From NCBI GenBank assembly GCA_016841365.1, contig JAENZI010000014.1, positions 1-64,000 of the forward strand: DNA of 64,000 nucleotides, written 5' to 3'. This document shows positions 1 through 64,000 of this stretch, piece after piece. The stretch comes from Anaerolineaceae bacterium (lineage in GTDB: Bacteria; Chloroflexota; Anaerolineae; Anaerolineales; Anaerolineaceae). The stretch's first letter is position 1; each line of letters begins with the position of its first letter. Under the pieces are notes generated by a model. The model was given only the letters and a program-made list of their open reading frames with translations, did not search any database and was not told where the DNA came from. The position numbers were made by a program, and so were the translations under genes.

Positions 1-1
1 G

Positions 2-74
2 TGGACCCAGAGAGATTCGAACTCTCGACCTTCTCAATGCCATTGAGACGCGCTCCCAACTGCGCTATGGGCCC
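2..74 (-). tRNA. tRNA-Ala (anticodon GGC)
   Basis: Reverse complement GGGCCCATAGCGCAGTTGGGAGCGCGTCTCAATGGCATTGAGAAGGTCGAGAGTTCGAATCTCTCTGGGTCCA folds as a cloverleaf; anticodon loop ATGGCAT. Confidence 0.95.
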
Positions 75-126
75 ATAAAATTTTTTTGTACCCCGGAGCC
101 CTGCGTGCGACGGCGGGGCACCACAG

Positions 127-199
127 TGGACCTGGAGGGATTCGAACCCTCGACCTCCTCAGTGCGATTGAGGCGCGCTCCCAACTGCGCTACAGGCCC
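127..199 (-). tRNA. tRNA-Ala (anticodon CGC)
   Basis: Reverse complement GGGCCTGTAGCGCAGTTGGGAGCGCGCCTCAATCGCACTGAGGAGGTCGAGGGTTCGAATCCCTCCAGGTCCA; anticodon loop ATCGCAC. Confidence 0.95.
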
Positions 200-261
200 T
201 TTTTTCAGGGTGACAGGATTTTACCTTGCACACGGCGATTCTGTCAATAGAGAATTCGTAA

Positions 262-1008
262 TTATGATGGCACCACACTCTTCTGCCATAAGCGACCGCC
301 GCTGCCTGCCAAATAATTGCGTAACGCCAGACGCGCTTCGGTTTCATCGCGCCAAAAGCCGCTGAGCTGCGAGGAATAGCACAGCACGGCGTCCTGCCAG
401 TGAATGAGCGCATCTTCATCAAGAGGGTGTGGGATTTTTGACCATCTATTCTCTTCTGCAGTAAGCCAGCTGAATGCTTTTAGAATGTAAGGGTAGTCGG
501 CGAAATAATAGTCAGCCCTCAGAAATTGCTTACCTGCCTCTACAACAACGCGGTGGTCAATATGGCTCCCTAACCCCATCGGCATGACCAGTTTCGAACT
601 TTCTGGGATCTGCGCCGCTAAGCGCTGACCGATGTCATTAACCAGCCATTCCTCCGGCGGCTTGCCAAACAGTTCATCGACATTGTTGACCAATGGTTCA
701 CCGGTTTCCCTGTCCACACGGTAGATCACATCTAACCAGTCGAAGTGATGTGCTTGTGCGCCCAATTTTTTGCAAGCCGCATGGTCTTCCTCTCGGCGCA
801 TGTTAATGGCGTCTTTACCGGTTTTGCCCCAAGCCCGGTGATTTTGTTGGGCAAAAGCGGAATATTCTTCATTCGTGGGATAACCTGCCATAATCGTCCA
901 GATTTCGACGAGCTGACCTGTCCGGGTTAGGTCCCATATCAGGCCACCGCAGGAAAGGACGACATCATCGAAGTGGGGGGAGATGAAGATCCAGTGTGAG
1001 TGCTCCAT
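262..1008 (-). CDS. PIG-L (LmbE-like) deacetylase family protein
   Basis: N-terminal SPHFDDVVLSCGG motif and downstream HIDHR typical of the PIG-L fold. Confidence 0.85.
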   Translation of the reverse strand: MEHSHWIFISPHFDDVVLSCGGLIWDLTRTGQLVEIWTIMAGYPTNEEYSAFAQQNHRAWGKTGKDAINMRREEDHAACKKLGAQAHHFDWLDVIYRVDRETGEPLVNNVDELFGKPPEEWLVNDIGQRLAAQIPESSKLVMPMGLGSHIDHRVVVEAGKQFLRADYYFADYPYILKAFSWLTAEENRWSKIPHPLDEDALIHWQDAVLCYSSQLSGFWRDETEARLALRNYLAGSGGRLWQKSVVPS

Positions 1009-1025
1009 GGGGTAATTGTATCATT

Positions 1026-1085
1026 TGTGAGTGGGGAGTAGTGAGTGGTGTGTGGGGAATGGGGAATGGAGAAATGGGAATTCGA
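1026..1085. repeat. Degenerate heptameric repeat tract (GTGAGTG/GGGAATG-like)
   Basis: Read directly as GTGAGTG GGGAGTA GTGAGTG GTGTGTG GGGAATG GGGAATG GAGAAATG. Confidence 0.7.
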
Positions 1086-1124
1086 GATTAGGCGATGCGG
1101 TATTGGGAGGCTGGGTTGATGGGC

Positions 1125-1499
1125 GAGACTGCTGTGCTTCGCTCGCAATGGCAGGAGGTGAGGGTTTACGTTTGGCAAGCGGATCTTCAATGACCAGAAT
1201 CGAGACTGCTTCGCTTCGCTCGCAGTGACAGTTGGCGTGGGATAAATTGGATGAAAAGTGAGACTGTCGCGCTTCGCTTGAAGTGACAAGAGGTAGGGGT
1301 TTAAACCATGCAACGATTATGCAATGACCAGAATCTAGACTGCTTCGCTTCGCTTGCAGTGACAGTTGGCGTGGGATAAATCGGATGAAAAGTGAGACTG
1401 CTGCGCTTCGCTTGTATTGACAAGAGGTAGGGGTTTAAACCATGCAACGATTATGCCTTGACTGAAACCGAGACTGTTTCGCTCCGCTCGCAGTGACAG
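1125..1499. repeat. Six-copy array of ~30-bp GAGACTGCTTCGCTTCGCTCGCAGTGACAG-like element, with a 134-bp tandem duplication
   Basis: Cores start near 1125, 1202, 1260, 1336, 1394 and 1470; units ~1194-1322 and ~1328-1456 are near-identical. Confidence 0.85.
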
Positions 1500-1661
1500 A
1501 TTTCTTTCACCTTTGAACTTCCAACTTTTTTCTTTCTATTATCATTTCCTTTCAGCTATTGGCTATCACCTATCAGCTATCGGCATTTCCCTTTCTTAAA
1601 TCAAAACTGTCCCAAACCTCACTGGCTTGGGACAGTCGTTTGTTCTCTTTAGAAAGAAGTT

Positions 1662-3734
1662 TTAGTCTTCTTTTTCCTCGTCTTCACGGCGTTTGGCTTC
1701 GATGATTTCCTGCGCCAGGTGTTGCGGAACCATTTCGTAGTGGCTGAATTCCATGGTGAAGTAGCCACGGCCACCGGTCATTGAACGCAAGATGGTGGTG
1801 TAGCGCAGCATTTCAGATAAGGGCACATTGGATTTGACAGTTGAACGTCCTTTGGCGGTATCCATACCCTGGACACGTGCCCGGCGGGAGTTCATGTCAC
1901 CAAGGACATCACCCATGTTTGATTCGGGGACGATGACTTCAACCTTCATGATCGGCTCATATAGCACTGGGCCGGCGCCTTTGAAGGCAAGCTTGAAAGC
2001 CTCGCGGCCTGCAATTTCAAACGCAATCGGTTTGGAGTCCACGGGATGTTCTTTTCCATCAAAGACGGAAACTTTGACGTTATGAACGGGGTAACCAGCC
2101 ACAACGCCGTCTTTCATCACGTTCTTGATGCCTTTTTCAATGGAGGCCATATAGTTGTTGGAAATGGAACCGCCGAAGACATCGTTGGCGAATTCGAAAT
2201 CTTCATCTGCCAGGGGCAAAACCCGCAGATGAACTTCACCAAACTGGCCAGCGCCGCCCGTCTGTTTCTTATGGCGGTACATGGCTGCGTTTTCACGCGT
2301 GATCCGTTCTTCATAGGGCACCTTGGGTTCCTGGATGTTCATCCCAAGCTGGAATTTCGATTCAGCCCGTCGGATTGCCACATCAATGTGTTGATCGCCC
2401 ATGCCTTTGAGGATGGTCTGCCGGGTGGCATGTTCGTTATGCCACGAGAGAGTCATATCTTCTTCACACAACCGGGTGAGGGTTGTGCTTAATTTGGCAG
2501 CATCAGATTGGGTTTTGGGGAAGATCGCGACCTGATAAAGCGCGTTCGGGTATTCCGCTTGAGGAAGGATGAGAGGATTGTCTTTGGTGCAAAGGGTATC
2601 GCCGGTCGAGGTGACGCTTAATTTTGCCACCAGGCCGATATCACCGCAGTGGATGACGCTGGCCGGGATGCCTTCTTTGCCATGCGGAACCTGCATGCCG
2701 GTCAGACGTTCTTCTTCTTCTTCGTTTGCATTCCAAATTCGCTCGTCGCCGACCATTTTTCCGGAATATACCCGGAAGAAGGTCTGCTTACCGACGAATG
2801 GGTCAGCTGTGGTCTTCCACACATATGCAGCCAGGGGTCCGTCTTCTTTGGGTTCGAGTGTGACCTCTTCACCTTTAGGCGTGGTGGCGACGACTGAGCC
2901 CACATCTGCCGGTGAGGGCATCAGGTTGACGAGAAGATTCAGCAGGGGCGCAATGCCAACTTTATGAGCACCTGCAGCAACCATCACAGGGATGAAGTTG
3001 CCTTGATGAATGGTGCTGCGCAGACCGCTGAGAATTTCTTTATCTGTAAGATCGCCATTCTCAAAATATTTTTCAAGCAGCTCATCTGAACCTTCTGCTG
3101 CGGCTTCAACCAGGGCAAGATGGCCCTCTTCTGCCTGCGCTTTAAATTCATCTGGAATGTCAACCCCGTCTTTGCCAGCGCCTTCATAGGCTTTCATTGA
3201 CAGCAAGTCGATCACACCTTTGAAGTCTGCCCGTTCACCCCATGGAATTTGGAGCGGCAGCAAGCGGGTTTCAAGGTGGGTTTGAACGGAATCAAGCGCT
3301 TTGTTGAAGTTAGCGTTCTCCCGTTCCATTTTATTGATCAGCAGCATTTTGGGGATTTTGAATTGTTCGCTGTATTGCAGTGCCATTTCAGTGCCGACCT
3401 CAAGCCCAGCGACGGAGTCCACAAGGATCAGGGCGCTGTCGGCGACGCGCATGGCTGAGATGACTTCGCCGATGAAGTCGGTGTACCCGGGGGTATCAAA
3501 AATGTTCAGTTTAGCGCCCATGTATTCAATCGGCACTACTGATGTTGAGAGTGAAATCCCACGACGAATTTCTTCCTCTTCGTAATCGGCAATGGTTGTG
3601 CCATCTTCGATCTGACCCATACGGGTGGTCTGCCCGGTGAAATTTGCCATGGCTTCCACCAGCATCGTTTTGCCAGCACCCCCGTGAGAAGCCAGGACAA
3701 TATTGCGAATTGATTCGGTTTTATATTCTTTCAT
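1662..3734 (-). CDS. Elongation factor G-like translational GTPase (EF-G paralogue family)
   Basis: SHGGAGKTMLVEA P-loop, FDTPGYTDF, NKME and EF-G domain IV/V sequence (KKQTGGAGQFGEVHLRV). Confidence 0.9.
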   Translation of the reverse strand: MKEYKTESIRNIVLASHGGAGKTMLVEAMANFTGQTTRMGQIEDGTTIADYEEEEIRRGISLSTSVVPIEYMGAKLNIFDTPGYTDFIGEVISAMRVADSALILVDSVAGLEVGTEMALQYSEQFKIPKMLLINKMERENANFNKALDSVQTHLETRLLPLQIPWGERADFKGVIDLLSMKAYEGAGKDGVDIPDEFKAQAEEGHLALVEAAAEGSDELLEKYFENGDLTDKEILSGLRSTIHQGNFIPVMVAAGAHKVGIAPLLNLLVNLMPSPADVGSVVATTPKGEEVTLEPKEDGPLAAYVWKTTADPFVGKQTFFRVYSGKMVGDERIWNANEEEEERLTGMQVPHGKEGIPASVIHCGDIGLVAKLSVTSTGDTLCTKDNPLILPQAEYPNALYQVAIFPKTQSDAAKLSTTLTRLCEEDMTLSWHNEHATRQTILKGMGDQHIDVAIRRAESKFQLGMNIQEPKVPYEERITRENAAMYRHKKQTGGAGQFGEVHLRVLPLADEDFEFANDVFGGSISNNYMASIEKGIKNVMKDGVVAGYPVHNVKVSVFDGKEHPVDSKPIAFEIAGREAFKLAFKGAGPVLYEPIMKVEVIVPESNMGDVLGDMNSRRARVQGMDTAKGRSTVKSNVPLSEMLRYTTILRSMTGGRGYFTMEFSHYEMVPQHLAQEIIEAKRREDEEKED

Positions 3735-4053
3735 GAAAGAGACCTTCCTTAAAAAATTATTCTTTTAATAATGGCATACAAAGCCCAATTTTAAGCCAAT
3801 CAACCATAAAAGTCAAAGCAGTGATGCTTCTGACTTCATCTAATTAATCACTTGGGGGTAACAGATCAGAAAGTTTACGTCGATATTGATTGAGGGCGCA
3901 CTAAAAGACCGGTATACCAGTCATTATTATAACAGGCTTGTCCAGCCCCTATAGCGACCTGCCGGGTTGATATGCAATCCAATTTAAATTTGTTTTTGAA
4001 CACCACTCGCATCCAAAGGAAGGAGCGTTTTTAATTGACTGAGCAATATCTAT

Positions 4054-5532
4054 TTATGCAACATGTAATTCGTTCACCTTGCGGAAGTGATAGCCATAGA
4101 TGGTGAAGGTGATCGCCAACGGGAATTTTTGAGGGTAGTGGAACAACGTCCAGAAGAATAGTTTCCAGTAGTGTTTGCGTTCTTTGCTTTTGATCCCAAT
4201 TTCAAAAATTGAGGAAAATAAGGCGGCAATTTCATGCCATGTTACATTGACGGCATGGCGCGCTGGATGATAATCTTTCAAAAAAGTCCTGACCCTTGCG
4301 TAGAATCCTTTAGCCGAATAAATCGAATCGAGGATAGAGCGGTAGCCCTTTTTCAGGAGCTGCAGATCCATCTTGGGGACGATGTTGGTCTCGCCATCTA
4401 CGTTGTCTCCCGAATAGGAGTTTTGAATTCTGCCTTCTCTAAGCATCCGTTGATAGAGCTGTGTGCCCAAAGGTGCCTGCAACAATCCGACCATGGCTGT
4501 CACAATGCCGCTTTCCTGGATGAACTGGATCATGCGCTCGAAGATCGTTTCGTCGTCGCTGTCAAACCCGACGATGAAGCCGCCCATTACCTGCAAGCCC
4601 ATTTTCTGCAGTTTCTTGACAGAGGATACCAGATCGCGGTTGCGGTTTTGGCTTTTGGAGCATTCCGCCAGCCCGGCGTCATCTGGTGTTTCAATGCCGA
4701 TAAACACCTGGGTAAACCCGGCCTGCACCATCATCTCGATCAGTTGATCATCATCCGAGAGGTTAACTGATGCCTCAGTCACGAATAAGCAGCCCTTTTT
4801 GCCTTTGCGCCATTCGATCATGGCGGGCAGAACCTCTTGTTTGAGAATGCGCTTGTTACCGATGAAGTTGTCATCAACGATAAAGATATTGCGCCGCCAG
4901 CCAAGGGCGTAAATCTTGTCGAGCTCGGCGATGAGCTGTTCGGTGGACTTGATCCGCATGCGGTGCCCCAGCAGGGCGGTCACATTGCAGAAATCACAGT
5001 TGAAGGGACAGCCGCGTGTAAATTGCAGGCTGAGAGAGTCGTAATGGCGTAAGTCAATCAACTCCCACTGGGGGATGGGTGTTTTCGTGATGTCGGCAAA
5101 CTCATCTGTTTGATAAATTCTTTGTGGTTTGCCGCGCCCGAGGTCAGACAGGAATAGGGGTAAGGTAATTTCTGCCTCATTCAAAACGAGATGATCCACC
5201 TGCGGGAAGGATTCTGGTTCAGCAGTGAACAGCGGGCCGCCGGCGACAATTGTTTTACCTGCGGCGCGGGCGCGTTTGATCAGGTCTTGCGCAGATTCGC
5301 GCTGAACGGTCATCGCGCTGATGAGGACCATGTCTGCCCATTCAAGGGTTTCTTGTTTGAGCACCTGCACATTCAGGTCAACCAGGCGTTTTTCCCATGT
5401 GGAAGGCAACATAGCTGCCACGGTCAGTAATCCTAATGGCGGCGAGGATGATTTTTTCTGGATGAACTTTAGTGCGTGTTTGAAACTCCAAAATGTATCT
5501 GGAAATTCGGGGTAAATCAGTAAAATATTCAT
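4054..5532 (-). CDS. B12-binding domain radical SAM protein with DUF4070-like C-terminus
   Basis: N-terminal cobalamin-binding-like region, CPFNCDFC radical SAM cluster, C-terminal LLQAPLGTQLYQRMLREGRI; resembles the family that includes HpnP. Confidence 0.85.
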   Translation of the reverse strand: MNILLIYPEFPDTFWSFKHALKFIQKKSSSPPLGLLTVAAMLPSTWEKRLVDLNVQVLKQETLEWADMVLISAMTVQRESAQDLIKRARAAGKTIVAGGPLFTAEPESFPQVDHLVLNEAEITLPLFLSDLGRGKPQRIYQTDEFADITKTPIPQWELIDLRHYDSLSLQFTRGCPFNCDFCNVTALLGHRMRIKSTEQLIAELDKIYALGWRRNIFIVDDNFIGNKRILKQEVLPAMIEWRKGKKGCLFVTEASVNLSDDDQLIEMMVQAGFTQVFIGIETPDDAGLAECSKSQNRNRDLVSSVKKLQKMGLQVMGGFIVGFDSDDETIFERMIQFIQESGIVTAMVGLLQAPLGTQLYQRMLREGRIQNSYSGDNVDGETNIVPKMDLQLLKKGYRSILDSIYSAKGFYARVRTFLKDYHPARHAVNVTWHEIAALFSSIFEIGIKSKERKHYWKLFFWTLFHYPQKFPLAITFTIYGYHFRKVNELHVA

Positions 5533-6293
5533 TCCTGTACCTCTTGCTCCATCTCTTCTGAGACAGATTCTTCCGCTGTGTCAACTATGGATTCTTCTTC
5601 AACGGGCTTGGTCGTTTTTGGGTCTTTCTTGGGGCTGGACTTTTCTTTGGCGCGCTTTTTCCGCTTATCTTTTTCGCTATTAGTTTTTTGTTCGTCCATT
5701 AATTTATCCAATCCCATTAGTGCGTCCCGCTCAAGCCGGTTGATATTTTGGAAATTCACGGCCATCTCTTCTACCGAATAGGGAAGGTCGGCATCCAGCC
5801 ACCAGTAGATGGTTGCCAGGAGCGAGCCAGCAAAGTGATTGGCAATGAAATCGGGCGGAACGACTGGCTGAGCACCAGTTTCTGCCACCTCATTTTCAAT
5901 ACAAGTTTTGATTTTTTCTGAAATGATGTGATGCAATTGCCTTGAGGCCGTGATCCCGCCTGAGCCGATGATCAGTATGCGATAAAGGTCGTAATGATCG
6001 GCAGCAAAATCGAATAGTTTTTCGATCCCCTTGAGATCTTCCAGCCGCCATTGATCCTGTGAGAACTGCGGCACCTGGGAAAGGAATTCTCCCATGAGTT
6101 GATCGACAACATCCATTAGCAACTCATCTTTGTCCTTGAAGTGCAAATAGAACGTCGCACGTCCAAGGTTGGCTTTGTCGGTGATATCCTGAATGGAGAC
6201 GGCGTCGTACCCTTCTTCAAGGATAAGTGCCAATAAAGCGTCACGGAGAAGTTTTCGGGTGCGCTGCACACGGCGATCTAAGCGTCTGGCCAT
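5529..6293 (-). CDS. TetR/AcrR family regulator with long charged C-terminal tail
   Basis: N-terminal HTH (LLALILEEGYDAVSIQDITDKANLGRATFYLHFKDKDELL); stop overlaps the radical SAM start as ATGA. Confidence 0.9.
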   Translation of the reverse strand: MARRLDRRVQRTRKLLRDALLALILEEGYDAVSIQDITDKANLGRATFYLHFKDKDELLMDVVDQLMGEFLSQVPQFSQDQWRLEDLKGIEKLFDFAADHYDLYRILIIGSGGITASRQLHHIISEKIKTCIENEVAETGAQPVVPPDFIANHFAGSLLATIYWWLDADLPYSVEEMAVNFQNINRLERDALMGLDKLMDEQKTNSEKDKRKKRAKEKSSPKKDPKTTKPVEEESIVDTAEESVSEEMEQEVQE

Positions 6294-6363
6294 GAATGGA
6301 CCTCCTAAATATTAGACAGTTTATGTTTTGTGTGTAAAATAATAGACAGATGTATATTATTTA

Positions 6364-6400
6364 CCTGACTTGATTATAGTCAGGTTTCTCAATTTGTCAA
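6364..6400 (-). promoter_or_regulatory. Sigma70-type promoter with overlapping inverted repeat upstream of tetR
   Basis: Minus strand TTGACA-N16-TATAAT (TGTCAA 6395-6400, ATTATA 6373-6378); -10 lies inside CCTGACT-N7-AGTCAGG (6364-6384). Confidence 0.75.
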
Positions 6401-6644
6401 TGGATTAATCAAAATAAAGGTTGAGGCTGGCTTGGAAAAATTGGTGTAAAAAATTTCAAATGCTTATTCGCTTTGGTTAACATAACACCATGTGCGCGTT
6501 TGGGTTATGAATTTCATTTATGGATCTGAATTCCGGGGTCCTGGTAGAATCCTGTTTTATTTTTTGTGGCGTGTTTTGTATATCAATGGTTTGGCTTATA
6601 ATTAACCTCATATTAAACACTTGTTGCAGAAAGGATCTCCGGCG

Positions 6645-7634
6645 ATGGCCACACGCTCCCAGGAAAGTGTCATTGAGGAACTTGACATCACCAGCAAAAT
6701 TCTGGGGATTAATATCAGCGGTGCAAAAACAGTGGCTGTTTATGGGGATATGAACGGCCTGGTGTATGAGCGGATGCAAATGGCGACGCCCTCAGAAACG
6801 TCCTTCTTGGAAAGTTTCGACACGATCTGCGACCAGGTTGATAAACTGCTTAAGTTGAGCCGAGCGCAGGGACTGAGTAGCCCAAAGGTGATCTCTGTGG
6901 CTGTCTCGGGTCCGGTGGATTTGGCTAAAGGCGTTGTCCAATCGCCCCCGGATTTACCTCAATGGGATGATGTGCAGCTCAAGGGGCGCCTTTCTGTGCG
7001 TTATAACCTGCCCGTGTTTATTGAGCACCGCAGCAGTGCCGCTGCGCTGGCGGAGTTTTATTTTGGCGCTGGCATCGGCGTGGATCATCTGCTCTTTTTG
7101 GATATGGAACCGGTGGTTTCTGCCGGGATGATCATCAATAAAGTTATTTACCACGGCGACAATGATGCGGCAGGTGATATCGGCCGGATGCGAATGACAA
7201 AGGGGGGACCAGCAGGCTTGGGCGAGGCCGGATCGCTGACCGGGTACGCCAGCGGGTTTGGTATGGCGCAATTAGCCAGTCTGCGTTTTCCTGACCGATG
7301 GCCTGCCGCGCCAGCGCCGTATGCACTCGTCCAGGCGGTTAACGCAGGTGACGTAGAAGCCCTGGCTGTTGTGGAAGAGGCAGCGGATCATTTGGGTAAA
7401 GCCTTGCTGTGGTTGATTTTCACGCTGGACCCGGAGATGGTGGTGTTTGGGCATCCGGGCGATGTCTTGAATGAAGCTTTACTGATGCCCTTGCGTGACG
7501 CTGTGCTGCGGCATGGCGGTGGGGAGGCTCGGCAACTACCGCTGCTGGCTGTTTCTAAATTGGGGGCAAAATTGGATGACACCGCTGCATTAATGGCCGT
7601 GATAGACCGTTTTAAACGGCGCAATGGTGCCTAA
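6645..7634 (+). CDS. ROK family protein, probably catalytically degenerate
   Basis: ROK-like fold (VAVSGPVDLAKGVVQSPPDLPQW...FIEHRSSAAALAEFYFGAG); no Cys-rich zinc motif. Confidence 0.75.
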   Translation: MATRSQESVIEELDITSKILGINISGAKTVAVYGDMNGLVYERMQMATPSETSFLESFDTICDQVDKLLKLSRAQGLSSPKVISVAVSGPVDLAKGVVQSPPDLPQWDDVQLKGRLSVRYNLPVFIEHRSSAAALAEFYFGAGIGVDHLLFLDMEPVVSAGMIINKVIYHGDNDAAGDIGRMRMTKGGPAGLGEAGSLTGYASGFGMAQLASLRFPDRWPAAPAPYALVQAVNAGDVEALAVVEEAADHLGKALLWLIFTLDPEMVVFGHPGDVLNEALLMPLRDAVLRHGGGEARQLPLLAVSKLGAKLDDTAALMAVIDRFKRRNGA

Positions 7635-7680
7635 ATTTTCGAGTTTTTGATTTGAATAACGGCGTGATACAATTTGAGAC

Positions 7681-8514
7681 ATGTCTGAAACATTACCATC
7701 CCAGCAGCCGATCGGCATTTTTGATTCTGGTGTAGGCGGTCTTTCCGTTTTACGGGCAATAAGGGCAGAGCTCCCACATGAGGATGTCCTCTATTTCGGC
7801 GACCAGGCGCACATCCCTTATGGCTCACGGGGTAAAGACGCGGTACGTGATTTTTCAGTTGGGATTACCCGGTTTTTACTGAATCAGGGCGCTAAATTAA
7901 TCGTGGTTGCCTGCAACACTGCGTCGGCTGCCGCTCTCCACGAATTACGATTAATGTTTCCGGATATTTCCTTTGTCGGTATGGAACCGGCTGTCAAACC
8001 CGCAGCAGAAACGACGCAATCCGGCAAGGTTGGCATTCTGGCGACTCCCACAACCTTCAGCGGTGAGCTGTATGCTTCGGTTGTGGAACGTTTCGCCCGC
8101 GGGGTGGAAATCTACACCAGTTCTTGCCCGGGGCTGGTCGAGCAGATCGAGAGCGGCGCATTGGAGACCGATGCAACCCGCGCGATCCTTGAGGATGCGC
8201 TGAACCCAATGCTGGCGGCAGGTGTTGATACGATCGTGATGGGTTGCACCCACTATCCCTTTGTGATCCCATTGATCCAGGCGATTACCGGACCGTCCGT
8301 CCGTACGATCGACCCGGCACCGGCGATTGCCCGCCAAACCCGGCGTTTGCTGACAGGGTCGGATCTGCTGAACGGGCAGTCTCAACTTGGTGAATTGCGG
8401 TTCTTCACAAGCGCTGAACCAAAAAACCTATCACAGCTTTTACTAACTTTACTGGGGGAAACAGGACTGGTTACCGGCGTGCGCTGGGAGCAGGGTTCAA
8501 TTATTCCGGATTAG
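7681..8514 (+). CDS. murI: Glutamate racemase
   Basis: IGIFDSGVGGLSVLRAI, VVACNTASAAAL, MGCTHYPFV. Confidence 0.95.
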   Translation: MSETLPSQQPIGIFDSGVGGLSVLRAIRAELPHEDVLYFGDQAHIPYGSRGKDAVRDFSVGITRFLLNQGAKLIVVACNTASAAALHELRLMFPDISFVGMEPAVKPAAETTQSGKVGILATPTTFSGELYASVVERFARGVEIYTSSCPGLVEQIESGALETDATRAILEDALNPMLAAGVDTIVMGCTHYPFVIPLIQAITGPSVRTIDPAPAIARQTRRLLTGSDLLNGQSQLGELRFFTSAEPKNLSQLLLTLLGETGLVTGVRWEQGSIIPD

Positions 8515-8566
8515 ATTACTCAGAACGATTAAATTGATTTATCAATGGCTTGTTTGGCAAAAAACC

Positions 8567-10165
8567 TCATTCATCCCGCGTGATGGATGAACCGGACATG
8601 CCGTTCGGGCTGGCATTGACAATCTCTTCCCATCTTTGCAGATAGCCTTGATAGCGGTATTCGCCAGCATAAGCGCGCCAACCGCTGAGGACCAGCGGGA
8701 GAGGCTCGCTGACACCCACCCACTCACCGTTGAACTTGCGGGTGAAATGCAAGTGGGTGCCGCTGGCTTGGCCGCCCTCACAGGAGGGGTGCCCGACTGG
8801 TGCATCCTGGTCGAGCCAGGTGTTCAGTGCCACACGGCCTTCTTCAGCCATGTGTTGATAGACCAATACCCAGCCTGTGCCTTCATCCCCGTCGCCGTCC
8901 AGATCGATGGCAACCACACTCCGGATTGACCGAATGACCAGACCCGGTGCCGCTGCCGTGGCCCAACGGACGGAAACAGCGCAAGGGGGTTCGCCTGTGA
9001 TCGGGGCGAAGTCGAGTGCACCAAAGGGCGTGCCGGTTTGCCAGGCCATGTGAGGACCTCCGGTCAGGCTCCAGGTTTCACCAATCGGGAAAGGCAGAGT
9101 CAGGGTCGGCTGGGCTGCGGTGCTGAGCAGGTAGGGTTCAACCGCTTCAGCACGCGCCCAGTAATCGCCGAACATCGTCTGGTAGAAACTGAGGAATGAC
9201 TCCGCTCCGGAAAGATGTGTTTCCCACACAGGTTGGGTGTAAAGCGTCGCAAATAAGTGCATCAATCCCACGCTGCCGGCATTCAGACCGGGTGAAAGGC
9301 GTGCACTCCCTCCGCCAAAGAAGGTCAGGCGGGTGAAGGTGCCATCACGCCAGCCATAAAAACCCTGGGCGAGGAGTTTAGCCGTGATCATTAGTTCGTT
9401 ATATAAACCCGTGTCGGTGCCTGCCCCATACCCGATGGGATACGGGTTGTCCTGTGCGTCAGCAGGGTGCCCAAACACCCAGCCTGAGCGGTATTCCAGA
9501 AATGCCAGCAATAAGCGCGGGTTTGTGCTGGTTTCAAGAGCGACCCGCTGGACGATCTCAGGGCCGGCGAAGACCTCACCGCGGATGTCTTCCGTGTATT
9601 CCGCAAGAAAGCCGCCGGCGCTTTGGGCAAACACTGCGGCATCAAATCCACCAACGCTCGGGCCGTAAATCATTTCACTATCGGGTAATAACGGCACATG
9701 ATAAGGCAGCAGATCGCTGAGGATATCGGGTACTGTGATTTGAACACCCAGCGGCAGCAAACCTTCTTGTGGAAGTGGGCTGTCTGAAGCCATCTGGCTG
9801 ATATCCACAGCGAACCGCTGAGCGACCGCGTTGAGTGTGTCGCCCTGTTGTGTGGTGTAGACGATAAAACCATCTAAAAAGGTCAGCGGCGGGTTTTGTT
9901 GTTCTGGAACAGGAGCGGTGGATTCATCAGGTTGGAGGGTGGGCGTTGTGATTGTTTCAGGAACAGTTGTATTTTCTGCGAGCAGTTCGCTTGGATTGAG
10001 GATGCCAGCCACCTCTGTCATTTTCTGTTCTGAAAGAGGGACAGCAGTCGGCGTTGCCTGAGGGAAGTGGCAGCCGGAGAGTAAGGCAAGGATGATTAAG
10101 ACCATCAACACGATACTGATTTTTCGCAGATGGAGTCGTTTTTGAGTCTGATTTCGTTTGATCAT
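8567..10165 (-). CDS. LysM-domain lipoprotein with M23-like C-terminal domain
   Basis: Lipobox LLSGC, LysM motif YTTQQGDTLNAVAQRF, C-terminal VYQHM and GTHLHF. Confidence 0.8.
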   Translation of the reverse strand: MIKRNQTQKRLHLRKISIVLMVLIILALLSGCHFPQATPTAVPLSEQKMTEVAGILNPSELLAENTTVPETITTPTLQPDESTAPVPEQQNPPLTFLDGFIVYTTQQGDTLNAVAQRFAVDISQMASDSPLPQEGLLPLGVQITVPDILSDLLPYHVPLLPDSEMIYGPSVGGFDAAVFAQSAGGFLAEYTEDIRGEVFAGPEIVQRVALETSTNPRLLLAFLEYRSGWVFGHPADAQDNPYPIGYGAGTDTGLYNELMITAKLLAQGFYGWRDGTFTRLTFFGGGSARLSPGLNAGSVGLMHLFATLYTQPVWETHLSGAESFLSFYQTMFGDYWARAEAVEPYLLSTAAQPTLTLPFPIGETWSLTGGPHMAWQTGTPFGALDFAPITGEPPCAVSVRWATAAAPGLVIRSIRSVVAIDLDGDGDEGTGWVLVYQHMAEEGRVALNTWLDQDAPVGHPSCEGGQASGTHLHFTRKFNGEWVGVSEPLPLVLSGWRAYAGEYRYQGYLQRWEEIVNASPNGMSGSSITRDE

Positions 10166-10204
10166 GATCTTAATTTAAGACGTTCGTAGGATTGTTAAAG
10201 TTCC

Positions 10205-12484
10205 TCAGGGCATGTGGTAGTTGTAGAAGAAAATCGTAAAGATGCTCTGGTAGACCTCTGGGTTTTCATAATAATAGATGACCAATGCAAAGTCCTGGTC
10301 GGTGATGTCACCCAGGTTTGGGATGCCATCGCCGCCGATTTGCGATGCTGTGACCGTCAGTTCATGAGTCCCAGCAGGGAGGTTGTTGAGGAAAATGCCT
10401 TCGGTGTTATTCTTACCATCCGGTACACCACCAGCCAGTGAAAGGCCGTTCGCCCCGAAATAGTTGCCGAGATAGGTTTTAGCGTTTATTTTAAGTGAGA
10501 GATCTAAATCATTGACCCAAGCGGGTGTTATCCCGCCCAATCCATGACCGGGGGCATCTGTCCAGACCAGCATCACCCGCAACTGGTTAAAGGGATTGCT
10601 AACCGGGATATCCACAGACCATTGCTCCCCGGTGCTGTCAAACACGAAAGGCTGGTCATAGTAGGTGACGCTGTGTGCTGGGTCGAGCACTGCACCAGCA
10701 TCCAATCTTCCCCAACCCTGTTTTGAATCAAACGGGTGCCCGAGCGGGACGCCGTCCGCATCGTAATGCCCTGCCAGGTCCTCAGCGACCGGTAAGAAAG
10801 CCGCTTTGATCATTGCCGGGCTGGGATCTGCGCCCGTCAACCTGCGGTAGCGCTCAATGAAAAGCGCTGCTGCGCCTGATACGTTGGGTGAAGCCATACT
10901 GGTCCCGCCCATCAGCGTGTATGAAGCCCCAGGCTGTGTTGAATCGACATAATATCCCGGTGCGACCAGGTGCGGGATCTTGCGCCCATCCAGGGCGGGG
11001 CCGTGTGCTGAGTTGGCAGAGATATCATCGATGTTGGAGAGTTGATCGCCGTACGAATTTTGTAGATAGGTTGAGCCGATGGTAAAAGTGTTCTTAGCCT
11101 CGTCAGGCGTTCCCTGAGTAGAAACCCCGCCATACCCGTTCATAATCGAGAGGATGTAAGATAGAGATTGATTGCCGGGTTGTAAGGGGTCAGCATCACG
11201 CACACCGATATCGACCAGGCGCGTGTCGGCATCATATCCCAGGGGTGTTGCCGAAGGTCCCCAACTGTTTCCTGAAATCAAGGCACCGTTTTGAGAGGAC
11301 TGGGTCATAAGGGTCAGCATCCCATCTGGTTGCTGGTAGGTGGGGTTGTAGACCTGTTCAATCAGATTAGCTCCCGGCGCCATCCCCAACCCGCGCAGAA
11401 AACCGTTCAGGTCGCGTGTGCCTGATGAGCCGTCGCCAGCCATGATGCCGGCGGTGTGGGTTCCGTGGTTGCTGATCGCCCCGCCGCCGCAGGTGCTCCC
11501 AATACAGGGCAGCATCCGATTGATGAGGTCTGGATGGGATTGGTCGATCCCGCTATCCACATTGGCAATTATTACACCTTCGCCCGAAAGGTTCAGCCTG
11601 GAGAGCCAATTCAGGTAACCTGGGTAGGCTCGATTAGAGAGATCATAATTGCCTGCATTGATCTGATTGCTCAGTTCACCCCGGTCGCCGCCATCGGTAG
11701 GCACGGGTTGTAAACTGTAAACGCCGGGCAGTGACGCTGCAGCCAGAAGCTGATCACCTGGGATGTAGAACGTCAGCAGATCAAAGGCGGGGTCAGCGCC
11801 GGATACTGTCTCAATTTGATTAGCGCCTAATGTGTGCAGACTATCCAGCGTCGATTGCAGTCCGGCTGCCGGGTAGAACAGGGCGCGTACCAGGATTTGA
11901 TCACTGCTGAGCAGGCGGTTTTGCGGCTGGACGGCATACGCTGGCAGAAAATCACCCGCCCAACGGATGAAGTCTTGAGAGGAAATACTGTGCAGTTGCG
12001 TAGTATCCGCCCACACCACATAGGTGAAGGGGTGAATGTATTGGATAATACGCACACCCTGATCTTCCAATGATTGCAGCCAGGCTTGCATTGTTGGCCC
12101 AAAGAACTGCACCAGGTGCAAGCTGCCAACGGGGGATTGAGCCGGTTGATCCCAGCCGGTAGTGAATGAGGGGGGTATTTCCAGGGGGTCAAAAGACTGC
12201 CCGCCCAGCGTGAGGGTGTAGGGGTTGTCGATTGCCGAATAAGTGATTCCAGCCTGATCCAATTCTGCCAGCTTATCCGCTGTTGTTGTGCTCCACAAAA
12301 AACTGCCATAATCGATCCAGGGCTGGCTGACGGAAAGCGATTGGATCAGACTGGTGTTGTCACTGGCAGGAATACGCACGCCGACCTGCTGTGCGCTGCC
12401 AAAGGCGGGTGTGGATGCCCACGGCAAACATAACAGGAACAGGACGCTGAGCATTAATTGAAGGCATTTACGCTGCATGGTCAC
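10205..12484 (-). CDS. Secreted S8 (subtilisin-like) serine peptidase
   Basis: Signal peptide; catalytic blocks VIIANVDSGID, NHGTHTAGIMAGDG, GGTSMASPNVSGAAAL. Confidence 0.92.
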   Translation of the reverse strand: MTMQRKCLQLMLSVLFLLCLPWASTPAFGSAQQVGVRIPASDNTSLIQSLSVSQPWIDYGSFLWSTTTADKLAELDQAGITYSAIDNPYTLTLGGQSFDPLEIPPSFTTGWDQPAQSPVGSLHLVQFFGPTMQAWLQSLEDQGVRIIQYIHPFTYVVWADTTQLHSISSQDFIRWAGDFLPAYAVQPQNRLLSSDQILVRALFYPAAGLQSTLDSLHTLGANQIETVSGADPAFDLLTFYIPGDQLLAAASLPGVYSLQPVPTDGGDRGELSNQINAGNYDLSNRAYPGYLNWLSRLNLSGEGVIIANVDSGIDQSHPDLINRMLPCIGSTCGGGAISNHGTHTAGIMAGDGSSGTRDLNGFLRGLGMAPGANLIEQVYNPTYQQPDGMLTLMTQSSQNGALISGNSWGPSATPLGYDADTRLVDIGVRDADPLQPGNQSLSYILSIMNGYGGVSTQGTPDEAKNTFTIGSTYLQNSYGDQLSNIDDISANSAHGPALDGRKIPHLVAPGYYVDSTQPGASYTLMGGTSMASPNVSGAAALFIERYRRLTGADPSPAMIKAAFLPVAEDLAGHYDADGVPLGHPFDSKQGWGRLDAGAVLDPAHSVTYYDQPFVFDSTGEQWSVDIPVSNPFNQLRVMLVWTDAPGHGLGGITPAWVNDLDLSLKINAKTYLGNYFGANGLSLAGGVPDGKNNTEGIFLNNLPAGTHELTVTASQIGGDGIPNLGDITDQDFALVIYYYENPEVYQSIFTIFFYNYHMP

Positions 12485-12572
12485 TCATTTTTGTTTAATC
12501 AGTCTGGGATTAATTGTACATGCAGACGGATGGTTTCACAACAACATGAATCTGTGGGTTGGAATGATTGGC

Positions 12573-13364
12573 TTAGCTGGATGCGCTGGCATATTTCATT
12601 AAACCGCGCCTGAACAGCCAAGACGCACCAGCTAGTGTAGCCAGGGAAAAGATCAGGGTGATGGCCATCATGGCGGGCGAGAGGGTGCCAGATAGCGCCT
12701 GCGCAGGGATGGTCGTCATCAGCCCGACGGGGATGATCCACGTCAGGATCAGGCGCAGCCAGTCCGGATAGAGCCCGACAGGGTAGCGTGCCAACTGAAA
12801 GAGGTCATTGATGATCCAGGTGAATAGAAACCCCGAATTCCAGAAGACCAGGGCAGAGAATGCCAATAGGGATGAATAGAGCAGGATGACGCTTGCCAGC
12901 AGCATGAGCAAGAAGGAGAGCAGGATGCCCAACGATAGCGTTTCACCCAGCAGGATGATGGCATAGATCAGAACGCCCAAAGCCAGCACAACATCAAATA
13001 GCGCATAGATCCGCCAGTTTCGAAAACTGACCAGGAATTGTTTATCAACCGGGCGCAGCATGGTGAAATCAAAAGTGCCCTGCCAGATCTCGCCATCCAT
13101 ACCCGCCACAGATTCGAGGCTGGGGCTGATAAACAGCCCGCGCAAGCCGCCTAAGAGCAGATAAATGCCAAGCAGGGCTAAAGTGCCGGGTAAAGACCAG
13201 CCATTGATCGTTTCGACCTGGTTGAAGATCACTACAAGGCTCAGCACACCCGTGCCCAGCGAAAGGAAAGAATTCAGCAGGCGGATAAAAAAGTTTGAGC
13301 GGTATGCCAATTCAGCCTGCGTTGAGACTTTGAAGAAGGACGCAATCAGTTTGAGATGGCGCAT
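12573..13364 (-). CDS. ABC-2 family permease
   Basis: Multiple TM helices; part of a three-gene ABC cluster. Confidence 0.8.
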   Translation of the reverse strand: MRHLKLIASFFKVSTQAELAYRSNFFIRLLNSFLSLGTGVLSLVVIFNQVETINGWSLPGTLALLGIYLLLGGLRGLFISPSLESVAGMDGEIWQGTFDFTMLRPVDKQFLVSFRNWRIYALFDVVLALGVLIYAIILLGETLSLGILLSFLLMLLASVILLYSSLLAFSALVFWNSGFLFTWIINDLFQLARYPVGLYPDWLRLILTWIIPVGLMTTIPAQALSGTLSPAMMAITLIFSLATLAGASWLFRRGLMKYASASS

Positions 13365-13367
13365 GGC

Positions 13368-14159
13368 TTAACCTCCGATAGCTTCATAGTGGCGCACACC
13401 CCGCGTCCACACCAGCCGGTAGAGTATGAATGCGACGACGGTCCAACCCGCCTGATAGGCAAACCCCACCAAAATCTCCCTCGTTGTCAGTTGCCCAACA
13501 AGGACTTCGACCGGGAAGGCAGACATATAGCGGAAAGGCAAAATCTGGGCGATGGACCTCATCCACGCTGGCAGCAGCGCGATCGGTGCCAGGTGGCCGC
13601 CAAACAGGAAGATGAACGAATCCTGCAGGGCAAGCAAGGAATCTGCCCTGGTAGCCCAAAATGCCAGCAGCGCCAACCAGTATCCCCAAAAGAACCTGAG
13701 CGCCCACGCAGCCAACACAGCGGGAATAAAGAGCAATCCCTGTGACCAGGTCAGGTTAAAACGCGGCTGAATGATGATCGCAAGCAGGGCTGTGATGGGA
13801 ATCGAAAAGAGCATGAAGACGACCTTGCCGGCGATTTCGGAAGACAGGCTATGGTAGAGCGGAGACATAGGTTGTAACAGCCAGCGGTTGATTTGCCCGT
13901 AACGAATGTTATCGCCCACCGTCCAGTTGCTGATGGAATAGGTGAGCTGGTTTACCAAAATCAAAACCAGGTAATAACCTGCCAAGGATTCCTGTGTCAG
14001 CCCGGCAAGGGATCCTTCGCCAGCGGCGGCAGACCAGATGAACAGGTAAACCAGCAATGGCAGCATCCAGCCAAAAGCCAGCAGGAAAAAGAAGCCGCGA
14101 TGCTGCAACCAGGATTGCCAGGTGTTTTTGATCAGTGCCCATCCGCCTTTGTGGTTCAT
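13368..14159 (-). CDS. ABC-2 family permease
   Basis: Multiple TM helices; start overlaps the stop of the upstream ATPase gene. Confidence 0.8.
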   Translation of the reverse strand: MNHKGGWALIKNTWQSWLQHRGFFFLLAFGWMLPLLVYLFIWSAAAGEGSLAGLTQESLAGYYLVLILVNQLTYSISNWTVGDNIRYGQINRWLLQPMSPLYHSLSSEIAGKVVFMLFSIPITALLAIIIQPRFNLTWSQGLLFIPAVLAAWALRFFWGYWLALLAFWATRADSLLALQDSFIFLFGGHLAPIALLPAWMRSIAQILPFRYMSAFPVEVLVGQLTTREILVGFAYQAGWTVVAFILYRLVWTRGVRHYEAIGG

Positions 14160-15154
14160 ACGCTCCCCTCCTCGTAAATCTGGTCGATGACGGCTTCAAT
14201 TGGGGGGTCTTCGACGGTCAAATCAGCCACAGGGAATTGTTCGAGCAGTGTCGCAGTCACCTGTGGAATCTCTTGACGAGGAATCCGCAGGACATGGTGC
14301 CCCTGCTCTGAAGGCAGTTCCTCGACGCTGGAGAATTGGGAGATAAATTCGGAAAAATTATCAATTGGGCTGGCAAACTGAATTTTGATCAATTTGAAGG
14401 GTGCCAGGCTTTTTGCCAGCGTATCCAGATCGCCGTCATAGATCAGCTCGCCATGATGGATCAGGATCACCCGGGGGCACAAGGCTGTGACATCTGCCAT
14501 GTAGTGGCTTGTGAGGATCACGGTGACCGCATGGGTGTCATTGTATTTCTTGAGAAAAGTGCGCAATCGGCGCTGCATGGCGATATCCAAACCAAGCGTT
14601 GGTTCATCCAAGAACATCACATCGGGTTGGTAAAGCAGCCCTGCGACCAGTTCACATTTCATCCGTTCACCCAGGGAAAGATTTCGGACGGGCTTTTTGA
14701 GGAGTGCTTCCATGTCGAGCAGTGCGATCAGCTCATCCAGAGTCTGTTGATAGGCCTGCTGCGGAACGCGGTAGATTTCTGATAGCACTTTGAAGCTGTC
14801 CAACGGGGGAATATCCCAGTTCATCGCACTGCGGTTGCCCATCACCATACTGATGCGGCGCAGGTAATCTGGTTGCCGCTTCCACGGGATAAAACCTGCC
14901 ACGGTTGCCTCCCCCGAGGTAGGGTAAAGCAAACCGGAGAGCATTTTGAGAGTCGTGGTTTTGCCAGCGCCGTTTGGGCCAATCAACCCGACCATTTCAC
15001 CGGTATCAATGGAGAGATGGATGCTTTTCACCGCTTCGACCTCGCGGAATTGGGGCTTAACCAGGCTTTTAATGGACGCCCCTAACCCTGGGGCACGTTC
15101 AGGGACAGTGTAGTTTTTGGTCAGGTTTCGAACCTGGATCATGGGTTGGTTCAT
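14156..15154 (-). CDS. ABC transporter ATP-binding protein
   Basis: Walker A GPNGAGKTTTLK, signature LSLGERMK, Walker B VMFLDEPTLGLD. Confidence 0.93.
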   Translation of the reverse strand: MNQPMIQVRNLTKNYTVPERAPGLGASIKSLVKPQFREVEAVKSIHLSIDTGEMVGLIGPNGAGKTTTLKMLSGLLYPTSGEATVAGFIPWKRQPDYLRRISMVMGNRSAMNWDIPPLDSFKVLSEIYRVPQQAYQQTLDELIALLDMEALLKKPVRNLSLGERMKCELVAGLLYQPDVMFLDEPTLGLDIAMQRRLRTFLKKYNDTHAVTVILTSHYMADVTALCPRVILIHHGELIYDGDLDTLAKSLAPFKLIKIQFASPIDNFSEFISQFSSVEELPSEQGHHVLRIPRQEIPQVTATLLEQFPVADLTVEDPPIEAVIDQIYEEGSV

Positions 15155-15345
15155 GCTGTTCCTCTTTTATTTTTAAGCGGCGTTATTCATGAGCAGATGG
15201 TCAAATTGCAGAGTCTGTTGAGATCAATATTCAATTTTTGGTGTACCTGATGAGCTATTATAAAAGTAAATTACTTTATGCGCGGCTGGATTATCCGTGC
15301 TGGACGATCAATTGTAACAGATTTTACTCTATGTTTTGATAGATT

Positions 15346-16659
15346 TTACTGTGTTGCGCAGGCGATGCAAGGATCGAAGGCGCGCACGACCCTGCCAACC
15401 GCTTTTTCCAATTCCAGGTTGATCCCTTGCGGTGAGACATACCGTTCGCCAGCCACCTTCAGAGCCCTTTCGATTGCCAGCATGTTGTGAGTGGTAGGGA
15501 TGATGAATTCAGCGTCTTCGATCAACCCGTCTTTGACCTTGTAATGGTGGATCAGGGGGCCGCGTGGCGCTTCAACCAGTCCGAAGCCTTCGCCATCCTT
15601 TACCGAGTAGGGCACAGCCGTGTCCTCATAGTCCAGATCATTTGAGAGCATTTCGATCGCCCGTTCAAAGGCATACACCAGCTCAATCCCGCGGCACAGG
15701 TCGAACAGCAGGATTGGGTGCGCGGGTTTGCCAAAACTCTGATTCAGTTTTTGCATGTAGCCATCCGCCAACGGTGTTCCCATGGCAAGAGCCAGGTTGA
15801 TCCTTGCCAGGCTATTGGCACGCATCACCTGACCTTCGTAGCTGGACTGTCCGGCATAGCTATATTCGGTCTCTTCATAGGACAGGTAGTTGCGAAAAAG
15901 CCTGGGCGGGAAGCTGGCGCGTTCGGTGCCATTTGGTCCCAAAACCCGGATCTCTTGGCTGTTGAATGCCGGCCGGTTGCGTCCGGTTGAGGCGATGTAG
16001 TACGCAGGCTGGTCATCCCCCCAGGTGCCGATGCGTTCTCTCATCGCCATGGACATCTCCCAGTATTCATCAAACAACGTACAGGCGATCGGGAGTATCT
16101 CTTGTAGTTCTGCCAGCATCTGTTCGGCAGGTTCTTTCTTGATGCCGCTGGTCACACCGCCCACGACTGCTTTAATGGGGTGGATGAATTGCCCGCCTGC
16201 GAGGGTGATCAGTTTCGTGCCCATTTGGCGCACTTTTAGGGCCCGCTGTGCCAGGCTAAGCTGCTGCTCAGGGTCCGCTTCGGATTCATCCATGTGGAAG
16301 ATACTGCTGGCACCCACCCGGTCTGGCATGGTAAATATAAACAATGAGGTAGCCTGGTTCTGTATGAGCTGTCCGAGCAGTAATAATTCGCGGATATCGT
16401 TTGCCAATTGCGGCGGTTCAACCTCAAAGATATCCTCCAGTGCTTTGACGGAGGCGACATGGTGGGCTGTGGAACACACACCGCAGATGCGCGGAACGAT
16501 GACCGGCATTTGTTCTGCCGGCGTACCCAGCATGAAGTATCTGAATCCGCGCATCTCAATCGCCTGGAATTGGGCGGAGACAACTTTCCCATCCAATACT
16601 TCCATTTCAACACGGGCGTGACCTTCGATTCGGCTGAGGGGAAATCGTAGAGTGGTCAT
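15346..16659 (-). CDS. [NiFe] hydrogenase large subunit (group 3-like)
   Basis: RIEGHARVEM, RICGVCSTAHH and C-terminal DPCIACATQ. Confidence 0.9.
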   Translation of the reverse strand: MTTLRFPLSRIEGHARVEMEVLDGKVVSAQFQAIEMRGFRYFMLGTPAEQMPVIVPRICGVCSTAHHVASVKALEDIFEVEPPQLANDIRELLLLGQLIQNQATSLFIFTMPDRVGASSIFHMDESEADPEQQLSLAQRALKVRQMGTKLITLAGGQFIHPIKAVVGGVTSGIKKEPAEQMLAELQEILPIACTLFDEYWEMSMAMRERIGTWGDDQPAYYIASTGRNRPAFNSQEIRVLGPNGTERASFPPRLFRNYLSYEETEYSYAGQSSYEGQVMRANSLARINLALAMGTPLADGYMQKLNQSFGKPAHPILLFDLCRGIELVYAFERAIEMLSNDLDYEDTAVPYSVKDGEGFGLVEAPRGPLIHHYKVKDGLIEDAEFIIPTTHNMLAIERALKVAGERYVSPQGINLELEKAVGRVVRAFDPCIACATQ

Positions 16660-17528
16660 TAGAGTATTTTCTCCTTTGGACGGGCGGGTCGGTTCCCGTT
16701 CATATAATCCGTAAATTGAAACAGGAATAAGGATAGTTGAGGGGAGTGCAGGGCTTCGTTGATCTCCTCAGGCGGAATATCCGTCAGACGTTCAAACACG
16801 CTTTGCACCCGGTCGAACCACACCTGTGATTCCTTTTCGATATAGGCATCCGATGGTCCTCGGCATCCCACGCAGGGATGCCCGGGACGGGTGCAAATGG
16901 CGCGGCAGCCGCCGCGTGTGGATGAGCCGACGCAAAGATATCCCTGGTTGATCAGGCAGATGTCGGGCAGCACTTCACCCTGTTGAAAACCGAGCAAATG
17001 TTTGGGTCGCATGTCTTTGAGTTTCTTCCGGCCGCACTCCTGGCAAACAATACTGCTGGCTTCAAAGTCTTCGGGTCCGGTCAGCGCTGCCATGAAAAGC
17101 TCGGGCGTGGGCGGGCAGCCGGGCAGGTACAGGTCAACATCCACAAAGGCATCGATTGGCTGGCTTTTGGGCAGCAGGTGAGGCAGGTGGTGACGGTTGG
17201 CCTGCGCCATAAACATCTGGCGCACTTCATCACGGTCGCCTAAATTGGCGACTCCGCCAGAAATGGCACAGGTGCCTACGGCGACCACCTTTTTTGCGAT
17301 CTGTGCTGAACGCCTGAGGTTCCAGATGTCTTCATCGTTGCGCACACCGCCGCTGACCAGCAGGATCTCGGTATCTTTCGGTACGGCGTGTGTGGAGACC
17401 ACCAGTGGCATATACACCAACTGGTATTGCTCCACCCATTCACTGGCGTTAAGCAATGATACTTCGCAGCCGGCACAGCCTGAGAGCTGCAAAACGGCGA
17501 ATCGGGGAAGAGAGGGTTTGGAAGACAT
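16659..17528 (-). CDS. [NiFe] hydrogenase small subunit
   Basis: LSGCAGCEVSLL, GTCAISGGVANL, LPGCPPTPELF and multiple C-terminal Cys motifs; TAATG overlap with the large subunit. Confidence 0.9.
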   Translation of the reverse strand: MSSKPSLPRFAVLQLSGCAGCEVSLLNASEWVEQYQLVYMPLVVSTHAVPKDTEILLVSGGVRNDEDIWNLRRSAQIAKKVVAVGTCAISGGVANLGDRDEVRQMFMAQANRHHLPHLLPKSQPIDAFVDVDLYLPGCPPTPELFMAALTGPEDFEASSIVCQECGRKKLKDMRPKHLLGFQQGEVLPDICLINQGYLCVGSSTRGGCRAICTRPGHPCVGCRGPSDAYIEKESQVWFDRVQSVFERLTDIPPEEINEALHSPQLSLFLFQFTDYMNGNRPARPKEKIL

Positions 17529-17727
17529 GACTGCCCGGACCTTTCTGGCTTTGTGGGGGATATCCGGTTTCTAATCAGTAGTGATTTGAAACCGTCACGA
17601 TTCCTATGACCTAATTTTACATCAAAGTATTCCATTTCTGACTGAGGTGTTAATGATGACTGCAATTTTGGAGTGCATTATGGTATCCTTCAATTTGGAA
17701 TTTTCTAAAAATACAAAAGGATTGTAT

Positions 17728-18519
17728 ATGAAGCCGACATTGGATTTTGTAAAAACGATAACTGGGCAAGCTGGTGAAATTTTGCTGAGTTTCGTCGGTG
17801 AAGAGATGGGCGTGCGGCATAAGAGCCGCCGGGATTTGGTGACCCTGGCGGATCACGCCGCTGAAGCATACCTGATTGATACGATCCGCAAGGCGTTCCC
17901 AGATCACGCCATTAACGCTGAGGAATCGGGTGAGTTGGAGGGCGCTGTAGCGCACCGGTGGTTCATTGACCCCCTGGATGGTACATTAAATTTTGCTCAC
18001 GGCTTGCCGATCTATTGTGTTTCGGTGGCTTATGCCTACCAGGGTGAGATTGAGCTGGGTGTGGTCTATGACCCAGTGCGCAAAGAGTTTTTCAGCGCTG
18101 AGCGCGGCAGCGGTGCCTGGTTGAACGGTCAGCCCATCCATGTCTCTGAGCGTGAGGATCTAATCGAATGTATGCTGGCAACAGGTTTTCCGGGGGATGA
18201 TTGGGGCTCTGTTGGCGATAACATGGAAAATTTTAACCAGATCAGCCAGGAAGTTCAAACTGTGCGGCGCTTGGGTTCGGCTGCTTTGGATATTGTGTAT
18301 GTGGCTGCCGGCAGGCTGGATGGCTTTTGGTCAATCAAGATTCATCAATGGGATGTGGCTGCAGGCGGTTTGATTGTGCGTGAGGCAGGGGGCGTTGTGA
18401 CGGATATGTTTGGTGATGCGGATTACATGAAAAAGCCGGTGACCTTTGTGTGTGCTAACCCGTTCATTCAGCCGAAAATGCTGGCGATGCTGGCAGGTGT
18501 GCGCCAAGACAACCATTAG
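17728..18519 (+). CDS. Inositol monophosphatase family protein
   Basis: INAEESGE, WFIDPLDGTLNFAHG and IHQWDVAAGGLIVREAGG motifs. Confidence 0.93.
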   Translation: MKPTLDFVKTITGQAGEILLSFVGEEMGVRHKSRRDLVTLADHAAEAYLIDTIRKAFPDHAINAEESGELEGAVAHRWFIDPLDGTLNFAHGLPIYCVSVAYAYQGEIELGVVYDPVRKEFFSAERGSGAWLNGQPIHVSEREDLIECMLATGFPGDDWGSVGDNMENFNQISQEVQTVRRLGSAALDIVYVAAGRLDGFWSIKIHQWDVAAGGLIVREAGGVVTDMFGDADYMKKPVTFVCANPFIQPKMLAMLAGVRQDNH

Positions 18520-18541
18520 GTTCGATCGGAATATTAAATTA

Positions 18542-18576
18542 AAAACCGCTGTTCTTTGAAAATGAACAGCGGTTTT
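18542..18576. terminator. Bidirectional intrinsic terminator
   Basis: AAAACCGCTGTTC-TTTGAAAAT-GAACAGCGGTTTT, 13-bp perfect stem flanked by A and T runs. Confidence 0.9.
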
Positions 18577-18591
18577 GTGTTTGTTAGCCGA

Positions 18592-18765
18592 TTAGCGTCG
18601 GTATTCAACCGGGTGGGCAACGTAGTAAGAGGTCGCCTGGACGGCAACCGGTACGGCTAATTGCCGATCTGCACCAGGGGAAAACTGGATCACAGCCTCG
18701 ATAATTGTGGATACAATGTTATTGATTAGCCGGCTGATCGCCGATGAATTTGCATTTGTTTTCAT
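18592..18765 (-). CDS. Small hypothetical protein, 57 aa (absent from the ORF track)
   Basis: MKTNANSSAISRLINNIVSTIIEAVIQFSPGADRQLAVPVAVQATSYYVAHPVEYRR*; SD AAAGGAG-N6-ATG. Confidence 0.65.
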   Translation of the reverse strand: MKTNANSSAISRLINNIVSTIIEAVIQFSPGADRQLAVPVAVQATSYYVAHPVEYRR

Positions 18766-18944
18766 GTCTTGCTCCTTTGACTTGGTTATTTCTTGTTTTC
18801 TTATTTCATGAGTAATCTTACTTTATTTATCCATATAAATCAATAATGTATAAGGTTTGTAAATTGTTAACGTCTATTTAACAGGCATTTGGTTAATAAA
18901 AAGTCAAAAATGAAGATTCCCTGGTTTCTTGAATTTAAAAGATG

Positions 18945-18977
18945 ACGGCTGGCCGAATTCCCCTTCCAGCCAGCCGT
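18945..18977 (-). terminator. Intrinsic terminator downstream of the DUF2892-like gene
   Basis: ACGGCTGGC...GCCAGCCGT stem followed on the minus strand by CATCTTTT. Confidence 0.7.
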
Positions 18978-18997
18978 TTGATCCTTTTTAGCAGTAA

Positions 18998-19201
18998 TCA
19001 GGATTTTTTGCTGGTTGAAATACCCAGGAGTTTATAAAGCGGGCAGACACCAACAAAGCTGGTGACCAAGGCAATCACAGCCACAATGCCCAGGATGATG
19101 GCCCATGTGCCTGATATGACGTTTGTGAAGTATAAAATGGCAATCAGCGCTGCCAGCGCAAAACGAATGATCCGATCCCACGTTCCCATATTTTTCTGCA
19201 T
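18998..19201 (-). CDS. DUF2892 family small membrane protein
   Basis: MGTWDRIIRFALAALIAILYFTNVISGTWAIILGIVAVIALVTSFVGVCPLYKLLGI is typical of the family. Confidence 0.9.
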   Translation of the reverse strand: MQKNMGTWDRIIRFALAALIAILYFTNVISGTWAIILGIVAVIALVTSFVGVCPLYKLLGISTSKKS

Positions 19202-19334
19202 AATAATCTCCTTTTTTATTAATCAGATGCAAATAAAGTTCAATCCGTTACATAAAATTCCTTACTCTATTAAATATACAACCCCAATCTTAGAAATTTG
19301 ATAGAATGGGGTCATCCATCGGGAAGGGCAACCC

Positions 19335-21749
19335 ATGCAGGCTGCACCGCAAGAACAAATCACCAAGCGCTCACCATTTTATGGCTTTTTGCCCTTTTTC
19401 TGGCTGGCAATTGCCTTTTCAAGCGGGATCCTTTTATCATCCCTTGTGTCAATGCCCCTTTGGGCGTGGGTTGGCGGGTTCTCTGGGTGCCTGCTGAGCT
19501 GGGCTCTGGCGTTAACCCTGCCAAAATCCTTAAACCTGACACACTGGTTGCGGAACCAGGCTCATGTAGAAGACCGAATGCCTGCGATTTTGCTTGCAAT
19601 TATGTTCTTCTTGGGTGGCTGGCGATATTTAGCCATTCAACCGGTGATTGATAGGTCACATGCGGCTTTTTATAATGACCGGGGACGGGTTCAGTTGATG
19701 GGGGTTGTGTCTGATCAGCCCGATCCGCGTGACAATTATGTCAATTTGACGGTCGAGGTGGAAGACCTTGAATTTTTCGAGGATGGCGGCGATCGAAAAA
19801 GTACACCGGTTGATAAGGGCATCGTGCTGGTGCAGGCACCTGCCGGCAGTTCTTTTGTTTATGGCGACCGGGTCAGGTTCAGAGGGGAATTGCAGACGCC
19901 GTTTGAGAGTGCTGAGTTTTCCTACCAGGAATACCTAGCACGAAAAGAGATTCACAGTGTGATGCCCTACGCTCAGGTGATGTTACTGGAACCCAATCAG
20001 GGTAACCCTGTTAAGGCATGGATTTATCGATTGCAGGAGAAGGGTTACACGTTATTGCAGGCGTTGTTCCCTTCACCTGAGTCGGCTTTGCTCTCTGGGA
20101 TTTTGCTCGGGCGTGATCAAGGGCTTTCCCCGGCACTTCAGGAAGCCTTTCAAAGGACAGGTACCACGCACATCATCGCCATCTCGGGTTTCAACATGGC
20201 AATCCTGGCAGGCTTGTTCTCCGGTATCTTCACCCGCCTGTTAGGCCGTAAATGGGGTGCAATCACTGCTGTGGTCGGGATCACGGGATATACCATTTTG
20301 GTAGGCGCTGAGGCTGCGGTGGTGCGGGCGGCGATCATGGGCATTCTGGGTGTGTTGGGCGGCATGTTTGGCCGCCGCCAGAACGGCATCAACAGTTTGG
20401 GGCTGGCAGCATTGGTGATGATGCTGCTCTCCCCATTCGTTCTTTGGGACATCGGTTTTCTATTATCGATAGCCGCCACATTTGGGCTGGTTTTATACGC
20501 GCAACCGATGGAGGAAAAGTTTGTTAATTGGGCTGCCAACCGTATGCCAGAAGAACGCGCCGAAAAATTAGCCGGCCCAATCGGTGAATTCTTCCTCTTC
20601 ACCCTCGCGGCACAGGTGATGACCTTGCCGATCATCACCTATCATTTTCGCGGGATATCCTGGTTGGCGCTGTTTGCCAACCCGTTGATTTTACCGCCGC
20701 AGGCACTGGTGATGATCCTTGGGGGATTGGCGCTGCTCTGTGGGTTGGTATTGCCAGGGTTGGGGGCCTTGGTGGCGATGGCCGCCCTGCCATTGCTGCG
20801 CTATACCATTCGCACTGTGACCTGGCTGGGTCAACTCCCGGTAGGTGAAGTGAGCCTGGCGCGCTTTCACGTTCTGTGGTTGGCGGTGTTCTATGCGGTT
20901 TTGTTTGTGTTGACGCTTTTCCCGCGAGAAACGCGCCAGAAAATCTATAAACGGCTGTTTTCATTACAGACCGGGGCATTACTTCTCTTCAGTTTAGTTT
21001 TCCTTGTTTGGAATCGGGCTTTGTCGTTACCCGATGATAACCTGCACCTGACCTTGCTAGATGCTGAAGGAACGCTATTGATCCAGTCACCTGCTGGGCA
21101 TACCGTGCTTGTAGGGGGAGGAGACAGCCCGTCTACCCTGCACCAGCAGCTGGGCCAGATGCTCCCAGCGGGAGATCAGCGTTTGAATGTTTTGATTGTT
21201 GCCAGTGCTTCACGCGACGACCTGAACGGTCTCAGCGGCGGTTTAGGGCGGGTGTCGGTGGAACAGGTGTTGTGGGGGATTGACCCGCAGGTGAACCAAA
21301 CCGCGCGCAATGTTTATTCAATTATCGCTGAGAAAAGTCAGTCAATTCAAACCTTAGAAACCGGTCAGACGGTTGAGCTCGGGGGCGGCACGAGACTGAT
21401 GGTGCTCAGGTCGGGTGAACGCGGCGCCATGTTGTGGCTGGAGTTGGGCAAATTTTCTGCATTACTCCCTGCTGGCAAGCTTGATAGTGATGGGTGGACT
21501 GTGTCAAACGCGCCCGATGTGGTGCTCTTGCCCGACAATTTTTCTACTGAAGACCTGCCCCTGGCTCAAATCATTGATTGGGTACCTTCTGCCATCCTGC
21601 TCCCGCTTGACCAATCCGACCTGCCCCTCTCGGGTGAGCATGAGCTGCTGAGTCACTTCGAGGGTTACCCACTGTTGCACACGCTTGACCAGGGTTGGAT
21701 TCGAGTCAGCACAGACGGGGAAAAATTGTGGGTATCCGGCGAGAAGTGA
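19335..21749 (+). CDS. comEC: ComEC/Rec2 family DNA internalization protein with degenerate C-terminal MBL-like region
   Basis: Competence-domain sequence THIIAISGFNMAILAGLFSGIFTRLLGRKW...AAVVRAAIMGILG. Confidence 0.88.
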   Translation: MQAAPQEQITKRSPFYGFLPFFWLAIAFSSGILLSSLVSMPLWAWVGGFSGCLLSWALALTLPKSLNLTHWLRNQAHVEDRMPAILLAIMFFLGGWRYLAIQPVIDRSHAAFYNDRGRVQLMGVVSDQPDPRDNYVNLTVEVEDLEFFEDGGDRKSTPVDKGIVLVQAPAGSSFVYGDRVRFRGELQTPFESAEFSYQEYLARKEIHSVMPYAQVMLLEPNQGNPVKAWIYRLQEKGYTLLQALFPSPESALLSGILLGRDQGLSPALQEAFQRTGTTHIIAISGFNMAILAGLFSGIFTRLLGRKWGAITAVVGITGYTILVGAEAAVVRAAIMGILGVLGGMFGRRQNGINSLGLAALVMMLLSPFVLWDIGFLLSIAATFGLVLYAQPMEEKFVNWAANRMPEERAEKLAGPIGEFFLFTLAAQVMTLPIITYHFRGISWLALFANPLILPPQALVMILGGLALLCGLVLPGLGALVAMAALPLLRYTIRTVTWLGQLPVGEVSLARFHVLWLAVFYAVLFVLTLFPRETRQKIYKRLFSLQTGALLLFSLVFLVWNRALSLPDDNLHLTLLDAEGTLLIQSPAGHTVLVGGGDSPSTLHQQLGQMLPAGDQRLNVLIVASASRDDLNGLSGGLGRVSVEQVLWGIDPQVNQTARNVYSIIAEKSQSIQTLETGQTVELGGGTRLMVLRSGERGAMLWLELGKFSALLPAGKLDSDGWTVSNAPDVVLLPDNFSTEDLPLAQIIDWVPSAILLPLDQSDLPLSGEHELLSHFEGYPLLHTLDQGWIRVSTDGEKLWVSGEK

Positions 21750-22005
21750 TTGTCATCGCCAACAAAACCTGATATTTAATTGAAAATAAAAAACATTTAA
21801 TTTCTGATTTGAGTGACGACTTAAGATGATCCACCATTTTGCCGTGGATAATAGACATACGAATACTTAATTTATATAATTAACTTAAGGCTTCACTCCA
21901 AATTCTCCTTACATCTTTAAAAAAACCGACACAGCCTTTCCAATCAGTCTTCACACTGTGACAAATATCTGTTAAGAGAATAATCGTTAAGAAGGTGAGC
22001 TTTCC

Positions 22006-24105
22006 ATGAAAAAGTATATCGTTTTGTTATTTCTTTCATGTCTGATTGCTGCATGTACGGTTGTCAGCCAATCACCAACAACTGAATTCTTAGCAGAACC
22101 AACAGCCCTCGAAACGGAAATCGAGAGAAATTTACCAGTTCCAAGCAGCACACCGGACTCCTCGGTTGTCACTTCATCAGAAGTTGCACCTGCATTGATT
22201 GTCGAAACAGATGCTTTTTATACACAAGTCGCTCAAGTTGGGGGGAGTGTAAGTGGGCTTGTTTTTATTGAGGATGTGGCATATGTTGGGGTCGGCCCCC
22301 GTATAGCTGAGATTAAATACAACCACCAAGGTGAAATTCAATTAAAGAAATTCAGCGATCCCTTACCCGGCAGGGTGACAAATCTGATCAAGCTTGTAGA
22401 TGGATCTGCTGACCGTCTGGTCATCAGTGCTGGTAAATTTCTTGTGATCATGGAACTTTTGGATAAGGCAACACTTTCAATGAAGTGTCAGCTTGAAATG
22501 CCGGGAGAAATCTCTTCTTTGGTGCTCGATCATGTATCGCACATTCTATATGCTGGGGGTGCAATTTACCATTCTGCAACCGATTATTCTGGTTTCATCT
22601 CAGCGGTGAGCCTTTCAGAGATTGGCTGCATGCAATTGATATCTTCTACGGATATGCCAGAGCCGCCTTTGAGTTTGGCGTTAGGAGAGTTGGGTTTATT
22701 TGCCGGTGCAGAGGGCTATCAAGGCGGGTTGTACTACTCGCAGGTGAATAAATCGGGTGAGCTTTCTTCAGCCGATCTTGTGATCCCCTCAACACCAGAA
22801 GCACCATTTCAACCCCTTTGTCTGCAGGTTTTTGATGATCGTTTGTACGCCAGTTACCGATCAGTCAGGGCTTATGATATCAGCACCCCTAAGCAACCAG
22901 CGTTGGTTTGGGAAGAAAGTGTTGGGGGAAATGTGGTCAAAAGTTTCAGTATTGCTGAAGAATGGATTTTCTTTTACGGCTGGACAATTAAGTCAGAGCT
23001 TGTTTATGATTCATTTGTTCCTCCTGAACCTGTGACAGGCGCTCCACTTGGAGAAACAACGAAAATCACCGCACTTTATGATGGTTTATTTATCGTTGCT
23101 GATCATGCGCTGAAGAGTTTTGAAATTGTAGATCCGGAAAATTTCCTCCTGGCAGATGAATTTCAACCAGCACTATCTAATGTGGTTAACGCTGCATCTA
23201 ACAGCGAAAAGATTTACGCCATCGATCTTGGTTTGGGAGATGGGCGCGGATTTGCAGTCTTGGAAGTGCTTGGTTTGCCTGATTTAACACCGCTTACCCG
23301 TGTTGAGACCGAACTGCTGAATAACTTATCGTTATTTCAAGGTTTTGAATTTATTGACGATAGGCTTTATCTTGCTTCATCAGAGGCTGTTTGGGTATAT
23401 GACGTGATCCTATCAGACCCACAATTGATCAGCAAACTCAAAATCGACGGGGGTGATATTGATGCTCTCATAGCGCTGAAATTTGCAGACAAGGATTTGA
23501 TTTTTGTTTCACAGCAAACCTCGGAATGGTCAACATTTTCGATATATGACCTGACAGACCTGCAAACGCCAGTAAGGCTAGGCGATCCTATCACTGTGCA
23601 AAAAGGGGAAATCATTTCGGTTGGCATCACTGAAAGCAATGTTTATGCGCTCATCAGACCGATTTATGAGATCGATTTTGCGATACTGCACGTTTTAGGT
23701 GTTGATGGCGATAAACTCTGGATTAAAGAATCTTATCAGATCCCAGGGTATATCACGGATATGGCCGTCAACAACAGCCTCATCGCAATCACAAGCATGG
23801 ATAAGCTGATGGTCTATAAGGTCAATCGGGAAGGACTGCCTGAACTTACTTCTCAAATAGATTTAAGTGCTTACGGTTTTGGTGTTGGAATCGAAAAGAA
23901 CGACTTGCTGGTTATTGTCGGAACCAAACGGGGTCCTGCGAATGTATTGGTTTATGATATTATGGACAATGAGCAGATTGAACAAATTGAATCAATCGAT
24001 ATCGCTGAAAGCGGCCTTTCGAAGCTAACTGTATTAATGACAGAGTCTTATCTTGTCTTACCAAATGGCATTGGTGGTATTTCGGTAATTCAACTTAATC
24101 CTTAG
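22006..24105 (+). CDS. Lipoprotein with repeated beta-propeller-like segments
   Basis: Lipobox LIAAC; repeated segments of the style RLYLASSEAVWVYDV and VYALIRPIYEIDF. Confidence 0.65.
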   Translation: MKKYIVLLFLSCLIAACTVVSQSPTTEFLAEPTALETEIERNLPVPSSTPDSSVVTSSEVAPALIVETDAFYTQVAQVGGSVSGLVFIEDVAYVGVGPRIAEIKYNHQGEIQLKKFSDPLPGRVTNLIKLVDGSADRLVISAGKFLVIMELLDKATLSMKCQLEMPGEISSLVLDHVSHILYAGGAIYHSATDYSGFISAVSLSEIGCMQLISSTDMPEPPLSLALGELGLFAGAEGYQGGLYYSQVNKSGELSSADLVIPSTPEAPFQPLCLQVFDDRLYASYRSVRAYDISTPKQPALVWEESVGGNVVKSFSIAEEWIFFYGWTIKSELVYDSFVPPEPVTGAPLGETTKITALYDGLFIVADHALKSFEIVDPENFLLADEFQPALSNVVNAASNSEKIYAIDLGLGDGRGFAVLEVLGLPDLTPLTRVETELLNNLSLFQGFEFIDDRLYLASSEAVWVYDVILSDPQLISKLKIDGGDIDALIALKFADKDLIFVSQQTSEWSTFSIYDLTDLQTPVRLGDPITVQKGEIISVGITESNVYALIRPIYEIDFAILHVLGVDGDKLWIKESYQIPGYITDMAVNNSLIAITSMDKLMVYKVNREGLPELTSQIDLSAYGFGVGIEKNDLLVIVGTKRGPANVLVYDIMDNEQIEQIESIDIAESGLSKLTVLMTESYLVLPNGIGGISVIQLNP

Positions 24106-24258
24106 TCATTCAAGTTGGACACATATTGCCAATCACAGAAATAATCTCACGGGGGTTAACAATGATTACGGATGTTGATTGCTTTGGATTATGTCTGATT
24201 TTAGGATTGAAACAAATCACCAACAAGTATTGATTATTGAAAGGGTTAGGATCATAAC

Positions 24259-25194
24259 ATGCCACATCAATTACCCGAAATGTATTCCTTATCAAAAAAC
24301 TTGATTTATGCTCAGCAAACCGGTTCACCGATTGTGGCGCTGGAATCTGCTGTGATCACCCATGGGCTGCCCCGCCCAGAAAACCTCAACCTGGCACGCG
24401 ACCTGGAAGAGATGGTTTTGCAGAACGGCGCCACACCCGCCACAATTGCCGTGCTGGATGGCAAGGTCAGGATTGGGTTGAGTGATGAGGAACTGGAACG
24501 CCTGGCAAACCTTGATGGAACACGCAAGATCAGCCTGCGTGATATTGGCATTGCCCTTGCCCGCGGCTTCAGTGGTGGAACGACTGTGGCAGCCACACTG
24601 TTCGCAGCGGAACAAGCTGGAATCCGTGTTTTTGCGACCGGCGGGATCGGGGGCGTACACCGTGGCGCGCCGTTTGACGTTTCAGCCGATCTACCCCAAC
24701 TGGGCAAGTCACAGGTGCTGGTGGTCTGTGCGGGTGCCAAATCCATCCTTGACCTGCCGGCGACATTGGAAGTGCTTGAAACCCAGGGTGTCCCCGTAAT
24801 CGGTTACCAGACAGATGAATTCCCGGCGTTTTACACCCGTGAAAGCGGGTTGCCTGTCGATTGCCGCGTTGACACCCCCGAAGAAGCGGCGCAGATCGCG
24901 CTCGAAGCCTGGGATGCAGGCTTGCAATCCGCCGTGCTGCTGGTGGTGCCCCCGCCAGCGGAGTCGGCAATGGATGCCAGCGTGATGGAAAAGGCGATTC
25001 AACAAGCGTTGGAAGAAGCTGAATCGCAGGGGGTACATGGTTCGGCGACCACGCCATTTCTGCTTTCACGGGTTGCACAACTGACGGGTGGGGAAAGCCT
25101 GCACGCCAACCTGGCGCTCTTGAAGAACAATGCCCGGGTCGCTGCCCGGGTGGCTGCTTCTATGGGCAAATCCGGGCAGAGTAAGATATTTTGA
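24259..25194 (+). CDS. psuG: Pseudouridine-5'-phosphate glycosidase
   Basis: VALESAVITHGLPRPENLNLA, ATIAVLDGKVRIGLS, FATGGIGGVHRGA. Confidence 0.93.
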   Translation: MPHQLPEMYSLSKNLIYAQQTGSPIVALESAVITHGLPRPENLNLARDLEEMVLQNGATPATIAVLDGKVRIGLSDEELERLANLDGTRKISLRDIGIALARGFSGGTTVAATLFAAEQAGIRVFATGGIGGVHRGAPFDVSADLPQLGKSQVLVVCAGAKSILDLPATLEVLETQGVPVIGYQTDEFPAFYTRESGLPVDCRVDTPEEAAQIALEAWDAGLQSAVLLVVPPPAESAMDASVMEKAIQQALEEAESQGVHGSATTPFLLSRVAQLTGGESLHANLALLKNNARVAARVAASMGKSGQSKIF

Positions 25195-25206
25195 TTCAGC
25201 TTGGGA

Positions 25207-26124
25207 TCAATTGTTTTCCGTAGGCCTGGGCGTACGGGTGATGGTCGGTGTGAGCGTAATGCTGGGCGTTAGGGTTGGCCATTGTGTCTGAGACGGCGTG
25301 ATGGTTGGGGTCTTGGTCGCCGTCTTTGATGGGGTTGCCGTCTGTGTCGGTGTGGGCGTGATGGTCGGGATAGGCGGTTGGCCTGTCACTGTGAAGAACC
25401 CCGAGACTTTCCATTCAGCACCCACAAAAATCTGCACTTCGTATAAACCGGGCAGCCATTGGTCGCTGGGGGGTTCCCAGTCGGTATAGCCATATCCGCC
25501 CGAACCGCCTTCCCACACGGCAGTTTCATAAAAGACAAGCTCACCATCCCGATACCATAAGGCGCTCCACTGCACGCCATTGGTCATGTTGTTGTAGCTG
25601 AAGGTGCCAAACAGATGCCCGACCGGGTTTTCAAACTCGATTGCCGGTTCAATCGGTTGCAAGCCATCGTCAATCCGGCGTGAAAACTGGATGGGGCTGA
25701 AGACGGCATCCGGACTGGGGGTCACCTCCGCCTCAAACTCGTCCTCAATGTCATCGGGCATGCTGGGTGTGCTGGTGATCGAGGGTGTGTTTGTGATGGT
25801 TGGCGTGAGCGTGATGGTTGGCGTCAGGGTAATGGTTGGTGTGATGGTGATTGTGGCTGTTTGGGTGATGGTGGGTGAAGGTGAGATAAAATTATAAACA
25901 ATGGGTTCAGAAAAGTTTAAAATAACCCAGGTCAAAGGGATCAATAAAATCGCAATGATCAGCAAGCGCCATCCGCGCACCATGCGGTCATGACGTTTTT
26001 TATAAAAAGGGATCTTCCGGCTCTTGATCAGATGGTTGATCGCGAGAAGGATCGTGATAACCGCTGCCACACCGGTGATGATGGCAGCCGTTAAAACGGT
26101 TGAGTGGATGTCGATTTTCAGCAT
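25207..26124 (-). CDS. Membrane-anchored protein with Thr/Pro-rich low-complexity segments
   Basis: Two N-terminal TM segments; TITLTPTITLTPTITNTP-type tracts before and after a small globular domain. Confidence 0.7.
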   Translation of the reverse strand: MLKIDIHSTVLTAAIITGVAAVITILLAINHLIKSRKIPFYKKRHDRMVRGWRLLIIAILLIPLTWVILNFSEPIVYNFISPSPTITQTATITITPTITLTPTITLTPTITNTPSITSTPSMPDDIEDEFEAEVTPSPDAVFSPIQFSRRIDDGLQPIEPAIEFENPVGHLFGTFSYNNMTNGVQWSALWYRDGELVFYETAVWEGGSGGYGYTDWEPPSDQWLPGLYEVQIFVGAEWKVSGFFTVTGQPPIPTITPTPTQTATPSKTATKTPTITPSQTQWPTLTPSITLTPTITRTPRPTENN

Positions 26125-26236
26125 AATGTCATCAATCTTCCTTCGATCAATCGAATTATAGCGTATTTTGGCTTACAATTAGCTGAAGTTATAATAAAAT
26201 CAACAACAATGTGACTATCAGGGCTGAAATAATTTA

Positions 26237-28339
26237 ATGTCGTTAGAAAATGGGTATCTGTTAAACCAGCGTTATCGGATCGTCGATATCCTCGGTCAGG
26301 GGGGGATGGGGGCGGTTTACCGCGCCGTTGATGAGAACCTTGATATTGTTGTTGCAGTCAAAGAGAATTCCTTTCTTTCAGAAGAATACTCACGTCAGTT
26401 CCAACGAGAAGCCAGAATTTTAGCCGCCCTGCGCCATCCCAACCTGCCACGGGTGTTTGACTATTTTGTGATTGACCAGGAAGGTCAATATTTGGTGATG
26501 GATTTTATCGAAGGGCAGGACTTGCGTCAGTGGATGTCGCAGGAAGAGAGCCTTTCGGAAATTGAAGCTCTCCAAATTGGCCTGGAGATTTGCGATGCCC
26601 TGATCTACTTGCACAGCCAGAATCCGGTCATCACCCACCGTGATATCAAGCCAGGAAACATCAAGATCACACCCACAGGGGAGGTTGTGCTGGTAGACTT
26701 TGGCCTGGTGAAACTGCTGGAAGGCCATGAAAAGACCACAACTGCTGCCAAGGCAATGACGCCCGGGTATTCCCCGCCAGAACAATATGGCGATTCGTCA
26801 ACGGATGAGCGCACGGACATTTTCTCGCTGGGGGCGACGTTATATGCAGCGCTGGCTGGCTATTTACCAGAGGACAGCCTGGCGCGTTCAACCGGAAAGG
26901 CGACGCTCACGCCGCTCAGGCATTACAATCCGAGCGTTTCACAAGACACAGCAAAGGCTATCGAGAAAGCCCTAAGAATCAATTGCGATGAACGCTGGCA
27001 GTCAGCAGCAGCCTTTAAAGACGCGCTCCTCAAAGCCAGGGAGAAAATCCCGCGAGATAAGTGGCAGGAATTAAGCCAGCACCCCATGTTATTTAACGAG
27101 GAAAGTATTACGGATGGGGATGACCCCACCCAAACCACCCGCCCGTCAAGTAAAGCAAAATCAGGCAAACGAGTTGATCCCGTTTGGTTAATTTTTGTAA
27201 TAACAATTGTGATGGTTGTTTCGTTATTTGGCGCCAGTTTGATCTGGCCTGAGTTATTTCAGAGCATCTTGGTGGGGGATTCACAGAGTGAACCGACAGC
27301 GACATTGAATGTCTTAATTGACACACAGACAGCCACCCGCCAGATTGCAAGCCCGGAAATAACAGAAACACCTTTCAGGCTAAGTATTGATCCGGATGTT
27401 ACAGAAACAATAACAGCCACACCAACGGCAACCGTTACTGTTGCTGACCCCACGCAACCGGTCACGCCCTCACCGACACCCCTGGGGGGCGGGGTTGGCA
27501 TGATGGCTTATGTCTCAGAAAGAACAGGAAAGCCGCAAATTTGGTTGTATGATGTTCGCTCGCGAGTGACTACCCAATTGACGGACCTTGATGATGGTGC
27601 CTGTCAGCCAGACTGGTCGCCAAGTGGGATTCAGATTGTTTTTACCTCGCCATGTATTAGCAAGCGAACCAGTTATCCGGGGTCGAGCCTGTATGTGGTT
27701 GATGTCGACTCGGGAAACGTGTTTCCTCTGCCAGGTTCACTCGAAGGGGATTTTGACCCATCCTGGTCACCGGATGGGGGGTGGATCGCGCACACCTCGT
27801 TGATCAATGGCAAGATGCAATTAATCAAGACGGACCTGGACACAAAAGAAAGGGTCAGGCTCTCTGATGGAAAATATGAGGATTCTGATCCTGCCTGGTC
27901 ACCTGATGGCGAGCAGTTAGCCTTTGTGCGTGTGCGCAGCGTGGCCCAAATTTGGTTGATGGATGCAGATGGGGCAAACCCGGTTCAATTTACAATGTCT
28001 GGCTTAATTGATAACAGCAACCCTGCCTGGTTCCCCGATCAGAGTCTGATCCTGTTTAGCCAGGTGCTCGGGATGGGCAGTCCATCCAAGCAAATACTCG
28101 GAATGCGGGTTGAGGATATCGGCAAAGAAGAAGAGTATTCAGTGGTGCCAACAGCTCAGGATTCGTATATTCCTTTGATGGATAATGTGGATGTCTCGCC
28201 GGACGGCTATTGGCTGGCATTTGACTACTGGTATTTTGATGTTCTTTCGGATATCTATGTGATGACCTTCCCGGGCGGCAACCTGATCCAATTAACGATG
28301 CATCCCAGCCCGGATTATGACCCGGTATGGCTGGACTGA
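26237..28339 (+). CDS. Ser/Thr protein kinase with TM segment and TolB-like beta-propeller C-terminus
   Basis: GQGGMGAVYRAVD, HRDIKPGNIK, DFG, SPPEQY; C-terminal repeats PDWSPSG, PSWSPDGGW, PAWSPDGEQLAFV. Confidence 0.93.
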   Translation: MSLENGYLLNQRYRIVDILGQGGMGAVYRAVDENLDIVVAVKENSFLSEEYSRQFQREARILAALRHPNLPRVFDYFVIDQEGQYLVMDFIEGQDLRQWMSQEESLSEIEALQIGLEICDALIYLHSQNPVITHRDIKPGNIKITPTGEVVLVDFGLVKLLEGHEKTTTAAKAMTPGYSPPEQYGDSSTDERTDIFSLGATLYAALAGYLPEDSLARSTGKATLTPLRHYNPSVSQDTAKAIEKALRINCDERWQSAAAFKDALLKAREKIPRDKWQELSQHPMLFNEESITDGDDPTQTTRPSSKAKSGKRVDPVWLIFVITIVMVVSLFGASLIWPELFQSILVGDSQSEPTATLNVLIDTQTATRQIASPEITETPFRLSIDPDVTETITATPTATVTVADPTQPVTPSPTPLGGGVGMMAYVSERTGKPQIWLYDVRSRVTTQLTDLDDGACQPDWSPSGIQIVFTSPCISKRTSYPGSSLYVVDVDSGNVFPLPGSLEGDFDPSWSPDGGWIAHTSLINGKMQLIKTDLDTKERVRLSDGKYEDSDPAWSPDGEQLAFVRVRSVAQIWLMDADGANPVQFTMSGLIDNSNPAWFPDQSLILFSQVLGMGSPSKQILGMRVEDIGKEEEYSVVPTAQDSYIPLMDNVDVSPDGYWLAFDYWYFDVLSDIYVMTFPGGNLIQLTMHPSPDYDPVWLD

Positions 28340-28366
28340 TCGTTTCAAATTACCATCGGGTAAGTT

Positions 28367-30334
28367 TCAGGCTTTCTCTCGCAACCATAAGTACTGGAAG
28401 GGCCCCAGCACAAGCTCAGCGTCGCTCTGATATAAGTTTTCACTCACCAGATCTTCAAAGTCACTTCTAATCCCTAATAACCTCAGGGTGTTTGGCGAGA
28501 TGGTCTGCGAATCGTCGCTAAAATTGTTCAGGATGAGCAGATCTTGTGTTCCGTTGCGCCGGTTGTATCCAAACACGTGGGGGTTGCCGGCGTCAATAAA
28601 GCGGGGCGGTTCACCGCTGATGGCTGATAAATTCTTGCGCAAGTGGATCAGACGCTTAAGCCCATCGTAAATACGCCCGGGGATCGAATTCTCATCTTTC
28701 CGCTGCTGGTAAAGCGCGGTGTCTGCTTGGGGGCGGTGCACCCAGCGGCTGTCGTCCATTTTGGCGGTGTCATCGCGGTAGCCGTAATCATTCAACGTTC
28801 CCACTTCATCACCCAGGTAGATCAGGGGAATCCCGCCGATGGAAAGGATCACGTTGTGGATCAGGAGGATTCGCCGAATGGCTAAGTCAACCTCGGTTTG
28901 GGTTTCTTCATTCAGCGCTTTTTCTAACCCGGCTAACGAGGCACAGGTACCTGAGATCCGTGCGTCTTTTGTCCTCGGGTTTTCCTGGAAGGTAAGACCG
29001 CGGGCGAAACTCCCTTCGAAGCGCCCCGTATAAAATGCGTTCAGGAATTGACGGTGATCAAAGGCATTGATCCCCAGCGCTGCGGCATCTTCATCTGAAA
29101 ATGTCCAGCCAATGTCGTCGTGGCAGCGCACGTAATTGACCCAGGCGCAGCCTTGGGGAATGTTGAACCGTTTGTGCATGGAAGTGTGCAGTAAATTCAC
29201 TTCCCTTGTCGCCAGGGTGTTCCAAAGCAGCGCCATCAGGAGCGGGTTATAGGAAATCTGGCATTCGTCTTCATCGATATATTTTGCTACCTCGTCCGGA
29301 TGGACGATCGCCTCTGACTTGAAGATCAACGCTGGGGCAGCGATGCGAGCGATGGCGTTGTATGCCTGGATGATCATATGCGCTTCTGGCAAATTTTCGC
29401 AGTTGGTTCCCAGGGATTTCCAGATGAAGGCGACGGCGTCCAGGCGCAGCACTTCCACGCCCTGGTTGGCAAGGAACAACATCTCTTCTGCCATGTGATT
29501 GAACACTACCGGGTTGGCATAATTCAAATCCCATTGGTTGCTGTGGAACGTGGTCCAGACCCATTTTTCGATGTCATCAAAATAGGTGAAAGCCCCGGGG
29601 TGCTCCTCCGGGAAGATCTCCCTGAGGTTTGCTTCATACGCATCTGGAATGGTGCGATCGGGATACATGCGGTAGTAATTCTGAAAATCCTCGTCACCTT
29701 CACGCGCTTTTAACGCCCATTGATGTTCGTTGGATGTGTGGTTAAAGACAAAATCAAGCACCAGGCTGATGCCTTCTGCGCGTAGTTGATCGGCAAGCTG
29801 GCGCAATTCTTCCATCGTGCCAAGCGCTGGGTCTACTTCTCGGTAACTGCTGATGGCATATCCGCCATCGTTCTCGCCTTCTGGTGAGCGAAAGAGGGGC
29901 ATCAGGTGCAGATAGGTTAACCCTAACTCTTTGAAGTAAGGAATTTTGCGGCGGATCCCATCCAGGTTGCCAGCAAAGAGGTCAACATAGCACACGCCGC
30001 CCAACATTTGATGATCCTGGAACCAGGCAGGTTCAGATTCCCGAGCTTGGTCAAGCGCTTTCAAGGAATCTGAGCGTGCAAACCAGGATCCTGCCATGAT
30101 GGATAGCAGGGATTCGACGTGATAAAAGAAGTCATAATGATCGCCATACAGATGGAGCAGTATCGGGAACAAGCGCGAAAAGTGCTCTTGCAGCCGCGTT
30201 TTAAATATTATCCATTGCTGTGGGTTTTCACTTGCCGCTTCCTTAAAGGCTGAATCCAGACGGGGGAGCAGCCTGGTGAGCGTTTTTTGGGCTTCTTTTT
30301 GGGGGTCGAGCACAGTTTCTGATGAAGGAGACAT
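28367..30334 (-). CDS. GH13 alpha-glucosyltransferase, amylosucrase-like
   Basis: N-terminal helical region plus GH13 blocks LVLDFVFNHTSNEH, EVLRLDAVAFIWK, IFKSEAIVH, NYVRCHDDIGWTF. Confidence 0.88.
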   Translation of the reverse strand: MSPSSETVLDPQKEAQKTLTRLLPRLDSAFKEAASENPQQWIIFKTRLQEHFSRLFPILLHLYGDHYDFFYHVESLLSIMAGSWFARSDSLKALDQARESEPAWFQDHQMLGGVCYVDLFAGNLDGIRRKIPYFKELGLTYLHLMPLFRSPEGENDGGYAISSYREVDPALGTMEELRQLADQLRAEGISLVLDFVFNHTSNEHQWALKAREGDEDFQNYYRMYPDRTIPDAYEANLREIFPEEHPGAFTYFDDIEKWVWTTFHSNQWDLNYANPVVFNHMAEEMLFLANQGVEVLRLDAVAFIWKSLGTNCENLPEAHMIIQAYNAIARIAAPALIFKSEAIVHPDEVAKYIDEDECQISYNPLLMALLWNTLATREVNLLHTSMHKRFNIPQGCAWVNYVRCHDDIGWTFSDEDAAALGINAFDHRQFLNAFYTGRFEGSFARGLTFQENPRTKDARISGTCASLAGLEKALNEETQTEVDLAIRRILLIHNVILSIGGIPLIYLGDEVGTLNDYGYRDDTAKMDDSRWVHRPQADTALYQQRKDENSIPGRIYDGLKRLIHLRKNLSAISGEPPRFIDAGNPHVFGYNRRNGTQDLLILNNFSDDSQTISPNTLRLLGIRSDFEDLVSENLYQSDAELVLGPFQYLWLREKA

Positions 30335-30375
30335 CTCGTTATCCTCGGTTTGATATTTACGATTGCATAGACCAA

Positions 30376-31344
30376 TCAATTAACCTGGGCGTGTTGTTGC
30401 AGAAAGAATTCAAGCTGTTCAGCGGTCGGCAAGGCTGGGATCGCGCCGAGCTGTGTGGTCGTGATCGCGCCAACCGCATTAGCCCTGCGGCAAACCAAGC
30501 GCATTTCAGCTTCATTTTGCGGGGCTTGTGGAAATTGTAACAATCCGCTCAACAAGCCCGCGACAAAACCATCCCCTGCGCCAGTGGTGTCGATCGCCCT
30601 GACATTGAACCCGGCAACGGAATCATGGAATTCGGGCGTGTGATATTGGCACCCCTGCTTGCCGATGGTGATCACCATCAGGTGCAGGTTGTCATGCCAC
30701 AGTTTGCGGACTGCACCGTCAATGTCTTTATCGCCTGATAAGAAAAACAGCTCTTCTTCGCTGACCTTGACCAGATTGGCACGCTGCCAGATGCTCAACA
30801 TACCGGTTTTGGCAGCATCAGGGCTGGGCCAAAGCGCCAATCGCAGGTTGGGATCGTAAGAGATCAGCACATTGTTTTCCTCTGCGATTTCCAGTGCTTT
30901 CAGGGTCGCGCTGCGCGAAGGTTCGCTGATCAGGCTGATCGAACCGGTGTGGAAGATCTTTGCCCCTTTGATCAGGTCGCCGTTCACTTCTTCAGGTGTA
31001 TAAAGCATGTCTGCGCTGGGGTGCCGGTAAAACATAAACTCGCGCTCGCCGTCGCCGCGCAGCGAAACAAATGCCAGGGCTGTGCGAGCCTCTTGCGAGA
31101 AAACCAACCCCTGTGTGTTGACGCCAACCTCATCGAGAGTCGCTTTGAGGAATTGGCCAAAGGCATCATCGCCCACTTTACCTAAAAATGCTGTTGGAAT
31201 GCCCAATTTAGCCAGCCCTGCAGCGACATTAGCCGGAGCGCCGCCAGGTGCTTTTTTGAAGGATGGTGCTTCCACCAGCGACACATCGGAAGCAGTGGGG
31301 ACAAAATCAATCAGTAATTCGCCTAAAGTAACAACTTCCGCCAT
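30376..31344 (-). CDS. PfkB family carbohydrate kinase, probable fructokinase
   Basis: VVTLGELLIDFVPT, PGGAPANVAAGLAKLG, DTTGAGDGFVAGLLSGL. Confidence 0.9.
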   Translation of the reverse strand: MAEVVTLGELLIDFVPTASDVSLVEAPSFKKAPGGAPANVAAGLAKLGIPTAFLGKVGDDAFGQFLKATLDEVGVNTQGLVFSQEARTALAFVSLRGDGEREFMFYRHPSADMLYTPEEVNGDLIKGAKIFHTGSISLISEPSRSATLKALEIAEENNVLISYDPNLRLALWPSPDAAKTGMLSIWQRANLVKVSEEELFFLSGDKDIDGAVRKLWHDNLHLMVITIGKQGCQYHTPEFHDSVAGFNVRAIDTTGAGDGFVAGLLSGLLQFPQAPQNEAEMRLVCRRANAVGAITTTQLGAIPALPTAEQLEFFLQQHAQVN

Positions 31345-31401
31345 GGTTTTCCTTTCAAGAGCCGAGCTAATCGTTCTCATAAACTGGGAAAGCGGTTAGG
31401 T

Positions 31402-31415
31402 TGAAAGACCTTTCA
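31402..31415. promoter_or_regulatory. Candidate LacI-family operator
   Basis: TGAAAGACCTTTCA near-palindrome upstream of the fructokinase; shares TGAAAN3CTTYCA with 32540-32553. Confidence 0.4.
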
Positions 31416-31495
31416 GGATCAGTGTACGAAAACGCTGGGTCGTGTTCAAATGGTTGTTTAAGAACAAAACCTGACTGGATTCCAGAGAAAGCAGG

Positions 31496-32509
31496 TCAGG
31501 TAGTTTGCCTTTCAATCAGTTTTAGGGGCAAGCGAACATGCCGGATAGGGCGATCGGGGTCTTTAATGCGGGAAAGCAGGATTTCAACTGCCAGCCTGCC
31601 GGATTCATCCAAGGACTGATGGATGGTGCTTAAGCCCACATAATCTGCCACATCAAGATCGTCAAAGCCCAGAACCGCCAGGTCTTGCGGCACACGGAAA
31701 CCCAACTGCCTGGCTTTGTTGAGCACACCGATTGCTTGCAGGTCAGTTGCCGCAAATACAGCCGTCGGGGGTTCCGGCAATCTCAGGACGGGTTCGATCT
31801 TTTCTTCAGCGTCTTTGACATCGTAACTGGCTGTGCAAATCAATTCCTGAGGAAGAGGGATGCTGTGTTTTGATAGGGTTTGTTTGAAGCCGTTCAAACG
31901 CTGGGTGATCGGCAGGATGGCGTGCTCACCAAGGTCAGTGGTGTCGCCAATAAAGGCTAACCGGCGATGACCCTTTTGGGTCAGGTATTCTGCTGCGATT
32001 TCACCGCCGGCACGATCATCAATTTCAACGGTGTTCAGATCGGAACGCGGGTATTCGATCAACACGGTTTCCAGTCCGTTTTCGATCAGTTTTTTCGCGG
32101 ATTCATCATTGACGCGCAGTGAGAGCAGGATCAGCCCTTCAAGGTGCCCTGTGACCGGGAGCGTGGCGAGGTAGTGGTTAAGGTGGTCGATTGACTCAAC
32201 AGTGAAGATGGTCAGCTCAAAGCGGGTTGAGAGCAAACCTTCAGCCACGCCGCGCAGCCGCTGAACAAATGCAGGTGCCGTAAAGAAGGGAGAAACAACG
32301 CCAATCCGCGCAAAGTCTTTCATAGCACGCGCTCGGGCTTCGGCTTTGGGTACAAAATCAAGCTGATCGATAGCCTCCTGGACTCGATCACGCGTCCCCT
32401 CGCTGACATTAGGGCTGGCATTGATCACGCGCGAAACGGTGGAGATGCTGACCCCGGCAACTCTGGCAACATCATAAATGGTGGGTGTGCGGTTTGATTT
32501 TGAGGGCAT
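31496..32509 (-). CDS. LacI family transcriptional regulator
   Basis: TIYDVARVAGVSISTVSRVINASPNVSEGTR HTH and periplasmic-binding-like domain. Confidence 0.93.
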   Translation of the reverse strand: MPSKSNRTPTIYDVARVAGVSISTVSRVINASPNVSEGTRDRVQEAIDQLDFVPKAEARARAMKDFARIGVVSPFFTAPAFVQRLRGVAEGLLSTRFELTIFTVESIDHLNHYLATLPVTGHLEGLILLSLRVNDESAKKLIENGLETVLIEYPRSDLNTVEIDDRAGGEIAAEYLTQKGHRRLAFIGDTTDLGEHAILPITQRLNGFKQTLSKHSIPLPQELICTASYDVKDAEEKIEPVLRLPEPPTAVFAATDLQAIGVLNKARQLGFRVPQDLAVLGFDDLDVADYVGLSTIHQSLDESGRLAVEILLSRIKDPDRPIRHVRLPLKLIERQTT

Positions 32510-32539
32510 TATGTGAATCGCTTGATTGATTAATCGGCT

Positions 32540-32553
32540 TGAAACTGCTTCCA
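32540..32553. promoter_or_regulatory. Candidate LacI-family operator (autoregulation)
   Basis: TGAAACTGCTTCCA just upstream of the lacI-type start; matches TGAAAN3CTTYCA. Confidence 0.35.
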
Positions 32554-32741
32554 AAAAAGTATTTTCAATTCCATATTAACATAGAGGGGAAACGATGTCA
32601 AATAATCTCGACTCGGCACAAGAGATTTTTCTTGTGGTTAGCATTTTTTGTTTTCGGTATTCTCTCGCGTATAATTAATGTAACTTATTTGACAGAAAAT
32701 TCATCATAATAATAAATAAACAAATAAATTTAGGAGGAAGT

Positions 32742-33710
32742 ATGGAATATCGACGATTAGGCAAGGCTGGCGTTAAAGTATCAGAGCTCTCTTTAGGCGC
32801 GTGGGTCACATACGGCAACCAATTTGGCGTCCCAGAGGCAAAGGAAATCATGGCGGCGGCTTTTGATGCGGGCGTCAACTTTTTTGATAATGCTGAGGCA
32901 TACGCCAGCGGGCAGGCTGAGATCATCATGGGTAAAGCGCTCAAGGAGTTGGGCTGGGCTCGCAAGGACTACTTAGTTTCTACAAAGATCTTCTGGGGCG
33001 GTGAGGGACCCAATGACCAGGGGCTCTCATATAAGCACATCATTGAAGGCGTAAACAATGCCCTTAAACGGTTCCAGCTAGATTATGTGGACTTCGTGTT
33101 CGCCCATCGGCCGGACCCGGAAACACCTATCGAGGAAACGGTGTTTGCTTTCAACCAGGTCATCCGCGAGGGCAAAGCTTTCTATTGGGGCACCTCCGAA
33201 TGGTCAGCAGCAGAGATCATGCGCGCGACGGATTTTGCCCGGCGCAACAATCTGCGTCCGCCATCCATGGAGCAGCCACAATACAATATGTTCCATCGCC
33301 GCCGATTTGAAGAGGAATATGAACCTCTCTATCGGGAATTGGGTTATGGCACCACGACATGGAGCCCGCTGTATGGGGGCATGTTGACCGGGAAATACAA
33401 TGAAGGCAAGATCCCTGAGGGAAGCCGTGCGAACCTGAAGAGCTATCAATGGATGAAAGAACGGGTGCAAAACGAAGCGAAACTCAATGTCACCCGCAAG
33501 CTGGCTGAAGTGGCGCAAGACCTCGGTGTTTCGATGGCGCAAATGTCACTGGCATGGGTTTTGAAGAATCCGAATGTCAGCACAGTCATCACTGGTGCCA
33601 GCAAGGTCTCACAGGTGGAAGAAAATATGAAAGCCATCGCAGTCAAAGATCAATTAACCGATGATGTGATGGAACGCATTCATGAGATCATCAAAGATAT
33701 TGAAGACTAA
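32742..33710 (+). CDS. Aldo/keto reductase (Kv-beta-like)
   Basis: [59 protein letters not shown]. Confidence 0.93.
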
Positions 33711-33736
33711 AACATATCGAATGGATATCTAAATCG

Positions 33737-33765
33737 GGCTGCCGAGATACCTCGGCAGCCTTTTT
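33737..33765 (+). terminator. Intrinsic terminator
   Basis: GGCTGCCGAG-ATAC-CTCGGCAGCC-TTTTT. Confidence 0.93.
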
Positions 33766-33880
33766 GATTCTTGGTCCCATTTACCAAGTAAACATGGTAG
33801 AAAGCGTCGAACTTTTATTTCAAGTCACTTCAGGTTAAAATGAGGATATTGATCTTAATTCAATAGTAAAAGGAGCACGC

Positions 33881-36670
33881 ATGCCTCCAGTTTTATACCT
33901 TCTCGATGGTCACGGCCTGGCATATCGGGCGTATTATGCCCTCACTGCAGGCGGAACCCGCAGCAACGCATTTCAGACCAGCAGCGGCGAGCCGACTGCG
34001 GGCGTATATGGCTTTACCAGTATCCTTCTGCGGATATTTGAGCAGGAGAACCCCGATTACCTGGCGGTTGTGTTTGACAAAGGGAAAACCTTCCGCCATG
34101 AGATGTATGAAGACTATAAGGGCACCCGGGCGAAGATGCCCGACGACCTCCGCACACAGGTCGAGCGGATGCGTGAAATTGTGGATGCGCTCAACATCCC
34201 CAGGCTTGAAATGGAAAACTACGAGGCGGATGACGTGCTGGGCAGCGTGGCGCGCTGGGCGGCAGAGGAAAAGGGTCTGGGCGTCAAGATCATCACAGGC
34301 GATAAGGATTTGCTGCAGTTAGTCACCGACCGGGTGGTGGTCAATTTGGCAGGCAGCCGCCTGTCAGACGCACAGGATTTTTTCCCAGAGGATGTCACGA
34401 AAAAATTGGGTGTTCCGCCGGAGAAGGTGGTGGACTTCAAAGCGCTTTGCGGTGATTCCTCTGATAACATCCCCGGCGTGAAAGGGATTGGCGAAAAAAC
34501 AGCCACCAAGCTCTTGGAGGAATATGGCTCTCTGGATGGTATTTATGAGCACCTGGATGAGATCAGCGGCAGGGCAAAAACGGCGCTGGAAGGCAGCAAG
34601 GAAGTTGCTTACCTGAGCCAGAAATTGGCGCGGATTGTGACAGACCTTGATATGCAGCTCGATTTGGAGCAGGCGCGCATTGACCGATTCAACCCAAAGG
34701 CAGTGGAAGACCTTTTCAGAGAGCTGGAGTTCAGGACACTCACCAAGCAGCTTAATGCGCTGGTTGGGAGGATGCACCCGATCATGCCGCAGGGTGAACA
34801 AATGGACCTGTTTGCAGATGTGGCACCTGAGGAAACGGCAGTTGAAACCCCTTCAGATATTCAGACCACAATTGTGGATTCAAATGCAGGACTTGAAGAG
34901 CTGCAGCGCACGCTTGAAAAAGCAGAATGGATTGCTTTTGACACCGAGACGACAGATACTGACGTGATGCGGGCAAAGCTGGTCGGTATTTCGCTGGCAG
35001 TTGAGCCAGAGCATGGCTATTACATCCCCGTGGGGCATGCCGAAGGGGATCAGTTGCCTGTGGAGAAGGTGTTTGACGCCCTGCGCGGGCCGCTGACGGA
35101 CCCTGATATCAAAAAAACGGGGCATAACCTGAAATATGACTTTCTGGTGCTCAAGCGCGCCGGTCTGATCGTATCCCCGTTATCTTTCGACACAATGATC
35201 GCGGAGTGGCTGATCAACCCGGCATCCCGTAACCTGGGATTGAAGAACCTGGCCTGGGTCAGGCTGGGATACGACATGACCCATATCGAAGATCTGATCG
35301 GAAAGGGTAAAGGGCAGAAGACGATGGACTTGGTACCGATTGAGGAGGCGGCGGGTTATGCCGCAGCGGATGCTGTGATTTGCTTGCGCCTGATCCCGCA
35401 GCTACAGGAAGAATTGCGCGATCAAAAGTCAGAGTCGCTTTTCGGCACAATGGAAATGCCCCTTGTGCCAGTGCTGGCCGAGATGGAAGAGGCTGGAATC
35501 CTGCTGGATAAAGCCTTCTTTAAAAAGTTTTCTACGGAGTTGGAAGAACGCCTGGGCGAGATTGAGTCGCAGATCCAAGAGGCTGTTGGTTATGAATTTA
35601 ACCTGAATTCCACCCAGCAGCTTTCTGAAGCCTTGTTTGATAAGATGGGGCTGGAACCGCCAGACCGGGCGCGTAAAACGTCATCAGGTCATTATTCCAC
35701 TGCGGCATCTGTGCTGGAGGCGATGGCAGGGCAGCATCCGGTGGTGGATTGGGTGCTTGAATACCGCGAGTTGGAGAAATTACGCTCGACTTATGTTGAT
35801 TCACTACCATTGCAAATAAACCCGGACACCGGCCGGGTGCACACCTCCTTTAACCAGACTGGCACGGTGACCGGCCGGATTGCCTCTTCGGATCCGAACC
35901 TGCAAAACATCCCCACCCGCACGGAAATCGGCAGGCGTGTACGCAATGGGTTCGTTGCACAGCAGGGCTGGCAGCTGCTGGCAGTGGATTATTCCCAAAT
36001 TGAGCTGCGCATTGTTGCCCATATGTCGCAAGACAAAGCCATGCTGGCAGCCTTCAATGCCGGGCAGGACATTCACGCCACCACAGCAGCCGCTGTGCAT
36101 GGTGTTAACCTGGACGATGTCACCCCTGAAATGCGCCGCCATGCCAAAGCGATCAATTTTGGCCTGATCTATGGAATGAGTTCCTATGGCCTGACGAATG
36201 CCACCGACCTGACCCTGGCGGAGGCAGAGAATTTTATCACGACCTATTTTGAGAAATTCCCGGGCGTAAAGCGCTTCTTAGATGGGCTGCGTGAACAGGC
36301 GGCTGAACAGGGCTATGTGGAAACACTGCTTGGGAGGCGGCGATACTTCCCGAACTTAAAGCGCGGGGCGAGCTACAATATCCGCCAGCGGGAAGAACGG
36401 GAGGCTATCAACGCCCCGATCCAGGGCACTGCTGCGGACATCATCAAAATTGCAATGCTGAAATTGCCGGATGAGATTAAGAACGCCGGTTTGCAGGCAC
36501 GCATGCTGCTTCAGGTGCATGATGAACTGATCTTTGAAGTGCCTGAGGATGAATTGGATGAAACGACCCGCTTGGTGCAGAAGGTGATGGAAAACGCCTA
36601 CAAACTCGACATCCCATTGAGTACAGAAGCCAAGGCTGGCTTGAGCTGGGGCAGGATGGAAAAGCGCTAA
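33881..36670 (+). CDS. polA: DNA polymerase I
   Basis: 5' nuclease domain, 3'-5' exo motifs (AFDTETT, GHNLKYDFLVL, YAAADAV), and polymerase motifs DYSQIELRIVAHMS, KAINFGLIYGMS, QVHDELIFE. Confidence 0.97.
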   Translation: MPPVLYLLDGHGLAYRAYYALTAGGTRSNAFQTSSGEPTAGVYGFTSILLRIFEQENPDYLAVVFDKGKTFRHEMYEDYKGTRAKMPDDLRTQVERMREIVDALNIPRLEMENYEADDVLGSVARWAAEEKGLGVKIITGDKDLLQLVTDRVVVNLAGSRLSDAQDFFPEDVTKKLGVPPEKVVDFKALCGDSSDNIPGVKGIGEKTATKLLEEYGSLDGIYEHLDEISGRAKTALEGSKEVAYLSQKLARIVTDLDMQLDLEQARIDRFNPKAVEDLFRELEFRTLTKQLNALVGRMHPIMPQGEQMDLFADVAPEETAVETPSDIQTTIVDSNAGLEELQRTLEKAEWIAFDTETTDTDVMRAKLVGISLAVEPEHGYYIPVGHAEGDQLPVEKVFDALRGPLTDPDIKKTGHNLKYDFLVLKRAGLIVSPLSFDTMIAEWLINPASRNLGLKNLAWVRLGYDMTHIEDLIGKGKGQKTMDLVPIEEAAGYAAADAVICLRLIPQLQEELRDQKSESLFGTMEMPLVPVLAEMEEAGILLDKAFFKKFSTELEERLGEIESQIQEAVGYEFNLNSTQQLSEALFDKMGLEPPDRARKTSSGHYSTAASVLEAMAGQHPVVDWVLEYRELEKLRSTYVDSLPLQINPDTGRVHTSFNQTGTVTGRIASSDPNLQNIPTRTEIGRRVRNGFVAQQGWQLLAVDYSQIELRIVAHMSQDKAMLAAFNAGQDIHATTAAAVHGVNLDDVTPEMRRHAKAINFGLIYGMSSYGLTNATDLTLAEAENFITTYFEKFPGVKRFLDGLREQAAEQGYVETLLGRRRYFPNLKRGASYNIRQREEREAINAPIQGTAADIIKIAMLKLPDEIKNAGLQARMLLQVHDELIFEVPEDELDETTRLVQKVMENAYKLDIPLSTEAKAGLSWGRMEKR

Positions 36671-36745
36671 ACTCAGACAATATTTCCTGAGACCTGAAAA
36701 TAAGTTACTTTCTGGTATATGCTTCCGCCTGGATCCGTTTAGGCT

Positions 36746-37843
36746 TCAATCGCTATGCTCGTGCCTGTGGTGAATATCCGGCCAATGCGGGTGGTCGTGC
36801 TGCAAATAAGTGTGTTCATGAGCGTGGATATGCCGGACCGATGCATCGGATAACTCAAGGTGTTCGTGATCATGATGCGGGTTGGGGTGCGTATGCATGT
36901 GCGTGTGGATAAGCGCTTGATGGATATGTGCGTGCGAGTGCGTTTCCTTGAATAAGACATAAATTGAAATCAAAAAGGTCACCAACGCGACAAATTGAAT
37001 CAGTGTGAATGCTTCCCCAAAAAGTAGTGCGATAAATAAGCCAAAGAAGGGTGCGCTTGAAAAGATCAGTTGGGAGCGGGTTGCTCCGAGATGCTGCGCG
37101 GATGTAATATATAACAAGATCGATAGTCCGTAGGAGACAACACCTAATCCCAACGCGCCCAGGGTTTGGACGGCGTTTGCGGTGAATGAACCCATCAATA
37201 ATCCAAGGACCAGGTTAAAACTACCAGCAAACAATCCTTTCCAAAATGTGCTTTGGGCGGGGGTTATGCCGTCAATTAAGGCTGTCAGGTGGTTGTCTAT
37301 TCCCCAACAGATACATGCCAGGACGATCAGCCCTCCCGCTTTGAACCCTGCGATGCCGCCTTCCCAGGCGAGCAGTGTCGCTGCACCTAACGCGCCGATG
37401 CTGGCTAACCAGCCTTTTTTTGAGAGGTAATCCTTAAAGAAAAGATGACCGAGGACAGCAGTCGCTAATAATTCTAAATTTAACCAAAGGGAAACCGAGC
37501 TCGCTGCAGCAATCCGTAAACCGGCGAGCAGGAATAAGGGGCCTAAAATACCCCCAAATATTATGGCACCTGATAACTTCAGGGCTTCCTTGCGCTGGAT
37601 TTGCCAGGGCCACTGCATGGATTTTTCTTTGATTAATATCAGAGACACGCCTAAGGCTGCTCCTAAATAAAGCAACCCAGCCATTTGATAATTGTTAAGA
37701 AAGGGTAATAAGGGTTTGCTTAATGGTGCAGCCGCCCCAAAGAAAATTGCTGCGATAAAAGCTGCTAAAATCCCAAATCGTTTTTGATCTTCCATCAATT
37801 TTCTCATTTGATCCGAATCAGAGTATGACAAATTGACGTGCAA
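36746..37843 (-). CDS. EamA/DMT family transporter with His-rich C-terminal tail
   Basis: About ten hydrophobic segments, then THSHAHIHQALIHTHMHTHPNPHHDHEH...HHRHEHSD. Confidence 0.85.
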   Translation of the reverse strand: MHVNLSYSDSDQMRKLMEDQKRFGILAAFIAAIFFGAAAPLSKPLLPFLNNYQMAGLLYLGAALGVSLILIKEKSMQWPWQIQRKEALKLSGAIIFGGILGPLFLLAGLRIAAASSVSLWLNLELLATAVLGHLFFKDYLSKKGWLASIGALGAATLLAWEGGIAGFKAGGLIVLACICWGIDNHLTALIDGITPAQSTFWKGLFAGSFNLVLGLLMGSFTANAVQTLGALGLGVVSYGLSILLYITSAQHLGATRSQLIFSSAPFFGLFIALLFGEAFTLIQFVALVTFLISIYVLFKETHSHAHIHQALIHTHMHTHPNPHHDHEHLELSDASVRHIHAHEHTYLQHDHPHWPDIHHRHEHSD

Positions 37844-37860
37844 GAATTATTTTAGTAAAC

Positions 37861-37884
37861 AAGCCTGACTAATCTATCAGGCTT
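37861..37884. terminator. Hairpin between dnaA and the DMT gene, possible terminator
   Basis: AAGCCTGA-CTAATCTA-TCAGGCTT; adjacent T-rich tract is weak. Confidence 0.5.
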
Positions 37885-37928
37885 TTAAGTTTTAGATTGA
37901 TATATTGTATTACATTTTAGTCAGGGGG

Positions 37929-39275
37929 CTAAACCATCATTGGGACACGGCTATAGAGTTGCTCACGGATCTTTAAGATCTGCCGGCGTAAACGGTCATC
38001 CGTTTCCATCAGGTTGTTGACCTTATCGCAGGCGTAAATGACTGTGGTGTGGTCACGTCCGCCGATGAATTCACCGATTTGCGGCAGCGATACGCCGCCT
38101 TCTTCACGCAGCAGGTACATCGCAATCTGGCGGGGCAGGGCAACTTCCCGCGTCCGTTCACGCCCGATCAGCCGGTCGTTAGATATGCCAAATGCTTTTG
38201 AAACGGCATCCAAAACATCACCTGGCTGCAGGTCTGGGCCATGGGGGAGAAAGTCGGAGAGGGCGTTATGAGCTAATTCCAGTGTCAGCGGGATACCGCT
38301 CAGGTCGGAATAAGCCAGCACACGATTCAGAGCGCCTTCAAGTTCGCGGATGTTGGACTGCACCTGACGGGCGATCATCTCAAGGATTTCTGATGGTACA
38401 TTACGCCCTGCCCGTTCTGCTTTGGATCGCAGGATTGCCAGGCGGGTTTCCACATCGGGGGGTTGAATATCAGCGGTTAAGCCCCATTCAAAACGTGAGC
38501 GCAGACGCTCTTCCAGGGTCACCAGGGCTTTGGGTGACCGGTCGGAGGAGATCACCAATTGTTTGTTCTGCCCATGCAGGGTGTTGAAGGTATGAAAGAA
38601 TTCTTCCTGGGTGGACTCTTTGCCGGCGATGAATTGGATATCATCGATCAGCAAGACATCGATCTGGCGGTATTTTTCACGGAACGCGGCTGTGGTATGG
38701 GTTCGGATGGCGTTGATCAGGTCGTTGGTAAATTCCTCAGAGGAAACGTATAAGACATTCAGGTTTGCAGGCAGGCAGGCGTTGCCAATGGCGTGCAGCA
38801 GGTGGGTCTTGCCCAGCCCGACACCGCCGTAAAGGAACAGGGGGTTGTATGCCCGGGCGGGGCTTTCGGCAACAGCCATACAGGCTGCATGTGCCAGGCG
38901 GTTATCCGCGCCGACGACAAAATTATCGAAACGGTAACGCCCGTTGATGGTTGAATTTTCGGTTGTGTTTGTAGCAGACGTGCTGGGGTGATGTTGTTTT
39001 TCAGTTTTTTCTGCGGTTGAATTTGAGGAATGGACTTTGATTTCAGTTGTGACTGGCGACCCGATCATGCCGGTCAATATCCGGCCCATTTTCGCGCTCA
39101 AGCGGTCATCGAGCCAGTCCCGAGCATATGCATTTTTAACGCCGATCTCAAAACAGCCTGTCTCTTCATCATAGCCTAAAAACTCGGCGCTGCTGACCCA
39201 GGTATCAAAGGAAGCCTTTGACATTTCAAGTTGAAGTTGGCCGAGTGTGGCTTGCCAGGCGTGTTCTGCTCTCAT
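37929..39275 (-). CDS. dnaA: Chromosomal replication initiator protein DnaA
   Basis: YGGVGLGKTHLLHAIGN, VLLIDDIQFIAGKE, and domain IV GEFIGGRDHTTVIYACDKV. Confidence 0.97.
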   Translation of the reverse strand: MRAEHAWQATLGQLQLEMSKASFDTWVSSAEFLGYDEETGCFEIGVKNAYARDWLDDRLSAKMGRILTGMIGSPVTTEIKVHSSNSTAEKTEKQHHPSTSATNTTENSTINGRYRFDNFVVGADNRLAHAACMAVAESPARAYNPLFLYGGVGLGKTHLLHAIGNACLPANLNVLYVSSEEFTNDLINAIRTHTTAAFREKYRQIDVLLIDDIQFIAGKESTQEEFFHTFNTLHGQNKQLVISSDRSPKALVTLEERLRSRFEWGLTADIQPPDVETRLAILRSKAERAGRNVPSEILEMIARQVQSNIRELEGALNRVLAYSDLSGIPLTLELAHNALSDFLPHGPDLQPGDVLDAVSKAFGISNDRLIGRERTREVALPRQIAMYLLREEGGVSLPQIGEFIGGRDHTTVIYACDKVNNLMETDDRLRRQILKIREQLYSRVPMMV

Positions 39276-39430
39276 GAATAATTCCTCTCTGCTGTGCTAT
39301 GCAATCGCCCAATGATATCCAAATAAATTTATAAAAACACCACTTTTGATGGGCTTCAGTGGTGGAAAGATTTTTTCGGTTGTTTAAACGCCAAGGTTAG
39401 AAATTTTTCGCCCGCTTGGTAGGTAGTAGA

Positions 39431-39459
39431 ATTTTAGCAGAGAGTCAACACAGCCTCAA
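39431..39459 (-). promoter_or_regulatory. Candidate dnaA promoter
   Basis: Minus strand TTGAGG-N17-TAAAAT; implies a ~150-nt 5' UTR. Confidence 0.45.
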
Positions 39460-39598
39460 GCGGATTTGCCCAAAATTTGCTAAAAATTCCACATTCTTTA
39501 AGCTCCCCCAACCTTAAAAAATATGAATTATTTGATAAATATTAAATTAGCCAATGATCAATATTTGATTCACCCATAGAGCGTTTAATAAAGCGCAA

Positions 39599-39620
39599 CA
39601 CCCCCCATATATGGGGGGTG
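39599..39620. repeat. 22-bp perfect palindrome
   Basis: CACCCCCCATATATGGGGGGTG, read directly. Confidence 0.95.
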
Positions 39621-39724
39621 AGTCTGTTAAAGCGCTTTCTGTGCCATATGTGGGGGTGCGTTATATAAACCCCATTTTGCGAGAAAATGCTCATATGTTC
39701 GAAAATTTGATTCAGATTTTGGAA

Positions 39725-41044
39725 TCAGTGTTTTTGATCCTCGATCATCATCCTCGCAGCACGCCGGCCGATTTCCACAGCAAAATTCGTCCCCCGGTCC
39801 CAGGGATAGACCTGGCTCATGCTGGCGAAATATAAGCCAGGCAGCGGTGTGCAGATATCGGGGATGTGCTGTGAATGGTTGACCAGGGGCACGGGTTGGG
39901 CGTAGCGTGTGCGGAACAGCCACGTCTTATTGACCCAGTCTGGTGTGTAATTTGGATTGAATTTTCTGAGATGCGGTAGGAAGCGGGCTTCAAGCGCCTC
40001 TTGGCTGAGGTCGAAATTTTCGTGGTCTTGCGGAAGGTAATCACCGATATAGACGATATGATCGCCGCCAAAATATTCAGGTGAAAGGAAGTTGGTGTGC
40101 TCCACCAAAGAAAGAAACGGGAAACCGGCTTGTTTAGGAATGTTATACCAGTAGTACCCCTGGGTAGAAAGTTGGTGCTTGAGCGAAACGACCATCACAA
40201 CTGCGCCCATGCTTTTAAGGTTCAATAAGCCCTGAAGGTAGGGCTGTGCCAGGTCAGGTGCAAGGCGCGCCAACAACCCGGGTGAGGTGGTTGCAAGCAC
40301 CTGATCGTAGGTTTGCGTTTCTGCGCCTTCTGGTAAAAGCGAGACTTGCCCTTCACCCGCCTGCGTGATTCCGTTCACACGTGCGTTCAACTTGATCTCC
40401 ACACCCATGGTTTTAAGGCGTTCAGCGAACTTATCTGCGAAGGTCTGAAAGCCGCCTTTAAAGGTGCCTAACCGCGTGGTGCGTGCATGCAGCCTGGCCC
40501 ACATCCAGGCCATGTTGACCACTTTGGCGTATTCTTCGCCAAACTTGCCGATCATCATCGGCTCCCACATGGACTCATACACCCTGTCGCCAGCCCATTT
40601 ACGCATCCATTGATCTACGGTGGTTTTTTCCAATGCCCGCCAGTTCTTGGTCAGGCGTAAATACAACCCCACCAGCCCAAAGCGGATTTTATTGACCCCC
40701 CAACCTAACCCCGGGTACATCAGCGCGGCGGTGATTGAATCAAAGGGATAAAATTTTCCTTCATGATACATTACGGTCACCGGGCGTGGGAATAAAACCT
40801 GGTCAGACCAGCCCAGTTCGTCAATCAGCCCCAGCATATGTTCATCGGAATGGAACCAGTGATGGTAAAAGCGTTCCACCGTCCAATCCCAGTGGGGTTC
40901 TTTGAAACCGGCTGCCAACCCGCCAACGTGATCGGAGCCTTCATAAATGACCACATCCTTTCCGGCTTTGACCAGGTCGTAGGCGGCGGACATCCCGCCG
41001 ATGCCTGCCCCAATGATGGCGATGCGTTGTTTACTGTCCGTCAT
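39725..41044 (-). CDS. FAD-dependent amine oxidase-like oxidoreductase
   Basis: RIAIIGAGIGGMSAAYDLVKAGKDVVIYEGSDHVGG dinucleotide-binding motif. Confidence 0.85.
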   Translation of the reverse strand: MTDSKQRIAIIGAGIGGMSAAYDLVKAGKDVVIYEGSDHVGGLAAGFKEPHWDWTVERFYHHWFHSDEHMLGLIDELGWSDQVLFPRPVTVMYHEGKFYPFDSITAALMYPGLGWGVNKIRFGLVGLYLRLTKNWRALEKTTVDQWMRKWAGDRVYESMWEPMMIGKFGEEYAKVVNMAWMWARLHARTTRLGTFKGGFQTFADKFAERLKTMGVEIKLNARVNGITQAGEGQVSLLPEGAETQTYDQVLATTSPGLLARLAPDLAQPYLQGLLNLKSMGAVVMVVSLKHQLSTQGYYWYNIPKQAGFPFLSLVEHTNFLSPEYFGGDHIVYIGDYLPQDHENFDLSQEALEARFLPHLRKFNPNYTPDWVNKTWLFRTRYAQPVPLVNHSQHIPDICTPLPGLYFASMSQVYPWDRGTNFAVEIGRRAARMMIEDQKH

Positions 41045-42095
41045 GTGGTTCACCTTTCGTCGTTGCTTCAAGCGGCGTTTCTGCCTGTGCCTGCATCTTC
41101 TCAATATCCAGCGTCCATTCGAGCCCTTCGCTCACAAAGAAAATCGCGCCGACCAATGTGATGGGGATCCACAATGCCATCCGCAGGATCAGGGTGTAGC
41201 CGAGGGCAGGTTCTGCGGGGATGCCGTAAGTTTGGAGCATGGCTCGTCCGGCGGCATCAAATGTACCCAATCCGCCCGGTGCGGCAGGGATCAGCAGAAC
41301 CATATTGACCACCCCATTCAGCAGCATTAACTGCCCGAAGGTCAGGCCTAACCCCAGCGATTGATTCACACTCCAATACAACCCGGTTTCGAGCAGCCAG
41401 ACCAGTACCGATGTCAGGAAGATCATCACTGCATCTTTTGGAGAGCGCAGGCTCATCAAGCCATCCAAAAAGCGGTCGGCGATGCTGATCGTGCCCTCGC
41501 GCCAGCGCTTTGGGACGATTTTGCTGATCACGGCGTGGATCAAGCGCATGGCGGGTTTGGGGAACATAGCGATGGCGATGAAGAAAATTAACCCGGCAGC
41601 GAATATTGCCGCCGCCCAAACAGCCAGGCTGCCCAATTGGGTAAACGAACCTGTGCCCGGAAGGCCTGCCAGTTGACCAAGATTTAACAATACAAACCCC
41701 ACAACCACCACGGCATCGAAGATGCGTTCTACCACGATGGTCGCTAAACTGGCGGAAATCGAGATATCCTCACGGCGTTTGAGGACAACCGTGCGCAGCA
41801 CTTCTCCCATCCTGAGCGGGAAGACATTATTGCCCATATAACCGATGAAGATCATCGGGAACAACGTCTTAGTCGTGGTCTTCTTGATGGGGTTAAGCAG
41901 GTACTGCCAGCGCCAGGTGCGCACCAGCATGCTGCTGAAGTAGATAGCCAGGCCGGGGACCAGCCACCATAAGCGGGTTTCACGAAGTGTTGCCCACAAG
42001 TCGGCATAATTGATCTCACGGAAGGCAAAATAGAGGAATACGGCTGAGATAATTAAGCCCAGCCAGATCAGCCAGCGTTTGACGTTTCTTTTCAT
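41031..42095 (-). CDS. LPG synthase TM/UPF0104 (YbhN-like) flippase-like membrane protein
   Basis: Multiple TM segments with GYMGNNVFPLRMGEVLR and PGGLGTFDA motifs. Confidence 0.88.
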   Translation of the reverse strand: MKRNVKRWLIWLGLIISAVFLYFAFREINYADLWATLRETRLWWLVPGLAIYFSSMLVRTWRWQYLLNPIKKTTTKTLFPMIFIGYMGNNVFPLRMGEVLRTVVLKRREDISISASLATIVVERIFDAVVVVGFVLLNLGQLAGLPGTGSFTQLGSLAVWAAAIFAAGLIFFIAIAMFPKPAMRLIHAVISKIVPKRWREGTISIADRFLDGLMSLRSPKDAVMIFLTSVLVWLLETGLYWSVNQSLGLGLTFGQLMLLNGVVNMVLLIPAAPGGLGTFDAAGRAMLQTYGIPAEPALGYTLILRMALWIPITLVGAIFFVSEGLEWTLDIEKMQAQAETPLEATTKGEPHDGQ

Positions 42096-42181
42096 GCTAG
42101 CAATTCTACCATGCCGGCATGCGGGTGACGATCACAAGAGTCCCTCGCAATGAAAGAATTACAGATGGTATACTATCCAAC

Positions 42182-44110
42182 ATGTCATTAATTACCGCTT
42201 CTAACCTATCCAAATCCTTTGGCCCCAATGATATCTTCGAGGGGATTTCGCTGGCGATCCCCCAGGGGGCAAGGATCGCGATCGTGGGTCAGAATGGCGT
42301 CGGGAAGACGACACTGATCCGCATTTTGATCGGGTTGGATTACCCTAACACCGGTTCCGTTCAGCATGCCAAAGACCTGACCATCGGTTACCTGCCGCAG
42401 GAAGCAACCCTGGTGACACAGGGCACGCTATGGGATCATTGCATGGAAGTCTTCGCCGATTTGATTGAGATGCAAAAAGAACTTGATCAAAGCATGGCGG
42501 CAATGACCGACCCCCAGCAGGCTGATGCCGCGATTGAGCGTTATGGCAGGCTGGAGCACAACTTTGAGCTGCGCGGCGGATATACCTACGAAGTGCGCAT
42601 CAAACAGACGCTTTCAGGTTTGGGATTTTCCGAATCAGACTATCACCGCCCGATTGTTCAGCTTTCAGGGGGGCAGCGGACGCGGGCTTTGCTGGCAAAA
42701 CTGCTTTTAGAAAGCCCGGATGTGATGATGCTGGATGAGCCTACCAATCACCTCGATATCGAGGCTGTGGAATGGCTGGAATCCTTCATGAAAGACTGGG
42801 AAGGGGCGTTGGTTGTCGTTTCGCATGACCGATATTTCTTGGACCAGGTGGCGAATACTGTGTGGGAGATGACGCCATCCTTGGAAGTTTACCGCGGCAA
42901 TTATTCGGCTTATTTAACCCAGCGTGAGGAACGTTATGCACGCAGGTTGGCAGAATATGAAGCGCAAACCGCATTTATTGAAAAGGAACAGGAATTCATC
43001 CGGCGGAATATTGCCGGGCAGAACACCAACCAGGCAAAAGGCCGCCAGCGGCGTTTGGAGCGTCTGCTGGAAGATTCACGGTTGGCACCGCCCCCCAGCG
43101 AACCTCGTCGAATGCACATTCACCTGCAGACGAAAGGTCGCTCGGGAGACCTGGTATTGCGCGCCCATAACCTGCAGGTGGGCTATCATGATGAGGGCAA
43201 ACCTTTGTTCGACTGCCCTGATCTGCTGTTGCAGCGGCAAGAATGCGCGGCGATCATCGGGCCGAATGGTGCCGGAAAGACCACCTTTCTGAAGACCATT
43301 CTTGAGAAAATCCCGCCCTACGCTGGTAAAGTTCAGTTAGGCGCAAGCCTTGAAATCGGTTATTTTGCCCAGGCGCACGAAGGCCTGAACCAGGAAAAAT
43401 CTTTGATGGATGAGATTGACAGCGTGGCACCTAATATGCTGCCCGCTGAAATCCGCAGTTATTTAGCCAAGTTTTTATTCACAGGGGATGATGTCTTCCG
43501 TAAGGTGGGGACGCTGTCTGGCGGTGAACGCGGCCGGCTGGCTTTAGCAAAACTTTCGTTGTCGGATGCCAACCTGCTTTTACTGGACGAGCCGACCAAC
43601 CACCTGGACCTGCCATCCCAGGAAGTGCTGGAGTCGGTGCTCTCTGCTTTTCCAGGCACGATCCTGCTGGTCTCCCATGACCGCTACCTGATCGATTCGC
43701 TGGCATCCCAAATCTGGGCGGTGGACCCGCAGGGCAAGAGTCTGCAAGTCTTTAAGGGGTCCTACACGGAATACAAGGCCTATAAGCTCAGTTTGCAGGA
43801 GGAACAATCCCAATCTGAAAGCTTAAGTCCAGCCACAAACGCCCAGCGGGATGCAAAACAGAAAGCCTTTGCTCAAAATAAGCCGATTTCGAAATATGAG
43901 ATTAAACGGATCAAGAAGCGCCAGGCTGAAATTGAAGCGCAGGTGGGCGCTCTTGAGGCACAGCAGGCGGTCATCTCGGCTGAATTGGAAAATCCGCCGC
44001 CAGATTCAGGTGAGGTCTGGCAGCTTGGTGAGCGTTATATGGATTTGCAGACTGAAATTGATGCCTTAATGGGGGAGTGGGCACAGCTTGAGGAAAAACT
44101 GGGCGCGTGA
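42182..44110 (+). CDS. ABC-F family ATPase
   Basis: Two ABC cassettes (GQNGVGKTTLIRIL, GPNGAGKTTFLKTI), two LSGG signatures, no TM; start chosen at MSLITASNLSKSFG. Confidence 0.93.
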   Translation: MSLITASNLSKSFGPNDIFEGISLAIPQGARIAIVGQNGVGKTTLIRILIGLDYPNTGSVQHAKDLTIGYLPQEATLVTQGTLWDHCMEVFADLIEMQKELDQSMAAMTDPQQADAAIERYGRLEHNFELRGGYTYEVRIKQTLSGLGFSESDYHRPIVQLSGGQRTRALLAKLLLESPDVMMLDEPTNHLDIEAVEWLESFMKDWEGALVVVSHDRYFLDQVANTVWEMTPSLEVYRGNYSAYLTQREERYARRLAEYEAQTAFIEKEQEFIRRNIAGQNTNQAKGRQRRLERLLEDSRLAPPPSEPRRMHIHLQTKGRSGDLVLRAHNLQVGYHDEGKPLFDCPDLLLQRQECAAIIGPNGAGKTTFLKTILEKIPPYAGKVQLGASLEIGYFAQAHEGLNQEKSLMDEIDSVAPNMLPAEIRSYLAKFLFTGDDVFRKVGTLSGGERGRLALAKLSLSDANLLLLDEPTNHLDLPSQEVLESVLSAFPGTILLVSHDRYLIDSLASQIWAVDPQGKSLQVFKGSYTEYKAYKLSLQEEQSQSESLSPATNAQRDAKQKAFAQNKPISKYEIKRIKKRQAEIEAQVGALEAQQAVISAELENPPPDSGEVWQLGERYMDLQTEIDALMGEWAQLEEKLGA

Positions 44111-44132
44111 CTCTTTAAATCGAAGAGTTTTT
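44110..44132 (+). terminator. Hairpin with T tract after the ABC-F gene
   Basis: ACTCTT-TAAATCG-AAGAGT-TTTT. Confidence 0.6.
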
Positions 44133-44136
44133 AAAT

Positions 44137-44161
44137 CAGAGGTGAGGGTTCCTCACCTCTG
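44137..44161. terminator. Strong hairpin between convergent genes
   Basis: CAGAGGTGAGG-GTT-CCTCACCTCTG. Confidence 0.65.
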
Positions 44162-44166
44162 TTGGA

Positions 44167-44946
44167 TTAAGATTCTTTTGTGTTTAGCCAGGTTTCAAAA
44201 TCATCCAAAATTTGCAGAAACTCGTCCGGTAAAAATTGGCGGCCTTGATCGGCAAGGGCTTGGGGGACGCCTCTGTAATAGGCCTGGGCAATCCCGCCAG
44301 TGATGCAACCGATGGTGTCGCTGTCACCGCCCAGCGATATGGCTTTGCGGATGGCATCCTCATAGCTCTCGGATTCAAGGAAAGCGATGATTGCCTCAGG
44401 GACAGACCCCTGGCAGGAAACATCAAAGGTGTATCCCGGGCGGATCTGCGCCAGGGTGCGGTCGAGGTCGTAGCCGAAACGTGATGTGATCTCAGACCGG
44501 ATGTCTTGCTGTGCAGCGCCTTGCCGCGCCATCAGGATTGACAGGGCGGTTGCCTGTGCGCCTTTGATGCCTTCTGGATGGTTATGGGTCACCTGGGCAC
44601 TGCGTTCGGCTTCTGCCAACACCTCATTCACGGAGTCAAAGGCGAACCCGACCGGGCTGATGCGCATGGCAGACCCGTTGCCCCAGCTATTATAGGGTTG
44701 GGGATTTTCCAAATGGATCCACCCATGAAAATTGCCGCCGTAACCGCGCCCCGGGTAGCGCCGGGCGAAATCCTGATAGTTGGCGGTATAATCGCCATCG
44801 GTCAGCAGGGTTTTGGCGGTAGCCGCGGTCAAAACGGTGTCATCGGTGAAGAAGCATTTTTCTGAAAAGAACGGGAAATCCGTGGTCTTGATATTGTTCC
44901 ATTCATAAACCGACCCAACAATATCGCCAATCATAGCACCTAACAT
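44167..44946 (-). CDS. ADP-ribosylglycohydrolase family protein
   Basis: MLGAMIGDIVGSVYE, FTDDTVLTAATA, GNGSAMRISPVG, LGGDSDTIGCITGGIA. Confidence 0.93.
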   Translation of the reverse strand: MLGAMIGDIVGSVYEWNNIKTTDFPFFSEKCFFTDDTVLTAATAKTLLTDGDYTANYQDFARRYPGRGYGGNFHGWIHLENPQPYNSWGNGSAMRISPVGFAFDSVNEVLAEAERSAQVTHNHPEGIKGAQATALSILMARQGAAQQDIRSEITSRFGYDLDRTLAQIRPGYTFDVSCQGSVPEAIIAFLESESYEDAIRKAISLGGDSDTIGCITGGIAQAYYRGVPQALADQGRQFLPDEFLQILDDFETWLNTKES

Positions 44947-44993
44947 TGTTTCCTCCTAAAAGTGGGTGTTTAGTGATGATGTAAACAGTTGGA

Positions 44994-46268
44994 TTAATGT
45001 TTTCTAGCCAACCCGCAAAAGCGAAAGCCGGCTTGTTCCCATTTGGCTTTATCCCAGGCGCGCACCGCGTCGAATACCAGCGTTGAAGGGGTCTTGCCCT
45101 GAATATCTGCCGGGTCGATGTTTTTGAACTGGTCATGGGCTACGCCCAGCACGATCAAGTCGGCATTCAGCAGGGCGGCATCAAGTTCGGATACCTGTTG
45201 AACTTCCGGCAGGTGTGCGTTGTGCTTAAAGGGTTCGTATGCTAAAACTTTTGCACCTGCTGCTTGCAGGTGGTGAACAAGCTCAACCGCCGGGCTTTCA
45301 CGAAGGTCATCCACATTTGGCTTGAAGGCTAAACCCAAGAAAGCGACTGTTTTTCCGTTCAAGCCGCCAGCGACCTGGTTGATCAGATCAGCCACAAAGG
45401 CAGGCTGCTCATCATTGATCTGCCGTGCGGTTTTGACCAATTGCGCCTCATCGGGCGCCGCTTCCACCAGGAACCAGGGGTCAACGCTGATGCAGTGCCC
45501 GCCTACGCCTATACCCGGGCGTAAGATTTCCACCCTGGGATGCAGATTGGCAATGCTGATGGCTTCCCAAATATCCACATCAAAGCGCTGCGCCAGCCGA
45601 GAAAATTCATTGGCGATGGCTATGTTGATATCCCGTGAGGTGTTTTCCATCAGTTTGACCATCTCAGCGGTGGTGGCATCCGTCAGGATGATCTCACCTT
45701 TGACGAAGGCAGCATAAAGATCTCGCCCGGCTTGAGCCGACTGGGGATTGATGCCGCCGATCACACGCGCATTATCTATCAGTTCTGTCAAAATCCTGCC
45801 CGGCAGAACGCGTTCGGGCGAATAAGCCAGCAGGAAGTCCTCGCCTGCCTTCAGCCCGCTTTTTTCTAATATCGGTGCAACAATATCCACCGTGGTGCGC
45901 GGCGGGGAGGTGGATTCGAGGATTACCAGGTTGCCGGGTTGAAGATGGGGAACGATCGATTCGCTGGCAGCGATCACGGCTCGCATATCGGCGCGTTTAT
46001 CATCGTAAAAGGGGGTTGGCACAGCAATGATAAAGGCATCCGCCGGGCTGACCTGTGTTGATATCTGCAAACGCCCGCTTTTGAGCTCGTCCAGCACCAG
46101 TTCGCGCAAGCCGGGTTCGAAGATGTGCATCTGCCCAGCGTTGAGGCCATTGATGATATCGGTGTTGATGTCCATCCCGGTCACGTGCAAGCCTCTGCTG
46201 GCAAAAATGCTGGCAGTCGGCAGGCCGATATACCCCATCCCGATCACACACAGCGTTGAAAAGTCCAA
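44994..46268 (-). CDS. Nucleotide sugar dehydrogenase (WecC-like)
   Basis: CVIGMGYIGLPTASIFASRG, RPGIGVGGHCISVDPWFL, LGLAFKPNVDDLRESPA. Confidence 0.92.
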   Translation of the reverse strand: MDFSTLCVIGMGYIGLPTASIFASRGLHVTGMDINTDIINGLNAGQMHIFEPGLRELVLDELKSGRLQISTQVSPADAFIIAVPTPFYDDKRADMRAVIAASESIVPHLQPGNLVILESTSPPRTTVDIVAPILEKSGLKAGEDFLLAYSPERVLPGRILTELIDNARVIGGINPQSAQAGRDLYAAFVKGEIILTDATTAEMVKLMENTSRDINIAIANEFSRLAQRFDVDIWEAISIANLHPRVEILRPGIGVGGHCISVDPWFLVEAAPDEAQLVKTARQINDEQPAFVADLINQVAGGLNGKTVAFLGLAFKPNVDDLRESPAVELVHHLQAAGAKVLAYEPFKHNAHLPEVQQVSELDAALLNADLIVLGVAHDQFKNIDPADIQGKTPSTLVFDAVRAWDKAKWEQAGFRFCGLARKH

Positions 46269-46427
46269 ATTGGTCGTCCTTTTAATGGTGGATAAATTGA
46301 GAGATTAGCAATCTGCCAGAATTTTACCTTATTTTTTACGAGGAATGATGGAGGTCACAGCAGCGGGTGGATCTAAGGGAGAAAATATGGTGAGAGGGGG
46401 TTGCTTGCTGTGAATGAAAATTAGCCG

Positions 46428-47879
46428 TTATAAACCCTTGCCGTTGAGCAGCACCCACACGGTTTTGATGATGATGTAGATATCCAGCCAGATCGACCAG
46501 TTGCTGATGTAATATTCATCGAGCTGCAGGCGTTCTTTGAAGGAAGTCATATTGCGTCCCATCACCTGCCACCAGCCAGTGATCCCCGGTTTGACCTTGA
46601 GGATGATCTTGGCGTAATCTCCCATTTCGGGGATCTCACGCGGCAGGTAACTGCGCGGGCCGATCAGGTTCATATCCCCTTTGACGACGTTGATCAGTTG
46701 AGGCAGTTCATCCAGGCTGTAACGCCGCAGGATCTTCCCGACCGGGGTTACCCTCGGATCGTTAGCCAGTTTATGATAGGTTTCATATTCCAGTTTGGCA
46801 TCCGGGTCGTTTTCCAGCAGTTCTTCAAGTTTGCTTTCGGCATTGTCATACATGGTTCTGAACTTAAAGCTCTTGAAGGGGATACCATTTTGACCCAACC
46901 GCTTTTGCGTATAAAGGACTGGGCCTTTTGAACCCAAGCGCACCATCAATGCCAGGATCAGGAATATCGGCCATGTGACCAACAACATCAAGAAGGTGAG
47001 GAGCATATCCACTATGCGTTTGATGATGGTCTCTTGTTTATTGAGCAGGTGGTAATTGGTTTCGATGGCTAAGGTGCCATGAAGGTCAATCGTGCGCACC
47101 CATAAAGAGCCGAAAGGTGCCGTATTCAGCACGAACAGGATATTGGGAAATACATCCCGCATCCAGTGGAAGTTGGCGGTTGAAACATCGTCCATAGCAT
47201 CGGTGAAGACCACATGCTGGATGCCGGTTTCTTCCACCAGGGTTTGCAGGTCTTGTTTGCTCTGGATGGCTTCAACGCCTGAGACGGGCTCGGATGCGGG
47301 GAAATCAGGGTCGTAATAATACACCGGTCTGAAACCCAACCGGCGGTTCTGCTGTAGTTTTTCAATGACGGGAGTTACATTTTCTTCTGAGCCGATGATC
47401 ACCATCGGGATGCCCCACCAACTGAAGCGGGAGAAGCGGTTGCGCAGGGCAAACCGCCCAAGCATCATGAATAATGCGGAAAGCAGCCAGGTGAGGACAT
47501 AGATCATACGGGAATAAGCAAGGCCCAATTGCTGCAGGAACAGGAAGACGCCCAAAAAGATGGATGCCAGTGAAACGACATACAGCACCTTTTGCATTTC
47601 GTGCACTGCTGCCAATCCAAAGCCGGGATACAGCCCATTCAACCAGGCCAGGATGATGTTGAAGATCAGATAGAAAATCAGCCCGTTGAGGATCACCTGC
47701 CAATTGACAATGCCGCCCATCAGCGGGATGAGCAGGATGCGGATGCCAGCCGCCAGCACGACAGCCAGGCTGATAGTGAAAAGGTCCGTAATGATCAACA
47801 GGATGTTGACGATATGACTGCGGTTTTCAAGCAGGGTTGACCTGATTTTTCGATTTGGTTTATCACTCATAGGTATCAT
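46428..47879 (-). CDS. Polyprenyl-phosphate glycosylphosphotransferase (WbaP-like)
   Basis: N-terminal TM helices; C-terminal YTQKRLGQNGIPFKSFKFRTMYDNAE...YSLDELPQLINVVKGDMNLIGPRSYLP. Confidence 0.93.
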   Translation of the reverse strand: MIPMSDKPNRKIRSTLLENRSHIVNILLIITDLFTISLAVVLAAGIRILLIPLMGGIVNWQVILNGLIFYLIFNIILAWLNGLYPGFGLAAVHEMQKVLYVVSLASIFLGVFLFLQQLGLAYSRMIYVLTWLLSALFMMLGRFALRNRFSRFSWWGIPMVIIGSEENVTPVIEKLQQNRRLGFRPVYYYDPDFPASEPVSGVEAIQSKQDLQTLVEETGIQHVVFTDAMDDVSTANFHWMRDVFPNILFVLNTAPFGSLWVRTIDLHGTLAIETNYHLLNKQETIIKRIVDMLLTFLMLLVTWPIFLILALMVRLGSKGPVLYTQKRLGQNGIPFKSFKFRTMYDNAESKLEELLENDPDAKLEYETYHKLANDPRVTPVGKILRRYSLDELPQLINVVKGDMNLIGPRSYLPREIPEMGDYAKIILKVKPGITGWWQVMGRNMTSFKERLQLDEYYISNWSIWLDIYIIIKTVWVLLNGKGL

Positions 47880-48700
47880 TCTTTGTGTTGCACTTGATAT
47901 TCTCTATCATAACACCGGGTAATCTTTCCGTGGTATTTTTGCAGCATTTTGAATGCGCTTGAAATGTGATGGAAATTGGCTTTGCTGAAGATATTCTTGC
48001 GCCCCTCAGCAAGGTGGATGTGATAAGCCTGCGCTTTGGGTAAATAACACACCCGCCAGCCATTTTGCCATAAGCGGCAGCAAAGGTCTTCATCTTCAAA
48101 ATATAAGAAGAAACGCTCGTCCATCAACCCCACCTGGTCGAGGGCGGTTTTGCGCAAGATCATGACCGCGCCTGTGACCCAATCGACATCCGTCAGACCC
48201 GTGAAGTTGACGTCTTTCATCAAATAGCGCTCGACAGCGGGTAGTTTGGGGAGCAAACTGTCAATATGCAGGGCGCGCATCACCAAAACGAAAAAGGAGG
48301 CAAACCGCCGGCGTGATGGCTGAACCGAACCGTCAGGGTCCAAGAGTTGGGGGCCGGCTGCCCCAACCTTGGGGTGATGCTCCATAGCAGATACCAGCCC
48401 ATCAACCATACCGGGCTGGCAGGTCACATCCGGGTTGAGGAGCAAATAATAATCGTATGCAGGGTGCTGACGGATGGCCATATTGATGTTGCTGGCAAAA
48501 CCTTTGGGTGTTTCGTTTTCGATCAGTTCAACCTGGGGGTAGTTAGATCCGATCCAGGTAGTGGTCGCCGCTTCTGGCAGATTATTGACCACAATTACCT
48601 TATGGTCGCTCTCAATAGGCGAGGTCATCAGCGACTCAATCGTCTCTCTGAGCATGTCGCCATGCTGATGATTAATGATAATGACTGCCAGTTGGGTCAT
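47876..48700 (-). CDS. Glycosyltransferase family 2
   Basis: AVIIINHQHGDMLRETIESL, LLLNPDVTCQPG, DWVTGAVMILRKTALDQVGLMDERFFLYFEDEDLCCRL; overlaps the next gene start. Confidence 0.92.
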   Translation of the reverse strand: MTQLAVIIINHQHGDMLRETIESLMTSPIESDHKVIVVNNLPEAATTTWIGSNYPQVELIENETPKGFASNINMAIRQHPAYDYYLLLNPDVTCQPGMVDGLVSAMEHHPKVGAAGPQLLDPDGSVQPSRRRFASFFVLVMRALHIDSLLPKLPAVERYLMKDVNFTGLTDVDWVTGAVMILRKTALDQVGLMDERFFLYFEDEDLCCRLWQNGWRVCYLPKAQAYHIHLAEGRKNIFSKANFHHISSAFKMLQKYHGKITRCYDREYQVQHKE

Positions 48701-48787
48701 AAGCGTGTGTGATCTGTAAAACTTGAATTGGTGATTCCGATTCTACCATAGCGTTGATATGCTGATTTAGGCTGGGGCAGCCTCCTG

Positions 48788-49456
48788 TCAACGTTCGCCG
48801 CGTGCCTCTGCTTGCAATTGCTCATAAAAAGCCAGTAAAAAGGCATGCCGAGCTTCTGCCAGCGCTTTGCCGCTGTCTGTGAACATGCGGTCTTTGACTT
48901 TTTGCAGTTTGAACAAGAACTCATGGTAAGAAGAATGCGGTTCACCCGGGAGCTTCTCCCCGGTTTTCAGGAACTGATCGGAGGGTTCAGTATATGCCGG
49001 CTGCCCGTCGAGGGCAGCATACGCGATGGTACGGGCAGCGCCAATCGCGCCCAGTACATCCAGTTTGTCAGCATCAAACAACACCTGCGCTTCCAGTGTT
49101 TCGGGTTTATTCTCCTGCCCTCTAAAGCGGTGTGCAAGGATGCAATCTTTGACTGCACGGATTTTATGATCCGGCCAGCCCTTTTTTGCGAGCACTTCTC
49201 CTGCGAATTTGGCTGATGTGATATGGTGTTCAGCGCGCTGTGAACCTTCTCCGCCTGGCGCACTGCCGCGTGAATCGTGCAGCAGTGCGGCTGCCTGTAC
49301 GATTCCGAGGTCAGCCCCTTCAGCTTTTGCCAGCCGGGTGGCAACCTGAAAGACACGCAGGACATGATCGAAATCATGCACCGGGTCAGCGTCTTGATAC
49401 CATGAGCGTGCTTCTTCTATTGTGATCTGTTCCAATGTGTTTTCTCCCGCTGCCAC
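48788..49456 (-). CDS. HD-domain hydrolase
   Basis: DFDHVLRVFQVATRLA...AALLHDSRG...DADKLDVLGAIG. Confidence 0.85.
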   Translation of the reverse strand: MAAGENTLEQITIEEARSWYQDADPVHDFDHVLRVFQVATRLAKAEGADLGIVQAAALLHDSRGSAPGGEGSQRAEHHITSAKFAGEVLAKKGWPDHKIRAVKDCILAHRFRGQENKPETLEAQVLFDADKLDVLGAIGAARTIAYAALDGQPAYTEPSDQFLKTGEKLPGEPHSSYHEFLFKLQKVKDRMFTDSGKALAEARHAFLLAFYEQLQAEARGER

Positions 49457-49459
49457 AGG

Positions 49460-49645
49460 CTACGGCAGGCTGATGTTGAACCATCCCAAAAAGTAACCGC
49501 CAGCCAGTAGCATTGCAATGATGACTAAACCGATGCGAATAATGCGCCAAGCAAATTTGAGGATGGTTCGCAGGATAAAGATGCCTGCCACTAAAATGAG
49601 TCCGCCGGTGATGATCGTGATGATGTTTTGTGTGGTTTCTGTCAT
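49460..49645 (-). CDS. Small two-helix membrane protein
   Basis: MTETTQNIITIITGGLILVAGIFILRTILKFAWRIIRIGLVIIAMLLAGGYFLGWFNISLP; same-strand neighbours. Confidence 0.6.
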   Translation of the reverse strand: MTETTQNIITIITGGLILVAGIFILRTILKFAWRIIRIGLVIIAMLLAGGYFLGWFNISLP

Positions 49646-49687
49646 TAAGCCCTCAACCTTGTAAACGGAAAAACTTTGTCGTGATGA

Positions 49688-50959
49688 TCAGACAGGGTAA
49701 ACCCTGCCCCTTTTGATCACTTTGGATACAAGATTGATGCCGAAACGATAACCTAAGTGTTGGTAGTCGTCCACATTCAATATGAGGAGGTCTGCCTGTT
49801 TGCCGGGTTCAAGCGACCCGACCTGATTCGCCAGGTTCAGGGCTGCGGCTGCGTTGATTGTCGCGGCTGCAATCGCCTGGGCGGGGGTCAGCCCGATCTT
49901 GCGGCAGGCGAGTGCCAGGATAAATTGCATTGATTCACACCAGGATGTGCCCGGGTTAATGTCTGTCGCCAGTGCCAAAATGCCGCCAGCATCCAGAATA
50001 TCTTTGGCGGGGGTGAATTCGTCTTCGTCCAGCCCGAACGGCGTGCCCGGCAGGGAAACAGCCACGGTATCTGACTGCCCCAGCGCACGGATATCGGCTG
50101 AGGAGGTCTTGACCAGGTGATCAGCCGAAGCGGCGCCCAATTCTGCAGCTAGGGCTGCACCGCCCAAATTCTTAAATTCATCCGCGTGGATTTTTAGGGG
50201 AAACCCAAGCTTACGTGCTTTCTCAAGGATTTGGCGGGATTGCGCCAGGTCAAAAGCGCCGTCTTCACAAAACACATCCACAAAGGGCAGGCTGTTCTGT
50301 GGTTGATTGTTCTTCCACCACTGCGCAAGCTCGGGCAGCATCTCATTGCAGATCAAGTCCACATAGGCTTGGGGGTTGTGCTTGAACTCAGGCGGCACGG
50401 CGTGCGCCGCTAAAAAGGTTGGCACTAATTGAAGGGGACCTTCTATATCAAGGGCGAGGATTGCTTTAAGCTGATCCATTTCAGAATCAAAGGTTAGCCC
50501 GTAACCCGTCTTGACTTCTGCGGTTGTTGTTCCGTGATAGAAAGACGTCAAGGCTCGTTGACGGGTTTGGTGCAGAAGTTCCTCCACTGAGGCAGCCCGG
50601 GTGGCGTTGACCGTCGAGAGGATTCCGCCGCCTGCGGCTAAGATTTCCATATAGGTCTTCCCTTGCAGGCGCATCGTAAACTCTGCAGCCCTGTCGCCAG
50701 CCCAGATGAGGTGGGTGTGCGGGTCGACAAAGCCGGGCATGACCACCTGCTGCACGGCGTCTAGTTTTTCTGCGTCGGGGTAGTTTGCAAGCAGGCTCTG
50801 GCTGTCACCGACCGCCAGGATGGTCTCTCCCTCAACTGCCACTGCGCCGTTTGGGATGATGCCCAGCTTGCCCAGTTTCCATCCGCGTTGCAGCCCGCCG
50901 CGCAGTGTGAGAACCTGGGAGGCGTTATAGATGAGAAGGATTTTCTTGTTTTCTATCAT
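49688..50959 (-). CDS. hutI: Imidazolonepropionase
   Basis: VMPGFVDPHTHLIWAGDRAAEFTMRLQGKTYMEILAAGGGI, KIHADEF, ATDINPGTSWCESMQFIL. Confidence 0.94.
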   Translation of the reverse strand: MIENKKILLIYNASQVLTLRGGLQRGWKLGKLGIIPNGAVAVEGETILAVGDSQSLLANYPDAEKLDAVQQVVMPGFVDPHTHLIWAGDRAAEFTMRLQGKTYMEILAAGGGILSTVNATRAASVEELLHQTRQRALTSFYHGTTTAEVKTGYGLTFDSEMDQLKAILALDIEGPLQLVPTFLAAHAVPPEFKHNPQAYVDLICNEMLPELAQWWKNNQPQNSLPFVDVFCEDGAFDLAQSRQILEKARKLGFPLKIHADEFKNLGGAALAAELGAASADHLVKTSSADIRALGQSDTVAVSLPGTPFGLDEDEFTPAKDILDAGGILALATDINPGTSWCESMQFILALACRKIGLTPAQAIAAATINAAAALNLANQVGSLEPGKQADLLILNVDDYQHLGYRFGINLVSKVIKRGRVYPV

Positions 50960-50974
50960 GGCACTCCTTCCTGA

Positions 50975-51697
50975 TTATACCAATGGCCAAGGGTAGGCAC
51001 GCCGGTCTTCGGGCGGCAGCGGGAAGGTGCCTGCCTTGAGCAAGGCGGCTGCCCGTTGGTGGAGTGCGTCGATTTCATCACCGGATAGGTAAGGTTTGAG
51101 GGATCGGTGAAAATCAGCGCCCGGGGATAAGCTTGGGATGAAGTTTTCGAGGTCTTGTTGGAGTGGATCAGGAATGGGTTTGCCTGCATGATCCCACACC
51201 ACGGTGCGGAGTTTATCTTCCACGTGAAAGCTCAACCCATGGTCGATCAGCCACAGGTTGCCATCCGGGTCAATCAGCAGGTGGCCGGCTTTGCGGTCGG
51301 CGTTGTTGATCAGCAGGTCAAAAAGCATTACCTGTGGCAGGCGTGCCTGGTCAGCTTCTTTAAAATTGAAGTAGTGGTATTCGGGTTCGTGTTCGATGAA
51401 AACCTGGACGGAACCCGGTCCCATCGGGGCATTCTTGGTGCGGAAGACCGTTGCCGGCACAAACTCCCAGCCCAAACCTTCACTCACGAGGTAGGCTGCC
51501 ACCTCTCGCCGAGCCAATGTGTGCGGCGGGAAGTCCCACAGCGGCCGTTCACCTTTGAGCGGTTTATACACCGTCTTCAAGGTCAGGTCTTTAAATTGGC
51601 AGATTCCGAGGAAGGTATAGTTTGATCCATAGAGAAATTGACCTTCCACGCGCATTTTGCCTTCATGCAGCGCTGAAAGGATCAGATCTTTTTCCAT
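50975..51697 (-). CDS. SCO1664-family (PI3/4-kinase-like fold) protein
   Basis: VYKPLKGERPLWDFPPHTLARREVAAYLVSEGLGWEFVPATVFR...DLLINNADRKAGHLLID...LWLIDHGLSFH. Confidence 0.8.
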   Translation of the reverse strand: MEKDLILSALHEGKMRVEGQFLYGSNYTFLGICQFKDLTLKTVYKPLKGERPLWDFPPHTLARREVAAYLVSEGLGWEFVPATVFRTKNAPMGPGSVQVFIEHEPEYHYFNFKEADQARLPQVMLFDLLINNADRKAGHLLIDPDGNLWLIDHGLSFHVEDKLRTVVWDHAGKPIPDPLQQDLENFIPSLSPGADFHRSLKPYLSGDEIDALHQRAAALLKAGTFPLPPEDRRAYPWPLV

Positions 51698-51708
51698 GGC
51701 GATGACTT

Positions 51709-52248
51709 TCAGGGGGTAGTTTTATGCCCGTTGTTTTTCGGTGAAAATTCACCGGGAGGGAGGATCGGTTCTCCTGTTGAAGGCCAGACTGGCCTGCCCC
51801 GGCTGGCGAGTTCGATGCCCCAGCGGCCCATTGCCCATAATTGCGATCGTGTGCACCAAAAGCGGATTTCGCTGGCTTCTTCTTCAGTGTTTTCTGACGC
51901 ATCAATCGGCACTTCTTTAGCAATCAAGATCATGCGGTCCTGTTGGGTGTCGTAGGCCAGGCTCAACTCCCCCACACGGAAAAGCGGGTCCAGCGGCGGC
52001 TCGAGCAGCATCTGTTCCTCTTTATAATTTGGCGAAGCGTCTGTCATGCCGGGGATCTTCTCCTGCAATTCAGACATGAGGTTTTCGATGGCGAGCGCTA
52101 AGGTTTGCACCTGGAATTTTTCAACCAGTAAGGTGATGACCTGCTCTGCGTTGCGTCCCTGAAGGTAGAAAACGCGTTCTCCGGGTTTGCCAATGGCATC
52201 AACGGTGATATGGGTAACTGGATTCAAATCGATATTAATCCGGGACAT
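51709..52248 (-). CDS. DUF3090 family protein
   Basis: GKPGERVFYLQGRNAEQVITLLVEKFQVQTLALAIENLMSEL and FRVGELSLAYDTQQDRMILIAKE. Confidence 0.8.
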   Translation of the reverse strand: MSRINIDLNPVTHITVDAIGKPGERVFYLQGRNAEQVITLLVEKFQVQTLALAIENLMSELQEKIPGMTDASPNYKEEQMLLEPPLDPLFRVGELSLAYDTQQDRMILIAKEVPIDASENTEEEASEIRFWCTRSQLWAMGRWGIELASRGRPVWPSTGEPILPPGEFSPKNNGHKTTP

Positions 52249-52340
52249 ACTCTTCCATTCAATTCAATACCCTCTTCATTATGAAGGCGTTCCCATTCCT
52301 TTGTTAAGGCTTTCTTTTGCTTTGCGCTTAATGTTCTCAT
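52224..52340 (-). CDS. Small hypothetical ORF, 38 aa (absent from the ORF track)
   Basis: MRTLSAKQKKALTKEWERLHNEEGIELNGRVCPGLISI*; SD AGGAG-N6-ATG. Confidence 0.4.
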   Translation of the reverse strand: MRTLSAKQKKALTKEWERLHNEEGIELNGRVCPGLISI

Positions 52341-52349
52341 ATCAGACTC

Positions 52350-52508
52350 CTATCTAACCTTGACGAACAAAATTGCTTCTTCTTGGGGGTTTCCAAATTC
52401 GTCTTCATACCATCCCGCTTGTAATTCATAATTGAAAACAGGGATGGTAAACCATCCTCCCCAATCTTCCCCAAACTTACATATCAGCCTATGTAAAAGA
52501 TGTTTCAT
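52350..52508 (-). CDS. Small hypothetical ORF, 52 aa (absent from the ORF track)
   Basis: MKHLLHRLICKFGEDWGGWFTIPVFNYELQAGWYEDEFGNPQEEAILFVKVR*; overlaps the end of the 101-aa ORF. Confidence 0.45.
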   Translation of the reverse strand: MKHLLHRLICKFGEDWGGWFTIPVFNYELQAGWYEDEFGNPQEEAILFVKVR

Positions 52509-52794
52509 TTAACTCATCCAATCTTTTGAATAAATCGGGGTGAATTTCTCGTGCCTGTTTTTCGCTGATGCGTTTACAATACTTTTCAATATATTCTCGT
52601 GAGATTGCACTCCATACCACGGGGCAATTACCATATTCATATATTCCCCCGAACCCTTCGAGCAATTCTGAAGACGGGGATGTGCCGAGCAAAACAGCAC
52701 ATACCGTACCCATGTGGTAACCCAACGCCTTACGGGTTGCTTTGTTTTTTAATGTTGTGGTTTCGTATTCTAAATAAAAGCGAAAGTTTTTCAT
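52489..52794 (-). CDS. Hypothetical protein, 101 aa
   Basis: Open frame with protein-like composition; SD-like AAGGAAGGCACAAATG upstream. Confidence 0.55.
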   Translation of the reverse strand: MKNFRFYLEYETTTLKNKATRKALGYHMGTVCAVLLGTSPSSELLEGFGGIYEYGNCPVVWSAISREYIEKYCKRISEKQAREIHPDLFKRLDELNETSFT

Positions 52795-52913
52795 TTGTGC
52801 CTTCCTTGGATTTTACCAGAATTGAGCTTCAATGGTTAGCATAGACCATACGATAGATGAATGATTTTTGTTAATTGTTAAATTGTGGATGGTGTGAAAC
52901 GGGTGCAGAAATA

Positions 52914-55900
52914 TTATCCCAGCGGTGCAATTTGGATATTGTTTGGCCCCATTAGTCCTTTGAGCTTGTTAACCAGCGGTTCAGTTAAACCAGTGGTCGC
53001 ATTTGGGAAGTCAATCTCATACCACAAACCATTCTCTCTGACACGGAAGGCGAATTGGTCCTGCCCTGGGCGGGAGACGAGGATGTCGTGGATCCTGCGC
53101 AGTCGCAGCACATCCTGGCGCTTATCTCCGCAAGAATCGATGGTGATGTAAACACAGCGCGGATTTTGATCTTGATGGGGTAGCGGATCGGGCTTCGGTA
53201 AAGTCGCCGTCAGGACATGAAACCCCTGATGAGGCGCTTCCATCACCTGGGTCTCAACAGAGGATGCCGAGGACTGATACTGGGCTGATCGTGCATAGTT
53301 TCCGTTGGGAGAAGAATCAGGCGTTGAACCATTGCCTGAGACTGAGCGTTTGTTTGGTTCAGAAGATGACGATTGTGCGGTTTCAGTTTGATGAGGATCC
53401 GGATCTTCTCTGCGTTCTGTTTCGTCGGGTTGGGATGGCTCATCATCACCATCATCATCATCGGTATCGTCAATCTCGATGGGGTCCACTTCGTCAAAGG
53501 GCAGATTTGGCAAGAAGTCATCCAGAAAATCATCTTCAGGAATCTCTACTGGGCGCTGCTCTGGCAGATTAGCACATTGCGCTTTGAGCTCGTCAAGTGA
53601 AACTGGCGTGATGCTGTCTACCAAGATCTTTGGGTCCCCCTGACCTGCATCCACATGCCCCTCAACCTGCAAAATGCTATCCATTTCCATCAGGTGATAA
53701 CACTTCTCCCATACCTGAGGGAAGATCACCAAATCCATCTTGCCATAAAGGTCTTCGAGGGTGGCAAACGCCATGTTGTTGCCGTTCTTTGTGAGGTGCT
53801 GCCTGAAGCGATCCACCATCCCGGCGACAGTAATTTTTTCACGGTCACCCGCCTCTGCAAGCTGATGCGAGAAATGGGTGCAGCGGTTAACCAGGATCTT
53901 TTGATAAGGAGTGAGGGGATGATCGGAGACATACAGGCCGAGCAGTTCGCGTTCCCAGTTGAGTTCCTCGCGTTTATCGGTGTATGCAGGCGGGTTCAGC
54001 TTGATCTGGTCCTGCACCGCATTGCCGCCGCCAAAAAGCATCAATTGACCGGCTTCTTTTGCCCTGAAATAGCTGCTGCTGACGGCAATGATCCGCTCAA
54101 GATCCTGTAATAGCGCCTGGCGCGCGCCGAAGCGGTCCATACTCCCGACTTTGATCAGGCATTCCAACGGGCGGCGGCCGACCTGGCGCATGTCCACCCG
54201 GTGTGCAAAATCGGTCAGGTCCTTGAATGGGCTGTCTTGCCGGGCTTCGAGGATCAGTGCAACCGGGTTTTCGCCGACGTTCTTAATCGCACCCAGCCCA
54301 AAGCGGATGGCAGGATCTCCCTGTTCCCGATCCTCGATCGTGAAATCATATCCGCTGGAGTTGACGTCCGGCGGCAGCACATCGATCCCCATGGCGCGGC
54401 AGTCTGCCACATAGGTGGCGACCTTGTCCGCATCGTTCTTCCACGCGGAGAGCAGGGCGGTCATATATTCGATAGTGTAGTGGTATTTGAGGTAGCCGGT
54501 TTGGACGGCGATCACGCCGTAATCGGCTGCGTGACTTTTGTTGAAGCCATAGCGGGCGAAGTTTTCCCAGTCCGTGAAGATCTGTTCGGCATCGCGCTGG
54601 TCGATGTTGCCGAATTCCTGGGCACCTTTAATGAACTTCCGCCGGTGGGCGTTTAGCTGTTTGAGTTTCTTTTTAGCAATGGCTTTACGCAAACTGTCGG
54701 CGTCGCTGGCCTCATACCCTGCCAGGCGCATCGCCGCCTGCATAATTTGTTCCTGGTAGATGGGAATACCAAAGGTGTCTTTGAAAATTGGTTCAAGGGA
54801 TGGATGCCGGTAGGTTGGTTTTTCCTTGCCATGCATACGGTGGATATAGTCCGGGATGAATTGCATCGGACCCGGGCGGTAGAGGGCGATCATCGCGATC
54901 ACATGCGCCAGTTCCTGCGGTTTCATCTCAGTGATGTAGCGGGTCATCCCCGTGCCTTCCAGTTGGAACATGCCGATGGTATGTCCCTGGCTGATAAATT
55001 CGAAGACTTCGGGGTCATCGGTGGGAATTGAGCGCAGGTCAAAGGATTTGCCGTGCCGCTCCTGGATCAAGTCGCAGGCTTTTGACATAATGGTCAGCGT
55101 GGTCAATCCCAAAAAGTCCACCTTGAGCAGACCCAGGTGGTCCACCACCGACATTTCATATTGGGTGACGGTTTTAACCGGGTTATCATCCGCCTGGTTT
55201 GTTGGGCGGTGCAGGGGCACGTATTCGATGATCGGCTCATCGGTGATGATCACACCGGCGGCGTGGGTGCCCGCATTTCTGACGGTGCCTTCCATCTGGC
55301 TGGCGGTATCTATCAAATCTTTGTAATACCCTGCAGATTGATAGACCTGCTGCAGATCCGTTGAGCTTTCAAGCACCTCTTTGATTGTGACAGGTTTGCC
55401 TGGGATCGCCGGAATTAGCTTGGCGACTTTATCGACCTCGCTGATGGGGATATCCATCACCCGGCCGACATCCCTGATTGCTGCCCGGGCACCCAAGGTG
55501 CCAAAGGTGATGATCTGTGCGACCTTGTCCTCGCCGTATTTTTCGGCGCAATACTGCATCATCTCCGCCCGGCGGTCATCTTGAAAATCAAGGTCAATAT
55601 CGGGCATATTCACACGGCCTTTTTGCAAGAAGCGTTCAAACATCAGGTCGTGTTCAATGGGGTCGATCAGGTTGATATCCAGCGAATAAGCAACAAGAGA
55701 ACCGGCTGCAGAACCGCGGGCGTTATACCAGATGCCCTTCTCTTTGGCGTGGTTGCACAGGTCCCAAACGATCAAGAAATAGGCATCAAAGCCCATCTCG
55801 TGGATCACGTCCAATTCATAATTGAGCCGTTCTTGGATTTGGGTGTCAGAGGCACGCTCGCCGTAGATGCGCTGCAATCCTTCCTGGCATAACTGGCGCA

Positions 55901-56789
55901 GATAAGTCTGTGCGGTTTCGTTTTGTGGGACGGTGAATAACGGCAGGTGGTAACCGGTGGGGCTCAAATCAACATCGCAACGCTCTGCGATCATCAAAGT
56001 GTTTTCAATCGCACCGGGGATGTCGCCAAACAGGGCTTGCATCTCCTCAGGGGTGCGTAAATAATAGGAGTCATCGTCCATACGCATACGGTCAGGGTCG
56101 GCGATCAGGCTGCCAGTCTGGATCGCAAGCAGGATATCTTGCAGTTTAGCGTCATCACGGTTGATGTAATGGACGTCATTTGCAGCGATAAACTTCACCT
56201 GGTGGCGGTTGCCCAGGTCGACCAGGCGCTGGTTGATCTGCGGCAAACCGGGGATCTGGTGAGATTGAAGTTCAAGGAAAAATCGGTCCTCCCCGAAGAC
56301 ATCCAGATACCATTTGAGGATCCTTTCAGCTCGCTCGATATCGTTGTTTGCGAGTGCACGCGGAATCTCACCCGATAGGCAGGCGCTGGTTGCTATTAAA
56401 CCCTCACTGTGGGCTTTAAGATAGGCTTTGTCAATCCTTGGGCGGTAATAAAATCCTTCAAGTTGGGATGCGGAAGCAATTTTTAACAGGTTTTTATACC
56501 CGGCCATGTTCTCAGCCAGAAGCAGCAGGTGCGATGCACGTTTATCGCGCAGCGAGTCGCGGTCGGTCATTTTGCGGGGGGCAAGGTAGGTTTCAAGCCC
56601 GATGATCGGTTTGATTCCGGCTTCTTTGGCGGCGTTGAAGAATTCAACGGTGCCATACATGGTGCCGTGATCGGTCAGTGCCACCGCCGGCATCCCTAAT
56701 TCTTTAACACGCGCAACCAGCGGCCTGATTTTACTGAAGCCGTCTAAGATCGAATAAGTTGAGTGCACGTGCAAATGAACAAAAGACAT
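52914..56789 (-). CDS. dnaE: DNA polymerase III alpha subunit
   Basis: PHP domain FVHLHVHSTYSILDG, polymerase PDIDLDFQDDRR, clamp-like QLMLF; start chosen at MSFVHLHVHS. Confidence 0.96.
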   Translation of the reverse strand: MSFVHLHVHSTYSILDGFSKIRPLVARVKELGMPAVALTDHGTMYGTVEFFNAAKEAGIKPIIGLETYLAPRKMTDRDSLRDKRASHLLLLAENMAGYKNLLKIASASQLEGFYYRPRIDKAYLKAHSEGLIATSACLSGEIPRALANNDIERAERILKWYLDVFGEDRFFLELQSHQIPGLPQINQRLVDLGNRHQVKFIAANDVHYINRDDAKLQDILLAIQTGSLIADPDRMRMDDDSYYLRTPEEMQALFGDIPGAIENTLMIAERCDVDLSPTGYHLPLFTVPQNETAQTYLRQLCQEGLQRIYGERASDTQIQERLNYELDVIHEMGFDAYFLIVWDLCNHAKEKGIWYNARGSAAGSLVAYSLDINLIDPIEHDLMFERFLQKGRVNMPDIDLDFQDDRRAEMMQYCAEKYGEDKVAQIITFGTLGARAAIRDVGRVMDIPISEVDKVAKLIPAIPGKPVTIKEVLESSTDLQQVYQSAGYYKDLIDTASQMEGTVRNAGTHAAGVIITDEPIIEYVPLHRPTNQADDNPVKTVTQYEMSVVDHLGLLKVDFLGLTTLTIMSKACDLIQERHGKSFDLRSIPTDDPEVFEFISQGHTIGMFQLEGTGMTRYITEMKPQELAHVIAMIALYRPGPMQFIPDYIHRMHGKEKPTYRHPSLEPIFKDTFGIPIYQEQIMQAAMRLAGYEASDADSLRKAIAKKKLKQLNAHRRKFIKGAQEFGNIDQRDAEQIFTDWENFARYGFNKSHAADYGVIAVQTGYLKYHYTIEYMTALLSAWKNDADKVATYVADCRAMGIDVLPPDVNSSGYDFTIEDREQGDPAIRFGLGAIKNVGENPVALILEARQDSPFKDLTDFAHRVDMRQVGRRPLECLIKVGSMDRFGARQALLQDLERIIAVSSSYFRAKEAGQLMLFGGGNAVQDQIKLNPPAYTDKREELNWERELLGLYVSDHPLTPYQKILVNRCTHFSHQLAEAGDREKITVAGMVDRFRQHLTKNGNNMAFATLEDLYGKMDLVIFPQVWEKCYHLMEMDSILQVEGHVDAGQGDPKILVDSITPVSLDELKAQCANLPEQRPVEIPEDDFLDDFLPNLPFDEVDPIEIDDTDDDDGDDEPSQPDETERREDPDPHQTETAQSSSSEPNKRSVSGNGSTPDSSPNGNYARSAQYQSSASSVETQVMEAPHQGFHVLTATLPKPDPLPHQDQNPRCVYITIDSCGDKRQDVLRLRRIHDILVSRPGQDQFAFRVRENGLWYEIDFPNATTGLTEPLVNKLKGLMGPNNIQIAPLG

Positions 56790-56972
56790 ATCAAAAAAGC
56801 CACAAATAAGTTGTATGGATAAAAAGTGCGTCCTGCCCACCTGATCAAGGACGCCTCTCTTTATTGAATTATAGCATGTGGGCGCGCCAACAAAACCCTT
56901 CTTTCTTAAAGATTGGTTTATTTTAAGATAGGTTTTTTGATGGTATGAATTGGCGAGACGTTAAAACAAAAA

Positions 56973-56996
56973 AGCGAAGGGCATTCGCCCTTCGCT
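56973..56996 (-). terminator. Intrinsic terminator downstream of the RNase J gene
   Basis: AGCGAAGGGC-ATTC-GCCCTTCGCT followed by a T run on the minus strand. Confidence 0.9.
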
Positions 56997-57013
56997 ATCT
57001 GTGTTTTTTAGTC

Positions 57014-58660
57014 TTAGACCTGATTGATCGTTACAAAGATGAACGGATTGCGTTTTGTCTCTTGATAGAGATAGGACTTCACAGACCGCAGGACTTCGTT
57101 GTAAAGATTGCCGTTTGATTTGTCAACGGTTTGTTGGATCTGGCTGTTAAGGCCATCCATGATTGGGTCTAACTCAGCGGGGAGCATGAAACCGCGTGTG
57201 AGAATCTCGGGCTTGCTCTTGAGATGGCCGTTATCTTTGCTGACAACAACGTTGACAACCATGATGCCGTCCTGGCCAAGCGATTCCCGTTCCTGGACAA
57301 TGCTTCTGTCCACGCTTCCCACGCCGCTGCCATCCACAAAGATGTAGCCGCCCGGGATGCGTTCGCGCAGCTGCAGTTCGCCATCCACAAATTCAATGAC
57401 CTGACCGTTTTCAACAACGGCGATCTTGTCTTTGGGCATGCCGACTTCTTCTGCCAGCCTTGCGTGCTGTTTTAGCATACGTAACTCACCATGCATGGGG
57501 ATGAGGTGCTGCGGCCGCACCAGGTGCAGGAGCAATTTCATCTCTTCCTGGCTGGCATGGCCTGATACGTGGACGGGTGCGATGGATTCGTAAACCACTT
57601 CGGCGCCTCTGCGGAAGAGGTTGTTGATCGTGCGGTAGACGGATTCTTCATTGCCGGGGATGGTGTGGGATGAGAGCACGATCGTGTCACTTTCGCGCAG
57701 ATCGAATTTCCGGTTGGTGCCGCTGGCAAGCCGACCCATAATCGAACGCGGTTCGCCTTGGGAACCAGTCGCCATCAGAACGACCTGGTTGTCGGGCATG
57801 GATAGCGATTTTTCTAAAGAGATCACCAGGCGTTCAGGGAAGTCTACATAGCCCAATTCCCGCGCCATATTCATATTGTCCACCATGCTTCTGCCGGTGA
57901 AGGCGATCTTGCGTCCATGCCGCTCGGCAGCATTAGCCACCTGCTGCATGCGGGAGATCAGCGAAGCGAACGTGGCGACTAAGATACGGCCTTCTGCTTT
58001 CTCAAACACCTCATCTAATGCGTCGTCAATCACACGCTCAGATTGTGTCCAGCCTGGCTCTGTGGCATTGGTCGAATCGGCCAATAATGCCATCACGCCG
58101 CGTTCAGCAAATTCTGCCAGTTTGGCGTAATCTGTTGGCCAGTTGTCGACCGGTGTGTGGTCAAATTTGTAATCGCCTGTGTGCACCACCAACCCGGCGG
58201 GCGAATCAATGCCCAAGCCGACGGCATCCGGGATCGAGTGGCAAACGTGGAAAAAGTCCACAGTGAACGATCCGATTTGTACACGATCGCCGGCTTTGAT
58301 GGTGTGCAGGTCTGCCTTGTGGGTCAGCCCGTAACGATTCAGCTTGACTTCTACCAGACCACGGGTCAGTTTCGTGGCATAAATCGGCGCGTTGATTTCC
58401 TCCAGAATATGCTGGATGGCGCCGATATGGTCTTCGTGCCCGTGGGTAAAAATGATCCCGCGCACACGGTGTTTTTTATCTTTGAGATAGTCTTCATAAT
58501 CGGGGATGATGTAATCAATCCCAATCATATCGTTTTCGGGGAACATGATGCCCGCATCGACCATGAGAATATCATTCCCATATTCGTAAAGGGTCATGTT
58601 TTTCCCAACCTCGCCGAGGCCCCCGATTGGGACAATTCGTAATATTTTTTTGTCAGTCAT
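57014..58660 (-). CDS. rnj: Ribonuclease J
   Basis: VPIGGLGEVGKNMTLYEYG, GIIFTHGHEDHIGAI, HTGDYKFDHTPVD, HVSGHASQEEMKLLL. Confidence 0.95.
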   Translation of the reverse strand: MTDKKILRIVPIGGLGEVGKNMTLYEYGNDILMVDAGIMFPENDMIGIDYIIPDYEDYLKDKKHRVRGIIFTHGHEDHIGAIQHILEEINAPIYATKLTRGLVEVKLNRYGLTHKADLHTIKAGDRVQIGSFTVDFFHVCHSIPDAVGLGIDSPAGLVVHTGDYKFDHTPVDNWPTDYAKLAEFAERGVMALLADSTNATEPGWTQSERVIDDALDEVFEKAEGRILVATFASLISRMQQVANAAERHGRKIAFTGRSMVDNMNMARELGYVDFPERLVISLEKSLSMPDNQVVLMATGSQGEPRSIMGRLASGTNRKFDLRESDTIVLSSHTIPGNEESVYRTINNLFRRGAEVVYESIAPVHVSGHASQEEMKLLLHLVRPQHLIPMHGELRMLKQHARLAEEVGMPKDKIAVVENGQVIEFVDGELQLRERIPGGYIFVDGSGVGSVDRSIVQERESLGQDGIMVVNVVVSKDNGHLKSKPEILTRGFMLPAELDPIMDGLNSQIQQTVDKSNGNLYNEVLRSVKSYLYQETKRNPFIFVTINQV

Positions 58661-58794
58661 TTGTTTCTTTGTTTCCTTCCGTACGCGTACGTACTGTCTA
58701 TAATTTCTTGTTCAATTTTCATAAAAATTTTTAAAATGGGTTGTTCCCATTTGAGGTCAATGTCGTTTGAGTGATTGTATCACTTGTTTAATTA

Positions 58795-58908
58795 AAAACG
58801 CCCTCCGGCATCAGGCCGGTCAGGGCGAAGTGCTGCTTATATAAGTCAGTCAAATAATGCCAAATCTTACCAATGGCCGTTTCCGGCCTCAAACCTGTGT
58901 CTTACCAG
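58795..58908 (-). ncRNA. Candidate independent small RNA or attenuated leader upstream of the RNase J gene
   Basis: Minus-strand TTGACT-N17-TACAAT (58915-58943), GGCCG-GAAA-CGGCC hairpin, terminator CGCCCTGACCGGCCTGATGCCGGAGGGCGTTTTT; no obvious ORF. Confidence 0.6.
58796..58827 (-). terminator. Intrinsic terminator
   Basis: CGCCCTGACCGGC-CTGAT-GCCGGAGGGCG-TTTTT on the minus strand. Confidence 0.85.
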
Positions 58909-59074
58909 TAAAGGATTGTAGCATGCGGGTTGAGTTAAGTCAATCAAAGGGAAAAGCGTTAACGATTAATTAATACGGGGGCAATTAACAGCCATCAGGA
59001 GTATATTAGCGTCAAGTTTTTGATAAAAGGGCTTAAATTTCGCAAATTAGTGTGCTATAATATGAGCCTGAAAT

Positions 59075-59147
<73 letters not shown>

Positions 59148-59154
59148 TTTTTTT

Positions 59155-59245
59155 GTTAGGTATCGGTGATTGGTGAATGGTAAATGGGAAACAAAATGAT
59201 CATTTCCTAATCCCTAATAACCAATTCCGATTACCTAATTACTAC
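59155..59245. repeat. Inverted pair of degenerate ~7-bp repeat tracts
   Basis: GGTGATTGGTGAATGGTAAATGGG followed by CCTAATCCCTAATAACCAATTCCGATTACCTAATTACTACTCCCC. Confidence 0.6.
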
Positions 59246-59260
59246 TCCCCAACCCCCCTC

Positions 59261-59806
59261 TTATCTCAATAGATCGGCATCTTCCAGGGCTTGTTTCAGG
59301 CGTTCATCGTAGCGGGGGTCTTCGCCGGTGAAGAAATCCTGCGTGGGATAGCCAAGCGTGATGAAAAGCGGTGCGCCAGCCGGGTCAAAGGGCTGCCAGA
59401 TCACCACGCCGTCAAATGTGAGCGATGAGGCTTGTGACCAAAATGCGCCAGCGTAGATCCTTTCATCATGTGCAGTAATCACAAAGGGTAACCCGCTCAT
59501 CGGCATCCCGCCTGAAAAGGCAGCCATCAATTTTTTATAGGCATCTTCAGACAGATTGATCGTCTGGGTTTCCCAATGATAATCAACGATGTCTTTTGTC
59601 GCGATCAGGGGGTCTTCTGCCAACTTCAGCTCATCCAGTTCATAACGGGCGAGATCAGCGCCTGAAATTTGCGAGTTTGCCACCAGGTAGAGTTCAAACG
59701 CGTCAGATTCTGGCTCAGCCTGCGGTGTCGGTGTTTCGGCGTTGACCTGGCAAGCGCTAAGGATGAAGACGATAAATAATAGGGCTAATGAGATTTTTTT
59801 GTTCAT
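59261..59806 (-). CDS. Hypothetical lipoprotein
   Basis: MNKKISLALLFIVFILSAC lipobox; start moved to the internal Met with AGGTTT upstream. Confidence 0.7.
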   Translation of the reverse strand: MNKKISLALLFIVFILSACQVNAETPTPQAEPESDAFELYLVANSQISGADLARYELDELKLAEDPLIATKDIVDYHWETQTINLSEDAYKKLMAAFSGGMPMSGLPFVITAHDERIYAGAFWSQASSLTFDGVVIWQPFDPAGAPLFITLGYPTQDFFTGEDPRYDERLKQALEDADLLR

Positions 59807-59990
59807 CAGTAAACCTCCAATGTGCTGTGATCTATTATGATAAGTTGTTTTATTTATATGAATCAGTCTCCGCGGATTTAATATACCATAATCGCTCGGG
59901 TGGTGTGCTCCAATCCAATAACCAGTCAACAGCCTGAAAATCCAAGGCTATTATAATTATTATAAAATCCATCGACAATGTGAGGCTGCG

Positions 59991-60431
59991 GTGAAGGTTT
60001 ATCAACTCGATCCACGTAAATTTGGTCGCGTCAGGCGGAATATCATCCTGACTTATGCCTTTTTGGCTCTGGTTGCCCTGGCGGTCTTTTATCTTTACCT
60101 GCGAGATGCCCTGTTTGGACAGGCATGGATGCTGATCCCTTTTGTTCTGCTGTTGTTTGCAGGGGCGTGCTGGCTATCCATTCGCGACCGCAAGCGGTAT
60201 TGGGACGCATTTCGGATCAGCGTACAAAATGACACACTGATCTACTCTGTCCCCAAAATGCCCGAGGTCAGACTTAAGCGATCAGATCTAACCGGTGTAA
60301 AACCGGTACGTCTGGGGATGATCCTTTCTACTCGGTTCAAAGAAAATTTTTTGTTGATCCCAAAAGATCTGCCAGATGAGGAATACGCGGCATTAAGGGC
60401 AACCCTGACACGCTGGGTTCAGTCAGATTGA
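59991..60431 (+). CDS. Hypothetical two-TM membrane protein with soluble C-terminal domain
   Basis: Two hydrophobic helices followed by a PH-like segment (FRISVQNDTLIYSVPKMPEVRLKRSDLTGV). Confidence 0.6.
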   Translation: MKVYQLDPRKFGRVRRNIILTYAFLALVALAVFYLYLRDALFGQAWMLIPFVLLLFAGACWLSIRDRKRYWDAFRISVQNDTLIYSVPKMPEVRLKRSDLTGVKPVRLGMILSTRFKENFLLIPKDLPDEEYAALRATLTRWVQSD

Positions 60432-60970
60432 GAACTGGGATTGAGCTTCTTTGCCATACGCCAGGCGGGTTCATTCACTCGCCGCAATCGCCCTTTGTGG
60501 TCCGTATAGGACCAGATCCCAGGGTGTTCCCCGATGACCTCATAACCCAGCCGGCGATACAAGCGCAAAGCGCCCGGGTTTTCTTTTGCAACATTGAGCG
60601 TGACATATTGAAATCCCCGCTGGCTCAGGTCGGCTTCTATAAACCGCATTAAATAAGCCCCAACACCCTGGTTCCGCCAGGCAGGTTTGACGCGGAATGA
60701 AAATACATAAGCACGCTGCCTGCCGTCTGCTGCTGATTGTTCACCGCTTTTGAGCATGACAAATGCCTGGCCGATGATGCCAGCCTGCAAGTGCTCGACA
60801 ACCCACATCAATGCTTTTCCCGATTTTGTGTTCTGATAGATGTCTGCATACATTCGGCGGTAGTTAATAAAGGCACCATCCCACTCTAAGGCTGGCAGAT
60901 CGGCTTGTGTCGCCTGGCGGATGGTCAGTTGATCTAAATCAGGGGTTGCTTTGGATGCGGTCTGATCCAT
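60419..60970 (-). CDS. GNAT family N-acetyltransferase
   Basis: LTIRQATQADLPAL, FRVKPAWRNQGVGAYLMRFIEADLSQRG, NPGALRLYRRLGYEVIG. Confidence 0.9.
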   Translation of the reverse strand: MDQTASKATPDLDQLTIRQATQADLPALEWDGAFINYRRMYADIYQNTKSGKALMWVVEHLQAGIIGQAFVMLKSGEQSAADGRQRAYVFSFRVKPAWRNQGVGAYLMRFIEADLSQRGFQYVTLNVAKENPGALRLYRRLGYEVIGEHPGIWSYTDHKGRLRRVNEPAWRMAKKLNPSSQSD

Positions 60971-60989
60971 AAGTGCTGATCCGTTTATT

Positions 60990-63650
60990 TTATTCTTCAG
61001 CTTCAGCCACCAATTTGGCTAAGAGTGCCCGTTCTTCTTCCACCGACTTGATCTTGCCGTCCAGCCAGGCGTCCCGCAGCGTGGTGAGGATGCGTCCATA
61101 GGCAGGTGAGGGGCGTAAACCGATAGTTCGCAGGTCTTCACCTGTTGTTTGCGGTTCGACAGCTGACCATTGGTCAATATAGTGCCAAAGCGGTTGACGC
61201 AGTTCCTGATCCGTGTTGATCAGATAAGCGCCATAAATGGCTAAGCGGGGGGCTTTATCACATTCGCGAACGACCGCGCTGGGTGATGCCCCAACAAGCT
61301 TGGACAAAGCCTGGTTGAGCTTGCTGGTGGAGACCAGTAATTTCTTCAAGTCACTTTTGAATCGTAAACGGGATGAAATGGAGCGAAGGGTGTGTTCTGG
61401 CTGTTGACCCAGCCATAGGAGGTAGCTCAGGGTCTGCCGCAAGTTTAGGCTGTCGGACGTTAACGGCAGATCCCAGGCGGGGTCAATGTGATCCGTGTCC
61501 AGTGTGCTCAGTAGACCTTTGATCTGTTTGTCCCAGGGCAATGCGGGATGGATGGCTTTTAAGATGCCCAAATCCGCCAACCGTTCCAGCATGGACGGGG
61601 CTTTAGGCTCTTCAAGGATCAGGTTGATCTCATGCCGAAGGCGTGCGCCGGTGAGTTTGTTCAGCAGGGGCAGGCTCTCTTGCATCAGAGCCAGGGTGCG
61701 GGGTTCAATGCTGAAGTCGAAGCGCTGTTCAAAACGCACCGCCCGCAGCAGGCGGGTGGCATCGTCCACAAAGGAGAGGGCATGCAGTACACGGATATGG
61801 CCTTTTCGTAAATCGCTCAGGCCTCCCCAGTAATCGTGGATTTTACCGTAATGATCACCGTCCAGCCGCAGCGCTAATGTGTTGATGGTGAAATCGCGCC
61901 GATGCAGGTCCATTTTGATGCTGCTGCTTTCGATGGTCGGGAGGGCGGCAGGCTGCTCATAGAATTCCGTGCGCGCGGTGATCAGGTCCAGGCTGTCGGG
62001 CAGGTGCTGTGCCTGGGCATCATCCGGTGCGTCCAACGCATCCAATAATGTCCCCTGGATGCCGGAGATATCCCATTTGGCGGTGCCAAATCTCTGGTGG
62101 GTGAGAACCCGCCCGCCAAAGCGCTCGGCCAAACGTCTGGTGAAGAAGATCGCATCGCCTTCGACGACAATATCAAAATCGAGGCTGGGATGTTCGAGCA
62201 GCAGATCGCGCACAAAACCGCCGACGATGAAGATCGGCAGGTTGATCTTTGCGGCTTCGGTGGCTAACGTCCGTAGCAGGCGCAGGCGTGCAGGCGGGAC
62301 GGCTTGCTCGAGCCGCTGTGCCATTTCTTCTTGTGAGGGAATATCTGGCTGGGGGGTCAGGGTTTTAAGAAGATCCGTGCGGGTCACAATCCCGATGATT
62401 TCGCCCGATTCAGGCGAAAGGACGGGAATCTGCCCCCAACCGCTGGACCCCATCAGCGCTTGCAGGTCTTCAAAGGAAGCATCCGGTGTGATGGATACAT
62501 TTCCAGCAGTCATCAAGCTCCCGACGGTCAGGTCCAGGCCGTGGCTGATGGCACGGTCAACTTCGCGCCGGTTGAGCAAACCGACAACTTTGCCATCAGC
62601 AACAACTGGATAGCCCTCATAGCCATAACGCTGCATTAATCGCAGGGCTTCTTCAACCGAGGTGTTGGGCGTCAGGATCAGGGGGTCTTTAGACATTAAC
62701 CCGGCGACGGTGACAGATGGGCTGACATGCCGCTCGAGGTTGGATAGTAAAATTTCGTATTGTTGATCTAAAAATTGCTGTATTCCTGTTTCATCAAGGT
62801 TCTGTTCTGGCCGGATGAGGGCAGATGCCGCACGCTTGTGCCCGCCGCCACCCATCGCTTCTGCGATTGAGCCGACATCCACCTCGTCGCTGGTGGCGCG
62901 CCCCACCAGGCGGATGCCCTGTTGCGTGGAAACCAGCAACAACAAGGCGTCCGGGTTGAGCACGTCCCGCATTTTGTGTGCCACGCTCGAGATCTCATCA
63001 CGAACATCCAAGGCATTTGCCCTGGCTGCCACGATGGTTTGATCTTCGATGGTGTAGGTTTGGGCGTTTTTCATCAGCCGGTTATATAACATGCGCTGTT
63101 CGTCGGTGAGCGGCGGATACAGGAACTCGGAGATAATGTCCAAATCGGCGCCCTGTTCAATACAGTAGGCGGCAGCAGATAAATCCGCCTCTGAAGTGGA
63201 ACCATATGTGAATGAACCGGTATCCTCGTATAAGCCCAAAGCGAGTGTCGTCGCCTGAATGGGGTTGACGGCGATATTATTTTGCTGAATACGGGCGATC
63301 ATCTGGCTGACGTTTGAGCCAGAATTAACCAGGTGCAGTTCCCAATCAGGGTCAGGGTCTTCCTTCAGGGGGTGGTGGTCATAGACGATCACGCGTGTTT
63401 CGGATGACAAGCCCTTAAGCGTGATCATGGATTGGGTATCTACGAGGATGATTTTATCGACAGGTTCGCGTGGCAGTTCTTCATGGGTGATGTAGGGTAA
63501 TTCGTCTCCATAGGTCTGCAGATATTGCCGCCCGTTGCGGTTGATATTGCGCGGCAACAGCGGGTAGGCATCGGGATAGAGCAGCCAGGCCCCTAATTGT
63601 GAGGCCAGGGCGTCCATGTCCGCTTGTTCATGGGTCAGGATGACTTTCAT
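60990..63650 (-). CDS. DHH phosphoesterase - tandem CBS - CCA/poly(A) polymerase nucleotidyltransferase fusion
   Basis: THEQADMDALASQ and YDHHPL (DHH), GGGGHKRAAS (DHHA1), two CBS repeats, IVGGFVRDLLLEHPSLDFDIVVEGDA (nucleotidyltransferase). Confidence 0.93.
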   Translation of the reverse strand: MKVILTHEQADMDALASQLGAWLLYPDAYPLLPRNINRNGRQYLQTYGDELPYITHEELPREPVDKIILVDTQSMITLKGLSSETRVIVYDHHPLKEDPDPDWELHLVNSGSNVSQMIARIQQNNIAVNPIQATTLALGLYEDTGSFTYGSTSEADLSAAAYCIEQGADLDIISEFLYPPLTDEQRMLYNRLMKNAQTYTIEDQTIVAARANALDVRDEISSVAHKMRDVLNPDALLLLVSTQQGIRLVGRATSDEVDVGSIAEAMGGGGHKRAASALIRPEQNLDETGIQQFLDQQYEILLSNLERHVSPSVTVAGLMSKDPLILTPNTSVEEALRLMQRYGYEGYPVVADGKVVGLLNRREVDRAISHGLDLTVGSLMTAGNVSITPDASFEDLQALMGSSGWGQIPVLSPESGEIIGIVTRTDLLKTLTPQPDIPSQEEMAQRLEQAVPPARLRLLRTLATEAAKINLPIFIVGGFVRDLLLEHPSLDFDIVVEGDAIFFTRRLAERFGGRVLTHQRFGTAKWDISGIQGTLLDALDAPDDAQAQHLPDSLDLITARTEFYEQPAALPTIESSSIKMDLHRRDFTINTLALRLDGDHYGKIHDYWGGLSDLRKGHIRVLHALSFVDDATRLLRAVRFEQRFDFSIEPRTLALMQESLPLLNKLTGARLRHEINLILEEPKAPSMLERLADLGILKAIHPALPWDKQIKGLLSTLDTDHIDPAWDLPLTSDSLNLRQTLSYLLWLGQQPEHTLRSISSRLRFKSDLKKLLVSTSKLNQALSKLVGASPSAVVRECDKAPRLAIYGAYLINTDQELRQPLWHYIDQWSAVEPQTTGEDLRTIGLRPSPAYGRILTTLRDAWLDGKIKSVEEERALLAKLVAEAEE

Positions 63651-63653
63651 AAC

Positions 63654-64000
63654 TTAATCAAACCACCAATACGCTTGCTGATTAATGTTAAAGAAATTAT
63701 ATACCGTTTGCGAGAGACGTGCGATCAGCCAGTTGCCGTCATCGAAATCCAATTGCTCGGGGTCATACAGGAAAACTGTCAGGACGTAATCGCCCCCAGG
63801 GGTGGAGACAATGGCTACATCGCTCATGGAATGCAATAAGCCATCCAACTCCTGCACCCAGCCGTGTTTGTGCCCAATGGACGCCTCTGGCGGCAAGCCG
63901 GCTTCGATCAGCAAACCGATCTTATTCGATGTGAGGACGTCGATCATCAATTGGCATTCGGATCGGGTGATTTCACCGGGGAATGTTTCTGTCAGCAAGC
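63654..64000 (-). CDS. Serine hydrolase/class A beta-lactamase-like protein, truncated by the window edge
   Basis: C-terminal part: EITRSECQLMIDVLTSNKIGLLIEAGLP...GHKHGWVQELDGLLHSMSDVAIV. Confidence 0.7.
   Translation of the reverse strand, partial: LLTETFPGEITRSECQLMIDVLTSNKIGLLIEAGLPPEASIGHKHGWVQELDGLLHSMSDVAIVSTPGGDYVLTVFLYDPEQLDFDDGNWLIARLSQTVYNFFNINQQAYWWFD

Follow-up and report, generated by a model that had tools for sequence, protein, structure and literature searches.

In the 64,000-nucleotide stretch of DNA analysed here (the window), from a Chloroflexota-type bacterium, the gene for RNase J, which is the 5′-to-3′ RNA-decay enzyme of these cells, has a strong intrinsic terminator in front of it on the minus strand, and between that terminator and an extended −10 promoter further upstream lie a small hairpin and a spacer, all within positions 58943-58794. 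The question posed by this arrangement is whether it yields a free-standing small RNA (sRNA) or constitutes a leader that controls rnj. The preliminary description had reported a TTGACT-N17-TACAAT promoter, a GGCCG/CGGCC hairpin and a terminator here, and each is present on the minus strand at the positions it gave (Table 1). Transcription is expected to start near 58908, and 134 nt separate the terminator from rnj in the window. The neighbour on the other side of the leader is a plus-strand tRNA gene (judged by eye to be tRNA-Lys, with a TTT-type anticodon); because it and rnj are divergent, the leader transcript cannot come from the adjacent gene upstream.

Table 1. Features of the rnj leader region, in window coordinates.
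Feature	Position	Strand	Remarks
Promoter P1, −35 box TTGACT	58938..58943	-	From the sequence; TTGAC invariant in 14 genus members
P1 extended −10, TGCTACAAT	58915..58923	-	TACAAT at 58920-58915, after a 17-nt spacer with TG; same form recurs before rnj across the order
Proposed antiterminator strand (hairpin 1 5′ arm and bases just before it)	58884..58903	-	Order-level co-evolution with the terminator
Hairpin 1, GGCCG-GAAA-CGGCC	58875..58888	-	Of 5 pairs, 4 show compensatory changes in the genus; proposed anti-antiterminator
Spacer, genus-level motif GGUAAGAUUUUGGCAUUAUUGACUGA...ACAGCAGUACUUC	58828..58874	-	Without stable fold
Intrinsic terminator, CGCCCU-GA-CCGGC-CUGAU-GCCGG-AGGGCG-UUUUU	58794..58827	-	Stem 58827-58799, T-run 58798-58794; same place across the order
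Second conserved hairpin, AAAUGGG-AACAA-CCCAUUU, between terminator and rnj	58734..58752	-	Genus only
rnj, RNase J	57014..58660	-	ATG at 58660; TIGR00649 match of 577.7 bits (cut-off 400)

Considered singly, promoter and terminator matches are near chance in the window, occurring about as often as in shuffled sequences. The combination of the two was scored with fixed criteria (a promoter score of at least 11.5 and, 50-240 nt downstream, a terminator of at most −11 kcal/mol), using the window genes and rny as gene controls and about 90 related genomes for comparison. Only one of the 43 genes in the window has the combination, namely rnj (0/42 for the others). Across the order, 53 of 86 genomes carry it upstream of rnj, among them 41 of the 72 outside the genus; it is absent from all 86 shuffled rnj upstream regions and from the region before rny in genus members (0/14). 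These strict criteria are not satisfied before rnj in the other 33 genomes of the order. The 114-nt leader also folds better than its dinucleotide shuffles (z = −2.09). By this comparison with about 90 related genomes the leader is real and conserved, and both the sequence and the comparison place a promoter upstream, and an intrinsic terminator in the interval from start site to gene, the arrangement of an attenuator. No sequence similarity of the leader was found beyond the genus, so that the case for homology across the order is one of position and anatomy. Five loci in other orders of the class (L131, L142, L144, L145 and L146) have by eye a similar rnj promoter and terminator, of unrelated sequence, and many rnj genes there have no such pair by eye.

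Within the genus the structure can be followed directly. When 14 leaders are aligned across their length, hairpin 1 and the terminator together comprise 16 pairs with 92.4% of cells paired, eight of the 16 pairs have changes on both sides, a number reached in none of 500 shuffles, and pairing drops to 37-48% in shifted controls. RNAalifold recovers the same two helices without prior input. The stability of hairpin 1 is only modest (mean z −0.7 to −0.8). Covariation upstream of rnj in relatives had been proposed as a check in the preliminary description, and both hairpins are indeed kept in the genus by compensatory changes. Two finer points of that description fared less well: the hairpin does have a GAAA loop in the window but a GNRA loop is not retained among relatives, and the GGUAAGA repeat flanking it has the sequence described but is not conserved and is only weakly above chance in the window. 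In two genus members (G005, locus L011, and G014, locus L014) the terminator is weakened and hairpin 1 looks decayed; judged from their sequences, these versions could be natural constitutive variants.

The distribution of the element and its distance from rnj bear on whether it is a leader. A covariance model of the leader (R1) has one match per genome in the 14 genus genomes, each before rnj, and no credible copy away from it (one match, E 0.82); as these genomes also supplied the sequences from which the model was built, what is informative is that no further copies turn up. The distance from the terminator to the start of the rnj match varies among relatives. About ten genomes have a gap of 24-42 nt, too short a stretch to hold an intervening promoter, so that rnj must there be read through the terminator. 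Most genus members have a gap of 112-188 nt, and there is no conserved promoter in it among the 14 members; a second promoter was considered there and set aside, the TTG of its candidate −35 box being lost in 5 of the 14. Because short gaps force read-through and no gap promoter is conserved in the genus, we favour an attenuator over a primary role as an sRNA.

A free-standing trans-acting sRNA, with rnj served by a promoter of its own within the 134-nt gap, is nonetheless a coherent alternative: the terminator is strong, most genus gaps are long, the source genome (G000) carries TGATACAAT directly after the terminator, and a terminated product must accumulate unless its decay is fast. Yet the element never occurs away from rnj in the R1 search, about ten relatives have the short gap, and the gap promoter fails the conservation just described, and we consider this alternative unlikely. 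Of the two possibilities offered by the preliminary description, sRNA or attenuated leader, it is thus the leader that is supported, and the sRNA as primary role that is unlikely; the terminated RNA of ∼115 nt would be a by-product of attenuation, although it could have further roles. We think it likely that the region from 58943 to 58794 is a promoter and attenuator leader of rnj with a switch at hairpin 1, and the leader probably sets the amount of RNase J made.

Attenuation by such a leader calls for an alternative pairing. Each leader's 5′ part is able to pair with its own terminator hairpin, and whether this goes beyond base composition was examined by comparing, among 35 lineages, the pairing energies of each 5′ part with its own terminator and with swapped ones after removing row and column effects. 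This swap test with controls was used because pairing measured against shuffled 5′ parts is moderate alone (mean z −1.0). The first 50 nt pair better with their own terminator than with swapped terminators (z about −3.8), z is about the same with 40 or 60 nt, and it is −3.5 after the GC interaction is removed. The signal is confined to nucleotides 12-34 after the −10 box, which correspond to the hairpin 1 5′ arm and the bases preceding it. Two controls, the DNA just upstream of the promoter (z −0.4) and same-sense similarity (z −1.0), are near zero or small, and reversed sequence keeps part of the signal (z −2.0), as is expected in part from near-symmetric hairpins, such that the effect should be read as what exceeds −2.0. 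This co-evolution supports, from sequence comparison, a putative mutually exclusive antiterminator at the level of the order. Long pairings are apparent in clear cases, such as ACCGGCCA with UGGCCGGU in L074 and GUCUGA with UCAGAC in L110. A constrained fold of the source genome's leader pairs CUGGUA and CAGGUU with the terminator loop, at −30.2 kcal/mol versus −36.6 kcal/mol for the terminated form. The antiterminator helix drawn in this way shows no covariation in the genus (70.7% paired versus 70.1% in shuffles); the exact antiterminator pairing in the source genome is a prediction only.

These elements suggest a simple scheme. RNA polymerase would start near 58908, hairpin 1 would fold first and sequester its 5′ arm, and the terminator hairpin would then fold, such that most transcripts would stop near 58794 as an RNA of ∼115 nt. 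Were hairpin 1 opened or blocked, its 5′ arm would pair with the terminator hairpin, the terminator would fail, and rnj would be transcribed; hairpin 1 is accordingly the proposed anti-antiterminator. Comparison shows a conserved promoter and terminator anatomy before rnj, both hairpins, forced read-through in some relatives and a 5′ arm that co-evolves with the terminator; that there is a switch, and which way it works, we infer.

As to the signal, our guess is a protein that binds hairpin 1, and RNase J is the first candidate, which would produce negative feedback on its own gene. It is the obvious one because RNase genes often regulate themselves: E. coli rne, pnp and rnc do so through leaders at the level of mRNA decay (PMC3997798), and B. 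subtilis rny regulates its own mRNA, also at mRNA decay (PMC10303841). By analogy, RNase J feedback on the rnj leader is plausible, and the specific proposal that RNase J, or its RNA substrate load, acts on nascent hairpin 1 to set read-through, and so autoregulates by attenuation, is a tentative one that we hold possible though doubtful. The same precedents (PMC3997798, PMC10303841) lend themselves to a scheme in which binding or cleavage of the leader by RNase J or RNase Y sets rnj mRNA decay, in the manner of E. coli rne, with the terminator acting as a constant brake and no switch. RNase Y is present in the genus, in which no RNase E/G scores above the cut-off. The AAUGGG hairpin in the gap, which is fixed in sequence and shared at rnj alone, resembles a protein site and also favours this scheme, which however leaves the co-evolution of the terminator with the 5′ arm unexplained; we regard it as quite unlikely. 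A leader-peptide attenuator, in which the position of a ribosome selects between the hairpins, finds some encouragement in a short open frame in the leader of some genus members, but start codon, frame and peptide all lack conservation in the genus, where no conserved short frame with regulatory codons was found, and this we judge very improbable indeed. No Rfam match points to a riboswitch or T-box as the sensor of the signal.

The gap hairpin itself has a nearly fixed stem sequence in the genus, with a loop of 4-5 nt and GACYUC preceding it, and its sequence suggests that it may be a further protein site. Sites of the form AAUGGG-N-CCCAUU number 0-4 per genome besides the rnj copy, and a role as a regulon operator was discarded, no shared place other than the rnj leader being seen in the genus. 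Closer to the gene, five loci representing part of the genus (L009, L010, L015, L016 and L017) have a hairpin, GUACAUAGGAGUAC, just before rnj with the Shine-Dalgarno sequence in its loop, resembling a CsrA site; control of this ribosome-site hairpin by CsrA was dismissed, CsrA being absent from the 16 genus genomes. In the source genome a palindrome, GTACGTACGCGTAC, adjoins the rnj ribosome site (58681-58695, minus strand).

Searches of the leader against Rfam at gathering and permissive thresholds gave tRNA and chance matches only, with rne, rne-II, Actino-pnp, T-box, Chloroflexi-1 and all other families failing to reach the gathering threshold on the leader; the rnj loci of 13 relatives gave tRNA only. 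The Rfam/Infernal scan suggested in the preliminary description thus assigns the leader to no existing family, and a literature search found neither an rnj attenuator nor an Anaerolineae leader described. We conclude that the leader is an undescribed family, probably of attenuators, which themselves are of a known kind.

E. coli rne regulates itself through decay of its own mRNA, and we know of no description of it that includes a terminator switch; rne acts on mRNA decay, whereas the anatomy of the rnj leader is that of transcription attenuation. The rne and rne-II leaders of Proteobacteria (RF01756 being rne-II) are likewise structured leaders of a main RNA-decay enzyme, but the enzyme and the phylum differ and the rnj leader does not match them in Rfam. 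The Actino-pnp leader (RF01688) similarly precedes an RNA-decay gene and is structured and conserved within a single bacterial group, although the gene is pnp rather than rnj, the group is Actinomycetales, and here too there is no Rfam match for the rnj leader. Also close in design are the intrinsic attenuators of greA, rnk and rpsL, whose signal is unassigned (Naville and Gautheret 2010, PMC2965389); they too have a leader terminator before a housekeeping gene, with an alternative antiterminator pairing of the kind proposed here, but differ from the rnj leader in sequence and target gene; the main text of that study names neither Chloroflexi nor any ribonuclease.

With the rnj leader, a poorly studied phylum gains a further, undescribed RNA family, and since the leader is kept across the order and its anatomy lends itself to tests in a reporter or in vitro, control of the amount of RNase J becomes directly accessible. 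Autoregulation of RNase J through attenuation would set the leader apart from known attenuators and, if true, would differ as a form of feedback from the control by mRNA decay that is known for RNase E, PNPase, RNase III and RNase Y.
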